Assembly (NCBI GenBank): GCA_013297865.1
Contig: JAAFIP010000002.1
Location: 62,001-126,000 of the forward strand
Length of the DNA: 64,000 nt
Direction: 5' to 3'
Source of the DNA: Polaromonas sp.
GTDB lineage: Bacteria > Pseudomonadota > Gammaproteobacteria > Burkholderiales > Burkholderiaceae_C
The translations under genes and the position numbers were made by a program. Position 1 is the first letter of the stretch. Each line of letters begins with the position of its first letter. The notes under the pieces are model-generated. The model was not told the origin of the DNA. It searched no databases and worked only from the letters and a program-made list of their open reading frames with translations. Positions 1 to 64,000 of this stretch are shown piece by piece.

Positions 1-860
1 CTAAGATATTCGCGAAATGATTCACCTACCACCGGATGCAGCAAAGCCAGTTCGACAGTAGCCGCTAAAAAGCCTTCTTTGGTGCCACAATCGTATCGCT
101 TGCCAGCATATTCAAAAGCATAAACTTTCTCTTCAGAAAGTAATGCGGCAATGCCATCAGTAAGTTGCAGTTCACCCCCTTTGCCGCGGGGTTGACTTCT
201 GATTTTATTAAACACAGCTGGGGTAAGTATGTAACGACCAGCTACTGCCATGCAGGAGGGAGCCTCGTTTGGTTCCGGCTTCTCTATAATGCGGTTAATT
301 CTATGCAGCCCATTTCTCACTACATCCCCAGCAATAATCCCATATCGTTTGGTGTGCTCCAGGGGCACAGCTTGTATTGCCAGTATAGAGCTTTGCAGAT
401 CTTCAAACTGCTTCACCATTTGGCCCAGCACAGAAGAATTAGTATCTCTGCTAACCATTAAATCATCTGCCAGCAATACCGCAAATGGCTCGTCACCAAT
501 TAAATGTTCAGCGCAGAGCACAGCGTGTCCTAAACCGAGGGTACGTGATTGCCGCACGTAGCTGCAGTCCATATCATTTGGTTGAACTGCACGTATCATG
601 CGCAGCAGATCTTCCTTGTGAGCGGCTTCCAGTTCGCACTCAAGCTCATAAGCCGTGTCAAAATGATCTTCAATTGCACGTTTATTTCGACCGGTCACAA
701 ATATCATATGCCTGATGCCGGCTGCATAGGCTTCTTCAACAGCGTACTGAATTAACGGTTTGTCCACTATGGGAAGCATTTCTTTTGGTTGTGCTTTGGT
801 CGCTGGCAAAAACCGCGTACCTAAACCGGCAACTGGAAACAATGCTTTGGTGATCTTCAC
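1..860 (-). CDS. galU: UTP--glucose-1-phosphate uridylyltransferase, 3' end truncated by window edge
   Basis: Not in ORF track (no stop inside window). Reverse strand reads V/MKITKALFPVAGLGTRFLPATKAQPKEMLPIVDKPLIQYAVEEAYAAGI...; GTG start at 860 overlaps galE stop (GTGA). Confidence 0.93.
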   Translation of the reverse strand, partial: MKITKALFPVAGLGTRFLPATKAQPKEMLPIVDKPLIQYAVEEAYAAGIRHMIFVTGRNKRAIEDHFDTAYELECELEAAHKEDLLRMIRAVQPNDMDCSYVRQSRTLGLGHAVLCAEHLIGDEPFAVLLADDLMVSRDTNSSVLGQMVKQFEDLQSSILAIQAVPLEHTKRYGIIAGDVVRNGLHRINRIIEKPEPNEAPSCMAVAGRYILTPAVFNKIRSQPRGKGGELQLTDGIAALLSEEKVYAFEYAGKRYDCGTKEGFLAATVELALLHPVVGESFREYL

Positions 861-1834
861 TTGCTTCTGCACAAAATCTCCCACTCCCATGCGTGTTGGA
901 CAATGGTTTTCAAATCAGGGTATTGAGGCACCCATCCTAATTCAGACCTGGCGCGCTTCGCGTCGGCTACCAGGCGATCTGGGTCGCCTGGGCGACGGGC
1001 GGCTTTGACAACAGGTATCCTTCTCCCAGTCACGGAAACTGCTGCATCGATAACCTCTTGCACGGAGTAACCTTCCCCATTGCCCAAGTTGTACGCAGCA
1101 GACTGCCTATTTTCAGATAGTCTGTTCAAAGCCAACAAATGTGCCTTGCACAAATCGGTAACGTGAATGTAGTCCCGCAAACAAGTACCGTCAGGCGTAT
1201 TGTAGTCCGTACCAAACACATTAATACTCTCCCTGCGTCCAGAAGCGACCTGCAAAATTATTGGAATAAGGTGTGTCTCTGGGTCATGTCGTTCACCCAG
1301 CTCACAGTCCGGATCTGCTCCCGCAGCATTAAAATAGCGTAACGAGACTGACTTCAGGTTATAGGCGGAATCATAGTCAGACAGAATATTTTCTATCATC
1401 AGTTTGCTACGCCCATACGGATTAATGGGCTGCTGCAGGTGTGCTTCATCGATTATCCCCTGCGTGGGTGTACCAAAGGTAGCAGCAGTCGACGAAAAAA
1501 TAAAACGCAGCACGCCATGCTTGATCATCACATCCAGCAGTGTCAGGGTATTGGCTACATTGTTGCGGTAATACTTTGCAGGGTCTACCGTAGATTCGCC
1601 AACTATGCTTGCTGCAGCAAAATGCATTACCGCATCAAAATGGTGTTCAGAAAAAAGCTGATCCAGCAGAGGTGCATCAGCCATGTCGCCGATCACTAAA
1701 GTGCCATAGCGCACGGCATCAGCATGGCCGGTGGACAGGTTGTCAAGTGTTACTACTTGATGTCCTGCGAGATGCAGCATTTTGACCATGTGAGAGCCAA
1801 TGTATCCTGCACCACCAATAATAAGAATATTCAC
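857..1834 (-). CDS. galE: UDP-glucose 4-epimerase
   Basis: MNILIIGGAGYIGSHMVKML NAD-binding motif, extended SDR, YGRSK motif. Confidence 0.95.
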   Translation of the reverse strand: MNILIIGGAGYIGSHMVKMLHLAGHQVVTLDNLSTGHADAVRYGTLVIGDMADAPLLDQLFSEHHFDAVMHFAAASIVGESTVDPAKYYRNNVANTLTLLDVMIKHGVLRFIFSSTAATFGTPTQGIIDEAHLQQPINPYGRSKLMIENILSDYDSAYNLKSVSLRYFNAAGADPDCELGERHDPETHLIPIILQVASGRRESINVFGTDYNTPDGTCLRDYIHVTDLCKAHLLALNRLSENRQSAAYNLGNGEGYSVQEVIDAAVSVTGRRIPVVKAARRPGDPDRLVADAKRARSELGWVPQYPDLKTIVQHAWEWEILCRSK

Positions 1835-1869
1835 TAGTTAACCTGCTATTTAAAATACTTAAATAAATG

Positions 1870-3051
1870 TCACTTTTGATTATTATTCTGATTGTTTTGT
1901 GAAGAGGTTACTTCGTATGCAGAGGCGCTAAAGAACAGTACTTGATCATCGTTGGAATTTGCATTTTTCTTTCCAGTAGCTTTAACGGAAAGTATATGTA
2001 CGACACCAATATCAAGATCACGAAATACTAGGCGTTTAAAACCACCGAACCTGCTATAGAGGTCGACTTCTTGACTCTTTCCACCAACACTCACCTCCGC
2101 AAAACCACTCCAATCATGCATCCATAGTAAAACTATTAGCTGATTCCCAGAAAATTCAATGCGGATTTCGCCACCTGCTTTAGTCATATGTGCTGACAAT
2201 CCAGCGTGAATGGGAAGTTCTTGCCAAGTGCCACTGCATCGAACAGAAGCGCTATTTAGACGAAAAGTGGATCTAATATAAGCGGACGGCAAATAGTCGG
2301 TGCGAGCTTTAGCCATCACAATAAAACCGGAGGCATCTTTGGGGCTTTCAATTAAAGCCCCAGCCCAGCGACTTGCGAACTCTGGGTCTGTAATTTTTTG
2401 ATCAATTTCAGGATGAAGAGACAAGTTATAGCCTTGCCAAACTATTGTTTCGAAACGAGGGGCCAGATACGAACCCAATTCTTCATAGCCCATAAGCGCG
2501 ATATGCTCTGGTCCAACAGCATATTCAATACCAAAAACTCTGTAAAACCACGGATTAGGATTTGGAGTTGTCAAAATTAAAATACCACCGGGCTTTAACA
2601 CTCGATGAATTTCATCTAAAAAAACATCCGTATTCTCCACGTGTTCAATGCACTCCCCTGTAAAAAAAATGTCTATTGAATGATCTGTGAGAGGAAGCGT
2701 CAAGCCGTCAGATACAAGATATCTAAATCGATTTTCATAGGCAAAATTACCATTGCGTGACAGATTTTCAGACATCGCGACGGCTTCTGGAGATATGTCA
2801 ATACCAATAGCTAATTTGCATTGATGAAGCTTTGGATAGACGCAAGCGAATCCCCAAGAACCAGTACCAAAATCTACCACGGTCTGATTTTGTATATCCC
2901 CGATCGGTAGCTTATCGAGTAGTTCAATCCGCGTGTTGTGGGCGGCATTAAGCATTACCGTTAAGGAGTCATAGATTGAACCAGTTTCAGCGCTCAGTGC
3001 GAACTGCTCATCGAAATATGCTTTGAAATTTTCCATTCGTTGATCTCGCAA
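1870..3051 (-). CDS. class I SAM-dependent methyltransferase with C-terminal extra (beta-sandwich-like) domain
   Basis: VVDFGTGSWGFACVYPKL, ECIEHVENTDVFLDEIHRVLKPGG methyltransferase motifs; ~130 aa C-terminal extension. Confidence 0.8.
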   Translation of the reverse strand: MRDQRMENFKAYFDEQFALSAETGSIYDSLTVMLNAAHNTRIELLDKLPIGDIQNQTVVDFGTGSWGFACVYPKLHQCKLAIGIDISPEAVAMSENLSRNGNFAYENRFRYLVSDGLTLPLTDHSIDIFFTGECIEHVENTDVFLDEIHRVLKPGGILILTTPNPNPWFYRVFGIEYAVGPEHIALMGYEELGSYLAPRFETIVWQGYNLSLHPEIDQKITDPEFASRWAGALIESPKDASGFIVMAKARTDYLPSAYIRSTFRLNSASVRCSGTWQELPIHAGLSAHMTKAGGEIRIEFSGNQLIVLLWMHDWSGFAEVSVGGKSQEVDLYSRFGGFKRLVFRDLDIGVVHILSVKATGKKNANSNDDQVLFFSASAYEVTSSQNNQNNNQK

Positions 3052-4383
3052 TTACTTGATTGCACGAATTTTTACACTCGGAGCAAAATTTGCTTTTTCT
3101 TGATTTGTAGAAAGAGCATCAAATTCAAATAGCAGCGAATAAAGCTGCTCTGTTTTTTCTGCTCCTAAATTTTTGAAATCTGCAACGTATTTAGTTACCC
3201 AAGAAAAAAGATGGGAAAAATCACCGTGTGTAGTTACTTGTACCTGCGAGCAGTCTTTAAAAAGCAGCTCTGCTCCCCATGGCGTAACGTTAAAAAAATG
3301 ATATGGTCGACAGTGAAGTGGTTGCATGAACGCGATCTCGCAATTGACAATTGCCCCACGTTTTGCTACTCGAATCAACTCGCTCGCAGCTGCAAATGGA
3401 TTAGGTACGTGCTCAATTACCGCTTGACTAAGTACATAGTCAAAAGTATTGTCAGCAAAAGGCAGCGATTGACCATCGCCAAAGACGTCCGGGTATGTAG
3501 AAAACTCATATTCAACATTTAAGTATCTAGCATCAGATAGTTGTCGCTTACCGCCTCCAACGTCAATAACTCTTGCGTTCTCAGATAGATTGGATATGTC
3601 ATTAAGAAAATCATCTGGAAACGGGTTGGCTAGCGAACCACTAGCCAACGGATTTGATTTACCAGAATCGGGTCCATCAATATATACACTTTTCAACAGA
3701 AGCTGATACGCCTTAGAGGATTCATTTTTTTGTTTAGTAGTTCGTATGATAACTTGATGAAACTCTTTATTTACGTTGGCAACTATCTCTGAAGCAACGA
3801 GATTAGTTTCGTGTGATATGAAGCAATCGTCGCGAAACGCAACTCTTCCATCGATGAGTATCTCAATTTCTCCCATCCACGGATTTTTGTAGTAGTGAAT
3901 TGCTAGGGTAGCAAACTCTGCCTGGAAGGAAATTTCAGCATTATGCTCATCAGGCTTTGAGTTGAAGAGCAGACCTTGATCTACACGTCGCACGTTGCCA
4001 GCACATCTGGCTGATATTTCATCAAGGGATAACTCAAACAGAGAACAATTTTCGCGGACAACAGGTTGAACTACCTCTTGGAAGATGCTGCCTGAGTAGA
4101 TGCCATGAGGAAAGTATTTTCTCAAGTGCGCCGAGAGATTAGTTAGTACTCCGCGAAAGTTGAATTTATATGCCTCTATAGTGGCCAATACTATGTTAGA
4201 AGTTTTGTCTGTTAATAGTGCGTCTCGTAGCAAGCCGTCTTCTATGGTTAACGGAATAATTTGATAATTACCGTAAACTTTCGGATCGAGAGTATTAATG
4301 ATACTGGCGGCTTTTGGCGTCAAAAAATAGTTGTGCATAGTATCTATTCGTGTTCCGTTTTGGAAGCGATTAATCTCTGTCAT
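3052..4383 (-). CDS. protein with C-terminal SAM-dependent methyltransferase domain
   Basis: ARVIDVGGGKRQL...GDGQSLPFADNTFDYVLSQAVIEHVPNP; N-terminal ~260 aa unassigned. Confidence 0.75.
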   Translation of the reverse strand: MTEINRFQNGTRIDTMHNYFLTPKAASIINTLDPKVYGNYQIIPLTIEDGLLRDALLTDKTSNIVLATIEAYKFNFRGVLTNLSAHLRKYFPHGIYSGSIFQEVVQPVVRENCSLFELSLDEISARCAGNVRRVDQGLLFNSKPDEHNAEISFQAEFATLAIHYYKNPWMGEIEILIDGRVAFRDDCFISHETNLVASEIVANVNKEFHQVIIRTTKQKNESSKAYQLLLKSVYIDGPDSGKSNPLASGSLANPFPDDFLNDISNLSENARVIDVGGGKRQLSDARYLNVEYEFSTYPDVFGDGQSLPFADNTFDYVLSQAVIEHVPNPFAAASELIRVAKRGAIVNCEIAFMQPLHCRPYHFFNVTPWGAELLFKDCSQVQVTTHGDFSHLFSWVTKYVADFKNLGAEKTEQLYSLLFEFDALSTNQEKANFAPSVKIRAIK

Positions 4384-7300
4384 GGGTAGTAATTTTCAGG
4401 CAATCATTTTCAACTTTCCCGCACAGTTTTGAGTACAACTGTACAGCTCTAATGGCTGACTTTCTCGAACTGAAATGCTGAATTTGTTCTAACGCCCCCC
4501 TGGATAAACGATCTCTCAATTTCTCGTCGGTCAACACCCGCGTAACGCAATGTGCGAGTTCAGCAGAGTCTTCGGAAGGGAATAGGAGTCCAGAATGATC
4601 GTGCGAAACAACTTCTGGTATTGCAGCAGCTCTAGTTGCAATTACTGGAACTCCGTGAACGAAAGCCTCTAGAGGAACCAATCCAAACGATTCATAACGG
4701 GATGGAAATACAACGCAGTAAGCGGCATTGAGTAGTTTCTCTCGAGTTGAATCCTCTACTTCGCCTAGAAAGTGAACTCGCTTTAAACTATTCGAGGAAA
4801 TCATTCCGCGCGACCGCACTTGCCAGTCTTCAACGTCACGGCCAGCAATTACGATATGTGCATTTGAATCTGCTACTAGTATCTGATCAACGGCAGCCAG
4901 AAACACATCGATTCCTTTACGACTTTCTAAGCGACCAACAAACAATACAATTTTTGCATTCTTTGGCACATTGATAGTAATGCCATTAGCCTCGCCGAGT
5001 GATGCGTAGCCAAAATTAACGTCAAAGAATGCCCAGTATGCTATGCCGCAATGTGAGCGGTCCCATCTGGAATCAGTTGTAAGCCCATACTCTTTGAAAA
5101 TGGTATCAGCAATAGATTCACTGATTGGCACAATAGCATTCGCATTGTTGATCATAGATAGCTCTGCTTCCGAGTAAAGCGCTGCCTCTCTATCACCTAC
5201 TTGCCAACCATTCATGCGCGACGATACCGGAAACGGCGTAACTAATCGCACTACGAGTGGCGGGCGTTGATCTGAAGGGATCAAAGAAAACGCTAAAGCT
5301 TCGCTGTCCCAAAGCGCAGTTTCGACAATGCTAATAGGCTGCGTTTCGTGTAACTTTGCAAGTGCATGAAGCGCACTAGTTGACCAGTTCACATTGTTAA
5401 CAAAACCATTTGCACCCAGTGCGTCCGAAGTGCTCAAATGGCGTTTTGCATACACCACAGTAAAACGTCCACGCTTGTAAATAGAATCATTATCACTGGG
5501 AATGATTACCGAGACTTCGTGCCCCATAAGCAATAGTTCGCTAGCCAAATGGTAGTAGAGAGTACCAACACCGCCGCCACGAGCAAAAGGTGGAAATTCT
5601 TTTGAAATAATGCAAATATGCAGACGATGAATATCTCTACCAATCAAAGGATGATCGGCAGGACGTGTGAAAATTTGAAATGTACCAGGTACTTTTTTCA
5701 GCAACCTTGTGCGGGGAAAATGCTTTGCGTCATCGAGACCTTGCTTGAATCCTAACCGAATTGCCTCGACATACTCTGCGTAATCCTTTGGCGTTATCTC
5801 GCCCGCATCACGGCCCGCCGTGATCGGGAGAATACGCTCCTTATTCATCCTGGCGTCTATATAGTCTGTCAGTTCTTTACCTTTATAACCAGAGTATGCA
5901 GCAATGTAGTAGGCGGTGTTTTTACAAATTGTGAACCAGTTGTATTTGTATTTACCGCCGCGATTGTGGCTTTGTGCAAATTCATGGCGAAGGTATAAGT
6001 TCTCACAATAACTTATCAACTGATTTTGAAGTTGTAGACGATAGCAAAGCTCAGACTCGTCAAGGTAGTAATCAAACTGCTCGTCAAAACCATTCGTCTT
6101 GTGCAAAGCCTCGGCATTAAAAGCGCAATTGGTACCTGTTGGATATCGTTGCCAACCGTTGTTACCAATTTCTGTAGAAGGAATACTAACCCAAGCCTCA
6201 GCCAAACTATTTACACCATTGTCTTGAGCTTGAAATTCAAGAGATCCAGCGTAATAAGCTGGGCCACCCAAACCGGCTACAGTTAGTGGACGTCGGGAGA
6301 ATTCAAGAATAAGAGTATCAACCCAGTCGTCAAAGGGCAATGCATCGTCATCAATAAAAGCTACGATATCCCCATCAGAAAGTTCGATCCCAATATTGCG
6401 TGATTTTGAAAGATTTCGCTCAGGATTATTGCCAAGCTTAATTTTCCCTGCGTACTTTTGCAAAACTATAGCGGTGTTATCTGTGGAAGGACCGTTAACA
6501 ACTACTACCTCAAAATTTTGATTGGTTTGATATTGCAAATAGTCTAGACATCTCTCTAATAAATCACCACGGTTGTAAGTACATATCACAATGGACACTG
6601 TTCGATAGCGATCCTTTTTCGGCAGTGCCAGGCTAAGACCATTGATGAGGTGATGAGTTACTTCAGAGCTAGAAAATCTTAAAGCATTACTTTTCTGTTG
6701 CTCTAACGTTTCTTGGTACATCTTTTTGTCACTTAGCAAATCTACAATAGCGTTTTGCAGCTCATGTTTTGTGGTGCAAGTAGTAGCGGCATTACCTAGT
6801 GTTTCGCCTATGGCAGTATTAGTTAAAGCTACAACGACCAAATTTCGATGTGCTGCCTCTATCAAGGGAACTCCAAAGCCTTCATGCTCGCTAGCAGAAA
6901 CATATAGTGATGCACGTGCAAAATAATCCTCTACTTCGGCATCGGCGACCTTGCCTGTTATCACTACAAAGTCGGAAAGTCCAAGGTGACTAATTTGCTG
7001 GATTAGCTCTCTGTAATAAGGATCAGTTGCTTGCCAGCCACCTACCAAATACAGTTTGTTGGCCAAAGCAGGATGCTGTTTTCTGACATTTGCGAAGAGA
7101 TGAACTAGGCTAGCTTGTCCTTTGTTCGAAGCAATACGACCCAAAAACATCCAAGCTCCGGCTTCTCTTGTTTGAGAGGCTTTCTTCTCGATGCGACTGG
7201 GAGTAACTACAATGGGGACTGTCACACATACTTTTGGACTGATACCTGCTTCGATTAATTCTTGTAGGTTGTAATTGCTGTCGCCCCAAAAGTAGTGAAA

Positions 7301-7687
7301 ATCACGAATGATTTGCTGTAGCTGTTCTCGCCCTTGCAAGCAGTGTTCGTAAAGGGCTGTTCCCTTTTTAAAAAAAGAATGCGGTGTTATATTGTGATAG
7401 AGGCAAATCTTAGTACAGCGTAGCTGCTGAAGGTACGGGAGCGCATATTGCGAATGGCCTGAAAAGTGCAGAATAACGATATCTTCATCGGTCGGCTTAA
7501 GTTCATGCAGATCAACGCAAGCATCACGCATTTTTTCGTGATGCCACTTCGAATATAGCCTAGTCTCAATGCCCAATCGCCGCAACATGCCATCAAGCGC
7601 TACAGCCTGATTTGAAACTGCGTCTGCGAAATCCAAAGCCTCCATGACTTGAAAGACGCGCCCTTTGAAATTTGTGTCCAGAATCAT
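4370..7687 (-). CDS. three-module glycosyltransferase (GT4 + GT2 + GT4)
   Basis: GFGVPLIEAAHRN (GT4), VSIVICTYNRGDLLERCLDYL...FIDDDALPFDDW (GT2), ARGGGVGTLYYHLASELLLMGHEV...PSRYESFGLVPLEAFVHGVPVIATRAAAIPEVV (GT4). Confidence 0.9.
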   Translation of the reverse strand: MILDTNFKGRVFQVMEALDFADAVSNQAVALDGMLRRLGIETRLYSKWHHEKMRDACVDLHELKPTDEDIVILHFSGHSQYALPYLQQLRCTKICLYHNITPHSFFKKGTALYEHCLQGREQLQQIIRDFHYFWGDSNYNLQELIEAGISPKVCVTVPIVVTPSRIEKKASQTREAGAWMFLGRIASNKGQASLVHLFANVRKQHPALANKLYLVGGWQATDPYYRELIQQISHLGLSDFVVITGKVADAEVEDYFARASLYVSASEHEGFGVPLIEAAHRNLVVVALTNTAIGETLGNAATTCTTKHELQNAIVDLLSDKKMYQETLEQQKSNALRFSSSEVTHHLINGLSLALPKKDRYRTVSIVICTYNRGDLLERCLDYLQYQTNQNFEVVVVNGPSTDNTAIVLQKYAGKIKLGNNPERNLSKSRNIGIELSDGDIVAFIDDDALPFDDWVDTLILEFSRRPLTVAGLGGPAYYAGSLEFQAQDNGVNSLAEAWVSIPSTEIGNNGWQRYPTGTNCAFNAEALHKTNGFDEQFDYYLDESELCYRLQLQNQLISYCENLYLRHEFAQSHNRGGKYKYNWFTICKNTAYYIAAYSGYKGKELTDYIDARMNKERILPITAGRDAGEITPKDYAEYVEAIRLGFKQGLDDAKHFPRTRLLKKVPGTFQIFTRPADHPLIGRDIHRLHICIISKEFPPFARGGGVGTLYYHLASELLLMGHEVSVIIPSDNDSIYKRGRFTVVYAKRHLSTSDALGANGFVNNVNWSTSALHALAKLHETQPISIVETALWDSEALAFSLIPSDQRPPLVVRLVTPFPVSSRMNGWQVGDREAALYSEAELSMINNANAIVPISESIADTIFKEYGLTTDSRWDRSHCGIAYWAFFDVNFGYASLGEANGITINVPKNAKIVLFVGRLESRKGIDVFLAAVDQILVADSNAHIVIAGRDVEDWQVRSRGMISSNSLKRVHFLGEVEDSTREKLLNAAYCVVFPSRYESFGLVPLEAFVHGVPVIATRAAAIPEVVSHDHSGLLFPSEDSAELAHCVTRVLTDEKLRDRLSRGALEQIQHFSSRKSAIRAVQLYSKLCGKVENDCLKITTHDRD

Positions 7688-7737
7688 ATAAAACTTTATT
7701 TGCGTTAGGATTGTGTGTGCTGAGCGCGAGTATCGCG

Positions 7738-10020
7738 TTAATGCAGAGATAGTTTTAATGCTTCCTTGGATTGCATTACTAATGCTTTAAGCTGGGCTAT
7801 CACTTCTGCTGGGGACGCGGCTTCAAAAATGATAGGGGTTTCTAGTATAGAAAGAGTATGTGGTGCTGGAGCTTCCGGCTTAATTACTGTAATTTGTTTT
7901 GGGCGTGTGTTATTTGCAGCAACAGTATCCAGGGATTGAATGCTCTCCAGCACTTTAGAGATACTGTTGTCAACGATTGCAGACCTACGGTTGTATTCGT
8001 TGCTAACTTCTACCAGTTGATTTTCCAGGCCACGCAGCTTCTCGTTGCTTTCCTGTTGAAAATCAATAAGCCGATTTTCAATAATGCGCAATTTCCGTTC
8101 AATTAGGCTGTCGCTTTCGCCGCGCTCAAGCCATTTGAAAATCCATCCAAACAACAGAGATTGACCTCGTGTGTAACGTTTAATTGCAGTATCCAGCCCA
8201 GGCAGCTCAGCAGCATTTACTTTGCCCTCTGCAGAGTGCCGCAGCTGCTTCAGAACCCCGATTTTTGTAAAACCACTTCGCAGGCGATGCATGTAGTACT
8301 GCAAACCTTCAGGATCTGGCGAGCGATTGAGTAGTGTGTAATAGGCTGCGTCTACAAACTCCCGCCCATTCCATGCCATTAAATGATCTAGTGTTTGAGC
8401 TTTGGTTGGCGAGCCCGTTTGTTTTGTGGATTTGTGTGGAGTCATTTCGCGTACGGTACTGTTTTGCTGTCTAGGGGGTGCTGCTGCAAATTCTTGGGTC
8501 GAAAGAGTGACTTGGCTAGGCGTTTGGGTAGTAATTGCGGGCGATACTCCGCCAAGTTTTGGGGGCGGGCCGCGTGAGGATAGTCTGCGTAAAGGTTCCG
8601 AAATCCGCCATGTAAATGTGCTGCGAATGTCATCTAGTGACTTCTGGGCAGTGTTTAACAGATGTGTTTGCAGGATTGCGTTTTGTCGTTCATTTTTTAC
8701 TTCTTCTTCCAAACGAGTTTGTAGCTGCGAAAGCTGCAGTTCGTGTGATTCTGTCATTAGGCGGACAGCAGCAGCGAATTGTGTGCGTTCATCTAGAATT
8801 TTCTGCAATAGAGTCTGTTCATTGCCAACCAGTTCTGCAATCCGCTTTTGAGCACCATCATAATTACGCTGTGCAATAGCCGAGGCCGCGAGGGCTGCAT
8901 CTACATTACTCTGCAAGGATGCGAGTTGTGCAGAACTTGCCTCTGCTTGGTGACTTGCTATCGCTAGAAGTTCTTTGAAATTCTGCTCTTTCTTTTCGGC
9001 TTCTGATTGAATATGATTTATTTGCTCTTGCAATAAATACTCGCTCTTGGTAGCAGATTCCTTTGTTTGGTTGAGGAGGGCTACGGCGGTTTGAGTTTCC
9101 AAGCGTAGTCTGTTCTCTAGTTCTAGAAAAACTGCATCTTGGTCATGCAGCCTAGACTCCATAGTCTGTATTGCAATTTTGCTATTACTCAATTCATGCT
9201 GGACTTCTGCTAGTGATCTGTGCGCGGCTTCGTTCAGTAACACTTGCTTACGCTGCAATTCGACAATTTGCAAGTGCAATACCTTTTGTGCCGCCCGATG
9301 TTTTTCATTAATTTCTGAACAAAAGGGTGCAGAAGAATTCCCAGCTAACGAAAAATTATCGAAAACATTGGGGCCTGACTTAAAGGCGGCAGCTAACGCT
9401 TGGTGTTCTGGGGAGACATAGTATCGGTTTAGTCCGTCAAAATATACATGTCTATAGCCCTTCTCCAGTAGACAATGCTCCCAAATAGCGTGACTTTCAA
9501 TTGTCGTCAGAGGTAAGGTACTTTCGACAACCACTATCCAAGGCAAGGCTTTGCTAGACCGCCAGCTTTTGAGCACCTGATACTCCATGCCTTCTACGTC
9601 AATCTTGAGCCAATGGATGTCTTTTGATAACGCGCGGGCAAGTACTTGTTCTAGAGTAATGCATGGGACAGTAATGGCTTGAACGTTAAAACCCCTTTCA
9701 ATATGAGAGCGGGCAGTTTTCACATCGCCAGTAGAGAGGCCGCCACCAGGGATTTCGTGCAGAACGATGGACCCGCTCATATCATTGACAGCGGCTTGAA
9801 TGACTATTTCATCTGGGCGATCCTGTCGCAATTTTTCAGCATAAGTTGAGGTGGCTTCTACGTGTATTCCGCGCCAGCCTTTGTCATAAAAAGCTTTACT
9901 TACTGAGTCTATAACTGGGTCTTGTGCACCGATGTCTATGTAGTGGCCTTTTGATACATTGGCCAAAGCACGCCAAAGCATGACGTCTTCAAAATTTTGA
10001 GCATACGAGATCATCGTCAT
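7738..10020 (-). CDS. FkbM-family methyltransferase fused to long coiled coil and DUF4214-like domain
   Basis: MISYAQNFEDVMLWRAL...YIDIGAQDPVIDSVSKAFYDKGWRGIHVEA; heptad-rich central region; AAYYTLLNRSPDPEGLQYYMHRLRSG. Confidence 0.85.
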   Translation of the reverse strand: MTMISYAQNFEDVMLWRALANVSKGHYIDIGAQDPVIDSVSKAFYDKGWRGIHVEATSTYAEKLRQDRPDEIVIQAAVNDMSGSIVLHEIPGGGLSTGDVKTARSHIERGFNVQAITVPCITLEQVLARALSKDIHWLKIDVEGMEYQVLKSWRSSKALPWIVVVESTLPLTTIESHAIWEHCLLEKGYRHVYFDGLNRYYVSPEHQALAAAFKSGPNVFDNFSLAGNSSAPFCSEINEKHRAAQKVLHLQIVELQRKQVLLNEAAHRSLAEVQHELSNSKIAIQTMESRLHDQDAVFLELENRLRLETQTAVALLNQTKESATKSEYLLQEQINHIQSEAEKKEQNFKELLAIASHQAEASSAQLASLQSNVDAALAASAIAQRNYDGAQKRIAELVGNEQTLLQKILDERTQFAAAVRLMTESHELQLSQLQTRLEEEVKNERQNAILQTHLLNTAQKSLDDIRSTFTWRISEPLRRLSSRGPPPKLGGVSPAITTQTPSQVTLSTQEFAAAPPRQQNSTVREMTPHKSTKQTGSPTKAQTLDHLMAWNGREFVDAAYYTLLNRSPDPEGLQYYMHRLRSGFTKIGVLKQLRHSAEGKVNAAELPGLDTAIKRYTRGQSLLFGWIFKWLERGESDSLIERKLRIIENRLIDFQQESNEKLRGLENQLVEVSNEYNRRSAIVDNSISKVLESIQSLDTVAANNTRPKQITVIKPEAPAPHTLSILETPIIFEAASPAEVIAQLKALVMQSKEALKLSLH

Positions 10021-11345
10021 ACGGATTTCTCAGTAAGCAATTGATTGTTGGATGTTATCTCAATTGGGACTACACCTTTGCCATAATCTGGCAGGTCCAA
10101 TGCAATGACGAGTTGGTGAGCAGAGTGCTGCCATGTTGTTAGGCCTCGTGCGGGAGCTTCGTTTATTCTTGGTGATGATGGTGCCAGTAACCAGGCGCTA
10201 ATAGCCGTTGCCAAATCAGGAGGATTGTCGCGGTCAAAATAGCTTACAAGTGGTATCGTCGTCTCACGAAATACAGGTATGTTGCGCGCCAATACAGGTT
10301 TGCCATGAATAGCCGCCTCGATTAACGGCAGGCCAAAACCCTCTGCGTGCGATGCGATCAATATACCGCTGCAGGCAGCGTATAGGCGTACCAAAAATTC
10401 ATCACTAGCGTCTTCAAGCCAGACAAGTCGTCTCCCCATTTGAGGATGAGTTCTGAGCTGTGCTTGTAAGACATCTGTCTTCCATCCGGCTTGCCCCACA
10501 ATCACCAGGATTGGTGCGATGTCCTGTTTTTTCCATAGCAGATCAAACGCTGAAAGTACTTGATCGTGCGCTTTCCGAGGCTCCAGAGTCCCTACCATCA
10601 GTACAGATGGCGTGCTGCGAAGGCGCGCAAGTAAAAAATCTGCGTCTGGGGGTACGCCACCACTAGGTGCACTAGCGTTTATATCAGCCCCTAGAGCAAT
10701 GGTTCGTGCAGGCAGTGCAGCAGGAGGCAGGTGGAACTTAGCAACCAGCCATGCCCCTAACTCAGTCTTCACCGTGTCGGAGATGCAAACAACGCTGTTA
10801 GCATAAATCGCAACCCAATGAATCCAGCGCCGAAAGTTACGCGCGGTCTTATCGTTAAACCAAGCAGGATGCTGTAACGGCAACAAGTCATAAACGATTA
10901 CATGTACCTTAACGCCTCTCTTTTTCCAGCTAAGCACTTGCCTCTGGTGGCGTGGCAACAGGTGCGCAGCAAGGTCAAGACCCAAAAATATGTCACCATT
11001 TTTTGCAATGACAGTGGTCGCTAGTGTGACGCCAGCACTTTGCGTTGGATTTAGAAAATTGGGATTTGCATAGCAGTACCCTTGCTTTGTGGTGGCATAA
11101 ACGGGGCGTACACAATAGCCTAATGGTGGTGATTCAAGGAGTTGCAACAATAGTGCGCGCACTACACGTTGTATGCCTGTGCGCGCATCGCTGCGATAAA
11201 CCACAGACACATCGACTAACAGCTGTCGTGGGGCCGAATCTGTGCTAGCGTCTTGTAGAACGTAACCAGATACGTATTTTCTGGCAAGTCGCGCAGGTAA
11301 TACCTGAAATAACCAAGCTGGCAAATAATGCGACGTTGGCTTCAT
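10017..11345 (-). CDS. glycosyltransferase family 4
   Basis: [61 protein letters not shown]; 4-bp overlap with downstream gene. Confidence 0.88.
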
Positions 11346-11998
11346 GCGCTACCTTGCTCTTGATAGTACTCAAATGCATGATCTACCTGGTCAAAGCTCG
11401 CAAGTTTGCCTTTAACCAACACAGCTGCATGTTGGCAATGCGCCTTAATATAGCCAGGATCATGAGAAACAATAATCATTGCACGATCTTTGCGTTTTTC
11501 AAAGAGTTCAACACGGCATTTTTCATGAAATCTCGCGTCTCCCACAGCAATAATCTCATCAATCAAAAAGCAGTCGAATTCGACCACCATGCTGATAGCA
11601 AAAGCAAGCCGTGCTCTCATGCCGGCTGAATAAGTCTTGACAGGCTCACGCAGGTAGCGACCCAGCTCCGAAAATTCTTGCACAAATGCAATTTTTTCCT
11701 CAGCCTTAGTGCCATACACGCGGCAAATAAAGCGTAAATTATCCAAGCCAGTAAGCGTGCCTTGAAAAGCCCCGCCAAAGGCTAATGGCCAAGAGACACT
11801 CATGTCACGGCGAATGTGGCCTGCACTGGGCTGCTCAGCACCGCTAATAAGGCGAATGATCGTAGATTTACCTGCGCCATTACGGCCCAAGATGCCGACC
11901 TTTTCGCCGGGTTGAACGCTAAGGTTGACATCATCAAGCACAGTGACAGAGCCGTGGCGCGTCCTATAGTGCTTACTGACATGTTCAATATGAATCAT
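11342..11998 (-). CDS. kpsT: capsular polysaccharide ABC transporter ATP-binding protein
   Basis: Walker [10 protein letters not shown], signature [12 protein letters not shown], Walker B DCFLIDE; next to permease. Confidence 0.93.
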
Positions 11999-12786
11999 TC
12001 GGGCATAACCGTGTGGCTAATCTGTCGGGTTTTCGCAAGGCCTAGTAAAGTAAGACCAGTACACACCAATGCCATATATCCAATGTTGTAGTGGGCCTTA
12101 AAGGTTGAGCCAAAATAGCCTTCACGTAATAGCTCTACACCATGCACCATTGGCAACAACAATACAAAATCTTGTGCAATAGTAGGCAAAGCGTCCACCA
12201 TGAATGCTGCCCCCGAAAGCGGAAACAACAAATAAGACGTTGGCCCCCACAACTTTTCGATTATTTCGGATTGTTCACTCCATGCCCCCATTAGCAGCGC
12301 AAGTGAGCAGCCAAACCACGCCAACATAAACCAAGCAAACAATACCTTGCCGACGTCTTCAGGCAGTTTAATCCAACCAATCGCTGAAAAAAACAATCCC
12401 AGCACTACAAAGGAAATAGTGGCACCACCACCTTCTAGCAGTAATCTTGCAGCGAATATATCCATCACCTTGACGTGTCTGTGGTACATAAGAGCTAGAT
12501 TTGGGCCAACAGCACTGATGCACCTGCCAGGCATATTGCGCCATAGCAAAACGCTGGAGTAGCCGGTGATGGCGAATGCTACTATTGGTAAATTAGATCC
12601 GTGCGCTGCACCTACCATCGTCCATAGCGCTGTGACACCCAATGTGAACATCATGGGCTCGACAAAAAGCCATAAAAAACCAATGTTATGCCGACCAAAA
12701 CGCGTTAATACTTCACGCATAAGAAGCGCGCCAATTACCCTACGCTGTATATTCCATGAGGTGTTGACTGATGAATAGCCTTGCAT
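11995..12786 (-). CDS. kpsM: capsular polysaccharide ABC transporter permease
   Basis: ABC-2 type permease, [30 protein letters not shown]. Confidence 0.92.
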
Positions 12787-12804
12787 AAGCTTCCTAAGCT
12801 AGTT

Positions 12805-13923
12805 CTAGTCTTGATGTTCGCGCACACCAGCTAACAGCATACTCAAAATACTCCAAGCTACTACGCCCAATATTATTGTAGAAAAAATATTGCGAACACG
12901 TCTTGGCTCCAGAGCAATATCGGGCATATTAGGTTGAACAATTCTTTCAAGGTAAAGGACTTTACGCCGCGCTTCGTTCTTTGCATTCTCAAGGGATGTC
13001 ATAGCAGATGCCAATTGCCGATCTGCAAATGCGCGTTCTAGATTAAGTCTTTCAAACTCAGCAGCTTTGTTAGTTAGCGAGTTACCAGCGCTACCAGCTA
13101 CCTTGGCCATTTCAGTATCAACCTCTTGTTGAAGCGCTGTTACGCGTTTTTGTAATACTGGTATTTGTGGATTGTCAGGAGACAAACTGCGAACTTGTAT
13201 GAGTTGCATTTTGGATGCAATAAGTTCATCTTGCAGTTTGCTCACTTGCTGCAACTGGAGGGCGGACTGACGGTCGGGGTCAAACACAGCGCGTTGGTTG
13301 CGATAGCTGGCCAACGCTACTGCAGCATCTTTGGCTTTTTTTTCAGCTTCGTTCACTTCAGCTTGAGCATACTTCACCAGGTCTTGGCGCCCGCGCTCAT
13401 TGATTTGATTGACCAGACGCTCGCTCATGGTCAGCAATAGTTCGTTGATTGCTACGGCTTGCTCCGCACTGAAAGCACGAACAGTAAGTGCTGTGATGTT
13501 GGATGTGCTATCGTGATTAACAGCAATTTGCTTGACGTAATACTTGTACAGCTCCTCAAAACTATCGCCGTTGAATAGCCCGGGGAATCGTGATACAAAA
13601 TCAATCTGATTGTTGCTATATGCCTTGGAAACCTGCAGCTTTGCGTCCAGCTCGCGAAGTGCATCCCGAGACATCACAAAGTCATGCACTGAAAAGGCAT
13701 CATCCTGAGAGCGCGCAAAGCCTGAGCCAGATAATATAGAACCTAGAACGCTGCTGCTTTGCTGCCGCTGTGGACTTCGTACTACAAATCGAGATTCTGA
13801 AATATATACATCTGAAGCAACAAGGCCATAGTAAATGATGGAAAGCACCGACGGAACAAAAACCGTTGCAATAAATAAGCGGTTCTTGAGCAAATTGGCG
13901 AAGGATTTCAAAGTTGATTTCAA
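12805..13923 (-). CDS. kpsE: capsule polysaccharide export inner-membrane/periplasmic adaptor protein
   Basis: N-terminal TM, SESRFVVRSPQ, coiled coil, C-terminal TM; Wzz/KpsE type. Confidence 0.88.
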   Translation of the reverse strand: MKSTLKSFANLLKNRLFIATVFVPSVLSIIYYGLVASDVYISESRFVVRSPQRQQSSSVLGSILSGSGFARSQDDAFSVHDFVMSRDALRELDAKLQVSKAYSNNQIDFVSRFPGLFNGDSFEELYKYYVKQIAVNHDSTSNITALTVRAFSAEQAVAINELLLTMSERLVNQINERGRQDLVKYAQAEVNEAEKKAKDAAVALASYRNQRAVFDPDRQSALQLQQVSKLQDELIASKMQLIQVRSLSPDNPQIPVLQKRVTALQQEVDTEMAKVAGSAGNSLTNKAAEFERLNLERAFADRQLASAMTSLENAKNEARRKVLYLERIVQPNMPDIALEPRRVRNIFSTIILGVVAWSILSMLLAGVREHQD

Positions 13924-13995
13924 AACGATAGCGCTTTCCGTGCGGCAGTCATAAAGGTACTTATTGTAGTTTGTCCTAATGTCAGCATAGCTTAT

Positions 13996-15423
13996 CTAGC
14001 TTCTGCCATAAATATCGTCAAAACGCTTAATATCATCTTCACCGAGATAGTGACCGATTTGCACTTCTACAATGGTTACAGGCTCTTGAGTGAGGTTTTC
14101 AAGGCGATGTTTTTGCTGCTTTTGTATATAGACATGCTGGCCTGTAATGTAGTTATCGGTATGCTCGCCAACAGTAATGGTGGCTTCTCCTGCAACAACT
14201 ACCCAATGCTCAGAGCGGTGTTCATGGGATTGTAGAGATAATCTGCCGCCCGGCTCCACTACGATGTGTTTGATTTGATGTTTAGGGCCTTGACCCACTG
14301 ATTCATAGGTACCCCATGGACGGCGCACTCTGGGATAGCTGATGGTAATTTCAGGTTGTTGCAGGTTAAGAGATGCCACTACTTCACGCACACTTTGCGT
14401 TTCGTCGCGATGCGATATAAGCAATGCATCTGGTGTGTCTATCACTACTAAATCATTTACACCAACGATGGCGACGGTTTTGTTAGCCTGAACAAAGTTT
14501 TGATTGGCGTTCACTGATACAACAATAGACTTTGAGTTGTTGGGAGCATGATGCTGGTCGTGGAGGTCAGCAACAGCCGCCCAAGAGCCTAGATCGGTCC
14601 ACTGAGTATTAAGCGACACCATGGCAACAGCCTCGCTGCGCTCAAACACTGCATAATCAACGCTGGTATTAGGGCAGTCTAGCAATGGTTCAATAGCCAA
14701 TGTAATGAAATCACCGCGACGTGTTTCAGCAGCTACACTGGCCGAACAGGCATGCGAGATGCGCGGTTCAAAGCGTTCCATTTCTTCCAAAAACTGTGTG
14801 CAACGCATTACAAACATGCCGCTGTTCCAGCTGAACCCACCAGCTTCTAGCATTTGCTGTGCACGCTCAAAATTGGGTTTTTCAATAAAGTTCTTAACAC
14901 GGTGAATAGTGGGTACTTTTAAGGCTTCGCCCATCTCTAGGTATCCAAAACCAGTTTCAGGTTTGCTGGCCGCTACGCCAAAAGTTATGAGGTAACCGGC
15001 GCGTGCGCCTTTGAGGGCATTAGCAATGGCCTCATGAAACTCATTGCTTTGTTGCATATGATGATCAGATGGCAATACCACCATGCAAACATCTTCTTGC
15101 GGGTAGCAGGTTTGCAAATGCACTGCTGCGCAGGTTAAGGCTGCGGCGGTGTTACGCGCTATAGGTTCAAGCAGATATGAAACAGGCTTGTTGGTGTGCC
15201 GAGCTGTGTGCTTTTTAACCAGGTTCTCATGGGCATTGCTGCACACGATCAAAATTTCATCGATTTCGGGCAATCTGTCTGCGCGTATTACCGTCTGAGA
15301 AAGCAAAGAAGTGCTGTCGGTAAAGACCTGAAATTGTTTGGGCTCAGATACACGGGACACTGGCCACAGCCTTGATCCAGCTCCACCAGACAATATGACC
15401 GCTACATTTTTACTCATTTGCAA
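13996..15423 (-). CDS. manC: mannose-1-phosphate guanylyltransferase/mannose-6-phosphate isomerase
   Basis: VILSGGAGSRLWPVSRVSEPKQF; FIEKPNFERA; C-terminal cupin RPWGTYESV. Confidence 0.95.
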   Translation of the reverse strand: MQMSKNVAVILSGGAGSRLWPVSRVSEPKQFQVFTDSTSLLSQTVIRADRLPEIDEILIVCSNAHENLVKKHTARHTNKPVSYLLEPIARNTAAALTCAAVHLQTCYPQEDVCMVVLPSDHHMQQSNEFHEAIANALKGARAGYLITFGVAASKPETGFGYLEMGEALKVPTIHRVKNFIEKPNFERAQQMLEAGGFSWNSGMFVMRCTQFLEEMERFEPRISHACSASVAAETRRGDFITLAIEPLLDCPNTSVDYAVFERSEAVAMVSLNTQWTDLGSWAAVADLHDQHHAPNNSKSIVVSVNANQNFVQANKTVAIVGVNDLVVIDTPDALLISHRDETQSVREVVASLNLQQPEITISYPRVRRPWGTYESVGQGPKHQIKHIVVEPGGRLSLQSHEHRSEHWVVVAGEATITVGEHTDNYITGQHVYIQKQQKHRLENLTQEPVTIVEVQIGHYLGEDDIKRFDDIYGRS

Positions 15424-15498
15424 ACCCTAACTATCCTATGTATCAAGATACTATTTTGGTAACTAACTATTATTGCATCATTAGTTAGCACGACTATC

Positions 15499-15512
15499 GT
15501 GAACTAGTTCAC
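15499..15512. promoter_or_regulatory. perfect 14-bp palindrome GTGAACTAGTTCAC, candidate operator upstream of manC
   Basis: Exact palindrome in the kpsD-manC intergenic region. Confidence 0.4.
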
Positions 15513-15598
15513 AGTATGTGCGTGTGCCGGGAGCAATCCATATATAAGGGGCTTTACTGATCTGTCCATACAGGTTTGTCTTGGGTTTGCTTTGTCGC

Positions 15599-16786
15599 TC
15601 AGCGCAATGTGTTTACTGTACCTATCGCGGGTAAAAATATTGTGTAAATCAAGTTAGCAAATTTCTGCCAGTCGGCAGCTGGGGCGTTGGACACGTAAAG
15701 AATGTCTTTGTTTTCGATGCCAAAGGTTTGAGCCACAAAGAAGCTGGCGGGATCTTTAAGATTTATGCGATAAATTACAGGCACCTTGCCTTCGGCGGTA
15801 GTAACTACCTGGCCTTGCGACAAAGCTGGGGTACTGGTGTTTTCAAGGCGGAATATGAAAATACCTTGGGCGTCAGCACGTGCATCTTGCAGGCCACCAG
15901 CACGGGACAAAGCTTGGGCCAGAGTAATGCCTTGCGCCTCAAAATTGACTTCATCATTCTTGCCGGTTGCACCTAAAGCAGTAAAGCTGAGCGGTTGGTA
16001 AGCTGTGGTGATGATGTCCCCAGACCGTAAAGTGATGTTGTGTTGTGCATCTCGAATCACGCTGTCCAGCGACATGGCAACTGTGACGGTACCCCTAGTT
16101 ATTTGTACAGTAGTTTTGTTAATAGGCTGTTTGGAGCCTCCCGCAGCTGCGATAGCGTCTAGAAGTTTTTCGCCACGCGCGGTTAATGGGAATCTTATGT
16201 TAGTGATTACTTCGCCAACTACAGTAGCGGTGGAGGAGTTGTTTCTCACTAGGCGAAGCAAAACCTGGGGCTGATTAGCCTTGCCTTTGAGGCGCTGGAC
16301 GATATCGGCTTCGATTTGACTACCTGTGCGACCGTTAACTGCGATGGTGCCTACAAATGGCACGCTAATCTTGCCTTCGGAGCCTACCGTTTGCTCCGGC
16401 AGAGTCGTACTGCGTGATGCCCCTGCAGTCGAGCCTGTACGTGCTGTTAAATCAGCTGCTCCGAACAAAGTTGCAGGTGGAGCCTCCCAAATGGTAACTT
16501 CTAAAATGTCTCCTACGCCAACCAATATTTCTGACGATGCGGAACCACTGGTGCCAAAGGCAGTGCCGAAACCTTGTGATTGCTTTTGGCTGCTCAACTG
16601 GCGAGCTATTTGTGGCGTCACATCGATGAGCTGTATTCCATTGGGCGCACTGTTATATTGCTCCTGAATAGACTTGGCACTGGGGCCGGATTGGGGCAGT
16701 GAGTTGCAGGCGGCTAGGCAAGACAACGCTAAAATTGCAAGGAAATTCTTGAAAAATCCCGAATGAGAGTGCTTGAAAATTGACAT
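15599..16786 (-). CDS. kpsD: outer-membrane polysaccharide export lipoprotein (Wza/KpsD-like)
   Basis: Lipobox LAAC; Poly_export-like VGVGDILEVTIWEAP; SLBB-like repeats. Start trimmed from ORF start to MSIFKHSHSG. Confidence 0.88.
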   Translation of the reverse strand: MSIFKHSHSGFFKNFLAILALSCLAACNSLPQSGPSAKSIQEQYNSAPNGIQLIDVTPQIARQLSSQKQSQGFGTAFGTSGSASSEILVGVGDILEVTIWEAPPATLFGAADLTARTGSTAGASRSTTLPEQTVGSEGKISVPFVGTIAVNGRTGSQIEADIVQRLKGKANQPQVLLRLVRNNSSTATVVGEVITNIRFPLTARGEKLLDAIAAAGGSKQPINKTTVQITRGTVTVAMSLDSVIRDAQHNITLRSGDIITTAYQPLSFTALGATGKNDEVNFEAQGITLAQALSRAGGLQDARADAQGIFIFRLENTSTPALSQGQVVTTAEGKVPVIYRINLKDPASFFVAQTFGIENKDILYVSNAPAADWQKFANLIYTIFLPAIGTVNTLR

Positions 16787-16916
16787 TTTGATGTGCGTGT
16801 AGGGAATACGGTTAATTAAGCCCAACTTTCGGATTTAAGTCACAGGGATTACTTTTTATGCCTATTGTCCGACGAAAGAGTGGCGATAATGCATTTAAAT
16901 AATAAACATTTTAAAT

Positions 16917-18209
16917 ATGCAAGCCCCTTATTTGAGCAGTTGGTTTCGCTTTGCAGGTAGAAAAATGCTACTTTTGCAAGGACCTCACGGACCATTTTTC
17001 CAGCGTGTTGCTCACGAGTTACGGGCAGCGGGAGCAAGCGCGGTTTACAAAATTAATTTCAATGGCGGCGATATGCTTTACTACCCTCAAGATGCAGTTG
17101 CATTTAGAGGTAGTCTAAGTGAATGGCCTGCGTTTTTGGCTGATTTTGTGAAAAGCCACGCCATAGATTGTGTGATGGTGTTTGGTGACTGCAGGCCTGT
17201 GCATAGCCTGGCCAAACAAGTTGCGCAGAGCTTGGGTGTCAAGTACTGGGTGTTTGAAGAAGGGTATGTGCGCCCAAACTATATTACGCTTGAGCAACAC
17301 GGGGTTAATGGCTATTCGACACTTCCAAGGAGCAGACAGACTTATGACAACTGGAGTGATGCAGAGCTACAAGCTGAACAGGATGTGCCCGGCAGCTTCG
17401 GTGCAGCTGCCAAATATGCGATGGGATATTTCACTGCATCTGCTGTCTTTTGGCCACTGTTCTGGCGATACAAGCATCATCGTGACCTTACCATACTAGA
17501 TGGTTTGCGTTGGGTCAGGTCGTATTGGCGAAAACTGAGGTATAGAGCCAAAGAGGCTCAAAGCTTGGTGGACTTAAAGCCTGCAGGCCAGCAAGACTTT
17601 TTTCTGGTGGTGTTGCAGGTGGCTACCGATGCGCAGGTTGCTGTGCATTCTCCCTTCGAGTCTATAGAGCAATTCATCGCAGATACCGTGCATTCATTTG
17701 CCCAGTTTTCTCAAGCAGAGCACTCGCGCAAAGATATACTTTTGATAAAACACCATCCAATGGACAGGGGCTATACGGATTACGCCAATTTGATTCAGGG
17801 TCTAGCTCAAGCACACGGCCTGCAAAGCCGAATACGTTATATCCATGATCAACATTTGCCTACTTTGCTTGCTAGCGCCAAAGGCGTTGTCACCATCAAC
17901 AGTACGGTAGGCTTAACAGCAATCTATCATGGAGCACCAACCATAGCACTGGGGACTGCTTTGTACAACATGCAAGGATTAACTTGCCAGGATCCATTAA
18001 GCGAGTTCTGGAAAAGTCCGGCGCACTACAAGCCTGATGCACAGCTGCATGGTAAATTTCGCAACTATATTACTTTGCATACGCAAATTAACGGTAATTT
18101 CTATGTGCCACTTCCCGGCACGAATCCCAAAAGCTTGCCATGGAAATCAGAAACTTCTGTGGCTCCGGGGCTTATGCGAGATCAGTCGATTTTGCTGAAC
18201 AAGCAGTAG
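16917..18209 (+). CDS. kpsS: capsular polysaccharide export/linker protein KpsS-like (beta-Kdo transferase)
   Basis: LLLQGPHGPFFQRVAHELRAAGASAVYKINFNGGD; FGDCRPVH; VFEEGYVRPNYITLE. Confidence 0.88.
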   Translation: MQAPYLSSWFRFAGRKMLLLQGPHGPFFQRVAHELRAAGASAVYKINFNGGDMLYYPQDAVAFRGSLSEWPAFLADFVKSHAIDCVMVFGDCRPVHSLAKQVAQSLGVKYWVFEEGYVRPNYITLEQHGVNGYSTLPRSRQTYDNWSDAELQAEQDVPGSFGAAAKYAMGYFTASAVFWPLFWRYKHHRDLTILDGLRWVRSYWRKLRYRAKEAQSLVDLKPAGQQDFFLVVLQVATDAQVAVHSPFESIEQFIADTVHSFAQFSQAEHSRKDILLIKHHPMDRGYTDYANLIQGLAQAHGLQSRIRYIHDQHLPTLLASAKGVVTINSTVGLTAIYHGAPTIALGTALYNMQGLTCQDPLSEFWKSPAHYKPDAQLHGKFRNYITLHTQINGNFYVPLPGTNPKSLPWKSETSVAPGLMRDQSILLNKQ

Positions 18210-18210
18210 A

Positions 18211-20493
18211 GTGAATCCGCAGGTAGTTATTGATCTTACGCGGCTGGTTGGTCGCTATATTGCTGGCAAAAAACCTACCGGCGTGGATCGCGTTAGCTTG
18301 GCTTATGCCGATCACTACGGCACACATGCACGCGCAATGATGCGTTGGCGTGGCCGTAGCGGCATATTTTCCCAGGCAATCTCTCAAAAGCTTTTTGCAT
18401 TTTTAAACAGATGGGACGGAGCAAATAAACGCTCGCTCTACTTGTTGATCATACAAGGCATATGGTCATGCATATGGCGTGGGGATGGCAATAACGCTTT
18501 TTTGCTGCATACTGGACACAACGACATCGAATCGAACGCATTTTGGCGCAATATCCGTTGGCATAGACTGAGACCAGTGTTTTTTATCCATGACCTGATC
18601 CCGCTATCTCATCCGCAGTATTGTCGTCAAGGTGAGCCACTTCGCCATCAGCAACGCGTGAAAAAAATGTTGGAAGGAGTGGCAGTTATTGCCAATTCTG
18701 CCTCTACATTTTCAGCGCTTCAAAAATATGCTGACTCCCAGCAATGCGCTATCCCAGCGCATTGCGTAGCCATGCTGGCGCCAGCTGCAGCATTGACAAA
18801 CACTGTCACGTCTCCATTGGAAAAGACAAAACCGTCCGGTCGATCAATCAACCTAGCTTCCATAGATTTTGATCACTATACACAGCCATATTTTGTGGCT
18901 GTAGGCACTATTGAACCACGTAAAAACTATGGATTGTTACTGGAAATTTGGAAGCAACTATTAAGCGAGACTCAGGATGGGATTGTTCCGCATTTGATAG
19001 TCATAGGTCAATCTGGATGGGATTGTGAAGACATTGAGGCGCAGCTCAATGATGCAAAGACTTTTCAGCATCACATACATTGGATCACGCAGTGCGATGA
19101 CCAGGAAATGGTATTTTGGCTTAAAGGTGCTATGGCCTTGTTGTTCCCAAGCTTTGTAGAAGGTTTTGGCATGCCCTTAGCAGAGGCGTTGGCATTACAG
19201 ACTCCAGTTATAGCCAGCGATCTTGATGTTTTTAAAGAGTTTGCGAGCGATGTACCGCTCTACTTACCGCCGAACAATGCGCAAGATTGGCGCGAGGCGA
19301 TCAAGGCTTTTATCGACTTGCAAAATCCTCTGCGTAAAGATCAATTGAAGCGAATGGAGTATCTGCAACTTCCGACGTGGGTGACGCACTTCGAAAAAGT
19401 GGACGCCTTACTGGAAAGCCTGTCTTCCTCTGAAGATATAAATGCCGTGCAGCGTATTAAAACCATTGCATCCGCTATGCCTAGCAACACGCAAGCAGCT
19501 TACAGCAATTTTTCTGCCAGAAAAAGGAAGATACTGCATCGCTATTTATCTAGCCTGGGACAGACTAAATCCGGTTTTCAGTGGATTTGGGGAGCGCAGA
19601 CTCATCCGTCAACCGAAACAGTTACGGTGCAGGTGGAGGACGGATTCATACGCTCGGTAGGTTTGGGCGCTGATTTGGCTCAACCCATCTCGTGGGTATT
19701 TGACACAAGAGGTGTGTATTTTGATGCCAGGCAAGCTAGTGATCTAGAGTTGCTCTTGGAGCGAGCAGAGTATTCGCCAGAGCAATTGCTGCGAGCAGCA
19801 AATTTGCGTGAAAAACTGATCCGACAAGGACTCACGAAATATAACCTTCAAAGTTCTTTATGGAAAAGACCGGTAGAAAATCGGCACGTCGTTTTAGTCG
19901 CTGGTCAAGTCGAGACTGACGCTTCGATAAACTTGGGCGCTGGTGCGATCCGCACAAATCTCCAGTTGCTGCAACAGGTTCGCAGCAACCGTCCCAGTAG
20001 TTATATTGTGTATAAACCACATCCTGATGTGGTGGCTGGTTTGCGCTCAGGTGGATCTATTAACTTGCATCATATAGGTCAACTTGTCGATGAAGTAGTT
20101 GAGTCAGCTGACATGGCGCAATTGTTGACCGAAGTGGATGAAGTGCATGTCATTACGTCTTTGACAGGATTTGAGGCCCTTTTGCGTGGCAAGCCCGTTA
20201 CGGTGTACGGTGCACCGTTTTATGCAGGCTGGGGTTTATGTGAAGAACCTAACCTGCCAGATTCATTGCGAAAACGCAGGACGCGCCGCTTGAATATAGA
20301 CCAGCTGGTTGCTGCGGCGTTGATCGACTATCCGCTATATATACATCCCCAATGGGATATCTTAATTACGCCTGAAAAAGCTATAGATATTATAGCAATC
20401 CAACGCTCTCGCTTACAGCCAAAGTCAAGGCTGTACGATAAATGGAAACGACATCTGCTTGGCGCTTGGGCTAAGTTTCAAGGCCGATATTGA
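18211..20493 (+). CDS. hybrid GT4 glycosyltransferase + KpsC-type C-terminal module
   Basis: N-term FVAVGTIEPRKNYGLLLEIWK, SFVEGFGMPLAEAL (GT4); C-term VEDGFIRSVGLGADL...VYKPHPDV...EVHVITSLTGFEALLRGKPVTVYGAPFYAGWGL (KpsC); GTG start. Confidence 0.85.
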   Translation: MNPQVVIDLTRLVGRYIAGKKPTGVDRVSLAYADHYGTHARAMMRWRGRSGIFSQAISQKLFAFLNRWDGANKRSLYLLIIQGIWSCIWRGDGNNAFLLHTGHNDIESNAFWRNIRWHRLRPVFFIHDLIPLSHPQYCRQGEPLRHQQRVKKMLEGVAVIANSASTFSALQKYADSQQCAIPAHCVAMLAPAAALTNTVTSPLEKTKPSGRSINLASIDFDHYTQPYFVAVGTIEPRKNYGLLLEIWKQLLSETQDGIVPHLIVIGQSGWDCEDIEAQLNDAKTFQHHIHWITQCDDQEMVFWLKGAMALLFPSFVEGFGMPLAEALALQTPVIASDLDVFKEFASDVPLYLPPNNAQDWREAIKAFIDLQNPLRKDQLKRMEYLQLPTWVTHFEKVDALLESLSSSEDINAVQRIKTIASAMPSNTQAAYSNFSARKRKILHRYLSSLGQTKSGFQWIWGAQTHPSTETVTVQVEDGFIRSVGLGADLAQPISWVFDTRGVYFDARQASDLELLLERAEYSPEQLLRAANLREKLIRQGLTKYNLQSSLWKRPVENRHVVLVAGQVETDASINLGAGAIRTNLQLLQQVRSNRPSSYIVYKPHPDVVAGLRSGGSINLHHIGQLVDEVVESADMAQLLTEVDEVHVITSLTGFEALLRGKPVTVYGAPFYAGWGLCEEPNLPDSLRKRRTRRLNIDQLVAAALIDYPLYIHPQWDILITPEKAIDIIAIQRSRLQPKSRLYDKWKRHLLGAWAKFQGRY

Positions 20494-20569
20494 GCGTTTG
20501 CCCGACTTTCTGATAGTCTGGACTCTTGACAGAATCAGCGAAAGAGCTGTCCGCGCTGAATTACCTTTG

Positions 20570-20914
20570 TCAAAAGATAGTGCGCTTATCCAGTCCTTTC
20601 TGAAGAATCATGTCTACAACCGGCTGCTCGCGTTTATTGGCGCGTTGGCAGTGATTTTTTTGAAATGCATCAGTGATGCGGATAATCCAGCGTGCCCACC
20701 AGCGATGCCGTTCACGCCATGCATGCGATGAAATGGATTCCCAGGCATATCCGTTAAATACAGAAGCATTGACGAAATGGTCTAATGCTCTGGCTCCAGC
20801 GCGCGCGCGCTCTGTTTTGCCAAAAAAACCGATCCATGCAATCACCAGATAGCCAAGTACGGCCATTGGGACCAGGGTCGTTACCAAGATAAATCCAACA
20901 ATGCGTTCTTTCAT
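20570..20914 (-). CDS. small membrane-anchored hypothetical protein
   Basis: N-terminal TM; 2-bp gap from the P450 stop within same-strand operon. Confidence 0.5.
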   Translation of the reverse strand: MKERIVGFILVTTLVPMAVLGYLVIAWIGFFGKTERARAGARALDHFVNASVFNGYAWESISSHAWRERHRWWARWIIRITDAFQKNHCQRANKREQPVVDMILQKGLDKRTIF

Positions 20915-20916
20915 GA

Positions 20917-22296
20917 CTATCTTGGGCTGAGTTGGACAAAAATTCCATTTGCTGAGCGTATGGTCAGCCTGCCTACTGGAGCTGGCACATGGCCAGCGCG
21001 TGGCGTAATTCGGTATGCACGCACGATGTTAGCCAATATCAGTGCGGCTTCTTGGTGTGCAAAAGCGGCACCTATACATACTCTGGGGCCAGAGCTAAAA
21101 GGCAGGTATGCGTCACGTGCTGATGCGCGTCCTTCAGGTCGGCTGAATCTATCTGGATCAAATGCATCAGGGGTAGCCCACAACTGACGGTGGCGATGTA
21201 TGAGCCAGGGTGCAATAACTACGGAATCTCCTTTGTGCAGTGTTTTATCCCGAATTTTGTCAGTGTCTACAACGCTTCTTGCAAAAAAACCTACGGGCGG
21301 AAACAGTCGCAAAGTCTCACGAAATACATTCCAAGTCAGCTCAAGTGATTTGAGCTGATCGGACTGCAAGGCCTGCATGCCTGCAATAGCCGTGACTTCT
21401 TCGTGCATGCGCTCTTGTATATCTGGGCTATGCGCCAGAAGATGCAGAGCCCAAGACAATGCGCTGGCGGAGGTCTCGTGGCCTGCAAGAAACAGCATGG
21501 CTACCTGGTTAAGCAGCTCTTCCAGAGTAAATCTATCGCCTGTTATGTCATCTTTAGCATGCAATAGTGATTCCAAAATATCATTGCAGTTTGCTTGTGC
21601 AGACACTTCGTCTCGAACATTGAAGCGCGGCTCAATCATGGCCAATAATGAATGCCGGATTTCACGTGCTGCCCGGTCGCTACGTCTGCGTAACCAAAAA
21701 GGTGTCAACCATTTCAGTCCATAGACGGCAGGAACGGTTAAACGTGGCGAGAGTGCCTGGTATTCATTAAACGCAGTAAAAATGGATTTGGCACGCTCAG
21801 CGTCTATGCCTGTAGAGAAAATGGTGCGGAAGATGACATCGGCTGTAACCAAGGTCATTTCTTCTTGTATATCCCGACTTTGCTGAAAATCCCAACGCGA
21901 TATGCGTGTCATCATGGCATCTGTAGCCTGCTGCATATGCGCAAAAGCGACTTGAATACGAGCTTGAGCGAATGAGGGGTTCATCATTTGGCGCTGACGT
22001 TGCCACTGTGCCCCGTTAGTGGTGAAAATGCTTTCGCCTAACAGCGGCTCCAGCGCATCCCCAAGAAGTTGATGCTTTGGGTAGTTGGCTACATTGTCGG
22101 ATAAAACGCGGTGTACGCAGGTGGGTTCATTGGGCATGAACAAAGTGGAATTGAGCAACGAAACCTGTCCCATCTGCATTGAGTAGCTTTTCTCAAACAA
22201 TAAATCCAGCCATGAGTGCCTGGAGCTGAAAAAAGCCTTCCAGCTAGGCATGCGGCTTTTGCGGGGTGTTGGGTAGGCGGGGCAAAAATTCGACAT
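20917..22296 (-). CDS. cytochrome P450
   Basis: AGHETSASALSW (I helix), ETLRLFPP (ExxR), FSSGPRVCIG heme-binding motif. Confidence 0.96.
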   Translation of the reverse strand: MSNFCPAYPTPRKSRMPSWKAFFSSRHSWLDLLFEKSYSMQMGQVSLLNSTLFMPNEPTCVHRVLSDNVANYPKHQLLGDALEPLLGESIFTTNGAQWQRQRQMMNPSFAQARIQVAFAHMQQATDAMMTRISRWDFQQSRDIQEEMTLVTADVIFRTIFSTGIDAERAKSIFTAFNEYQALSPRLTVPAVYGLKWLTPFWLRRRSDRAAREIRHSLLAMIEPRFNVRDEVSAQANCNDILESLLHAKDDITGDRFTLEELLNQVAMLFLAGHETSASALSWALHLLAHSPDIQERMHEEVTAIAGMQALQSDQLKSLELTWNVFRETLRLFPPVGFFARSVVDTDKIRDKTLHKGDSVVIAPWLIHRHRQLWATPDAFDPDRFSRPEGRASARDAYLPFSSGPRVCIGAAFAHQEAALILANIVRAYRITPRAGHVPAPVGRLTIRSANGIFVQLSPR

Positions 22297-22307
22297 GAAC
22301 GTGGCTT

Positions 22308-23474
22308 CTATGTAGTTATTTCATTGACACGTTGCAAAATACTGCGCGGACCGTACAGCATGGCGAAGTAATCATACTTACCAATTTTTGGCATGCATTG
22401 CAAATACAACTGGTGTACATGGTATTTGTCGATTTTAATCTTTTGATAAGTTTCCTGATCGAATAGCAGATGAAACTGTGGCGATACGAAGCGGCGCTTA
22501 TGGGGCGCTTGATCAGCCTGTGGGGAAAATACCTCAATCGGATTGACGAGAGGAAACGACCCCCAGTCGATAGGAGCGGTGTAATCCAGCCATGTCAACT
22601 GGCTTGCGCCGATACTAGCTAAATCAGCACGCATCTGCTTCGCAGATTTGAGCGCAGCTGCAACCGGGATGCAGTTGCCTAATGTAAGTAAAGCGAATCT
22701 TTGCGTAATGCTCAACCCCGATTGCGCATGCCGCGATAGCAGGGCCATTAACGGTATGCTCAGGCTTGAACCAGCGCTGTAACCCAATACGATGATTTCG
22801 TCTGCGGGGTTGTTCTTGTGCACTTCGAGAATACGATCGTGCCATGCGGCAAGTCGTTGATTGATCTTTGGGTCATTGTTTTTTGCAATGGTGTTTGCAA
22901 AGTCTACAACACGCAAAAACCACATACTGGGTACATCCTTGAGCGCTCTCCAACCCAGTGCGAAACCTGCGGCGCATGTAGCCAGAGCGCCAAACCATGA
23001 AGCCCAGGAAGGAAATTTCAGCAAAGTTAAACCTGCGTAAACGAGCAGCGCAAGACTGGCAACTCCCAAAGTAGTCGCTAGAGCCAACGCATAGGGAAAC
23101 AAGGCGGCGCGCGCTGTTGCGGGAGCAAGCTTATGTAGTGTTTTGATGGCACCATTGAGCGAGAAGTCGTATAAGCATCGCAGTGCCTGTCGTGCAATCG
23201 CGGCAGGTGTCCGTGCCCAATGGGCGCGGACAACGTCGTCCCAAGCCAGGTATTCAAAGGTGGTATGCGTCGGGGCTTGTGCATGCTCGGCTGTGACGGT
23301 CCAGGCATGGCTGTGAGGGCTGGCTTGTGTACGGGCGCTCACGGTATGCGCAATGCCACTTAGTTGGATATACCGCTGTAGCTGGAGTTTGTGCTGTTGG
23401 AAAAAGCTCGATACACCTTTGGGATCAAACCCGCCAATATAAAACACGTGCCGATGCCTGATGGGCGTTTGCAT
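22308..23474 (-). CDS. hypothetical membrane protein with GXSXG (alpha/beta-hydrolase-like) motif
   Basis: DEIIVLGYSAGSSLSIPLMALL; two central hydrophobic segments; start trimmed to MQTPIRHRHVFY. Confidence 0.6.
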   Translation of the reverse strand: MQTPIRHRHVFYIGGFDPKGVSSFFQQHKLQLQRYIQLSGIAHTVSARTQASPHSHAWTVTAEHAQAPTHTTFEYLAWDDVVRAHWARTPAAIARQALRCLYDFSLNGAIKTLHKLAPATARAALFPYALALATTLGVASLALLVYAGLTLLKFPSWASWFGALATCAAGFALGWRALKDVPSMWFLRVVDFANTIAKNNDPKINQRLAAWHDRILEVHKNNPADEIIVLGYSAGSSLSIPLMALLSRHAQSGLSITQRFALLTLGNCIPVAAALKSAKQMRADLASIGASQLTWLDYTAPIDWGSFPLVNPIEVFSPQADQAPHKRRFVSPQFHLLFDQETYQKIKIDKYHVHQLYLQCMPKIGKYDYFAMLYGPRSILQRVNEITT

Positions 23475-23476
23475 GG

Positions 23477-24757
23477 CTATGCAGCCTCTAATTTCTCGCA
23501 CAGTGCGTCGATAGAGCTGCTCTTAGCCAGCATTTGTGCCTTGGCTAAAGCCGGTTTGTGCTTGGGATTGTTGATCCATCGACGCAGTGCGCTCAACACA
23601 TCATTGATCTGTGCGTTGCGTGCCAGTCGTTGGCCTACGCCCAGTGCCGCAATACAGCGTGCGTTTTCAAACTGATCATGTCCATGCGCTTGGATGATTT
23701 GCGGTATGCCTGCGGCTAAAGCTTGGGCACTGGTGCCAATACCGCCATGGTGCACAATGCCGGCGCATTGCGAAAGCAACTTGGAGAATGGCGCATAGTC
23801 GCAGTAGATGAATCTATGGTTATCTTCAGACTGCGCTGGCAGCTGGGCAGGTTGCTGGCTTAAAAAGACAGCCCGCAGCTTGGTTTGGCGCAATGCAGTT
23901 TGTAGCACCGAGAACTGCACACTGGCATGGGCCATGCCTGTACCGAATGTGACTACTATGGGTGGATCACCTTGAGCTAGAAAATTTTTCAAAGCAGGGC
24001 TCAGATCAGTCAGTGCGTCAAGCTGGTAGCGCGGAAAGTCTGCATATTGCATGCCTTGTGGATAGTCGGCTTTGCGTGGTGCAAACCATTGCGGAAACAG
24101 TGCCAATCCTGAGGGGCTGTGCATCCACGTATCAAAAATACTGGTGTTGCTAGGTGGCGCTGCAATCTGTAATTGTGCGCAGATGGCGGTAAGCTTTGCC
24201 CGAGCCATAGGTTCCAATTTATAGTGGTCCAAGACCTTCCAAACTGCGCGCAACGCAAAACGTGGCGTGTGGCGCGGCCAGTAGGTGTGTGCAATGCAAA
24301 CAGGGGCTACCAAAGTGCGCAGCATGCTGGGCGCCGTATAAGCACTGGTAAGCTGAATGCCAAGATGCAATTGCGCCAGTCTTGCCCCGAGCATGAAGGG
24401 ACCCGCTACTACATGCAATGATTTTCCCAAACGTTGCTGGGCTTGTATGTATTGATACAAGGGAATGATGCTGGGCGCCAGCATGCTGCGCCAGTAGACC
24501 CCCATTCCCTTGATAGGATGCCAGAAATTGGGGTTGCCGATGCACCCGGCATAGTTCACCTCAGGGCCCGCTTCGACAAACGTGATACCGCAGGACTCTA
24601 TGGCCCGCTTGTGCTCAATATTGCTGAACATGGACACTTTGTGGCCACGCGCAAGCATGGCATGTCCTATGGCTATAAAAGGATGCGCATCCCCGAAAGT
24701 GCCTACATTGGCCAAAATTAGTTCAGATTTGGGTTGTATAGACACCTTCATGGACAC
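23477..24757 (-). CDS. GT1-type glycosyltransferase (sterol/UDP-glucosyltransferase-like)
   Basis: LILANVGTFGDAHPFIAIGHAMLARGHKV; CAGIVHHGGIGTSAQALAAGIPQIIQAHGHDQFENA. Confidence 0.9.
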   Translation of the reverse strand: MSMKVSIQPKSELILANVGTFGDAHPFIAIGHAMLARGHKVSMFSNIEHKRAIESCGITFVEAGPEVNYAGCIGNPNFWHPIKGMGVYWRSMLAPSIIPLYQYIQAQQRLGKSLHVVAGPFMLGARLAQLHLGIQLTSAYTAPSMLRTLVAPVCIAHTYWPRHTPRFALRAVWKVLDHYKLEPMARAKLTAICAQLQIAAPPSNTSIFDTWMHSPSGLALFPQWFAPRKADYPQGMQYADFPRYQLDALTDLSPALKNFLAQGDPPIVVTFGTGMAHASVQFSVLQTALRQTKLRAVFLSQQPAQLPAQSEDNHRFIYCDYAPFSKLLSQCAGIVHHGGIGTSAQALAAGIPQIIQAHGHDQFENARCIAALGVGQRLARNAQINDVLSALRRWINNPKHKPALAKAQMLAKSSSIDALCEKLEAA

Positions 24758-24813
24758 TTAGCTTAGCAGAAGCGTAACTACAATTGAGGGTAATTTAACC
24801 ACTATCGGAAATT

Positions 24814-26199
24814 TTGATGCAGATTACGAGTTCAAGCTTTAAAGCCTATGACATCCGGGGCATTGTGCCGGCTGCGCTTAACGAGCCGATGGCGCAGGCA
24901 CTGGGCAAGGCCTTTGGTACGGTGGCCTTGCGTCAGGGGCTCAAGACCGTGGCTGTCGGGCGAGATGGGCGACTGAGCGGCCCAGCCCTGAGCACGGCGC
25001 TGGTACAGGGCTTGGTAGCTGCCGGGGTGGATGTGATTGATGTGGGCATGGTGACCACGCCTATGTTGTACTTTGCGGCCAGCACCCTGTGCGACAGTGG
25101 CATTCAGGTGACCGGCAGCCACAACCCGAAAGATTACAACGGTTTCAAGATGGTGTTGGGTGGCAAGGCGATTTATGGCCAGGACATCCAGGAACTGCGC
25201 AGCATCATGGAGGCTGAGAGCTGGGTACTGCAAGACGGGGGTAGGGTGCGCAATATCAGTGTAGACGCCCCTTATCGCGACCGCATTGTGGGCGATGTGA
25301 AGCTCAAGCGGCCTATGAAGATCGTGGTGGACTCGGGCAATGGCATCGCAGGCGCGAGCGCTCCGGCCATTTTCCGGGCCTTGGGCTGTGAGGTGATCGA
25401 GCTGTTCAGTCAGGTGGATGGCAATTTCCCCAATCATCACCCAGACCCGAGTAAACCTGAGAATCTGGCCGATGTGATTCGCACCTTGCAAACCACGGAT
25501 GCAGAGATTGGGTTTGCCTTTGATGGCGATGGTGACCGATTGGGTGTCGTCACCAAAGAGGGCAATGTCATCTACGCAGACCGCCAGATCATGCTGTTTG
25601 CCCAGGACGTACTGCAACGTGTGCCTGGTGGAACAATTTTGTTTGATGTGAAGTGCACGCAGCGTCTGGCTCCATTTATCGAGGCCGCCGGTGGCAAGCC
25701 CATGATGTACAAAACCGGGCATTCCCTGATCAAGGCCAAAATGAAGGAGGTCGATTCGCCTTTCAGCGGCGAGATGAGTGGGCATCTGTTTTTCAAGGAG
25801 CGGTGGTTTGGCTTTGACGATGGTACCTACGCGGGTTGCCGTCTGGCCGAGATACTGAGCGCGCACGCCGATGTGTCGGCCGTGCTCAATGCCCTGCCCA
25901 CCAGCTATTCCACCCCTGAGCTCAATGTGCCGTGTGCCGAAGGTGAGCCGCATCGTGTGGTGACCCAGTTGCAGGTCCAAGCCAAGTTTGCTGCCCCTGC
26001 CAAGGTGTCGGATATTGATGGTTTGCGTGTGGACTGGCCCGATGGATTTGGTCTGATCCGCGGTTCGAACACTACGCCCGTGTTGGTGCTGCGGTTTGAG
26101 GGGCATACTGAAGCCGCTTTGCACCGTATCGAAACCGAGATGATGGCACTGCTCAAAACCGTCAAGCCCGATGCGCAGATTCAGGCTGCTGCGCACTGA
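24814..26199 (+). CDS. algC: phosphomannomutase/phosphoglucomutase
   Basis: FKAYDIRG; VTGSHNPKDYNGFKM; FAFDGDGDRLGVV. Confidence 0.95.
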   Translation: MMQITSSSFKAYDIRGIVPAALNEPMAQALGKAFGTVALRQGLKTVAVGRDGRLSGPALSTALVQGLVAAGVDVIDVGMVTTPMLYFAASTLCDSGIQVTGSHNPKDYNGFKMVLGGKAIYGQDIQELRSIMEAESWVLQDGGRVRNISVDAPYRDRIVGDVKLKRPMKIVVDSGNGIAGASAPAIFRALGCEVIELFSQVDGNFPNHHPDPSKPENLADVIRTLQTTDAEIGFAFDGDGDRLGVVTKEGNVIYADRQIMLFAQDVLQRVPGGTILFDVKCTQRLAPFIEAAGGKPMMYKTGHSLIKAKMKEVDSPFSGEMSGHLFFKERWFGFDDGTYAGCRLAEILSAHADVSAVLNALPTSYSTPELNVPCAEGEPHRVVTQLQVQAKFAAPAKVSDIDGLRVDWPDGFGLIRGSNTTPVLVLRFEGHTEAALHRIETEMMALLKTVKPDAQIQAAAH

Positions 26200-26220
26200 C
26201 ACCTGCGAAAGCTGCTCTCC

Positions 26221-27228
26221 TTGAATATCCTGATTGTCAAGCTGTCTTCCCTGGGTGATGTGGTGCATACCATGCCAGCAGTGCAAGACATAGTGCGGGC
26301 GCTGCCCCAGGCACAGATTGATTGGGTTGTTGAGCCGGGCTTCGCTTCTCTGGTACAGCGCTGTCAAGGTGTGCGCCGCGTGATTCCCTGTGCACTGCGG
26401 GCCTGGCGCGCAAGCTGGTGGCGTGCGGACACGCGTGCGTCCTGGCGCGCGTTCCGGGCAGATTTGTCCCGGGTGCAGTATGACGCAGTGATCGACTGCC
26501 AGGGGCTGACCAAATCCGCCATCGTGGCGCGCTGTGCGCAGCTGTCTGCCAGTGGAAAGCGGTATGCCTTGGGTAACCGTACTGCAGGCTCGGGCTACGA
26601 AGCGCCCACGCGCTGGCTGGCAGATGTAGCGATCACACTGCCCACGCAGGTGCATGCAGTGCAGCGCTCGCGTCTGCTGTGCGCGCAGGCCCTAGGCTAT
26701 GCGCTGACCAATAATGTATGGCATTTTGGGCTGCCAGCCCAATCAAATATCGCGGGAGCAGCTACTAAAACTGTAGCATTTATCCATGGTACATCACGTC
26801 CAGACAAATGCTGGAATGAATCCCATTGGGTGCAGCTGGGCCATCTGCTACTGGCCCAGGGCTTTGCAGTCGCCTTGCTCCATGGTAGCGATGAAGAGGA
26901 GCTGCGCAGCAAGCGTATCGCCCAGGCGCTCGGTGCGCAGGCACAGGTGTGGCCCCGCATGCCACTGGATGCGTTGACCGACAAACTGGCACAGTGCGCG
27001 GGAGCTATCGGGGTGGACAGTGGTTTGAGCCATATTGCAGTAGCCTTGGACATACCCCATGTGCAGCTGTACAACTTTGACACGGCTTGGCGCACCGGGC
27101 CAGTAGGCTTGACGCGCCAAGTCAGCGTGTATGCGGCGCCGCAGCCCAGCGTAGAGCAGGTATGGCAAGCCTGGCAGCAGGTCAGCAGCACCGGGCAGCC
27201 TGCGCGCAGCACCTCGATGGCAGCCTAG
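26221..27228 (+). CDS. waaC: lipopolysaccharide heptosyltransferase I
   Basis: NILIVKLSSLGDVVHTMPAVQDI; YDAVIDCQGLTKSA; GVDSGLSHIAVAL; TTG start. Contains repeat copy A. Confidence 0.93.
   Translation: MNILIVKLSSLGDVVHTMPAVQDIVRALPQAQIDWVVEPGFASLVQRCQGVRRVIPCALRAWRASWWRADTRASWRAFRADLSRVQYDAVIDCQGLTKSAIVARCAQLSASGKRYALGNRTAGSGYEAPTRWLADVAITLPTQVHAVQRSRLLCAQALGYALTNNVWHFGLPAQSNIAGAATKTVAFIHGTSRPDKCWNESHWVQLGHLLLAQGFAVALLHGSDEEELRSKRIAQALGAQAQVWPRMPLDALTDKLAQCAGAIGVDSGLSHIAVALDIPHVQLYNFDTAWRTGPVGLTRQVSVYAAPQPSVEQVWQAWQQVSSTGQPARSTSMAA
26728..26782 (-). repeat. interspersed repeat copy A (inside waaC)
   Basis: gggctgccagcccaatcaaatatcgcgggagcagctactaaaactgtagcatttat; near-identical to copy F. 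Confidence 0.9.
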
Positions 27229-27230
27229 CC

Positions 27231-28553
27231 ATGCAAAAACTCGCCAGAGCCCTCTACAGCGCGGCGCTTTGGACCGTGCAGCCGCTGCTCAGGCGCAAGC
27301 TTGCCCAACGGGCCAAGTCGGAACCCCTGTATGGAGAGCATTTGCCCGAGCGCTTTGGGTATTACAGTGCACCCGCACCCCAGGCGCTGGTGTGGATACA
27401 TGCGGTGTCCCTGGGCGAAACACGTGCTGCTGCGGTACTGATAGAGCAGCTGCGTGCTGCCGTGCCAGGCATCTGTCTGCTGCTGACCCACGGTACGGCC
27501 ACGGGGCGCGCCGAAGGGGCAAAGCTGCTGCGCAATGGCGATTTGCAAGCATGGCTGCCATGGGATACGCCAGGGGCCGTGACGCGATTTTTTGACCATT
27601 TCCAGCTGCGCCTGGGCATCATCATGGAAACTGAGCTATGGCCCAATCTGTGCATGGCTGCCAGCAGCCGTGCTGTGCCATTGGTGCTGGCCAATGCCCG
27701 GCTCAATGAAAAATCCATGCGCAAGGCCCAGCGCCTCGCTTGGTTGGCGCGGCCTGCGTACCGCACACTGAGCCAGGTTTGGGCGCAGACGCAAGAGGAT
27801 GCGCAGCGCCTGGAGGCGGTGGGTGCGCAGCGGGTCAGCGTGCTTGGCAATCTGAAATACGACGCCACGCTGGCCCAGCCCTTGCTGCTGCAGGGCCGTC
27901 AATGGCGCAGCCAACTGCATAGCCCGGTCATTTTGCTGGCAAGCACGCGTGAAGGCGAAGAAGTGCTTTTTTTACAACAAATTCAGGCGCTAGCCCAATC
28001 AAATATCGCGGGAGCAGCTATAAATAACGTAGCGGATAGTTCTGTAAAACCGGCTGTGCAGTGGTTGATTGTGCCGCGACATCCGCAGCGGTTTGACGAA
28101 GTAGCGCAGATGATCACCCATGCAGGCCTGACGCTATCGCGCCGCTCCCAGTGGACAGATGCACCGCAGGCAGCAGATGTGTGGCTGGGTGATTCTCTGG
28201 CCGAGATGGCGCTGTATTACAGCTTGGCTGATGTGGCTCTTCTGGGTGGTAGTTTCGCCCCCCTGGGTGGGCAGAACCTGATTGAAGCGATTGCTGCGGC
28301 CTGCCCGGTGGTGATGGGGCCGCACACTTTCAATTTTGCAGATGCTGCGCAGACTGCAATAGAACAACATGCCGCTGTACGGGTGCCAGATGTTGCGCAG
28401 GGTCTGCAGATTGCCATGCACCTGGCTGCAGATAAGGCGCAGTCAGAGGCGATGCGCGCTGCAGGGGTGCGCTGGCTTAGCAGCTCGCGCGGTGCAGCAC
28501 AGCGCATGGCGCACCGCGTTGTGCAGCTGCTGGCTAAGCCGTCTGGGCATTAG
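27231..28553 (+). CDS. waaA: 3-deoxy-D-manno-octulosonic acid (Kdo) transferase
   Basis: [61 protein letters not shown]; start trimmed to [10 protein letters not shown]. Confidence 0.94.
27986..28036 (-). repeat. interspersed repeat copy B (inside waaA)
   Basis: ggcgctagcccaatcaaatatcgcgggagcagctataaataacgtagc; shares an identical 29-nt core with copy A. Confidence 0.88.
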
Positions 28554-29532
28554 CCAACAACCACTGCATATAGCGCTGCACGCCAGTTTGCACATCTGCA
28601 AAGACATGCTGGCAGCCTGCAGCGCGCAGCGCTGAAATATCGGCCTGCGTGTAGGACTGGTATTTTCCGCGCAACGCATCTGGAAATGGTATGTATTCTA
28701 TGGAGCCGTTTGCAGCAGTTTTGGCATTGTCAGGGCCAGACGCCAGAGCGCCGATAACCGCATGCGCCACATCGTTAAAGGGCTGTGCGCGGCCTGTGCC
28801 CAGATTGAAAATACCCGAGGCTGCTGGATGGTCCAGAAACCATAAATTCACGGCGACCACATCGTCTACTGAAATAAAGTCACGCAGCTGTGCACCAGGG
28901 CCGTAGCCACCATATTCACCAAAGAGTTTGACTTTGCCTTCCTTGCGGAACTGGTGGAATTGATGAAACGCCACACTGGCCATGCGGCCCTTGTGCTGTT
29001 CGCGTGGGCCGTACACATTGAAATACCTGAAGCCTACCACCTGAGTTTTCGCTTTTTCAAACTGGTGGCCCAGCGCGCGGCGGGCATACTGGTCAAACAG
29101 CAGCTTGCTGTAGCCATAGACATTGAGTGGCTTTTCAAATGCAGGCGATTCTTTGAAAGTGTCGCTGCCGCCATAGGTTGCGGCAGACGAGGCATATAGC
29201 AGACGTGTGCCCTGCGCCTGGCAGGCTGCAAACAGTTGCTTGGTGACCTCGAAGTTATTGTCCATCATGTACTTACCGTCCTGCTCCATCGTGTCGCTGC
29301 AGGCGCCTTCATGGAATACAGCATCTACCTTGCCATATCCGCCCTCGGCAAAGTTCAGGTAGAAGTCGTCAGCATCAACATAGTCTGCAATCTGCAGATC
29401 TGCCAGGTTGCGAAATTTGTCGCCCACCGTCAAGTCATCCACTGCAATGATGTCTGTGATGCCTCGCGCATTGAGGCCGGCAATGATATTGCTGCCAATA
29501 AATCCCGCAGCACCTGTGACTACAATTTTCAT
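28534..29532 (-). CDS. hldD: ADP-L-glycero-D-manno-heptose-6-epimerase
   Basis: [55 protein letters not shown]. Confidence 0.96.
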
Positions 29533-29547
29533 ACCACATCCTTTGTG

Positions 29548-30492
29548 TCAAGCACCAAACAGCTCTTCGTAGCTGACGGTGGCTGTGCCGAATTTGCCTA
29601 CGACGATACCGCCAGCGCGATTGGCATGTGGCATGGCGTCTCGCAGGCTGAAACCTGCAGCGACCAGCGAAGCCAATGTAGCAATGACCGTATCGCCCGC
29701 GCCAGTGACATCAAACACTTCGCGTGCCTGCGCCCTCACATGCAGTTCGCCCTGGCTGTCGTATAGGCTCATACCTTCTTCGCTTCGTGTGAACAGCAGA
29801 GCATCCAGCTTGAGCGATGTGCGCAGGTTTTGCGCTTTGGTGCGCAGATCTTCCTCACTGTGCCAACGGCCAATCACCTGCTGCAGCTCGGCGCGATTGG
29901 GCGTAATCACCGTGGCATTGCTGTAGCGCGCGTAGTCAGATCCTTTGGGGTCAACCAGTACGGGCTTGCCTGCCTTGCGAGCCAGGTCAATCATGGCAGG
30001 TACATGGGCCAGGCCGCCTTTGGCGTAGTCCGAAAAGAGCACGGCGTGGTGGCTGGGTAGCAGGTCTGTGAAGGTCTGGGTTTGCGCAGCCAGTGCATCA
30101 TGGTCTGGCGTGTTTTCAAAGTCCAGTCGCAGCAACTGCTGTGCACGGCCAATCACACGCAGCTTGACGGTGGTTTGCAAGCTGCTGTCGCGTGACAGAT
30201 GGGTTGCAATGCGGCTGCCCTGCATCAAGGCCTCCAGCTTGCGGCCGGGATCATCATCACCGACCACACCTACAAAACTGGCTTGTGCACCGAGGCAGAC
30301 TGCGTTGTAAGCGACGTTGGCTGCTGCACCGATACGCTCCTCTTCGCGCGTGACATGCACCACTGGTACAGGTGCTTCTGGGCTGATGCGCTCCACGGTG
30401 CCATACCAATAGCGGTCCAGCATCGCATCGCCGACGACCAGCACCTTGGCACTAGCGAGTTGTTGGAGTGAGGGTTTCAAGAGCGGGTCCAT
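29548..30492 (-). CDS. rfaE1: D-glycero-beta-D-manno-heptose-7-phosphate kinase
   Basis: VLVVGDAMLDRYWYGTVERISPEAPVPVV; DVTGAGDTVIATLA (PfkB family). Confidence 0.95.
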   Translation of the reverse strand: MDPLLKPSLQQLASAKVLVVGDAMLDRYWYGTVERISPEAPVPVVHVTREEERIGAAANVAYNAVCLGAQASFVGVVGDDDPGRKLEALMQGSRIATHLSRDSSLQTTVKLRVIGRAQQLLRLDFENTPDHDALAAQTQTFTDLLPSHHAVLFSDYAKGGLAHVPAMIDLARKAGKPVLVDPKGSDYARYSNATVITPNRAELQQVIGRWHSEEDLRTKAQNLRTSLKLDALLFTRSEEGMSLYDSQGELHVRAQAREVFDVTGAGDTVIATLASLVAAGFSLRDAMPHANRAGGIVVGKFGTATVSYEELFGA

Positions 30493-30515
30493 GGTGGGTA
30501 TTGTTTCGGGTGAAC

Positions 30516-31685
30516 CTAGAGTTCTTCAATCCGCCGTGCGGGATAGCTGTCCCAAGCCTGGCAGCCAGGGCATTGCCAGAAATGGCGTTGCGCTTCAAAG
30601 CCGCAAGCCGCGCAGCGGTAGCGCAGCAAAGGCACGGCGGCTTTATCCAGGGCTTTCTGGATATGCGGGTGATACTCTTCGTGCTCGAGTTTTTCACCAG
30701 ACAGCCAGCGGGCAGCAATGGCCAAAGAAGGTTCTTTTTCCAGATGCTGCACATACAGCTGACGCGCGTTGACAGCAGCGTGCGCATTGCTTTGGGCCTG
30801 CCCCAGTGCAATGATGGATTGCAGCACATCAATGGAGTGCGATTGCGCATAGTGTGCTTGCAATAGCTGCAGGGCATGCGCCTGCTGGCCACATTGCAGT
30901 GCCAGCTCCTGCAGACGCATGGCGATCAGCGGTGTGGCGGCCTGACCCTGCTCAATAACGCTAGAAAGACATTGGTAGGCCTCGGTAATGTGGCCATCCT
31001 GGCTCAGCAACGCTGCCAGCTCTATGCGCGCGCGGCTGGCGTCTGGGGCGTTGCTGACAGCCTGCTCCAGCAGCACCTTGGCTTTGGCCTTGGCTGCTGC
31101 ATCGCCCAGGGCTAGTGGAGCGGCCTGTTCGCACAGGTAGTGCGCGATGCGTGCACTGAAGTCACCCTGATCGGTATGTTGCAGCTGCTGAGCGATGCGG
31201 GCTGCAGCAGGCCAGTCGCGCGTGCGCTCATAGACCGCCAGGCGGGCCAGGCGGGCCTGCGGTTCGTAACGTGTGCCCTCCAGCTTGGACAGAGCGTCTT
31301 CTGCGCGGTCCAGCAGACCCGCCTTGAGGTAGTCCAGTGACAAGGCGTGCTGGGCGCGATCACGTTCGGTCTGCTTGAGGTCACCGCGCGAGAGCAGGTG
31401 CTCATGCACACGTACCGCCCGGTCATATTCGCCCCGTCGGCGAAACAGGTTGCCCAGCGCAAAATGCAGTTCGGAGGTGTCCGGGTCGTTTTGCACGGCT
31501 TCAATGAATGCATCAATGGCCAGGTCCTGCTGTTCGTTGAGCAGGTAGTTCAGACCTTTGAAATACGCTTTGGGCGAGCGCCGGTTTTCGATGCGCAACT
31601 GGCGCAAGTCCACCCGGGAAGCCAGCCAGCCCAGAACAAATGCCAGTGGCAAGCCGAGCAGTACCCAGGTGACGTCGATATCCAT
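30516..31685 (-). CDS. lapB: LPS assembly regulatory TPR protein
   Basis: N-terminal TM, TPR repeats, C-terminal rubredoxin-like CAACGF...CPGC. Confidence 0.93.
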   Translation of the reverse strand: MDIDVTWVLLGLPLAFVLGWLASRVDLRQLRIENRRSPKAYFKGLNYLLNEQQDLAIDAFIEAVQNDPDTSELHFALGNLFRRRGEYDRAVRVHEHLLSRGDLKQTERDRAQHALSLDYLKAGLLDRAEDALSKLEGTRYEPQARLARLAVYERTRDWPAAARIAQQLQHTDQGDFSARIAHYLCEQAAPLALGDAAAKAKAKVLLEQAVSNAPDASRARIELAALLSQDGHITEAYQCLSSVIEQGQAATPLIAMRLQELALQCGQQAHALQLLQAHYAQSHSIDVLQSIIALGQAQSNAHAAVNARQLYVQHLEKEPSLAIAARWLSGEKLEHEEYHPHIQKALDKAAVPLLRYRCAACGFEAQRHFWQCPGCQAWDSYPARRIEEL

Positions 31686-31691
31686 GCTGAA

Positions 31692-31985
31692 TTAAAGCCC
31701 TATCTGCGTGCTGTCGACCGCCACGCTGCTGTTGTCGCCTTGCTGGGCTTTGAGCTTGCGCACTTTGCTGCGCTGGCGCCACCAGCGTGGCACCATGGCC
31801 AGAGCACCCAGGGCAACTCCCGCAGCGAAGGCAATCAACACCAGGACAATCAACGGCGTTTTCCAGGTGTTGCCAAAAAAGAAGTGCGCTGTGACTTCGT
31901 GCTGGTTATTCAGCGCGAATGCAAACAGGGTAAAAAAAATGGCTGCCTTCAGTATCCACCGAAGCAGCCATAGGATCTTGTGCAT
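31692..31985 (-). CDS. lapA: LapA family protein (DUF1049)
   Basis: Two TM segments, FFGNTWKTPLIVLVLIAFAAGVALGAL; next to lapB. Confidence 0.88.
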   Translation of the reverse strand: MHKILWLLRWILKAAIFFTLFAFALNNQHEVTAHFFFGNTWKTPLIVLVLIAFAAGVALGALAMVPRWWRQRSKVRKLKAQQGDNSSVAVDSTQIGL

Positions 31986-32048
31986 GGTCGTTAAAGCGTG
32001 GTGTGGTCTTATTCTATCGACACATACGCTTTATTGACGCAACAAGAC

Positions 32049-32360
32049 TCAGAGTTTGTTTGCCGCACGCAACTCCTCGGTCCGGTTATCCACCGCTTCG
32101 CGCAAGGCTTTGCCTGGTTTGAAGTGGGGGACACGTTTTTCAGGAATGGTGACCGACTCGCCGGTGCGGGGGTTGCGCCCCACCCTGGGAGGACGGCGAT
32201 TGACCGAAAAACTGCCAAAACCGCGGATTTCGATACGATGGCCACGTACCAGGGCATCGCCCATCGCGTCCAGAATCGTCTTTACGGCGAATTCTGCATC
32301 ACGGTGGGTCAACTGATGGAATTGCGAAGCCAAAGCTTCGACAAGATCACTGCGTGTCAT
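32049..32360 (-). CDS. ihfB: integration host factor subunit beta
   Basis: [14 protein letters not shown]...[27 protein letters not shown]. Confidence 0.95.
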
Positions 32361-32390
32361 AGAGAGGGCATGACGCTAGCTTGCGCTCGC

Positions 32391-32422
32391 ATGGTTTCGC
32401 CGCCGCGAGGCAGCGAAACCAT
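32391..32422. promoter_or_regulatory. strong hairpin between rpsA and ihfB
   Basis: atggtttcgc-cgccgcgaggca-gcgaaaccat: 10-bp perfect stem plus inner gcc-gcga-ggc. Confidence 0.6.
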
Positions 32423-32433
32423 TACGTCATCAA

Positions 32434-34116
32434 TTAGCTGTTGTTGTCCAGCTTGGCGCGCAGCAATGCGCCCAGGCTGGTGGTGCCCGCATTTTCCTTG
32501 GCAGACTGCTGTGACAGGTTAGCCATGGCTTCCGTCTGGTCAGCCTGGTCTTTGGCTTTGATCGACAGCTGGATGTTGCGTGTCTTGCGGTCAATGTTGA
32601 CCACCACAGCAGTGACTTCGTCACCTTCCTTGAGCACATTGCGGGCATCTTCCACACGGTCACGGCCGATTTCGGAAGCACGCAGATAGCCCAGGATGTC
32701 TTCGCCCAGATCGATCTCGGCACCCTTGGCATCGACGGTTTTGACTTTACCGGTGACGATGGAGCCTTTGTCGTTGATCGAGGTGAAGGTGGTGAAGGGG
32801 TCGCTGTCCAGCTGCTTGATACCCAGGCTGATACGCTCGCGCTCGACGTCCACAGCCAGTACGATAGCTTCCACGTCCTGGCCTTTTTTGTAGTTGCGAA
32901 CAGCGGCTTCGCCAGTTTCGTTCCAGCTCAGGTCGCTCAGGTGCACCAGGCCGTCAATGCCAGCGGCCAGACCGACAAACACGCCAAAGTCGGTGATCGA
33001 CTTGATGGGGCCCTTGACGCGGTCACCGCGCTTGGTCTGGGCTGCAAATTCCTGCCATGGGTTGGCTTTGCACTGCTTCATGCCCAGAGAGATGCGGCGC
33101 TTGTCTTCGTCGATCTCCAGCACCATGACTTCGACTTCCTGGCCCATGGTGACCAGCTTGTTGGGGGCCACGTTCTTGTTGGTCCAGTCCATTTCGGACA
33201 CATGCACCAGGCCTTCAATGCCGGGTTCGATTTCCACAAACGCGCCGTAGTCGGCGATATTGGTGATCTTGCCGAACATGCGGGTGCCTGTGGGGTAACG
33301 GCGGTTCACGCCCATCCATGGGTCGTCGCCCATCTGCTTGAGGCCCAGGGATACACGGTTTTTCTCGGTGTCAAACTTGAGAATCTTGGCGGTGATCTCT
33401 TGACCAGGCTGCACCACCTCGGACGGGTGACGCACACGGCGCCAGGCCATGTCGGTGATGTGCAACAGGCCGTCCACACCGCCTAGGTCGACGAACGCGC
33501 CGTATTCGGTGATGTTTTTAACCACGCCTTGCACCACAGAGCCTTCTTTGAGGGTGGTCATCAGCTTGGCGCGCTCTTCGCCCATGCTGGCTTCGCGCAC
33601 GGCGCGGTGGCTCAGCACCACGTTGTTGCGCTTGCGGTCGAGCTTGATGACCTTGAATTCCAGAGTTTTGTTCTCGTAGGGCGAGAGATCCTTGAGAGGG
33701 CGTGCTTCGATCAGCGAACCAGGCAGGAAAGCGCGGATGCCGTTGACCATGACCATCAGGCCGCCCTTGACCTTGCCGCTGGTCTGGCCAGAGACAAATT
33801 CGCCGGACTCGAGGGCTTTTTCCAGGCTCATCCACGAAGCCAGACGCTTGGCGGTGTCGCGCGAGAGAATGGTGTCGCCGTAGCCGTTTTCGATCGAGCC
33901 GATGGCCACAGAGACGAAATCGCCCACTTTGACTTCCAGTTCGCCTTGGTCGTTCTTGAATTCGGCGATGTCGATGAAGGCTTCTGACTTGAGGCCGGCG
34001 TTCACGACGACGTGGTTGTGGTCCATCCGCACCACTTCGGCGGTAATGACCTCACCTGCGCGCATTTCTGAGCGCGTTAGGGATTCTTCAAAGAGGGCTG
34101 CAAAAGATTCAGACAT
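32434..34116 (-). CDS. rpsA: 30S ribosomal protein S1
   Basis: Multiple S1 domains; start trimmed to [13 protein letters not shown]. Confidence 0.97.
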
Positions 34117-34180
34117 GTTTTTCCTAAATGCAACAAGGATAGCCACAACGCTGATATGCGTCTCAATACAGCAACGGGAT

Positions 34181-34209
34181 TGCTACTGTTTCTATAGCTG
34201 CTTGCGCGG
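34181..34209 (+). repeat. partial/divergent interspersed repeat copy H
   Basis: tgctactgtttctatagctgcttgcgcgg aligns with the hairpin half of the family. Confidence 0.45.
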
Positions 34210-34308
34210 GTTGTACGGTGCTGCGCGCTACCGTGGTTAAGTTGATAAATCCTGCGGGCTAGGGCGCATGCTGCGCGAAAGGAACCCCCAGGGCCGGTGA
34301 GTTCAGGC

Positions 34309-36312
34309 TTACGCCAGAACTCTGCTGCGCCACGCGTCCAACACGATGTCGACCGACTGTTCGATCGACAAGGCTGAGTTGTCCAGTTGCACAGCATCTT
34401 CAGCAGCTTTCAAAGGCGCTGCACTGCGACCGGAGTCTCTGGCGTCACGCTCTTGCAAATCTGAACGAAGACTGTCGAGTTTAGCAGAAATTCCCTTTGA
34501 AATCAACTGCTTATGGCGCCGCTCAGCGCGTTGGGCGGCACTCGCTGTAAGGAAGATTTTCAGTGGTGCAGTGGGGAAAATGACTGTGCCCATGTCACGA
34601 CCATCGGCTACCAGGCCTGGCAGTTGGGCAAAACTCAGTTGCAAATGCTTCAAAGCGGTGCGTACCGCGGGGAAAACCGAGACTTTGGAGGCGCCTATGC
34701 CCATCGCTTCGCTACGGATGAGCTCGGAGACGTCATCTTCGTTGAGCAGCACGCTGTGGCCTTCGAAAACCACCGGCAGATGGGCGGCAATCTGGGCCAA
34801 AGCAGCTTCGTCGTCCCAGTCAACCCCCGCACGCTGCGCAGCCAAGGCCGTCAGTCGGTACAAAGCACCCGAATCAAGGTAGTGGTAGCCCAGGCGCTGG
34901 GCCACCTGGCTGGCCAGGGTGCCCTTGCCCGAGGCGGTTGGACCGTCCACACAGATCACAGGCACCTGGTGGGCCTGAGCTACGCTGAACAGCACCTCAA
35001 AGTAATCCGGAAAGGTCTTGGCTACACATTTGGGATCTTCGATGCGCAGCATCTTGCGGGCGGGATTGAAGGCAGCCAGCGAAAAACACATGGCGATGCG
35101 GTGGTCGTCATAGGTGTGGATACTGGCCGATGTCCAGTGTGATGCAGTGCTGGTGTCACTCGATGCCATTGCAGGGGGCGTGATCTGGATAAAGTCGGCA
35201 CCATCGACCACAGTGGCGCCCAGCTTGCGCAGCTCGCAGGCCATGGCGGCAATGCGGTCGGTCTCTTTGACTCGCCAGCTTGCAATATTGCGCAGCGTGG
35301 TGGTGCCCTCGGCATACAGTGCCATCACAGCCAGGGTCATGGCGGCATCGGGGATATGGTTGCAGTCCAGGTCAATAGCCTTGAGCGGCCAAGCGCCCTG
35401 GCGAATGTCCAGGTGGTTGGGCCCGCTGTCGATCTGCGCGCCCATCATGGCGGCGGCTTCGATAAAACGGATGTCGCCCTGAATGGAGTCTTTGCCCAGG
35501 CCTTCAATGCGTATGCTGGCCTGGCCCTGGCCCGTGGCAATGGCACCCAAAGCGACAAAATAGCTGGCAGACGAGGCATCGGCCTCCACATAGATGCTGC
35601 CAGGAGACTGATAGCGGCTGCCCGCAGGGATGGTGAACCTCTGCCAGCCATCGCGCTGCACGCGGATGCCAAAGCGCGCCAGCAAATTCAGCGTGATCTC
35701 GATGTAGGGCTTGGAGATGAGTTCACCCACGACATCGATGACAACATCTTGGCTGGCCACCAGCGGCAGGGCCATCAGCAGCGCCGTCAGGAACTGGCTG
35801 GAGACATCGCCGCGCACAGCAATGGGCGCGTCCAGGCGCAAGTTGGGCTGGCCGATGCGCAAAGGGGGGTAACCTTCATTGCCCGAATAGTCCACCGTGC
35901 AGCCGAGCTGGCGCAAGGCATCCACCAGGTCGCCAATCGGACGCTCGTGCATGCGGGCCACACCCGAGAGGGTGAAATCACCGCCCAGCACGGCCAAGGC
36001 GGCGGTCAGCGGACGCATCGCGGTGCCCGCATTGCCCAGAAAAAGCTGGGCGGGGCTGCGGGGTTTGTGAGCGCCCAGCCCGGTGATGGCCAGAGTGCCG
36101 CCTGTCCTGTCAATCACGCAGCCCAACTGCTGCAAGGCGTCCAGCATGACGCGGGTGTCATCCGAGTCGAGCAGATCGTGCACCACAGTGCGGCCTTCGC
36201 TCAGGGCGGCCAGAAGCAGGACGCGGTTGGAAATGCTTTTGGAGCCTGGCAAGCGCACGGTGCCCTGGGCGCTGGCCAGGGCGGGCAAATCAAGAAATGC
36301 AGTGCTGTACAT
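34309..36312 (-). CDS. aroA-cmk: bifunctional 3-phosphoshikimate 1-carboxyvinyltransferase / cytidylate kinase
   Basis: [17 protein letters not shown] (EPSPS) and [35 protein letters not shown] (CMP kinase) in one ORF; start trimmed to MYSTAFLDL. Confidence 0.93.
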
Positions 36313-36340
36313 CCGCGTGCTGTGGCAAAACCGGGGGAGT

Positions 36341-37210
36341 TTATTTGCGTGACGCCATGCGCCATTGTGCGCGGGTGAGGCTGGCCTTGTCGATCTCGGC
36401 TTCGAGCGCATCGGAATCATCGCTCAAGATCATCTGCTCCATCTGTATCATGGCCTTCTGAAACAGACGCGACTGGGCCAGCAGCTCCTGCTTGTTGGCC
36501 ATCAGCACATCACGCCACAGATGCGCGTCGCTGGCAGCGATGCGCGTGAAATCCCGAAAGCCTGGGCCCGCCAGGGACAGATAGTCACGGCCATTGGGCT
36601 GTTGGGTGATGGCATTCATCAGGGCGAATGCAATCAGGTGGGGCAAATGGCTGACTGCCGCATAAGCCGCATCATGGGCCTCGGGCGACATTTTGAGCAC
36701 CTGGCAGCCCAGCGCAGTCCACAGGTCGGTGGCTTTTTGCAATTGGACGACCTGAGTGCGCTCGGTGGGTGTAATGATGACCTGCTTGCCAAAATAAAGA
36801 TCCGCGTCCGCATGCTCTACACCAGCAACTTCTTTGCCGGCAATCGGGTGCGCTGCGACAAACACGCCAGCCTGGTCCTTGAGCACGCGGCGTGAGGCAT
36901 CTACCACATCGCGCTTGGTGGAGCCCACATCCATGATCAGCATATTGGGGGTGATCAGGTGCTTGATGGCCTTGAAACTCGCTTCGGTGGCCGACACCGG
37001 CACCGCCAGCAGCACCAGATCAGCGCCTGAGACAGCCATCAGCGCCGAAGGGGCCTCGACATCGATCACGCCGAGCTGGCGCGCACGCTCAGTGGTTGAC
37101 GGCGACTTGCTGTAGCCGACCACGCGCTTGACCAGGCCAGCTTTTTTGAGCGCCAGTGCGAACGAGCCTCCCATCAAGCCGCAGCCTATCAAGCCTAGTT
37201 GTTCAAACAT
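36341..37210 (-). CDS. tyrA: prephenate dehydrogenase
   Basis: [37 protein letters not shown]. Confidence 0.94.
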
Positions 37211-37237
37211 CGTGTGCCTTTGTGTTTCTGGTTTTAA

Positions 37238-38332
37238 TTATGCACTGGCTGGATAGGTGCCCAGCACTTTGTAGAAAGCACACAGACTGCGCAGCTCTGC
37301 CAACGCGGCGGCGACATGGGGCTGGGCAGCGTGGCCTGCGAGATCGATATAAAAATAATACTCCCACTGCCCGGTGCGCGCAGGGCGCGATTCAAACCGG
37401 GTCATAGAGACGCCATGGTTTTTCAGCGGGACCAGCAGGTCGTGCACCGCGCCAGGCTTGTTGGGCACGGACACAATCAGGCTGGTGCAGTCCTTGCCGC
37501 TGGCCTGGGGTGCAGCCAGCGTATCAGGCAGGCAGATGATGCTAAAGCGTGTGCGGTTGAAGGCGTCGTCCTGCACGGCATGGGCCGCAATATGCAGGCC
37601 AAACTGCGAGGCCGCGCGTTCGCTGGCCAAAGCCGCCCAGGCGGGGTTGTCCGCTGCCAGGCGAGCACCTTCTGCGTTGCTGGACACCGCGCGGCGCTGT
37701 GCGTGAGGCAAGTGCTTGTTAAGCCACTCCTGGCATTGTGCCAGCGCCAGCTGATGGGCCAGCACGACCTCAATGCCCTCGAGCGAATCAGTTTTGCGCA
37801 GCACGTTGTGGCGCACCATCAGGCTGACTTCGCCCACCACATGGGCGGGGGTGTGCAAAAACAGATCGAGCGAGCGGGTGACTACGCCTTCGGTGGAGTT
37901 TTCCACACCCACCACTCCATACTGCGCAGTGCCCGCCGCTGTGGCGTGGAAAACCTCGTCAAAGTTGGCGCAGTAAATCAGCTCTACGCTGCTGCCGAAG
38001 AATTCAATGGCGGCCTGCTCGCAGAAAGTGCCTGCCGGGCCCAGCACGGCCACGCGCTGCGGGGCCTCCAGGCTGCGGCAGGCCGACATGACTTCGCGCC
38101 AGATATGGCTGATATTTTCGGCTTTCAGGGGGCCTGTGTTGGCATCCTGCAGGCCGCGAATCACCTGTGCTTCGCGCTCGGGACGGTAGACGCCAGAGCC
38201 TTCGATGCGTTTGATTTCACCAACTTCGTTGGCCAGACTGGCGCGCTGGTTGAGCAAAGCCAACAGCTGCAGGTCCAGCGCATCAATATCAACACGCAAC
38301 TGGGCCAGAGAGCGTAAAGGGGCTTTACTCAT
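37238..38332 (-). CDS. pheA: chorismate mutase / prephenate dehydratase (P-protein)
   Basis: LAQLRVDIDALDLQLLALLNQRA; GPAGTFCEQAAIEFFG; ESRPARTGQWEYYFYIDLAGH; start trimmed to MSKAPLRS. Confidence 0.95.
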   Translation of the reverse strand: MSKAPLRSLAQLRVDIDALDLQLLALLNQRASLANEVGEIKRIEGSGVYRPEREAQVIRGLQDANTGPLKAENISHIWREVMSACRSLEAPQRVAVLGPAGTFCEQAAIEFFGSSVELIYCANFDEVFHATAAGTAQYGVVGVENSTEGVVTRSLDLFLHTPAHVVGEVSLMVRHNVLRKTDSLEGIEVVLAHQLALAQCQEWLNKHLPHAQRRAVSSNAEGARLAADNPAWAALASERAASQFGLHIAAHAVQDDAFNRTRFSIICLPDTLAAPQASGKDCTSLIVSVPNKPGAVHDLLVPLKNHGVSMTRFESRPARTGQWEYYFYIDLAGHAAQPHVAAALAELRSLCAFYKVLGTYPASA

Positions 38333-38342
38333 ACATGCGTGA

Positions 38343-38966
38343 TCAGGGTTTTTTGGCAGGGGCAGAGGAGGGCGCGGGTGCAGGCGCAGGCGCTGGGGCA
38401 CCATTCGGAGCAGGCGTGCCGGTGATCTTGGCCGCTGTCGCATCGAAAGCCTTACCGCGCGACTCCACATCAGCGCGTGTGCCGTCGACGATGGCTTTGA
38501 CATACACATTGCCCAGCTCAGGCGCTGTGCTCTGGTATTTCTTGTACGCAGGGGCTTCCATCAGGGCGGCCAGCTGCTTGAGCTCGTCTTCGCTGAAACG
38601 CTCGGTGTAAGCCGTCACCAGGGCATCGCTGCGCACTTTGGCCGCCTGTGCTGTCACGGCCTTGAGTGTGGCGTCGTTGAATTTTTTCAGTTCCGCATCC
38701 AGTGCGGTCACCGCACTTTGCCGCTTGGCCTCGGGCATTGCGGCTACGCGGTCGCTCCAGTTGCCAATCAACTGCTGCGTGGCAGAGCCCGCAATCTGCT
38801 CAAGCAGGCGGTCCATTTCAGGGCCTGCCTGCGCAGCCACCACGCGCGCTGCCAGGGTGCGCTTGGCATCGGTGGTTTGGGCATGAATGGGGCCACTAGC
38901 CCAATAGAATATCGCGGCGGCAGCTACGATTTTAGTAGCAAATTTGATGAATTGAAATGATGTCAT
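38343..38966 (-). CDS. secreted DUF2059-like protein
   Basis: Signal peptide MTSFQFIKFATKIVAAAAIFYWASGPIHA; ALVTAYTERFSEDELKQLAALMEAPAYKKY. Confidence 0.75.
   Translation of the reverse strand: MTSFQFIKFATKIVAAAAIFYWASGPIHAQTTDAKRTLAARVVAAQAGPEMDRLLEQIAGSATQQLIGNWSDRVAAMPEAKRQSAVTALDAELKKFNDATLKAVTAQAAKVRSDALVTAYTERFSEDELKQLAALMEAPAYKKYQSTAPELGNVYVKAIVDGTRADVESRGKAFDATAAKITGTPAPNGAPAPAPAPAPSSAPAKKP
38889..38947 (-). repeat. interspersed repeat copy C (encodes signal-peptide core of DUF2059 gene)
   Basis: gggccactagcccaatagaatatcgcggcggcagctacgattttagtagc. Confidence 0.88.
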
Positions 38967-39023
38967 GGTGTGTGTCCTCAGTAAGGCTGGCAACGCGGGC
39001 AGGCCGCGTTGCGCTGCGTGGGA

Positions 39024-41714
39024 TTACTTGGCAGATTCGCCGTTATCAGTGTCGCCCCCATTTGCACCACCGTTGTTACCGTTTGCTTCACCGTCTATCG
39101 CGTCATCCACGCCTTCACCCGCATCGGCTACCGCATCGTTTTCAACAATACGCTGCAGGCCGCTGAGCTTGGAGCCTGCGTCCAGCGCAATCAGGGTCAC
39201 GCCCTGCGTGGCGCGGCCCAGCTCGCGCATCTCGGCAACGCGGGTGCGCACCAGCACGCCCTTGTCGGTGATCATCATGATTTCGTCATCGGCATGCACC
39301 AGCGTGGCGGCCACGATTTTGCCGTTGCGCTCAGACTGCTGGATGGCGATCATGCCCTTGGTGCCGCGTCCGTGGCGGGTATATTCGCCAATCGGGGTGC
39401 GTTTGCCGTAGCCGTTCTCGGTGGCGGTCAGCACGCTTTGCAGCTCGTCTTCGGCCACCAACATGGCGATCACGCTCTGGCCTTCGTCCAGCGTCATACC
39501 GCGCACACCGCGTGCCGTGCGGCCCACGGCACGTACGTCGTCTTCGTCAAAGCGCACGGCCTTGCCGCCGTCGCTGAACAGCATCACGTCGTGTTTGCCG
39601 TCAGTAATGGCTGCGCCAATCAAATAGTCGCCTTCGTCCAAGTCCACCGCGATGATGCCGCCTTTGCGTGGGTTGTTGAAGTCTTCCAGCGGCGTCTTTT
39701 TCACCGTGCCCATGGAGGTGGCCATGAAGACAAAATGGTCGGCCGGGAAGCTACGGTTGTCGCCTGTGAGGGCCAGCACCACGTTGATCTTTTCGCCCTC
39801 TTGCAGCGGGAACATGTTGACAATCGGCCGGCCACGCGAGCCGCGGGTGCCAGCGGGCACCTCCCACACCTTGAGCCAGTACATGCGGCCCCGGTTGGAA
39901 AAGCACAGCAAATAGTCATGGGTGTTGGCAATGAAGAGCTGGTCGATCCAGTCGTCTTCCTTGGTCTGCGTGGCCTGCTTGCCGCGCCCGCCGCGTTTTT
40001 GCGCGCGGTATTCAGACAGGGGCTGGCTCTTGATGTAGCCGCTGTGCGAAAGGGTAACCACCATGTCGGTCGGCGTGATCAAGTCCTCGGTGGACATGTC
40101 CTGCGCGTTATGCTCGATCTGGCTGCGGCGTGCACCCAGCTTGGTTTGGCCAAACTCGGTTTTGATGGCAATCAGCTCGTCGCTGATGATGACCGATACA
40201 CGCTCGGGCTTGGCCAGAATGTCCAGCAGGTCTTCGATGACCGACATGACTTCCTTGTATTCAGCCACGATCTTGTCCTGCTCCAGGCCGGTCAAGCGCT
40301 GCAGGCGCATGTTCAGGATTTCGGTGGTCTGCGCTTCGCTCAAGCGGTACAGGCCATCTTTTTGCAGGCCAAACTGCGCTTCCATGCCATTGGGGCGGTA
40401 GTCATCGGCATTGACCGCGCTGCCGTCGGCGCGGGTGCGGGTGAGCATTTCCTTGACGATCTTGCTGTCCCACACCTTGGTCATCAGCTCGGCTTTGGCC
40501 ACGGGTGGAGTCGGCGCATTGCGGATGATGCGGATGAACTCGTCAATATTGGCCAGGGCCACGGCCAGGCCTTCGAGCAAGTGACCGCGATCGCGCGCTT
40601 TGCGCAGCTCAAATACAGTGCGGCGTGTAACCACCTCGCGGCGGTGTTCCAGAAATACCTGCACCAGGTCGCGCAAGTTGCAAAGCTTTGGCTGGCCGTC
40701 GATCAGCGCTACCATATTGATACCGAAGGTATCCTGCAATTGCGTCTGTTTGTAAAGATTGTTAAGCACCACCTCGGGTACTTCGCCGCGCTTGAGCTCA
40801 ATCACCAGGCGCATGCCTGACTTGTCAGACTCGTCCTGGATATGCGAGATGCCTTCGAGTTTTTTCTCGTGCACCAGCTCGGCCATACGCTCCTGCAGCG
40901 TCTTTTTGTTCACCTGGTAAGGCAGCTCGTCCACGATGATGGACTGGCGGTTGCCTTTGTCGATGTCTTCAAAGTGCACCTTGGCACGCATCACGACGCG
41001 GCCACGGCCTGTGCGGTAGCCCTCTTTGACGCCGGACAGGCCATAAATGATGCCGGCAGTAGGAAAGTCGGGCGCAGGAATGATCTCGATCAGCTCATCC
41101 ACCGTAGCCTGTGGGTTTTTCAGCAGGTGCAGGCAGGCGTCGACCACTTCGTTGAGGTTGTGCGGCGGAATATTGGTGGCCATACCCACGGCAATGCCCG
41201 TGGAGCCGTTGACCAGCAGGTTGGGCAGCCGCGTGGGCATGACCAGGGGTTCTTTTTCGCTGCCATCGTAGTTAGGGCCGAAGTCAACTGTCTCCTTGTC
41301 CAGATCGGCCAGCACTTCGTGGGCGATTTTGGCCAGGCGGATTTCGGTGTACCGCATGGCGGCGGGGTTGTCACCGTCTACCGAGCCAAAGTTGCCCTGG
41401 CCGTCCACCAGCATGTGGCGCAGCGAAAAGTCCTGTGCCATGCGCACAATGGTGTCATATACAGCGGTATCGCCGTGGGGGTGGTATTTACCGATCACAT
41501 CGCCCACGATACGGGCGGATTTTTTGTAAGGGCGGTTGTAATCGTTGTTCAGCTCGTGCATCGCAAACAATACACGGCGGTGCACCGGTTTGAGGCCATC
41601 GCGGGCATCGGGCAGGGCGCGGCCCACGATCACGCTCATGGCGTAATCTAAATAGCTGCGGCGCATTTCCTCTTCAAGACTGATGGGCAGAGTTTCTTTG
41701 GCAAATTGGGTCAT
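39024..41714 (-). CDS. gyrA: DNA gyrase subunit A
   Basis: [52 protein letters not shown]. Confidence 0.98.
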
Positions 41715-41926
41715 ATTTCAGCGTGAAAATCAGTCTCGTGGAGTGAACTTGCATCTAGAGCGGGTCGGCAGGCTACCCTTAACCTGCTGATTTTAGCTGG
41801 CTTTGGGCGCTGTCCCGGACCACTTGGCTGACATTGCGCACAGGCATATTGCGGGTGCTGTTGTCTGTGGTTTTGTCGCGCCCAAGCAACATTAGCGGGC
41901 CGCTGGCGTGTGTTGTAACAGCAAAT

Positions 41927-41955
41927 TTGGTTGCGGGCGCGGGCTGTGGCACAAT
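41927..41955 (+). promoter_or_regulatory. possible sigma70 promoter for ompA-like gene
   Basis: TTGGTT - 17 nt - CACAAT by eye. Confidence 0.3.
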
Positions 41956-42030
41956 CAGTCCACGAGTTAATTTGTTTCTGGCAAGAAACTCGCCTTGGCA
42001 CAGCTCGCGCTGTAGTATCAAATTTTGAGG

Positions 42031-42732
42031 ATGAATATGAAGAAACTAAACAAAGTAGCCGTATTGTTCGCATCCGTCGCACTGGCAGGTACTGCTTTCG
42101 CGGCTGGTTCGAGCACAGCTTCCGACAACTGGCGCAATTCCCACGGCAATCTGCAGTGGAAATCCGCAGACGGCACTCTGTGCTGGCGCGATGCCAACTG
42201 GACTCCAGCTACTGCAGCTCCTGGCTGTGACGGCGCGATTGCCGCTCCTGTAGCCGCTCCTGCCCCAGCACCGGCCCCAGCGCCAGCGCCTGTTGCACCA
42301 CGCGCTGCCCCAGCACCGGCTCCTGCTCCAGCACCTGCTCCAGCACCAGCAGCAGCTCCTCAGCCACCAGCAGCTACCAAGGTAACTTACGCTGCTGACG
42401 CCTTCTTTGACGTCAACAAGTCTGTCATCAAGCCAGACGGCAAAGCCAAGTTGGACGACCTGGTCGGCAAGATCAAGGACATCAACCTCGAAGTCATCAT
42501 TGCTGTGGGTCACACCGACAGCGACGGCGGCGACGCTTTCAACCAGGCTCTGTCGGTTCGCCGTGCAGAAGCTGTCAAGGCCTACTTGACCAGCAAAGGT
42601 GTTGAAAAGAACCGCGTTTACACCGAAGGTAAGGGCGAGAAGCAGCCTGTTGCTGACAACAAGACCAAAGACGGCAAGGCCAAAAACCGCCGCGTTGAGA
42701 TCGAAGTGGTCGGTACCCGCGCCAACAAGTAA
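42031..42732 (+). CDS. ompA: OmpA family outer-membrane protein with Ala-Pro linker
   Basis: Signal peptide; C-term YAADAFFDVNKSVIKPDGKAKLDDL...VGHTDSDGGDAFNQALSVRRAEAVKAYL. Confidence 0.93.
   Translation: MNMKKLNKVAVLFASVALAGTAFAAGSSTASDNWRNSHGNLQWKSADGTLCWRDANWTPATAAPGCDGAIAAPVAAPAPAPAPAPAPVAPRAAPAPAPAPAPAPAPAAAPQPPAATKVTYAADAFFDVNKSVIKPDGKAKLDDLVGKIKDINLEVIIAVGHTDSDGGDAFNQALSVRRAEAVKAYLTSKGVEKNRVYTEGKGEKQPVADNKTKDGKAKNRRVEIEVVGTRANK
42241..42375 (+). repeat. low-complexity (Ala-Pro)n coding repeat
   Basis: PAPAPAPAPAPVAPRAAPAPAPAPAPAPAPAAAPQPP in the OmpA-like protein. Confidence 0.85.
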
Positions 42733-42750
42733 TCTTCGGGTTACCTCGCA

Positions 42751-42777
42751 AAAAGCCGCCTTCGGGCGGCTTTTTTC
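42751..42777 (+). terminator. rho-independent terminator after ompA
   Basis: aaaagccgccttcgggcggcttttttc. Confidence 0.93.
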
Positions 42778-42933
42778 ATGGGCCAGACCATCTGGACCAT
42801 CCTGAATGACCTATCCTGGTATAGATCGGCACTGACCAGTGCTTTCAACGCTGACCCTGCTGACCCCGTTGGATACACGCAACGAAATCCCTTGTAATGG
42901 GTGTCATCTTGCAATTTGCGACAATAGCGTCCT

Positions 42934-43665
42934 ATGACCCAAGCCAACGCAGCGCCTCACCCCCACCACAGCAACGCCGACCCCGCCGAGCTGGCCAAGT
43001 TTTCCGATCTGGCGCACCGCTGGTGGGACAAAACCAGCGAGTTCAAGCCGCTGCACCAGATCAACCCCCTGCGGCTGGACTGGATTGACAGCCTGGCCTC
43101 TGTGAAGGGCAAAACCGTGCTCGACGTGGGCTGTGGCGGCGGCATACTGGCTGATGCGATGGCCCGCAAGGGCGCCACCGTCACGGGTATTGACCTGTCT
43201 GTCAAAGCCCTGAAGGTGGCCCAGCTGCATGCGCTGGAGGCCCAAACACCTAATGTGAGCTACCGTGAGATCAGCGCAGAAGCCCTGGCGGCTGAAGCAC
43301 CGGGCAGCTTTGATGTGGTCACCTGCATGGAGATGCTCGAGCATGTGCCCGATCCGTCTTTGGTGGTGCAGGCCTGCAGCCGCCTGGTCAAGCCCGGTGG
43401 CTGGGTGTTTTTCAGCACCATCAACCGCCGCCCCAAAGCCTGGCTGCTGGCCGTGGTGGGCGCAGAATATGTGCTGGGCATGTTGCCCAAGGGCACCCAC
43501 GAATATGCCAAGTTCATCCGCCCGAGTGAGCTGGCCCAGTACCTGCGTGCCAACCAGCTCAGCCTGCAGGAGAGCAAAGGCCTGCAATACAACCCGCTGA
43601 CGCAGCGTTACTGGCTCAACCAGGACACCAGTGTGAACTACCTGTTTGCCACGCGCAGGGCATGA
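42934..43665 (+). CDS. ubiG: ubiquinone biosynthesis O-methyltransferase
   Basis: [45 protein letters not shown]. Confidence 0.96.
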
Positions 43666-43689
43666 AGACCTGCGCATGAAGACACTCTC

Positions 43690-43745
43690 AATACTATTAT
43701 TTTGATAGCTGCTCCCGCGATATTCTATTGGCCTGGAGCCCCAAA
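43690..43745 (+). repeat. interspersed repeat copy D (ubiG-gph intergenic)
   Basis: aatactattattttgatagctgctcccgcgatattctattggcctggagcccc. Confidence 0.9.
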
Positions 43746-43778
43746 ATACTCAAATAAACACACCAATATCTGACCACC

Positions 43779-44474
43779 ATGCCGCCTTCGATTCCTGCTG
43801 CGCACGCAGCGCCCCTAGCCATCTTTTTTGACCTGGATGGCACCTTGATCGACAGCGCGCCCGACCTGGGCGCCGCGGCCGACAAAATGCGCACCGACCG
43901 TGGCATGTCCTCATTGCCGCTGGAGCTGTACCGCCCGATGGCGGGCGCGGGTGCGCGCGGCATGCTCAAGATAGGCTTTGGCATGTCGCCAGAACACAGT
44001 GATTTTGCTGCCATGCGCGAGGAGTTTTTCCAGAACTACGAGCGCAATCTGGTGGAGCGAACCTATGCTTTTGACGGAGTGGCCAGCATGCTTGAGAGCT
44101 TGCAGCAGCAGGGCATTGCCTGGGGCATCGTGACCAACAAATCCAGGCGCTTCACCGATCCGCTGGCGCGCCTGATGCCTGTGCTGCACGGCGCCTGTGC
44201 CGTGGTCAGCGGCGACACCACGCCGCATGCCAAACCGCACCCCGCCCCTGTGCTGGAGGCCGCGCGCATCGCCGGCTTGCCGCCTGCGCAGTGCTGGTAT
44301 GTGGGCGACGACAAGCGCGATATTGACGCCGGCCGCGCGGCAGGCATGTTCAGCGTGGCCGCTGCCTGGGGCTATCTGGGCGAACACGCTGTGGACAGCT
44401 GGGGCGCCGACGCGGTGGCCCACACGCCCGGCGAGCTCAGCGCGTGGCTGGGCCCGCAGCGCCGCAGCGCCTGA
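43779..44474 (+). CDS. gph: phosphoglycolate phosphatase
   Basis: AIFFDLDGTLIDSAPDLGAA; GIVTNKSRRF; CWYVGDDKRDIDAGRAAGM. Confidence 0.93.
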   Translation: MPPSIPAAHAAPLAIFFDLDGTLIDSAPDLGAAADKMRTDRGMSSLPLELYRPMAGAGARGMLKIGFGMSPEHSDFAAMREEFFQNYERNLVERTYAFDGVASMLESLQQQGIAWGIVTNKSRRFTDPLARLMPVLHGACAVVSGDTTPHAKPHPAPVLEAARIAGLPPAQCWYVGDDKRDIDAGRAAGMFSVAAAWGYLGEHAVDSWGADAVAHTPGELSAWLGPQRRSA

Positions 44475-44477
44475 GCC

Positions 44478-45035
44478 ATGCGGATGCACGCTTTGCTTCG
44501 CGCTGTTGTCATCGCCGCAGGCCTGAGCGCCTGTGTGATGCACACCGCTGCCGTGGCCTGCTTTGACGAAAAAAAGTTAGCGCACACTATTGAAAATTTG
44601 CCTGCAGGTGCAGTGTTGTACGTGTGGTCGCCCCGCATGGTGCTGTCGGCCCAGCATGCGGCCAGCGCGCAGCGGCAGGCGGCCGCGCAGGGCCTGGCTT
44701 TTATCGCGTTGCACGATGCTGGCGTACCTGAGGCCGAGATCAAAGCGGCGCTGTCAGCACTGGCCGGCTCAGGCCATGCACTGCACAGCAGCAGTGCGCA
44801 GGTGCTGGCAGGCAGCCAAGGCCTGTGCGCCCGCAGCCTGCTGGAGCGCGACGCGCTGCGCCACTTTCCCACCGCCTTCGTGCTGCACAGCGGCCAGGTG
44901 CACCGCCACGCCATCATCGGGGCCATGCCAGAGGCGGCCTGGGCGCACAGCATTGCGCAGCGCCTGCCCCAGCGTGGCGCGCAGGCCTCTGCGCAAGCTG
45001 CCGCGCGCCTGCCAGTAGCCAGAGTGCAGCCATGA
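44478..45035 (+). CDS. secreted hypothetical protein
   Basis: Signal-peptide-like N-terminus MHALLRAVVIAAGLSACVMHTAAVA; 4-bp overlap with next gene. Confidence 0.6.
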   Translation: MRMHALLRAVVIAAGLSACVMHTAAVACFDEKKLAHTIENLPAGAVLYVWSPRMVLSAQHAASAQRQAAAQGLAFIALHDAGVPEAEIKAALSALAGSGHALHSSSAQVLAGSQGLCARSLLERDALRHFPTAFVLHSGQVHRHAIIGAMPEAAWAHSIAQRLPQRGAQASAQAAARLPVARVQP

Positions 45036-46282
45036 CTATCCATCGTAGCGCTATATTTTTAATAGCTGCTCCCGCTATATTTCATTGGGCTGCAGCCCAA
45101 AACGTCTCTCAAAACATGCTGCCGCAGCAGTGTATTCCTGCCAACACCTTCACCGCGCTGTCCCCCGCGCTGGTAGGCCAGCAGACAGACGCTTACGGCA
45201 ACACCAGCGTGGCCTTGGGCAGCTATGAGCGCATCAGCCCGGACGGCCGCTTTGTGCTGCGCAGCTTCTCGGGCGGGCGGCTGGGCGAGGTGAGCCTGGT
45301 GGAGCTCAGCGCCACAGGCCAGGCCGTGGCGGCCTACGACACCCCGCTGTCCAACGAGGCTTTCCCGGTGCAGGGCAGCTGGCGCTATCTGGTCAATGTG
45401 AACGGCGATCACTACAGCTTCAGCAGCATTCTTCGCAACAACAGCCAGCGCAAGCAAAGCCCGGTGTTTCGCGGCGGCATGACCGGTTTTTATGCAGCGG
45501 CCTCCGAGCTGCCTGCCGCAGCCTCTGACAAGCCCGGGCAGGTGCGTATCCGCTCCATGAGCTGGCCCAATGCCAACAGCGACGGCGAGCGCCAGGGCGA
45601 GGGGGCTTTGGTGGCGCGCACCTTGACCATAGACACCGCCAACGGCCGCGTGGTGGCAGACAGCGGCCAAGTGGGTCTGTGCAGAGAACGTGTGCGCGAG
45701 GACGGCCCGTTTTACGCGCTGCCCATGATCAGCGTGGATGGCTTGGAGTTTGCCGCCGTGCCGCAAACCCCCGTCAAAGGCGAGCAGACCATGCGCATCT
45801 TTGCCTTTGGCGCGCAGGGCACGGGCTGCACGCCGCGCGCGGTGTTTGGCTTTTCCAGCGGCAAGACCATTTTTGGCTTTCCCCACGCCGACGCAGGCGC
45901 AGCCGACCTGGCCTACGAATACCGCGCCAATGTCTGGTGGGTCAGCCGCGGCCCTGGCATGCCGCCCGATGGCCTGCGCTTTAACATCGCCCCGTATTAC
46001 GCCAACCCCCGCACCCTGCTGCTGGCCAGCGCCTTCCCCGGCATCACGCGCGACGGCCGGGTGATCTACGGCGCTACCCTCAAAGACTGCCCTGCAGACC
46101 CCAGCAAGCCCTGCACCAACCAGGCAGGCTATGTGATCAGCGACCCCTACCAAAGCAACGCCTACCAGCAGTATCTGCAACAGCCCGGCGCCAGCCCAGC
46201 GGCCCGCAGGCAATGCATCACCCACGCCGACGTGGCCCGCGAACGGGCGGCTTTTGCCAAGCTGCACGGTCTGGCGCCATAG
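45032..46282 (+). CDS. secreted hypothetical protein (~416 aa)
   Basis: Start trimmed to MTIHRSAIFLIAAPAIFHWAAAQ; ATGA overlap with upstream stop. Confidence 0.7.
   Translation: MTIHRSAIFLIAAPAIFHWAAAQNVSQNMLPQQCIPANTFTALSPALVGQQTDAYGNTSVALGSYERISPDGRFVLRSFSGGRLGEVSLVELSATGQAVAAYDTPLSNEAFPVQGSWRYLVNVNGDHYSFSSILRNNSQRKQSPVFRGGMTGFYAAASELPAAASDKPGQVRIRSMSWPNANSDGERQGEGALVARTLTIDTANGRVVADSGQVGLCRERVREDGPFYALPMISVDGLEFAAVPQTPVKGEQTMRIFAFGAQGTGCTPRAVFGFSSGKTIFGFPHADAGAADLAYEYRANVWWVSRGPGMPPDGLRFNIAPYYANPRTLLLASAFPGITRDGRVIYGATLKDCPADPSKPCTNQAGYVISDPYQSNAYQQYLQQPGASPAARRQCITHADVARERAAFAKLHGLAP
45049..45099 (+). repeat. interspersed repeat copy E (encodes signal peptide of the 45032 gene)
   Basis: cgctatatttttaatagctgctcccgctatatttcattgggctgcagccc. 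Confidence 0.9.
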
Positions 46283-46325
46283 TGCCTGTAGCTGGGCTGC
46301 TGCAGGGCATTTTTATAAGGTCTAC

Positions 46326-46383
46326 GGGCTTCCAGGCCAATAGAATATCGCGGGAGCAGCTATTAAATATATAGCATTTATCA
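46326..46383 (-). repeat. interspersed repeat copy F (intergenic)
   Basis: gggcttccaggccaatagaatatcgcgggagcagctattaaatatatagcatttatcac. Confidence 0.92.
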
Positions 46384-46477
46384 CGCCTTCAAACAGCCTT
46401 TAGCGTTGCGCATGCCAGCGCCCACATGGCCGTTCCAGCCCACTCCACGCCTGCCTACGCTGCCCTACAATGACACT

Positions 46478-47374
46478 ATGCAAGCCTCGCCTACTGCCAC
46501 CTCTACAGCCAGCCCCATCACCCACACGCAGGCCATCCATATCGCCCGTAACCACGAGAGCGCCATCGCCTGGCCCACGGTGGTGATGGCCGTGGTGTGC
46601 GCAGGCGGCTTTTGGGCTGTGGCCTATCTGGCCGCTACGGGCGCGTTGTCCCTATGGTGGGCTATGCCGCTGAATATCTTTTTTGCCTACAGCTGCTACA
46701 CCCCCGTGCACGAAGCCTGCCATCGCAACGTCACCACCACCGGCCACCGCCACGCCTGGCTCAACAGCCTGGTGGGCAACCTGTGCGCCGCGCCCTTGTT
46801 CAACAGCTTTCACCTGCACCAGCTGACCCATCTGGCACACCACGCCCACACCAACGACCCCGCCAAAGACCCCGACCAGTGGATGGTCGCGCGCAGTGTG
46901 CCCAGCCTGCTGTGGCGCAGCGTGACGGTGGCGGCAGTCCATGTCGTCATGGGCGTGCGGCTGGCGCGCAGCCGCGGTGATGGCCGCTGGCGCCTGGTCA
47001 ACGCGGCCGCCTACACCCTGCTGGCCATAGGCGCCGCGCTGTGGCTGGCTGTGCGCTACGACACCACCGCTGCGCTGCTTGCCACCTTCGTGTCTGCCTT
47101 GCTGGCCAGCGCGCTGCTGGCCATGGTGTTTGACTGGCTGCCCCACCACCCCCACACCAGCCAGGAACGCTGGCAACACACCCGGGTAGTCACCTTCGCT
47201 CCAGCAGTGCAAGGTGCGCTGGATCAGCTGCTGTATGGCCAAACCTACCATCTGGTCCATCACCTGTATCCCCGTGTGCCGTTTTACCGCTACAAAGCTG
47301 TGTTCAGCACACTGCGAGGTTTCTTTGAAAGCAACGGTGCTCAAATCTACCCCGCGGGCAGCAAACCGTTCTAG
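46478..47374 (+). CDS. fatty acid desaturase / carotenoid hydroxylase-like membrane protein
   Basis: Histidine boxes HEACHRN, HLAHHAH, HHLYPRVPF; several TM segments. Start could be 46406. Confidence 0.82.
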   Translation: MQASPTATSTASPITHTQAIHIARNHESAIAWPTVVMAVVCAGGFWAVAYLAATGALSLWWAMPLNIFFAYSCYTPVHEACHRNVTTTGHRHAWLNSLVGNLCAAPLFNSFHLHQLTHLAHHAHTNDPAKDPDQWMVARSVPSLLWRSVTVAAVHVVMGVRLARSRGDGRWRLVNAAAYTLLAIGAALWLAVRYDTTAALLATFVSALLASALLAMVFDWLPHHPHTSQERWQHTRVVTFAPAVQGALDQLLYGQTYHLVHHLYPRVPFYRYKAVFSTLRGFFESNGAQIYPAGSKPF

Positions 47375-47395
47375 CGCGTAAAATACACCTTCTTA

Positions 47396-47781
47396 GGGGC
47401 TGTACTGGTTTCGACGAGGACTAGACGTCTTGTAGGGCATGTCGAGCTGAATGTGCTCGTTAAACAAATTCAAAAAAACTAACTGCAAACGACGAACGTT
47501 TCGCACTCGCAGCTTAATTGCTGAGAGGCTTGCAACAGCTCTCCGATGGGCTGGGCAAAGGGGTTTTAGGGCAACTTAAAACGTCTCGGCTGCAAGCTTA
47601 TTCACATCGGATGGTCTGGCGCCGGGTGGCTTGGCGTTGGACGAGAAAATAGGCTACTGGTCTGGTGTGTAGCGTGCCGTTGCGCGACACATTGGGCGAG
47701 ACACAAATCAATCGGCTACACATGTAGAACTGCAAGGAAAAAGGTTTTCGGACGCGGGTTCAATTCCCGCCAGCTCCACCA
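47396..47781 (+). ncRNA. ssrA: transfer-messenger RNA
   Basis: 5' ggggctgtactggtttcgac, 3' ttcaattcccgccagctccacca, tag ORF gcaaacgacgaacgtttcgcactcgcagcttaa = ANDERFALAA*. Confidence 0.97.
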
Positions 47782-47791
47782 TTGAATTGAG

Positions 47792-47817
47792 ATTCAGGCG
47801 CGTCGCGCCTGAATTTT
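47792..47817 (+). terminator. ssrA terminator hairpin
   Basis: attcaggcgcg-t-cgcgcctgaattttcc. Confidence 0.75.
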
Positions 47818-47835
47818 CCGGCAGGCGCTTCCAGC

Positions 47836-48888
47836 ATGGACCTCATCGTATTGCGACCTGAGGGGCTGTATTGCCCGGTGGGTCAGTTTTTTATCGATCC
47901 CTGGCGGCCAGTAGACAGCGCGGTGATCACCCACGGCCATAGCGACCATGCCCGCAGCGGACACGCCCGCTACCTGGCCCACCATGACAGTGCAGGCACC
48001 CTTAGGTCCAGGCTGGGCGATATTGCGCTGCAGACGGTGGCCTATGGCGAGAGTGTGTCGCACAACGGGGTGCGCGTGTCGCTGCATCCTGCGGGCCATG
48101 TGCTGGGCTCGGCCCAGGTACGGGTGGAGCATCAGGGCCGGGTGTGGGTGGCTTCGGGCGACTACAAGCTGGAATCTGACGGCACCTGCGCTGCGTTTGA
48201 GCCGGTGCCCTGCCACACGTTCATTACCGAATCTACCTTTGGTCTGCCGGTGTATCGCTGGCCCAGCCAGAGCGAGCTGTTTGCGCAGATCAATGCCTGG
48301 TGGCAGGGCAACGCCCAGGCTGGGCGCACCTCGGTGCTGTTTTGCTATGCCTTTGGCAAAGCCCAGCGGATTCTGGCGGGGGTCGATGCCAGCATAGGCC
48401 CGCTGGTGATGCACGGTGCAGTGGAGCCGCTTAACGCGGTCTACCGCGCGGCGGGTGTCAAGCTGCCACCCACAGTGCGCGTGAGCGACGAGGCTATGGC
48501 GTCGCTGCCTTTGGGCCAGGCCCTGGTGCTGGCACCGCCGTCAGCCCAGTCCACGCCCTGGATGAAGCGCTTTGGCAACTATGCTGATGCGTTTGCCAGC
48601 GGCTGGATGTTGCTGCGTGGCGCGCGCAGGCGCAGGGGCGTTGATAGGGGCTTTGTCATGTCAGACCATGCCGACTGGCCCAGCCTGAACAGCGCCATCC
48701 GCGCCACAGGGGCCGAGCAGGTGTTTGTCACCCACGGCAGTGTGGCGGTGATGGTGCGATGGCTGCAAGAGCAGGGGCTTCAGGCGCAGGGCTTCAGCAC
48801 CGAATATGGCAAAGAGGATGGTAATGAAGGCGGCAATGAAGCGGGTGGTGAGGCAGGCGTGCCTGCAGCGCTGCCAGAAGCAGCATGA
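47836..48888 (+). CDS. ligase-associated DNA exonuclease (MBL fold)
   Basis: THGHSDHARSGH metallo-beta-lactamase motif; VSDHADWPSL; ATGA overlap with ligase gene. Confidence 0.9.
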   Translation: MDLIVLRPEGLYCPVGQFFIDPWRPVDSAVITHGHSDHARSGHARYLAHHDSAGTLRSRLGDIALQTVAYGESVSHNGVRVSLHPAGHVLGSAQVRVEHQGRVWVASGDYKLESDGTCAAFEPVPCHTFITESTFGLPVYRWPSQSELFAQINAWWQGNAQAGRTSVLFCYAFGKAQRILAGVDASIGPLVMHGAVEPLNAVYRAAGVKLPPTVRVSDEAMASLPLGQALVLAPPSAQSTPWMKRFGNYADAFASGWMLLRGARRRRGVDRGFVMSDHADWPSLNSAIRATGAEQVFVTHGSVAVMVRWLQEQGLQAQGFSTEYGKEDGNEGGNEAGGEAGVPAALPEAA

Positions 48889-50552
48889 AGGAGTTTGCGG
48901 CCCTATACCGCGCATTGGACAGCAGCACCTCCAGCCTGGCCAAGCAAGCGGCTTTGCAGCAGTATTTTGCGCATGCTGCCCCCGAAGATGCGGCCTGGGC
49001 GGTGTATTTTCTGGCCGGGGGCAAGCCGCGCCAATTGGTGCCCAGCAAGCTGCTCAAGGCGCTGGCCCAGCAGGCCAGCGGCCTGCCGCAATGGCTGTTT
49101 GATGAAAGCTATGACGCAGTAGGTGATCTGGCCGAGACGATCTCTCTGTTGTTGCCGCAGCCTGAGCAGGCGCAAGACCTGGGTCTGAGCGCTTGGCTGC
49201 AAACACGGCTGCTGCCGCTGCGCACAGCCGCGCCCGAGACCCTGGCGGGCATGTTGCAGACGCAATGGCAACAGTTGCCAGCACAGGACAGGCTGGTGTA
49301 TTTCAAGTTGATCACAGGCAGTTTTCGGGTGGGTGTGTCCAAGCTGCAGGTTACGCAGGCGCTGGCCGCTGTGGGTGCGCTGGACAGCAAGCGTGTGGCG
49401 CAGCGCCTGATGGGCTACACCCACCCCAACGCCCGCCCATCTGCTGCAGACTTTGAAGCCCTGATTGCGCCTGAGCGCGATGATGAGCTGCACCAGCGCA
49501 CCAGTGGGCAGCCCTATCCTTTCTTTTTGGCCCATCCTTTAACCGTGGCGCTGGAGGACTTCGAAACCACTTTGGGGCCACCTGCGCAGTGGCTGGTGGA
49601 GTGGAAGTGGGATGGCATCCGCGCGCAGCTGGTCAAACGCGCGGGCCAGGTCTGGCTCTGGTCACGCGGCGAGGAGCTGCTGACGGATCGCTTTCCCGAG
49701 CTGGCCGCGCTGGGCGCTGCCCTGCCTGACGGCAGTGTGCTCGATGGCGAGATCGTGGTGTGGCGCCACCCGGTGGATGGGGCTGGCGCAGGCCAGGTGC
49801 AAAGTTTTGCCCAGCTGCAAAAGCGCATTGGCCGCAAGACCGTGGGCAGCAAGCTGCTCAAAGACCTGCCCGTAGTGCTGCTGGCCTATGACCTGCTGGA
49901 GCATGAAGGCCAGGACATTCGCCGCACACCCCAAAACGAGCGGCGCGCAGCGCTGGAACTGATGGCAACGCAACTGGCGCATCCGGCCCTGGTGCTCAGC
50001 GAATGTGTGACAGGTGACAGCTGGCAGGCGCTGGCGCAACTGCGCTCCACAGCGCGCGAGCGCGGCGTGGAGGGCATGATGCTCAAGGCCGCGTCATCGC
50101 ACTACGGCGTGGGCCGCACCAAAGACCTGGGGGTGTGGTGGAAGTGGAAAATTGACCCGCTGAGCATCGACGCCGTGCTGATCTATGCGCAGCGTGGCCA
50201 TGGCCGCCGTGCCAGCCTCTACAGCGACTACACCTTTGCAGTGTGGGACGGCCCGGGTGATATGCCAGAGCGCAGGCTGGTGCCTTTTGCCAAGGCCTAC
50301 TCAGGCCTGACCGATCAGGAGATGCAGCAGGTGGACGCTGTCGTGCGCAAGACCACACGCGAGAGCTTTGGCCCGGTGCGCAGCGTAGAGCCCACGCTGG
50401 TGTTTGAGCTGGGTTTTGAGGGCATTGCGCGCAGCCCGCGCCACAAGAGCGGCATTGCAGTGCGCTTTCCGCGCATGCTGCGCTGGCGGCAGGATAAAAC
50501 AGTTGCGCAGGCAGACACCTTGCAAAGCCTGGAGGCATTGCTGCCACCATGA
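48885..50552 (+). CDS. ATP-dependent DNA ligase (ligase-associated repair cluster)
   Basis: Motif [49 protein letters not shown]. Confidence 0.94.
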
Positions 50553-53209
50553 ACAGCAAGCCCAACACCGCAGTGCATAAAGCCATCAAGGCGTGGTTCG
50601 CAGCCCAGGGCTGGAAGCCTTTTGCCTTTCAAAAAGAGGTATGGGCAGCGGTGCAGCAAGGCCAGTCCGGCTTGCTGCACGCCACCACCGGGGCTGGCAA
50701 AACCTACGCGGTGTGGCTGGCAGCGCTGCAGGCGCTGACACCGCGCACCCCCAAACGCGCTGCGGCGCTGCCCCTGACTGTGCTGTGGCTCACACCGATG
50801 CGGGCGCTGGCCGCCGATACGGTGCGTGCGCTGCAAAGTGCGGTGGATGCGCTCAACGCCCTGGATGCAAACTGCTGCCCATGGACCATCGGCGCGCGCA
50901 CGGGTGACACCAGCAGCAGCCAGCGTGCAGCGCAAAAAACCCGCTTGCCTTCGGTGCTTGTCACTACGCCCGAAAGCTTGAGCTTGATGCTGTCCAAAGC
51001 CGATGCGCGCGACACCCTAGGGAGCGTTGCTATGGTAGTGGTGGACGAATGGCACGAGCTGATGGGTAACAAACGCGGTGTGCAGGTGCAGCTGGCACTG
51101 GCGCGGCTGCGCAGTTGGCAGCAAGGTAGCACTGCACTAAGGGTGTGGGGCATGTCGGCCACGCTGGGCAATCTGCAAGATGCCATGCAAACCCTGCTGG
51201 GCCCGGGCGCAGAGCCAGCAGGCACCTTGGTGCGCGGTGCGCTGGCCAAAGACCTGGTGATTGACACCTTGCTGCCGGCCCAGGTGCAGCGTTTTCCGTG
51301 GGCCGGGCATTTGGGCCTCACCATGCTGCCCCAGGTGGTGCAGGAGATACAGACCAGTGCCAGCACCTTGGTGTTTACTAACACCCGCTCGCAGGCCGAG
51401 TTGTGGTTCAAGGCACTGCTGGAGGCGCGGCCCGACTGGGCGGGCATCCTGGCCTTGCACCATGGCTCGCTGGACCGTGAGGTGCGCGAATGGGTGGAAG
51501 GCGCGCTCAAATCTGGGCAGCTCAAAGCAGTGGTGTGCACCTCCAGTCTGGATTTGGGGGTGGACTTTCTGCCAGTCGAGCGGGTGTTGCAGATAGGCTC
51601 TGCCAAAGGGGTGGCACGCTTGCTGCAGCGCGCTGGCCGCTCCGGGCATGCACCGGGCAGGCCTTCGCGCATCACCCTGGTGCCCACCCATAGCCTGGAG
51701 ATCGTGGAGGCTGCTGCTGCCCGAGCTGCAGTACAGGCTGGGCAGATCGAGGCCCGCCTGTCACCCCACGAGCCGCTGGATGTGCTGGTGCAGCATTTGG
51801 TGACCGTGGCCTTGGGCGGTGGTTTTGAGGCAGAGCGCATGCTTGCCGAAGTGCGCAGCACCCAGGCCTATGCACATCTGACGCCTGCTACCTGGCAGTG
51901 GTGCCTGGACTTTGTGCGCCAGGGCGGCCCCTCACTGGCCACCTATCCAGACTATCGTCGTGCAGTACCCGATGAAGATGGTGTATGGCGGGTGCCTGAT
52001 GCGCTTTTGGCGCGCCGGCACCGACAGAATATTGGCACCATCAGCAGCAGCACCAGCATGATGGTGCAGTTCTGGAGCGCGGGTGGCAGCGCGGGCGGAG
52101 CCAAGCTGGGCACGGTGGAAGAGGGCTTTATTGCACGGCTCAAAACAGGCGACTGCTTTTTGTTTGCGGGCCGCTCACTGGAGCTGGTGCGGGTGCACCA
52201 GATGACGGCTTTCGTCAAGCGGGCCACTGGCAAAAAAGCGGCAGTGCCACGCTGGGCAGGCGGGCGCATGCCACTGTCAAGCACACTGGCCAGCGCCATG
52301 CTGCAGCAGCTTCAGCAAGCGGCCCATGCCATGGCCACCGGGGGTGATATTGCTGCGCTGGGTACAGAGATGGCGTTGGCCTATCCCATGCTGCAGGTGC
52401 AGCAGCGCTGGTCTGCGCTGCCCACACAAAGCAATCTGGTGGTGGAGACACTGCACAGCCGTGAGGGTTGGCATCTGTTTGTCTATCCGTTTGCGGGGCG
52501 CAATGTGCACACCGGCCTTGCCAATCTGCTGGCTTGGCGCGCGGCCCGTGTACAGCCCGGGACATTTTCGATGTCGGTCAATGACTATGGCTTGGAGCTG
52601 CTAAGCGCCAGCGCCATGGACTGGGCCGCATTGCTGCCCGCCATGCTCAGCCCTGCCGACACGCACGATGCGCTGCTTGAGGAAGTGCTGGCCAGCCTGA
52701 ATGCTGGCGAGCTGGCGCGCAGGCGCTTTCGCGATATTGCGCGCGTCTCGGGCTTGGTCTATGAGGGCCATCCCGGCGAGCGCAAGAGCGCGCGGCAGCT
52801 ACAGGCCTCTTCACAGCTTTTTTATGATGTGTTTCGCAAATACGATCCATCCAATCAACTGCTGCTGCAGGCTGAGCAGGAGCTGCTGCAAGATGAGCTG
52901 GATATTGAGCGCCTGTCCGACACGCTGCAGCGCATGCAGCAGCAAACCCTGGTCACCACGCCACTGCAGCGTCCGACACCGTTTGCCTTCCCGCTGATGG
53001 TAGAGCGGCTGCGCGAACAGCTGTCCAACGAAAACATGGCAGACCGTATCGCCCGCATGCTGCAGCAGCTGGAGTCTGCAGCGGACGGCAGCCAAGCGCC
53101 AGAGCGCGATTTGGAAGTGGAGCAGGTGGCGCACAGCATGGCGTTTTCGCGCGATGCCGTTGCGCCAGTGCGTCGTGCCGTGCGCAAACGCGGCTCTGCG
53201 CGGAGATAG
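50549..53209 (+). CDS. ligase-associated Lhr-like DEXH box helicase
   Basis: Walker [44 protein letters not shown]. Confidence 0.95.
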
Positions 53210-53257
53210 ACTACAGATAGTTCATGCAATCCCCCACGTTGATCCACCACCCATACC

Positions 53258-53908
53258 ATGCAAATTGAATTGGCCGGTCAGTCACTCGTGCTGTTGCCAC
53301 AGCACGCGCTGTGGTGGCCTGCGCAGCGCACTTTGTGGATTGCAGACCTGCATCTGGGCAAGGCGGCCACCTACCGCAAGCTGGGGCAGCCCGTGCCCAG
53401 CGGCACCACGCAGCAAAACCTGCAGCGCCTGACAGAGCTGATAGAGCGGCATGCCGCGCAACGGGTGGTTTTTCTGGGCGATTTTCTGCACGCCGCACAG
53501 GCCCAGACCAATACGCTGCTGCAGGCCCTGCAGCAATGGCGCAGGCAGCATGCCACACTTCATGCTGTGCTGGTGCGCGGCAACCACGACAGCCGCGCGG
53601 GTGACCCGCCAACCGCCCTGGGCATTGAGGTAGTTAACGAACCCTGGTTGCTGGGGCCCTTTGCGGCCTGCCATCATCCGCAGCAGCACGCTAGCCATTT
53701 TGTTCTGGCGGGGCATCTGCATCCCGTAGCCCTGCTGCAGGGCACGGGCCGCGACCGGCTGCGACTACCGTGTTTTACTGTAGATGCACACACGATGGTG
53801 CTGCCGGCCTTTGGCGAGTTCACGGGCGGATACACTGTGCACCAAGACTCAAAAAAACGCCTGTATCCGATTGGCGGAGACAAAGTGTGGCTGATGCCTG
53901 ATTTTTGA
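53258..53908 (+). CDS. pdeM: ligase-associated DNA damage response endonuclease PdeM
   Basis: Metallophosphoesterase motifs IADLHLGKAATYR, LGDFLHA, RGNHDSR, GHLHP. Confidence 0.92.
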   Translation: MQIELAGQSLVLLPQHALWWPAQRTLWIADLHLGKAATYRKLGQPVPSGTTQQNLQRLTELIERHAAQRVVFLGDFLHAAQAQTNTLLQALQQWRRQHATLHAVLVRGNHDSRAGDPPTALGIEVVNEPWLLGPFAACHHPQQHASHFVLAGHLHPVALLQGTGRDRLRLPCFTVDAHTMVLPAFGEFTGGYTVHQDSKKRLYPIGGDKVWLMPDF

Positions 53909-53926
53909 GTTCCAAGGAACTGCTCT

Positions 53927-54286
53927 GTGGATTTAAAAATACCTATCGTCATTTCGGACGAACTCGGCGATGATGTGATTACCGCCAACGCCCTGCTTAA
54001 CCTGGCCAGCGGCGAGATTGTGCAAGTGCAATACCAAAACTACGACGTAGCCGCCAAAGGCTTGCCTTGGGAGCACGAAGACTATGACTTCAGCTGCGGC
54101 ATGCTGTCCAACAACGGCAAGGATGTCGAGTTCACCGTCCAGGTGAACCAGACGACCGGCCAGTACACCGTCAGCGCGACCGAGCTGCAAGAGATCAAAA
54201 TGCGTGCTGCTGCCCTGTTCTCCGGCGTGCCCAGCGCCACCTTGATCGAGGACATAGCGCCCAAGAGCCGCCGGCGCCGTGCATGA
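53927..54286 (+). CDS. small acidic hypothetical protein downstream of pdeM
   Basis: GTG start 18 bp after pdeM stop with ribosome-binding-like aaggaac; 119 aa ending SRRRRA. Confidence 0.65.
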   Translation: MDLKIPIVISDELGDDVITANALLNLASGEIVQVQYQNYDVAAKGLPWEHEDYDFSCGMLSNNGKDVEFTVQVNQTTGQYTVSATELQEIKMRAAALFSGVPSATLIEDIAPKSRRRRA

Positions 54287-54432
54287 TGGGTATCGGTTGC
54301 AAAGAGTAACACCGTAGAGGCAAAAACTGTCCCGCACAGCACTAGCCAGCCTATCTCTCCATTGGTAAAGTGATTTTGTCCAATCCAGCGGGCGCTGGAT
54401 AGAGACGACAGTTTCACAATCAAGGAGATACC

Positions 54433-55389
54433 ATGCCATCACACACACCACTGTTTCGCTGGCTGCTTGCAGCCGCGTTGGGTCTTGCAGCCCTGACACC
54501 CCAAGCCTGGGCACAAAGCGATTGGTGCAAATCCAAATGGGGCCCGAACGATGAAATAGGTGCGGCCAATTTACTGACACCTGCGCTTGCGGCCGAAGCG
54601 GCCAAGCTGGTGAAAACAGGCAAGACCTACGCATTGGGTTTTGAAACCAACGCGCAGACCCCCGCTTACGCTCCCCGCACCTGGGGCGTCACTATCGTGC
54701 AGCCGGGGCAGGCCGGTGGCATCAGCTTGGGTGGCACCAAGACCACCTATAACGACGATATCTACATGGGTTGGGTGGGCACGGGGTCGCAGATTGATGG
54801 CTTGGGCCATATCGGCATTGACAATGTGTATTACAACTGCAATAAAAACTCGGATTTTGCGCAGGCCAATGGACTGAAGAAACTCGGCGTTGAAAAAATT
54901 CCGCCTTTCGTGACACGCGGCATCGTGCTGGATATGACAGCCTATTACGGCACTGACATGGTGAAAGAAGGCGTAGCCTTTAATCGCAAGGAGATTGACG
55001 AGCAGGCCAAGCGTCAGGGTATCGAGATCAAAAAAGGCGATGTCGTGCTGTTCCACACGGGCTGGCAGGCGCTGGAGGGCAAGGACAACAAGCGCTTCCT
55101 GGCTGGCGAGCCGGGCCTGGGCAAAGAGGGCGCACTGTATCTGGCCTCCAAAGAGGTGATTGCCGTAGGCGCGGACCAGTGGGCTCTGGAGGTGATTCCG
55201 TTCGAGAAAGATGTGGGTGTGTTTGAAATACACCAGATTCTGCTGACCAGGAACGGCATCTATATTCTGGAGAACATGAACACCGGCCCCTTGGTGAAAG
55301 ACAAAGCCTACGAGTTCATGTTTGTGCTGGGCGCATCGCGCATTACAGGTGGTGTGCAGGCGATCATCAACCCCGTGGCCATTCGCTGA
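54433..55389 (+). CDS. cyclase family protein (kynurenine formamidase-like), secreted
   Basis: Signal peptide; WGPNDEIGAANLLTP; GTGSQIDGLGHIG; VLFHTGWQAL. Confidence 0.88.
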   Translation: MPSHTPLFRWLLAAALGLAALTPQAWAQSDWCKSKWGPNDEIGAANLLTPALAAEAAKLVKTGKTYALGFETNAQTPAYAPRTWGVTIVQPGQAGGISLGGTKTTYNDDIYMGWVGTGSQIDGLGHIGIDNVYYNCNKNSDFAQANGLKKLGVEKIPPFVTRGIVLDMTAYYGTDMVKEGVAFNRKEIDEQAKRQGIEIKKGDVVLFHTGWQALEGKDNKRFLAGEPGLGKEGALYLASKEVIAVGADQWALEVIPFEKDVGVFEIHQILLTRNGIYILENMNTGPLVKDKAYEFMFVLGASRITGGVQAIINPVAIR

Positions 55390-55399
55390 CGCCTGACGC

Positions 55400-56083
55400 A
55401 TGGACTGCAAGGTGGTTCAGTGGGCCAGATGGGGCGCAGCAGCGGGCCTGTTGGGCTGGGTTGGCTGGGCGCAGGCGCACCCTCACGGCTCCATCGACTG
55501 CCGCGCTGCTGTACGCTTTGAGGCGGGTGGCTTGCGCCATGTCCGCGGTGAGCTGTGGCTGGACGACTGGCACTCGCAGCGCGCAGCCCAGCTCACGCGC
55601 AATAGCCAGGGGCAGGAAGATGCCCAGATGATGCGGCAGTTTATCTTTGCACTCAAGATGCAGATGGGCCGGGCCAACTGGCTGTTTGGTCTGGAGGCTG
55701 ATGGACAGAGCCTGGTGCTGACACCGCAAGCCGACCCTGTGCTGGAAATGGCTGCCGATGGGCGTGCGCGCATTGTGATCGACTATGCCGCGGCGCCCGC
55801 GCAGCAAGCCGTACAGCTCTGGAGCCTGCACTGCGCTGACCCCAGCTACTATTTTGTGACGGCGTTTGGAGAGCGTCTGCCTGTGGCACCGCCAGAGGGC
55901 GCTGCCGCTGAACTGGATGTCGCCAAGCTGGCTGACAATCTGCAGCGATTGGGGCCTGCGCGCCAACATGCCAGCGCAGTCAGCATTGAGGGCTGCAAAG
56001 CCCTGAACTTGGGAAGTGGTGGCGCTGGCCTGCCAGCGCCCCGCACAGGCATGGCCCGGCTTGACTGGAGCTGTCAGCCTTGA
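55400..56083 (+). CDS. DUF1007-like periplasmic protein
   Basis: HPHGSIDCRAAVRFEAGGLRHVRGELWLDD after signal peptide. Confidence 0.75.
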   Translation: MDCKVVQWARWGAAAGLLGWVGWAQAHPHGSIDCRAAVRFEAGGLRHVRGELWLDDWHSQRAAQLTRNSQGQEDAQMMRQFIFALKMQMGRANWLFGLEADGQSLVLTPQADPVLEMAADGRARIVIDYAAAPAQQAVQLWSLHCADPSYYFVTAFGERLPVAPPEGAAAELDVAKLADNLQRLGPARQHASAVSIEGCKALNLGSGGAGLPAPRTGMARLDWSCQP

Positions 56084-56111
56084 GGGCAACGACACCCCCC
56101 AAAAGCTCAAT

Positions 56112-57083
56112 TCAATCAGCTTTGATACCGTTGTCCTGTATCAGTTTGCGGTACAGATTGAACTGCTCTTTGGTGGCGCTACCTAGCTCTTGTGCAGAAG
56201 AGCCGCGCAGCGTCAGGCCGAGTGCGACCAGTTTGTCGCGTGTTTCGGGGTCTGCCAGGGCTTTGCGCATTTCTGAATTGAGGCGCTCCACAATGTCTTT
56301 GGGCGTGCCAGCAGGTACGACCATGGCAAACCAGGAGTTGAAGAAAAAGTCTTTCAGGCCCGACTCGTCCACCGTGGGTACGTTGGGGTATTGCGCCAGG
56401 CGTTTTTGGGTGGATACGGCCAGCAGGCGCAGTTTGCCTGCCTGCAGCAAGGAGGTGACGGTGCCCAGACCCTGAAATGCGGCGTCTACCTCGCCAGCAG
56501 CCACCGCCACCGCAGCAGGTGTAGCCCCTTTGTAAGGCACATGCACGGCGCTGATGCCCGCGCGCGAGGCAAACAAGGCCATGGCAATATGCTGAGGGCT
56601 GCCGCTGCCGCCCGAGCTGAAGTTGATCTTGCCTGGGGCGGCTTTGGCTGCGGCAATAAAGTCTGCCACGGTTTTGTAGGGTGAGTCGGTTTTGACTACC
56701 AGGCCCCATTCAATCGTGGCAGCCAGCGAGAGGGGGTCAAAATCTGTCAGCGCATTCCAGGTGGATTTGGGATAAATGTGCGGCAGCATGGTCAGCACGC
56801 TGTCGTTAAAGCCGCCCAGTGTGTAGCCATCGGGCGCGGCCTTGGCCACGCGGTCAGCGCCAATCAGCCCGGACGAGCCCGCCTGGTTTTCGATCACGAT
56901 GGACTGGCCCAAGCCCAGCGACATTTTCTGCGTGAGGATGCGTGCGGCATTGTCCACCGCACTGCCTGCGGCCAGTGGAATGATCATTTTGATCGGCTTG
57001 TTGGGATAGGCGCTTTGGGCCAATGCCGTAGTGGCGCTTGATGCCAGCAGGATGCTGCTGAAGAGGAAGGTGCTGAGTTTCAT
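56112..57083 (-). CDS. Bug/TctC-type tripartite tricarboxylate transporter substrate-binding protein
   Basis: AYPNKPIKMIIPLAAGSAVDNAARIL; FSSGGSGSPQHIAMALF; VPYKGATPA. Confidence 0.93.
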   Translation of the reverse strand: MKLSTFLFSSILLASSATTALAQSAYPNKPIKMIIPLAAGSAVDNAARILTQKMSLGLGQSIVIENQAGSSGLIGADRVAKAAPDGYTLGGFNDSVLTMLPHIYPKSTWNALTDFDPLSLAATIEWGLVVKTDSPYKTVADFIAAAKAAPGKINFSSGGSGSPQHIAMALFASRAGISAVHVPYKGATPAAVAVAAGEVDAAFQGLGTVTSLLQAGKLRLLAVSTQKRLAQYPNVPTVDESGLKDFFFNSWFAMVVPAGTPKDIVERLNSEMRKALADPETRDKLVALGLTLRGSSAQELGSATKEQFNLYRKLIQDNGIKAD

Positions 57084-57124
57084 GGTGGTGTCTCCTGAGA
57101 GGTATGTCTAAATGCAGTGGATGT

Positions 57125-58189
57125 TCAAAGCAGGGTGGCAATGTGCAGTTGCTTGGCCAGGGCGTCCAGCTCGGCCAGCAGTCCCGCTGAGACTGGAATG
57201 CCCGTCTTGCTGTAGCGCTCGCGGCGCTCCTGGCTTTGCTCGCCTGGCAGCCAGATGCGATCTACGCCAGGCAGGCGTTGGCTTTGGTGGATGTCGTTGG
57301 CCAATTGATTCACCGCAGCTTTAAAAAATGCTGGTTCGCCAAAGGCCTTGAGATCGATCACCAAAATCGCCTGCCCGGTGTTGGTGGGGGTCACATGGTC
57401 GTGGTTGAAGTCCACCACATCACGCCCCATGGCCGCGCCATTGAGCGTGCCTGCCAGCAGGCCCACGATCAGTGCCAAGCCATAGCCTTTGTGCGCCCCG
57501 ATAGGCAGCAAGAAGCCTTCCTCTGCACGTTTGGGATCTGTAAGCGGCTTGCCTTGGCGGTCAATCATCCAGCCCTCAGGCATCTGCTCACCGCGCTTGG
57601 CCTTGGCCTTGACCTTGCCATACGCTGCCACCGTAGTGGCCATGTCCAGCACCACGCTCTGGCCATCAGGCCCAGGAATACCCACGGCAATCGGGTTGGT
57701 GGACAACAGCATTTCCATTCCGCCCCAGGGCGGCAAATGGTTGGCATTGCCCACTGCAAAATACAGCCCAATCATGTCGTGTGCAATCGGCATGCGTGCA
57801 TACAGCGATGCGGGGCCAGCGTGGTTGCTGGCACGCGCGCCGACCCAGGCCACTCCAGCGGTACGAGCCTTGTCAATTGCTAGCTCGGTGGCGTAAGACA
57901 TCACCAAATGCCCCATGCCGTTGTCGCCATCCACCAGCGCCATGGCGGCGCGCTCAGTGACTGCACGAATATGCGGCTGGGTGTTGATGCCGCCAGCCTG
58001 AATGCGTTTGACATACTGCGGCAGGCGGATGACGCCATGCCCATCCGAGCCTTGCAGGTCCGCTTCAGCCATCAAGGCCGCCACCTTGTTGGCATCGGCC
58101 ACGGGCAGCCCGGCGCAGGACAGGCCGCTGGCAATAAAGCTGCGCAGCCGCTCCACGCTGACGAAGCTGCTGGATTTTTCTGTAGTCAT
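57125..58189 (-). CDS. Ldh family oxidoreductase (malate/L-lactate dehydrogenase type)
   Basis: DLQGSDGHGVIRLPQYVKRI; VGARASNHAGPASLYARM; GAHKGYGLALIVGLLAG. Confidence 0.92.
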   Translation of the reverse strand: MTTEKSSSFVSVERLRSFIASGLSCAGLPVADANKVAALMAEADLQGSDGHGVIRLPQYVKRIQAGGINTQPHIRAVTERAAMALVDGDNGMGHLVMSYATELAIDKARTAGVAWVGARASNHAGPASLYARMPIAHDMIGLYFAVGNANHLPPWGGMEMLLSTNPIAVGIPGPDGQSVVLDMATTVAAYGKVKAKAKRGEQMPEGWMIDRQGKPLTDPKRAEEGFLLPIGAHKGYGLALIVGLLAGTLNGAAMGRDVVDFNHDHVTPTNTGQAILVIDLKAFGEPAFFKAAVNQLANDIHQSQRLPGVDRIWLPGEQSQERRERYSKTGIPVSAGLLAELDALAKQLHIATLL

Positions 58190-58268
58190 GTTGTGTAGGT
58201 TTTGCGTTCGTTACATCCTCTATCATAGGGCGTGGCTCTATCGCGTTTACCCCAATTCACCTCTCAAA

Positions 58269-58925
58269 ATGACATCTCCTCAGCCCCGTATCGCCCTTAT
58301 CCATGCGCTTTCTCATGCGGTAGACCCCATCAATCAGGCCATTGCACGCGACTGGCCCTCGGCCATGCGCATGAACCTGCTGGACGACAGCCTGTCTGCT
58401 GACCTGGCGGCCAGCGGGCGCGGGCAGGATGCGGCCATGCAGATGCGTTTTCAGCGTCTGGCGGGCTATGCAGTGGACTGCGGCTGCCACGCGATACTGT
58501 TCACATGCTCGGCCTTTGGCACCTGCATTGAAGCTGTGGCACAGCGCTACCCCCACATGCCCGTGCTCAAGCCCAATGAAGCCATGATTGACGACGCGAG
58601 TGCCTTGGGCCAGCGCATAGGCTTGGTGGCCACATTTGCCCCCACTTTGGTGTCAATGCCGCCTGAATTCCCGGCGCATGTGCAGTTGGAGACAGGGTTG
58701 GCTGAAGAAGCCCTGGCTGCTTTGAACGCAGGTGACGCGCAGCGACACGATGAGCTGATTGCGCAGGCTGCGATGGTGCTGGCAAACAAGGGCTGTGGTG
58801 TGATTTCCTTGGCACAGTTCAGCATGGCCCGCGCAGCCGGTCTGGTTGCGCAGCGCACCGGTTTGACGGTGTTGACGCCTGTTGCCAGCGCGGTGACTCG
58901 GTTGAAGACTTTGCTCAGTACTTGA
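58269..58925 (+). CDS. aspartate/glutamate racemase family protein
   Basis: RIALIHALSHAVDPI; AILFTCSAFGTCIEA; GVISLAQFSMARA; start trimmed to MTSPQPRI. Confidence 0.8.
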   Translation: MTSPQPRIALIHALSHAVDPINQAIARDWPSAMRMNLLDDSLSADLAASGRGQDAAMQMRFQRLAGYAVDCGCHAILFTCSAFGTCIEAVAQRYPHMPVLKPNEAMIDDASALGQRIGLVATFAPTLVSMPPEFPAHVQLETGLAEEALAALNAGDAQRHDELIAQAAMVLANKGCGVISLAQFSMARAAGLVAQRTGLTVLTPVASAVTRLKTLLST

Positions 58926-59009
58926 TCTTTTTTGCTTGGGTTGCTGATGTATTCAAGGCGATGTTTGGTATTGCCTTTGTGGTTTTCGCATTTGCTTTGC
59001 GCTTCGCTT

Positions 59010-59155
59010 GATCTGACCGGTGGTGCGTTCAAATAGGTTGTGCTTCACGTGATCCGGCCGGCGGCGCGCTCAGCTCCGCGGCTGTCCCCCGCGGCGGCCT
59101 AGGGCCGCCTGCTCCTCCTTGATGCCGCTGCGCTGAGCGCACCACCGACCAGATC
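59010..59155. repeat. nested imperfect inverted repeats in convergent intergenic region
   Basis: gatctgaccggtggtgcg/gcgcaccaccgaccagatc, gcgctcagc/gctgagcgc, central ggcggcc-tag-ggccgcc. Confidence 0.75.
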
Positions 59156-59243
59156 TAGCTGAGGTGGTGGTCATTCAAACGATGCGCGCTGAGCATCCAA
59201 GATTTCGGCAAGGTAGTTGATATTCAACCGCTGCTATTCACCC

Positions 59244-59312
59244 CAAGCGCCGAGGCGTACGAAGCTCAAGCACCGGGGCGTACAAAGCCCAAGCGCCATA
59301 GCGTACAAAAAC
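59244..59312. repeat. three tandem 23-bp direct repeats
   Basis: caagcgccgaggcgtacgaagct / caagcaccggggcgtacaaagcc / caagcgccatagcgtacaaaaac. Confidence 0.85.
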
Positions 59313-59339
59313 ACGCAAGGGTCTAAAAGGGCGTACACA

Positions 59340-60200
59340 TCAGAAACCCGCCTCATGCACCCGCATAAAAGCAGCAAAGCGTGGCTTGCCGCTGGGTGTG
59401 ACGTCGCGATAGGAATAGGTGATCGTGCTACCGATAGCGGGCGGATTCTGGCGCTGCGCGTTTGACAAACCCGTGCCCAGCTTGAAACGTTGACCGCTGG
59501 CGGTTTTGACATCCAGCGCGCCCAGCATGCCTGCATATTTGCCTTGGCCTGCGACATGGCCTACCACCACGGCCTCGGCGTCTTGCTGGGGTTTGAGCTT
59601 GAGCAACACGTCGCTGCGCCCATGGGTTACCGGTGCGCTGGCCAGGTGCAGCATCAGGCCTTCGCCGCCTGCCGCGACAACGGCTTTGAGCTTTGCTTGC
59701 AGCGCTGCAGGGTTGGCTACGCGATACTGTTCTACCGCCTGCAACTGGGGCCAGGCGGTTTGGGCGATGATGGTGGGCAACTGCGCAATGCGTTTTTCAA
59801 AGCTGCCGGTTTCTCCGGGCAGCTCAAACACCATGTACTTGATCTGCTGCCATTCGGCGTCCACGGGCTGCGCCTTGCGCACCATGCCTGACAGCGTGTC
59901 AAACTGCCCACGCCCCAGCCATAGCTCGCCGTCCAGTGGCGTGCGTGGTAGCTTGGCTGTGAACCAAGTGGGAGCTGCGACTGCGCGGCCGCTGCGAAAA
60001 CGCAAAATCTGGCCATCCCACACGGCGCGCACACCATCCAGCTTTTCGCTGACCAAATAGCCAGCAGGGTCGATGCCTGCAGGGGCGCTGCGCGCCAGCA
60101 CAATGGGTAGCTCGGTAGCCGCTGGGGTTGGCTGGGCCAAGCCCCAGCTGCCCAGCAAAGCCAGTAAACGGGTGTGAAAAAAGCGTCGGTGCAGGTTCAT
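59340..60200 (-). CDS. minimal, predicted periplasmic ATP-dependent DNA ligase (LigE-like)
   Basis: Signal-peptide-like N-terminus; motif I VSEKLDGVRAVWDG; LDGELWLG; GGEGLMLH; LLKLKP. Confidence 0.9.
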   Translation of the reverse strand: MNLHRRFFHTRLLALLGSWGLAQPTPAATELPIVLARSAPAGIDPAGYLVSEKLDGVRAVWDGQILRFRSGRAVAAPTWFTAKLPRTPLDGELWLGRGQFDTLSGMVRKAQPVDAEWQQIKYMVFELPGETGSFEKRIAQLPTIIAQTAWPQLQAVEQYRVANPAALQAKLKAVVAAGGEGLMLHLASAPVTHGRSDVLLKLKPQQDAEAVVVGHVAGQGKYAGMLGALDVKTASGQRFKLGTGLSNAQRQNPPAIGSTITYSYRDVTPSGKPRFAAFMRVHEAGF

Positions 60201-60236
60201 GGCTGGCATCATAGCGATTTGAGCGAAAATCACGGC

Positions 60237-60836
60237 ATGATCCGTTGCATTTCTTTTCTCATCTTTGTGTGCCTGGGCGCTGCAGCCAGCGCTCAGGAGT
60301 CCAATATTCTGGGTTTGCCCGCCGTGCCCCAGACGACAGCCTCGGGTGCCAAAATCGTGCCCAACACCGGTCCGCTGATCCGCGATGTGGAGGCTAAAGC
60401 CATTTTGAGCGGTGGCGTGCAGATGGTGTCGTCCTATCTGGACAAGCAGGCTATGGTCAAGGTCACCACCATCAACCCATTTGCTACCGAAGACCAGCGC
60501 CGCCAGGCTGTGGAGGCTGCCCGTCTGGTGCAGCGCGACCTGCCGCTATCCTGCCAGTCCCAGTGCAAGCCTGCCCGCACCATGGCAAGCCCCAAAATCC
60601 TGCCTGATGGCAAGCTGCAGTTCGACATGGTGATTGAGGGCTTTCCCCGCCTGCTGGACCGCGACGACATGGTCAACATGATCAAAGGGGTTCCTCTGGC
60701 GCAGAAAGCAGCGGCGCCCGTCAAACCTGCCTCTGCTCCCAAGAGCGCTGCATCCAAGCCTGCTGCTGCCAAGGCGGCAGATACCCAGCCCAAAGCCTTG
60801 ACTGCTACCTCCTCGGCCACCAGCGTCGCGCAATAA
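60237..60836 (+). CDS. secreted hypothetical protein
   Basis: Signal peptide MIRCISFLIFVCLGAAASAQ; Ala/Pro/Lys-rich C-terminus. Confidence 0.65.
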   Translation: MIRCISFLIFVCLGAAASAQESNILGLPAVPQTTASGAKIVPNTGPLIRDVEAKAILSGGVQMVSSYLDKQAMVKVTTINPFATEDQRRQAVEAARLVQRDLPLSCQSQCKPARTMASPKILPDGKLQFDMVIEGFPRLLDRDDMVNMIKGVPLAQKAAAPVKPASAPKSAASKPAAAKAADTQPKALTATSSATSVAQ

Positions 60837-60840
60837 GCCC

Positions 60841-61599
60841 ATGCATCTGGCCGACATTCTGTTTACCCAGGGCTTTGGCACGCGCCGCGTTTGCGCAGGG
60901 CTGATTGAGCAAGGCTTGGTGGGTGTGTACCGTGATGGCAGCGTGCAGGCCGATGTGGCTTATGCACAATCAGCGCCTGATCTGCAGACAGAGGGCCTGC
61001 GCTTTCAGGTGCAGGGCGTGGACTGGGCCTACCACGCGCGAGCCTATGTGCTGCTGAACAAGCCTGCGGGCTATGAGTGCTCTCACAAGCCTGGGGCCTG
61101 GCCTAGTGTTTACACCCTGCTGCCCAGTGCGCTGCGGCTGCGGCCCAACAAAAACGCCATCCAGGGCGTGCAGGCCGTGGGCCGGCTGGACCAGGACACC
61201 ACCGGTGCGCTGCTGCTGAGCGACGATGGCCAGTTCATCCACCGCCTCAGCTCGCCCAAGCACCATGTGCCCAAGCTGTACCAAGTCATCTGCAAACACC
61301 CGGTGGATGCTACCCAGGTGGCCAAGCTGCTGGACGGTGTGGTGCTGGACGATTCTCCCAAGCCTGTGCGCGCTGCGGCCTGTGCGCAAACTGGTGAGCT
61401 GGCGCTCGACCTCACTCTTACTGAAGGCAAATACCATCAGGTCAAACGCATGCTCGCTGCGGTAGGCAATCGGGTCGAGGGCCTGCACCGCGCCCGCATC
61501 GGTAGCCTGGACCTGGGCGGTCTGCCCAGTGGTCAGTGGCGCTGGCTCAGCGCGCCAGAGCTTGCCATGCTGCACACGGGGCAAGTGGCGCAGGGTTGA
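60841..61599 (+). CDS. RsuA/RluE-family pseudouridine synthase
   Basis: VLLNKPAGYECSH; GRLDQDTTGALLLSDDGQFIHRL; LTEGKYHQVKRMLAAVGNRVEGLHR. Confidence 0.92.
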   Translation: MHLADILFTQGFGTRRVCAGLIEQGLVGVYRDGSVQADVAYAQSAPDLQTEGLRFQVQGVDWAYHARAYVLLNKPAGYECSHKPGAWPSVYTLLPSALRLRPNKNAIQGVQAVGRLDQDTTGALLLSDDGQFIHRLSSPKHHVPKLYQVICKHPVDATQVAKLLDGVVLDDSPKPVRAAACAQTGELALDLTLTEGKYHQVKRMLAAVGNRVEGLHRARIGSLDLGGLPSGQWRWLSAPELAMLHTGQVAQG

Positions 61600-61686
61600 G
61601 CAACGCGGGCTTGGGCAAAACAGGCTTGAGCGAGACAGGGGAATAAGCTTTGCAGAAGCTGCTAATGGCTCTCCAAGAGACTGGCA

Positions 61687-61738
61687 GTACTATTAATTTA
61701 ATAGCTGCTCCCGCGACATTCTATTGGTCTGCGGCCCG
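61687..61738 (+). repeat. interspersed repeat copy G (convergent intergenic)
   Basis: gtactattaatttaatagctgctcccgcgacattctattggtctgcggcccg. Confidence 0.9.
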
Positions 61739-61758
61739 ATTTCATTCATAAAAACGGC

Positions 61759-62607
61759 TTATGCAGTGCTGTCTGAGTCGTCCAGCTCTTCGTCTGAAGG
61801 CTCAGCGTCCTGCGCAGCCGCCACGATGTCTACACTGCGCTCCAAGGGCGCCGCGGCCCATGCGCGCAGGTGCAGGGCCATGTCGTCTACACCGATGCGC
61901 TTGAGGGCTGAGAACATCTTGACATCGCCGCCGCCAGCTTGCAGCTTGGCAATCGACAGGGCCTTGGCTGCCTCGGTCTTGTTGAGCTTGTCGGCCTTGG
62001 TGAGCAAGATGACGAACTTCAGGCCGCGCTCCACCCGCGGGCGGATCACGTCCAGCAGGATGTCGTCCAGCTCGGTCAGGCCCAGGCGCGGGTCGCACAG
62101 CAGCACCACGGCGGCCAGGTTTTCGCGGCTTTTGAGGTAGTTGGCCATCACCCGCTGCCAGCGCAGCTTGCTGTCTTTGGCCACGGCCGCATAGCCGTAG
62201 CCGGGCAGGTCGGCCAGTATGGCGTCGGTGCTGCCTTGGCGGCCAATTGAAAACAGGTTGATGTGCTGTGTGCGGCCCGGGGTTTTGGAGGCGTAGGCCA
62301 GCTGTTTTTGCTGTGCCAGGGTGTTGATGCAGGTGGATTTGCCCGCGTTGGAGCGCCCTACAAATGCGATCTCGGGCACTTCCAGCGCGGGCAGGTGGTG
62401 CAGCTGGGCGGCCGTGGTCAAAAAGCGGGCGGTGTGCAGCCAGGCCATCGCTTCTTTGGCCTCGGTGCTGGCCTCGGCGGGTTTGGCGTAACTGGGCGCG
62501 CTGCGGGTCAAAGCGGTGGCTTTGCCCTGCTGCGCGAGGGACACCGTCGAGCGGGCCTTGCTGCGCGGGCCCGGGTTGGTGGATTTTTTGGACGGTGAGG
62601 TGGACAT
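61759..62607 (-). CDS. engB: ribosome biogenesis GTP-binding protein YsxC/EngB
   Basis: EIAFVGRSNAGKSTCINTLA; DLPGYGYA; LTKADKL; start trimmed to MSTSPSKK. Confidence 0.94.
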   Translation of the reverse strand: MSTSPSKKSTNPGPRSKARSTVSLAQQGKATALTRSAPSYAKPAEASTEAKEAMAWLHTARFLTTAAQLHHLPALEVPEIAFVGRSNAGKSTCINTLAQQKQLAYASKTPGRTQHINLFSIGRQGSTDAILADLPGYGYAAVAKDSKLRWQRVMANYLKSRENLAAVVLLCDPRLGLTELDDILLDVIRPRVERGLKFVILLTKADKLNKTEAAKALSIAKLQAGGGDVKMFSALKRIGVDDMALHLRAWAAAPLERSVDIVAAAQDAEPSDEELDDSDSTA

Positions 62608-62767
62608 AAGGAGAGCGCTGGTGGAAGCGCCGTGCAGCGCAAAAGGACAAAGCCGTAACACCCTCCATTAGACGGGTTTTAGGCCTTGAAAATCGTGTGG
62701 GAAGGGATTTCCCGCATGAAGCATTGTAAAATCAATAAGTTTTGCACATTGGATATTGTTACAAGCT

Positions 62768-63439
62768 ATGAAACTCATTGCCAGTTTATTGCTCACCGCC
62801 TGCACGGTGGCAACCGCTTTTGCCTCGACAGCAACCGCACCCGCCGCGGCAGCATCTGCGCCCGCAGCGGCCCCTGCGGCCGCTGTGGCCAAAGCCGCCA
62901 AGCCCGATTTGGCCAAAGGCGCTGAAAAATATACCGCTGTTTGCGCTGCCTGCCATGGTGCAGACGGCAATTCCGGCTCGCCAGAGAACCCCAAGCTCGC
63001 CGGCCAGCATCCGGAGTATCTGGTCAAGCAATTGCAGGAGTTCAAAGCAGGCAAGCGCAAGAATGCTGTGATGCAGGGCTTTGCCGCCACTTTGAGCGAT
63101 GAAGACATGCGCAACATCTCTTACTGGGCCACAGCGCAGAAGCAAAAACCCGGTTTCGCCAAAGACAAAGACCTGGTGGCACTGGGCGAGAAAATCTACA
63201 AAGGTGGCATTGCCGACCGCCAGATTGCGGCTTGCGCAGGCTGCCACAGCCCCACGGGCGCTGGCATTCCCTCGCAATACCCTCGCTTGGCCGGGCAGCA
63301 TGCAGACTATGTAGCCTCGTCACTGCGCGGCTACCGTGATGGTGCGCGCACCAACAACCTGCAGATGACGCAAGTGGCCTCCAAACTCAATGACCGCGAG
63401 ATCAAAGCCGTGGCAGACTACATCGCTGGCCTGCGCTAG
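62768..63439 (+). CDS. cytochrome c4-like diheme protein
   Basis: Two CXXCH motifs (CAACHGADG, CAGCHSPTG); signal peptide; GLR C-terminus. Confidence 0.92.
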   Translation: MKLIASLLLTACTVATAFASTATAPAAAASAPAAAPAAAVAKAAKPDLAKGAEKYTAVCAACHGADGNSGSPENPKLAGQHPEYLVKQLQEFKAGKRKNAVMQGFAATLSDEDMRNISYWATAQKQKPGFAKDKDLVALGEKIYKGGIADRQIAACAGCHSPTGAGIPSQYPRLAGQHADYVASSLRGYRDGARTNNLQMTQVASKLNDREIKAVADYIAGLR

Positions 63440-63515
63440 TCGCAGCGATGGCCTGTTGCTGTCTGGGCAGCACAGCATGTGGTCAGGAACTTAACAGGGG
63501 CTTGAAACCCTAACC

Positions 63516-63548
63516 AAGGCGGGTTTTCCTCAGGAACCCCGCCTTTTT
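63516..63548 (+). terminator. rho-independent terminator after cytochrome c gene
   Basis: aaggcgggttttcctcaggaaccccgccttttt. Confidence 0.85.
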
Positions 63549-63575
63549 GCTTGGCAGTTTGAGACAATCACCACC

Positions 63576-64000
63576 ATGTCAGTGTCCACCCACGGCCTAC
63601 GGCTGAAAACCCCTTCGCATGCGCTGCGCGCCGCGGTGGAGCTGCTATCGTCCATGCGCTTTTCGATTTCGTTGCTCAGCGTCATCTGCATCGCCTCGGT
63701 GATTGGCACGGTACTCAAGCAGGGCGAGCCGCTGGGCAACTATGTCAACCAGTTCGGCCCGTTCTGGGCGGACGTGTTTGTGGCTGTGAGTTTGCCCACC
63801 GTTTACAGCGCCTGGTGGTTTCTGCTGATCCTGGCGTTTCTGGTGCTGTCCACCAGCCTGTGCATCGCACGCAATACGCCCAAAATTCTGGCTGATCTGA
63901 ATATCTACAAAGAAGGCATCCGTGAGCAAAGCCTCAAGGCCTTTGGCCACCGTGCAGAGGCCACACTGCATGAAAACGCCCAGCTTGCAGCCCAGCGCGT
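63576..64000 (+). CDS. resB: cytochrome c biogenesis protein ResB, truncated by window edge
   Basis: MSVSTHGLRLKTPSHALRAAVELLSSMRFSISLLSVICIASVIGTVLKQGEPLGNYVNQFGPFWADVF; open to window end. Confidence 0.9.
   Translation, partial: MSVSTHGLRLKTPSHALRAAVELLSSMRFSISLLSVICIASVIGTVLKQGEPLGNYVNQFGPFWADVFVAVSLPTVYSAWWFLLILAFLVLSTSLCIARNTPKILADLNIYKEGIREQSLKAFGHRAEATLHENAQLAAQR

Follow-up and report, generated by a model that had tools for sequence, protein, structure and literature searches.

A two-gene unit whose second gene opens on a repeat

The window analysed here, 64,000 nucleotides of a Polaromonas sp. genome (contig JAAFIP010000002.1), carries a two-gene unit at 44478–46282, and a copy of a dispersed repeat, copy E, lies just behind the start codon of the second gene:

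44478..45035, + strand: upstream gene (185 aa), whose N-terminus also resembles a signal peptide; ATGA overlap with the gene at 45032
45032..46282, + strand: gene P0001, 416-aa protein, translation beginning MTIHRSAIFLIAAPAIFHWAAAQNVSQNMLPQQC...
45047..45112, + strand: repeat copy E, the full 66-bp unit in its hydrophobic frame, encoding residues 6–27 (SAIFLIAAPAIFHWAAAQNVSQ)

The ATG of the second gene (45032–45034) overlaps the TGA of ORF 44478 (45033–45035), as an earlier note on this DNA had stated. No clear Shine–Dalgarno sequence precedes it, so 45032 is probably translated by coupling to the upstream gene at the ATGA overlap. Pfam and NCBIfam returned zero matches for the 416-aa protein, which is probably exported. 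The unit as a whole probably encodes two secreted products, both without a Pfam match, that are fused into one protein in two relatives; the family has invariant Cys and Trp residues and is predicted to be beta-rich. A structure model of the 45032 protein is beta-rich and propeller-like at moderate confidence (pLDDT 70), with residues 1–30 lying outside the fold at pLDDT <50. Its best TM-scores were about 0.4 or less, and no function was assigned from it.

Under a crude n/h/c rule, the N-terminus of 45032 passes as a Sec/SPase I signal peptide (MTIHRSAIFLIAAPAIFHWAAA↓Q, the arrow marking predicted cleavage), with n-region MTIHR, h-region SAIFLIAAPAIFHW and c-region AAA↓Q. The rule is home-made: it accepts OmpA, MalE and LamB and rejects GroEL, and it over-predicts, passing 30% of genes. 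Copy E supplies the h- and c-region of this predicted peptide, that is, the whole hydrophobic core and the AAA↓Q context, and it lacks the stop present close to the 3′ end of the repeat consensus. With one Arg and one His the n-region is weak, and the h-region contains Pro, His and Trp. The earlier note correctly read SAIFLIAAPAIFHWAAA as repeat-encoded and placed the start codon upstream of the repeat; measured from the 66-bp unit, however, the distance is 15 bp instead of about 17 bp, and the repeat-coded stretch reaches further than had been thought, since codons 6–27 also encode QNVSQ. The repeat origin of the N-terminus itself is borne out by a 30-bp piece of copy E that found 0 matches in 100 shuffles (no chance matches expected) and by six further copies in the window, one of which lies in a second gene with an element-made predicted signal peptide:

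26718..26778, − strand: repeat copy in waaC, in frame on the other strand (...AQSNIAGAA...)
27970..28034, − strand: repeat copy in waaA, in frame on the other strand (...AQSNIAGAA...)
38343..38966, − strand: gene 38966(−), the second in the window with an element-made predicted signal peptide (MTSFQFIKFATKIVAAAAIFYWASGPIHAQ)
38881..38940, − strand: the repeat copy from which the predicted signal peptide of gene 38966(−) is made, hydrophobic frame
43690..43747, + strand: intergenic repeat copy between ubiG-like and HAD-hydrolase genes
46326..46378, − strand: intergenic repeat copy just downstream of gene 45032
61684..61756, + strand: intergenic repeat copy

The waaC and waaA copies do run opposite to their genes, as the earlier note had it. 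In WaaC the element fills a variable linker, and the protein is scarcely, if at all, longer there than E. coli WaaC.

Homologues of the 45032 protein occur in relatives' genomes and in two named genomes, Brachymonas chironomi and Comamonadaceae OH2545 included; one is partial. Similarity to the 45032 protein begins at residues 22–34, level with the end of its hydrophobic segment or past it, so the repeat-free orthologues do not conserve the same N-terminus. An element search of seven homologous loci found the repeat in none. Where the homologue is a separate gene (L002, L008, L009 and L004), its N-terminus is non-repeat and unrelated to that of 45032; the Brachymonas homologue begins MNGTARASRQLAIALALLTAGGLALA. 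The N-termini of L002, L008 and L009 pass the crude rule as signal peptides, and that of L004 is hydrophobic and narrowly fails it. In L003 and L005 the 44478 and 45032 domains form a single frame, the latter fused behind the secreted upstream domain and inheriting that domain's signal peptide. A tree groups the 45032 protein with fused L003 (94/94) and places fused L005 in another clade. Because fused and split forms are intermixed in this way, the repeat at 45032 would either have replaced an older signal peptide or have given one to a split-off half.

Layout, copy number and distribution of the repeat

Information content across 162 copies aligned with their flanks defines a conserved unit of about 66 bp; counted from the T of TAGCTG, it begins at −15 and ends near +51. 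Allowing up to three mismatches, a 26-bp core pattern has at least 627 matches in the 3.99-Mb genome (reversed-pattern control, 0), and a profile of the 66-bp unit found 120 copies in 640 kb (reversed-sequence control, 0). That 640-kb census covers 16% of the genome and was chosen without regard to the position of repeats in genes; targeted stretches were examined in addition. Genome-wide, these counts correspond to some 600–750 copies, or about 190 per Mb, and 40 copies were scored at E < 1e-10.

Comparison with other genomes used one genome per species and our own gene calls. Among 150 further genomes from the family, 148 have 0 matches to the type of repeat found here (TAGCTGCTCCCGC...) and two have one match each. 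A sister type (ATAGCTGCTTGCGC...) of the same layout reaches 534 copies in one genome of the family, and sister-type copies from three relatives confirmed the 66-bp layout. Judged from these comparisons, the repeat is a type at the level of the species and a kind across the family.

Of the six consensus frames, just one stays open for 20 codons, and it is the hydrophobic one (A-I-x-L-I-A-A-P-A-I-F-Y-W-A-G-G); the element can therefore pass through genes and suits membranes. No Rfam family covers the repeat, tmRNA being the sole Rfam match in the window. A structured RNA or REP-like palindrome was rejected, the apparent stems barely covarying and the consensus folding at about −1 kcal/mol on either strand. 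A test for MITEs found no clear terminal inverted repeat at the unit boundaries (−15 and +51).

The genome has a single Y1_Tnp (RAYT-type) gene (G000:C12:185248-185589, locus L194), with a repeat copy about 650 bp upstream, a distance that is unremarkable because copy density is high. With this lone gene and one nearby copy, on one side only, RAYT-driven spread was not convincing. In the relative G016, four sister-element copies form a tandem cluster on one strand (L182, about 18049–18608) at a regular spacing of about 165 bp. A literature search, with subscription journals outside its coverage, found no description of the repeat sequence or of Comamonadaceae repeats.

Within the 640-kb sample, about 40–46 of the 120 copies (about a third) overlap ORFs, including those for WaaA, WaaC, DapF, UvrC, HisD and a tRNA-synthetase-like gene. 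Numerous open frames running antisense across the repeat (e.g., L012–L014) were discarded by eye and for their weak codon score. The in-frame copy in DapF (L049:2841-3857) brings a net gain of about 19 residues over a solved structure; those in UvrC (L154:13126-15150) and in a GluQ-like gene (L163:19049-19918) sit inside conserved cytoplasmic housekeeping genes, and that in HisD (L165:1763-3118) occupies an N-terminal stretch ahead of the aligned domain. In a KefC-type transporter (L017:983-2857, − strand) the element replaces a native transmembrane helix, with a net +7 residues relative to 19 of 20 orthologues. Since in-frame copies are also found in the cytoplasmic DapF, UvrC, HisD and WaaA, signal peptides are one class of tolerated site.

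Predicted element-made signal peptides in other genes

Signal peptides are hit more often than an even spread of intragenic copies over coding sequence would give: six copies fall in them in the 640-kb sample against 0.9–1.0 expected (P about 3–5e-4), and this expectation is conservative because the signal-peptide rule over-predicts, though the gene starts used for it are approximate. With the targeted stretches included, at least 14 predicted signal peptides of this genome are element-made, that of 45032 among them; nine use the hydrophobic frame and five the other strand, and all 14 pass the crude rule. Start codons were picked by eye in several of these genes, whose starts are thus approximate. 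Besides 45032 and 38966(−), they are:

DsbD: element-made predicted signal peptide, hydrophobic frame (MVKLLRRSLCAALFLIAAPAVFHWAGAQ)
DctP: element-made predicted signal peptide, hydrophobic frame (MQFKNTIFLIASIAMFHWAHAQ)
Chalcone-isomerase-like protein (Chalcone_3): element-made predicted signal peptide, hydrophobic frame
DUF547 protein: element-made predicted signal peptide, hydrophobic frame (MKRFTIFLIAAAAIFHWAGAAFAQ)
Cupredoxin-like protein: element-made predicted signal peptide, hydrophobic frame
Aspartyl protease: element-made predicted signal peptide, hydrophobic frame
L015 gene: element-made predicted signal peptide, hydrophobic frame
RseB: predicted signal peptide from the element's opposite strand
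Caspase-like protein (C14): predicted signal peptide from the element's opposite strand
M20 peptidase: predicted signal peptide from the element's opposite strand (MRKHIPAQWNIAGAAIFLIANLSTSAFAQ)
Oligopeptide-binding protein (SBP_bac_5): predicted signal peptide from the element's opposite strand
SLT-domain protein: predicted signal peptide from the element's opposite strand

Orthologues of the DUF547 protein and the aspartyl protease have other signal peptides in that place and no element. The DsbD signal peptide carries the sister element in at least eight other genera (E 1e-9 to 8e-4). The orthologue of 38966(−) in G016 (41% identity) likewise has a signal peptide made by the sister element, in the same place, and in that relative the sister element forms signal peptides in at least three genes besides DsbD.

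Each genome's copies at these sites follow its own repeat. The own-type model gives copies from this genome 53, 47 and 40 bits and the sister model gives them 18, 12 and 10 bits, whereas the relatives' copies at the two signal-peptide sites (DsbD and 38966(−)) reach 22–50 bits under the sister model and no more than 14 under the own-type model. DsbD has a second copy of the element in its C-terminal transmembrane stretch in several genera (L010:3781-3847; relatives L098, L101 and L103), and in this genome that copy is also of the own type. That the signal-peptide copy in each genome is of the genome's own repeat type suggests concerted overwriting, in which the DsbD and 38966(−) sites would either have been re-invaded or have had their resident copies converted to the current type. 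We tentatively propose, as a possibility somewhat short of probable and drawn from few loci, that the family-wide element behaves as a self-homogenising signal-peptide cassette, the sites in several genera being overwritten by the current type, via recombination or re-insertion, as types drift.

Rival readings, known systems and significance

We consider it very likely that a dispersed repeat copy serves 45032 as its Sec/SPase I signal peptide, replacing an ancestral one. A 66-bp high-copy element whose consensus frame stays open for 20 codons would offer a pre-formed hydrophobic stretch with small residues at its end. A copy landing at the 5′ end of an exported protein's gene, in the hydrophobic frame and behind a start codon and a basic residue, could then work as a Sec/SPase I signal peptide in place of the ancestral one. 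The element may have spread by transposition or copy-paste, and selection would leave copies in frame chiefly at places that tolerate a hydrophobic or flexible segment. From the sequences we infer export and cleavage of the 45032 peptide, and an element that is still mobile.

The repeat could instead lie merely upstream of the coding sequence. Translation would then begin at codon 29, the next ATG (MLPQQC...), and it would be by accident that the frame across the repeat is open. Such a frame is cheap, the hydrophobic frame of the consensus being open for 20 codons by itself, and the missing Shine–Dalgarno sequence at 45032 fits this reading. Under the crude rule, however, a start at codon 29 leaves the protein without an export signal, whereas the split homologues, apart from the hydrophobic L004, do carry one (three of four) and the fused homologues are secreted via their upstream domain's signal. 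The ATGA overlap with the upstream gene fits 45032, copy E avoids the consensus stop near its 3′ end, and the same arrangement recurs in thirteen other genes; we regard the downstream start as improbable. Less probable still is that these signal peptides are native and repeat-like by convergence, or that the repeat family descends from one signal-peptide sequence such as that of dsbD. DsbD orthologues in other genera do encode similar LIAA.A....AQ signal peptides, but the identity holds at the DNA level across the whole 66-bp unit, its non-hydrophobic tail included, and the orthologues of 45032, the DUF547 protein and the aspartyl protease have unrelated signal peptides and no element. We set aside birth of the repeat from dsbD: alike as the orthologous DsbD signal peptides are, their DNA matches the sister repeats of their own genomes, and the own type stands at three sites in this genome, so that no single locus can simply have given rise to all. 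The earlier note's proposal that a repeat was exapted as a Sec signal is thus supported by the signal-less downstream start, the unrelated N-termini of homologues and the 13 further genes.

Exaptation of this kind may have been neutral. If insertion is indiscriminate, and few coding segments tolerate sequence change as well as signal peptides do, copies could hitch-hike there without positive selection, an account that is compatible with the preferred explanation on what the sequence does and differs on why it is there. We think this quite possible, though we would not call it probable. Many intragenic copies sit in loops of cytoplasmic enzymes (the net +19 aa of DapF, the WaaC linker) and the element is present in several frames; against this, copy E supplies nearly the whole h- and c-region, and losing its hydrophobicity should abolish export, which would amount to functional use however the copy got there.

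Several known systems resemble the element in part. The RPEs of Rickettsia are in-frame intragenic repeats (Ogata et al. 2000, as reviewed in PMC2229807), and they share with the present element a short dispersed sequence that is both intergenic and in frame in many conserved genes, its encoded peptide being kept in the product. Unlike the RPEs, the element occurs at about 190 copies per Mb in a 4-Mb betaproteobacterial genome, its hydrophobic frame recurs as signal peptides, and it has no strong palindrome, covarying stem or long stem-loop with terminal inverted repeats. It works like an RPE but is not a member. The REP/GTAG and CGTC palindromic repeats are also high-copy, with some units inside coding genes (PMC3733652), and the present genome matches that pattern in its short high-copy repeat, partly intragenic, and its one RAYT-type gene. 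Unlike REPs, the element has no GTAG/CGTC-tagged hairpin, and the lone RAYT has a copy on one side only. Since the strong palindrome that defines them is absent, we file the element neither as an RPE nor as a REP. The main text of the REP survey (PMC3733652) makes no mention of Acidovorax, Polaromonas, Delftia or Comamonas.

The closest precedent for a repeat-derived signal is a Yersinia RU-2/YPAL MITE that forms part of the signal peptide in YPO1552, treated beside the enterobacterial RU-1f MITEs (Delihas 2007, PMC2759123). There, too, homologues have unrelated signal sequences (PMC2759123). The Yersinia example is one main case, a small putative exported protein in which RU-2 provides only part of the signal, whereas here at least 14 cases occur in one genome, most in recognised exported families, copy E gives nearly the whole h- and c-region, and a sister element occupies the same site in related genera. 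Repeats inside genes and a MITE-derived signal were thus already known; what is new, on the sequences compared, is the number of signal peptides from one element, their place in recognised exported families and the apparent concerted turnover.

Signal peptides are short and fast-evolving, and the origin of new ones is an open question. In this Polaromonas genome one sequence is the predicted export signal of at least 14 unrelated proteins, a natural experiment with many replicates, and other genera, with the sister repeat at their DsbD site, extend it beyond one genome. With this system one can test by what route a non-coding repeat turns into an export signal, and whether concerted signal-peptide change can be driven by repeats. 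If the cassette reading is true, the signal peptides of unrelated proteins would evolve in concert.
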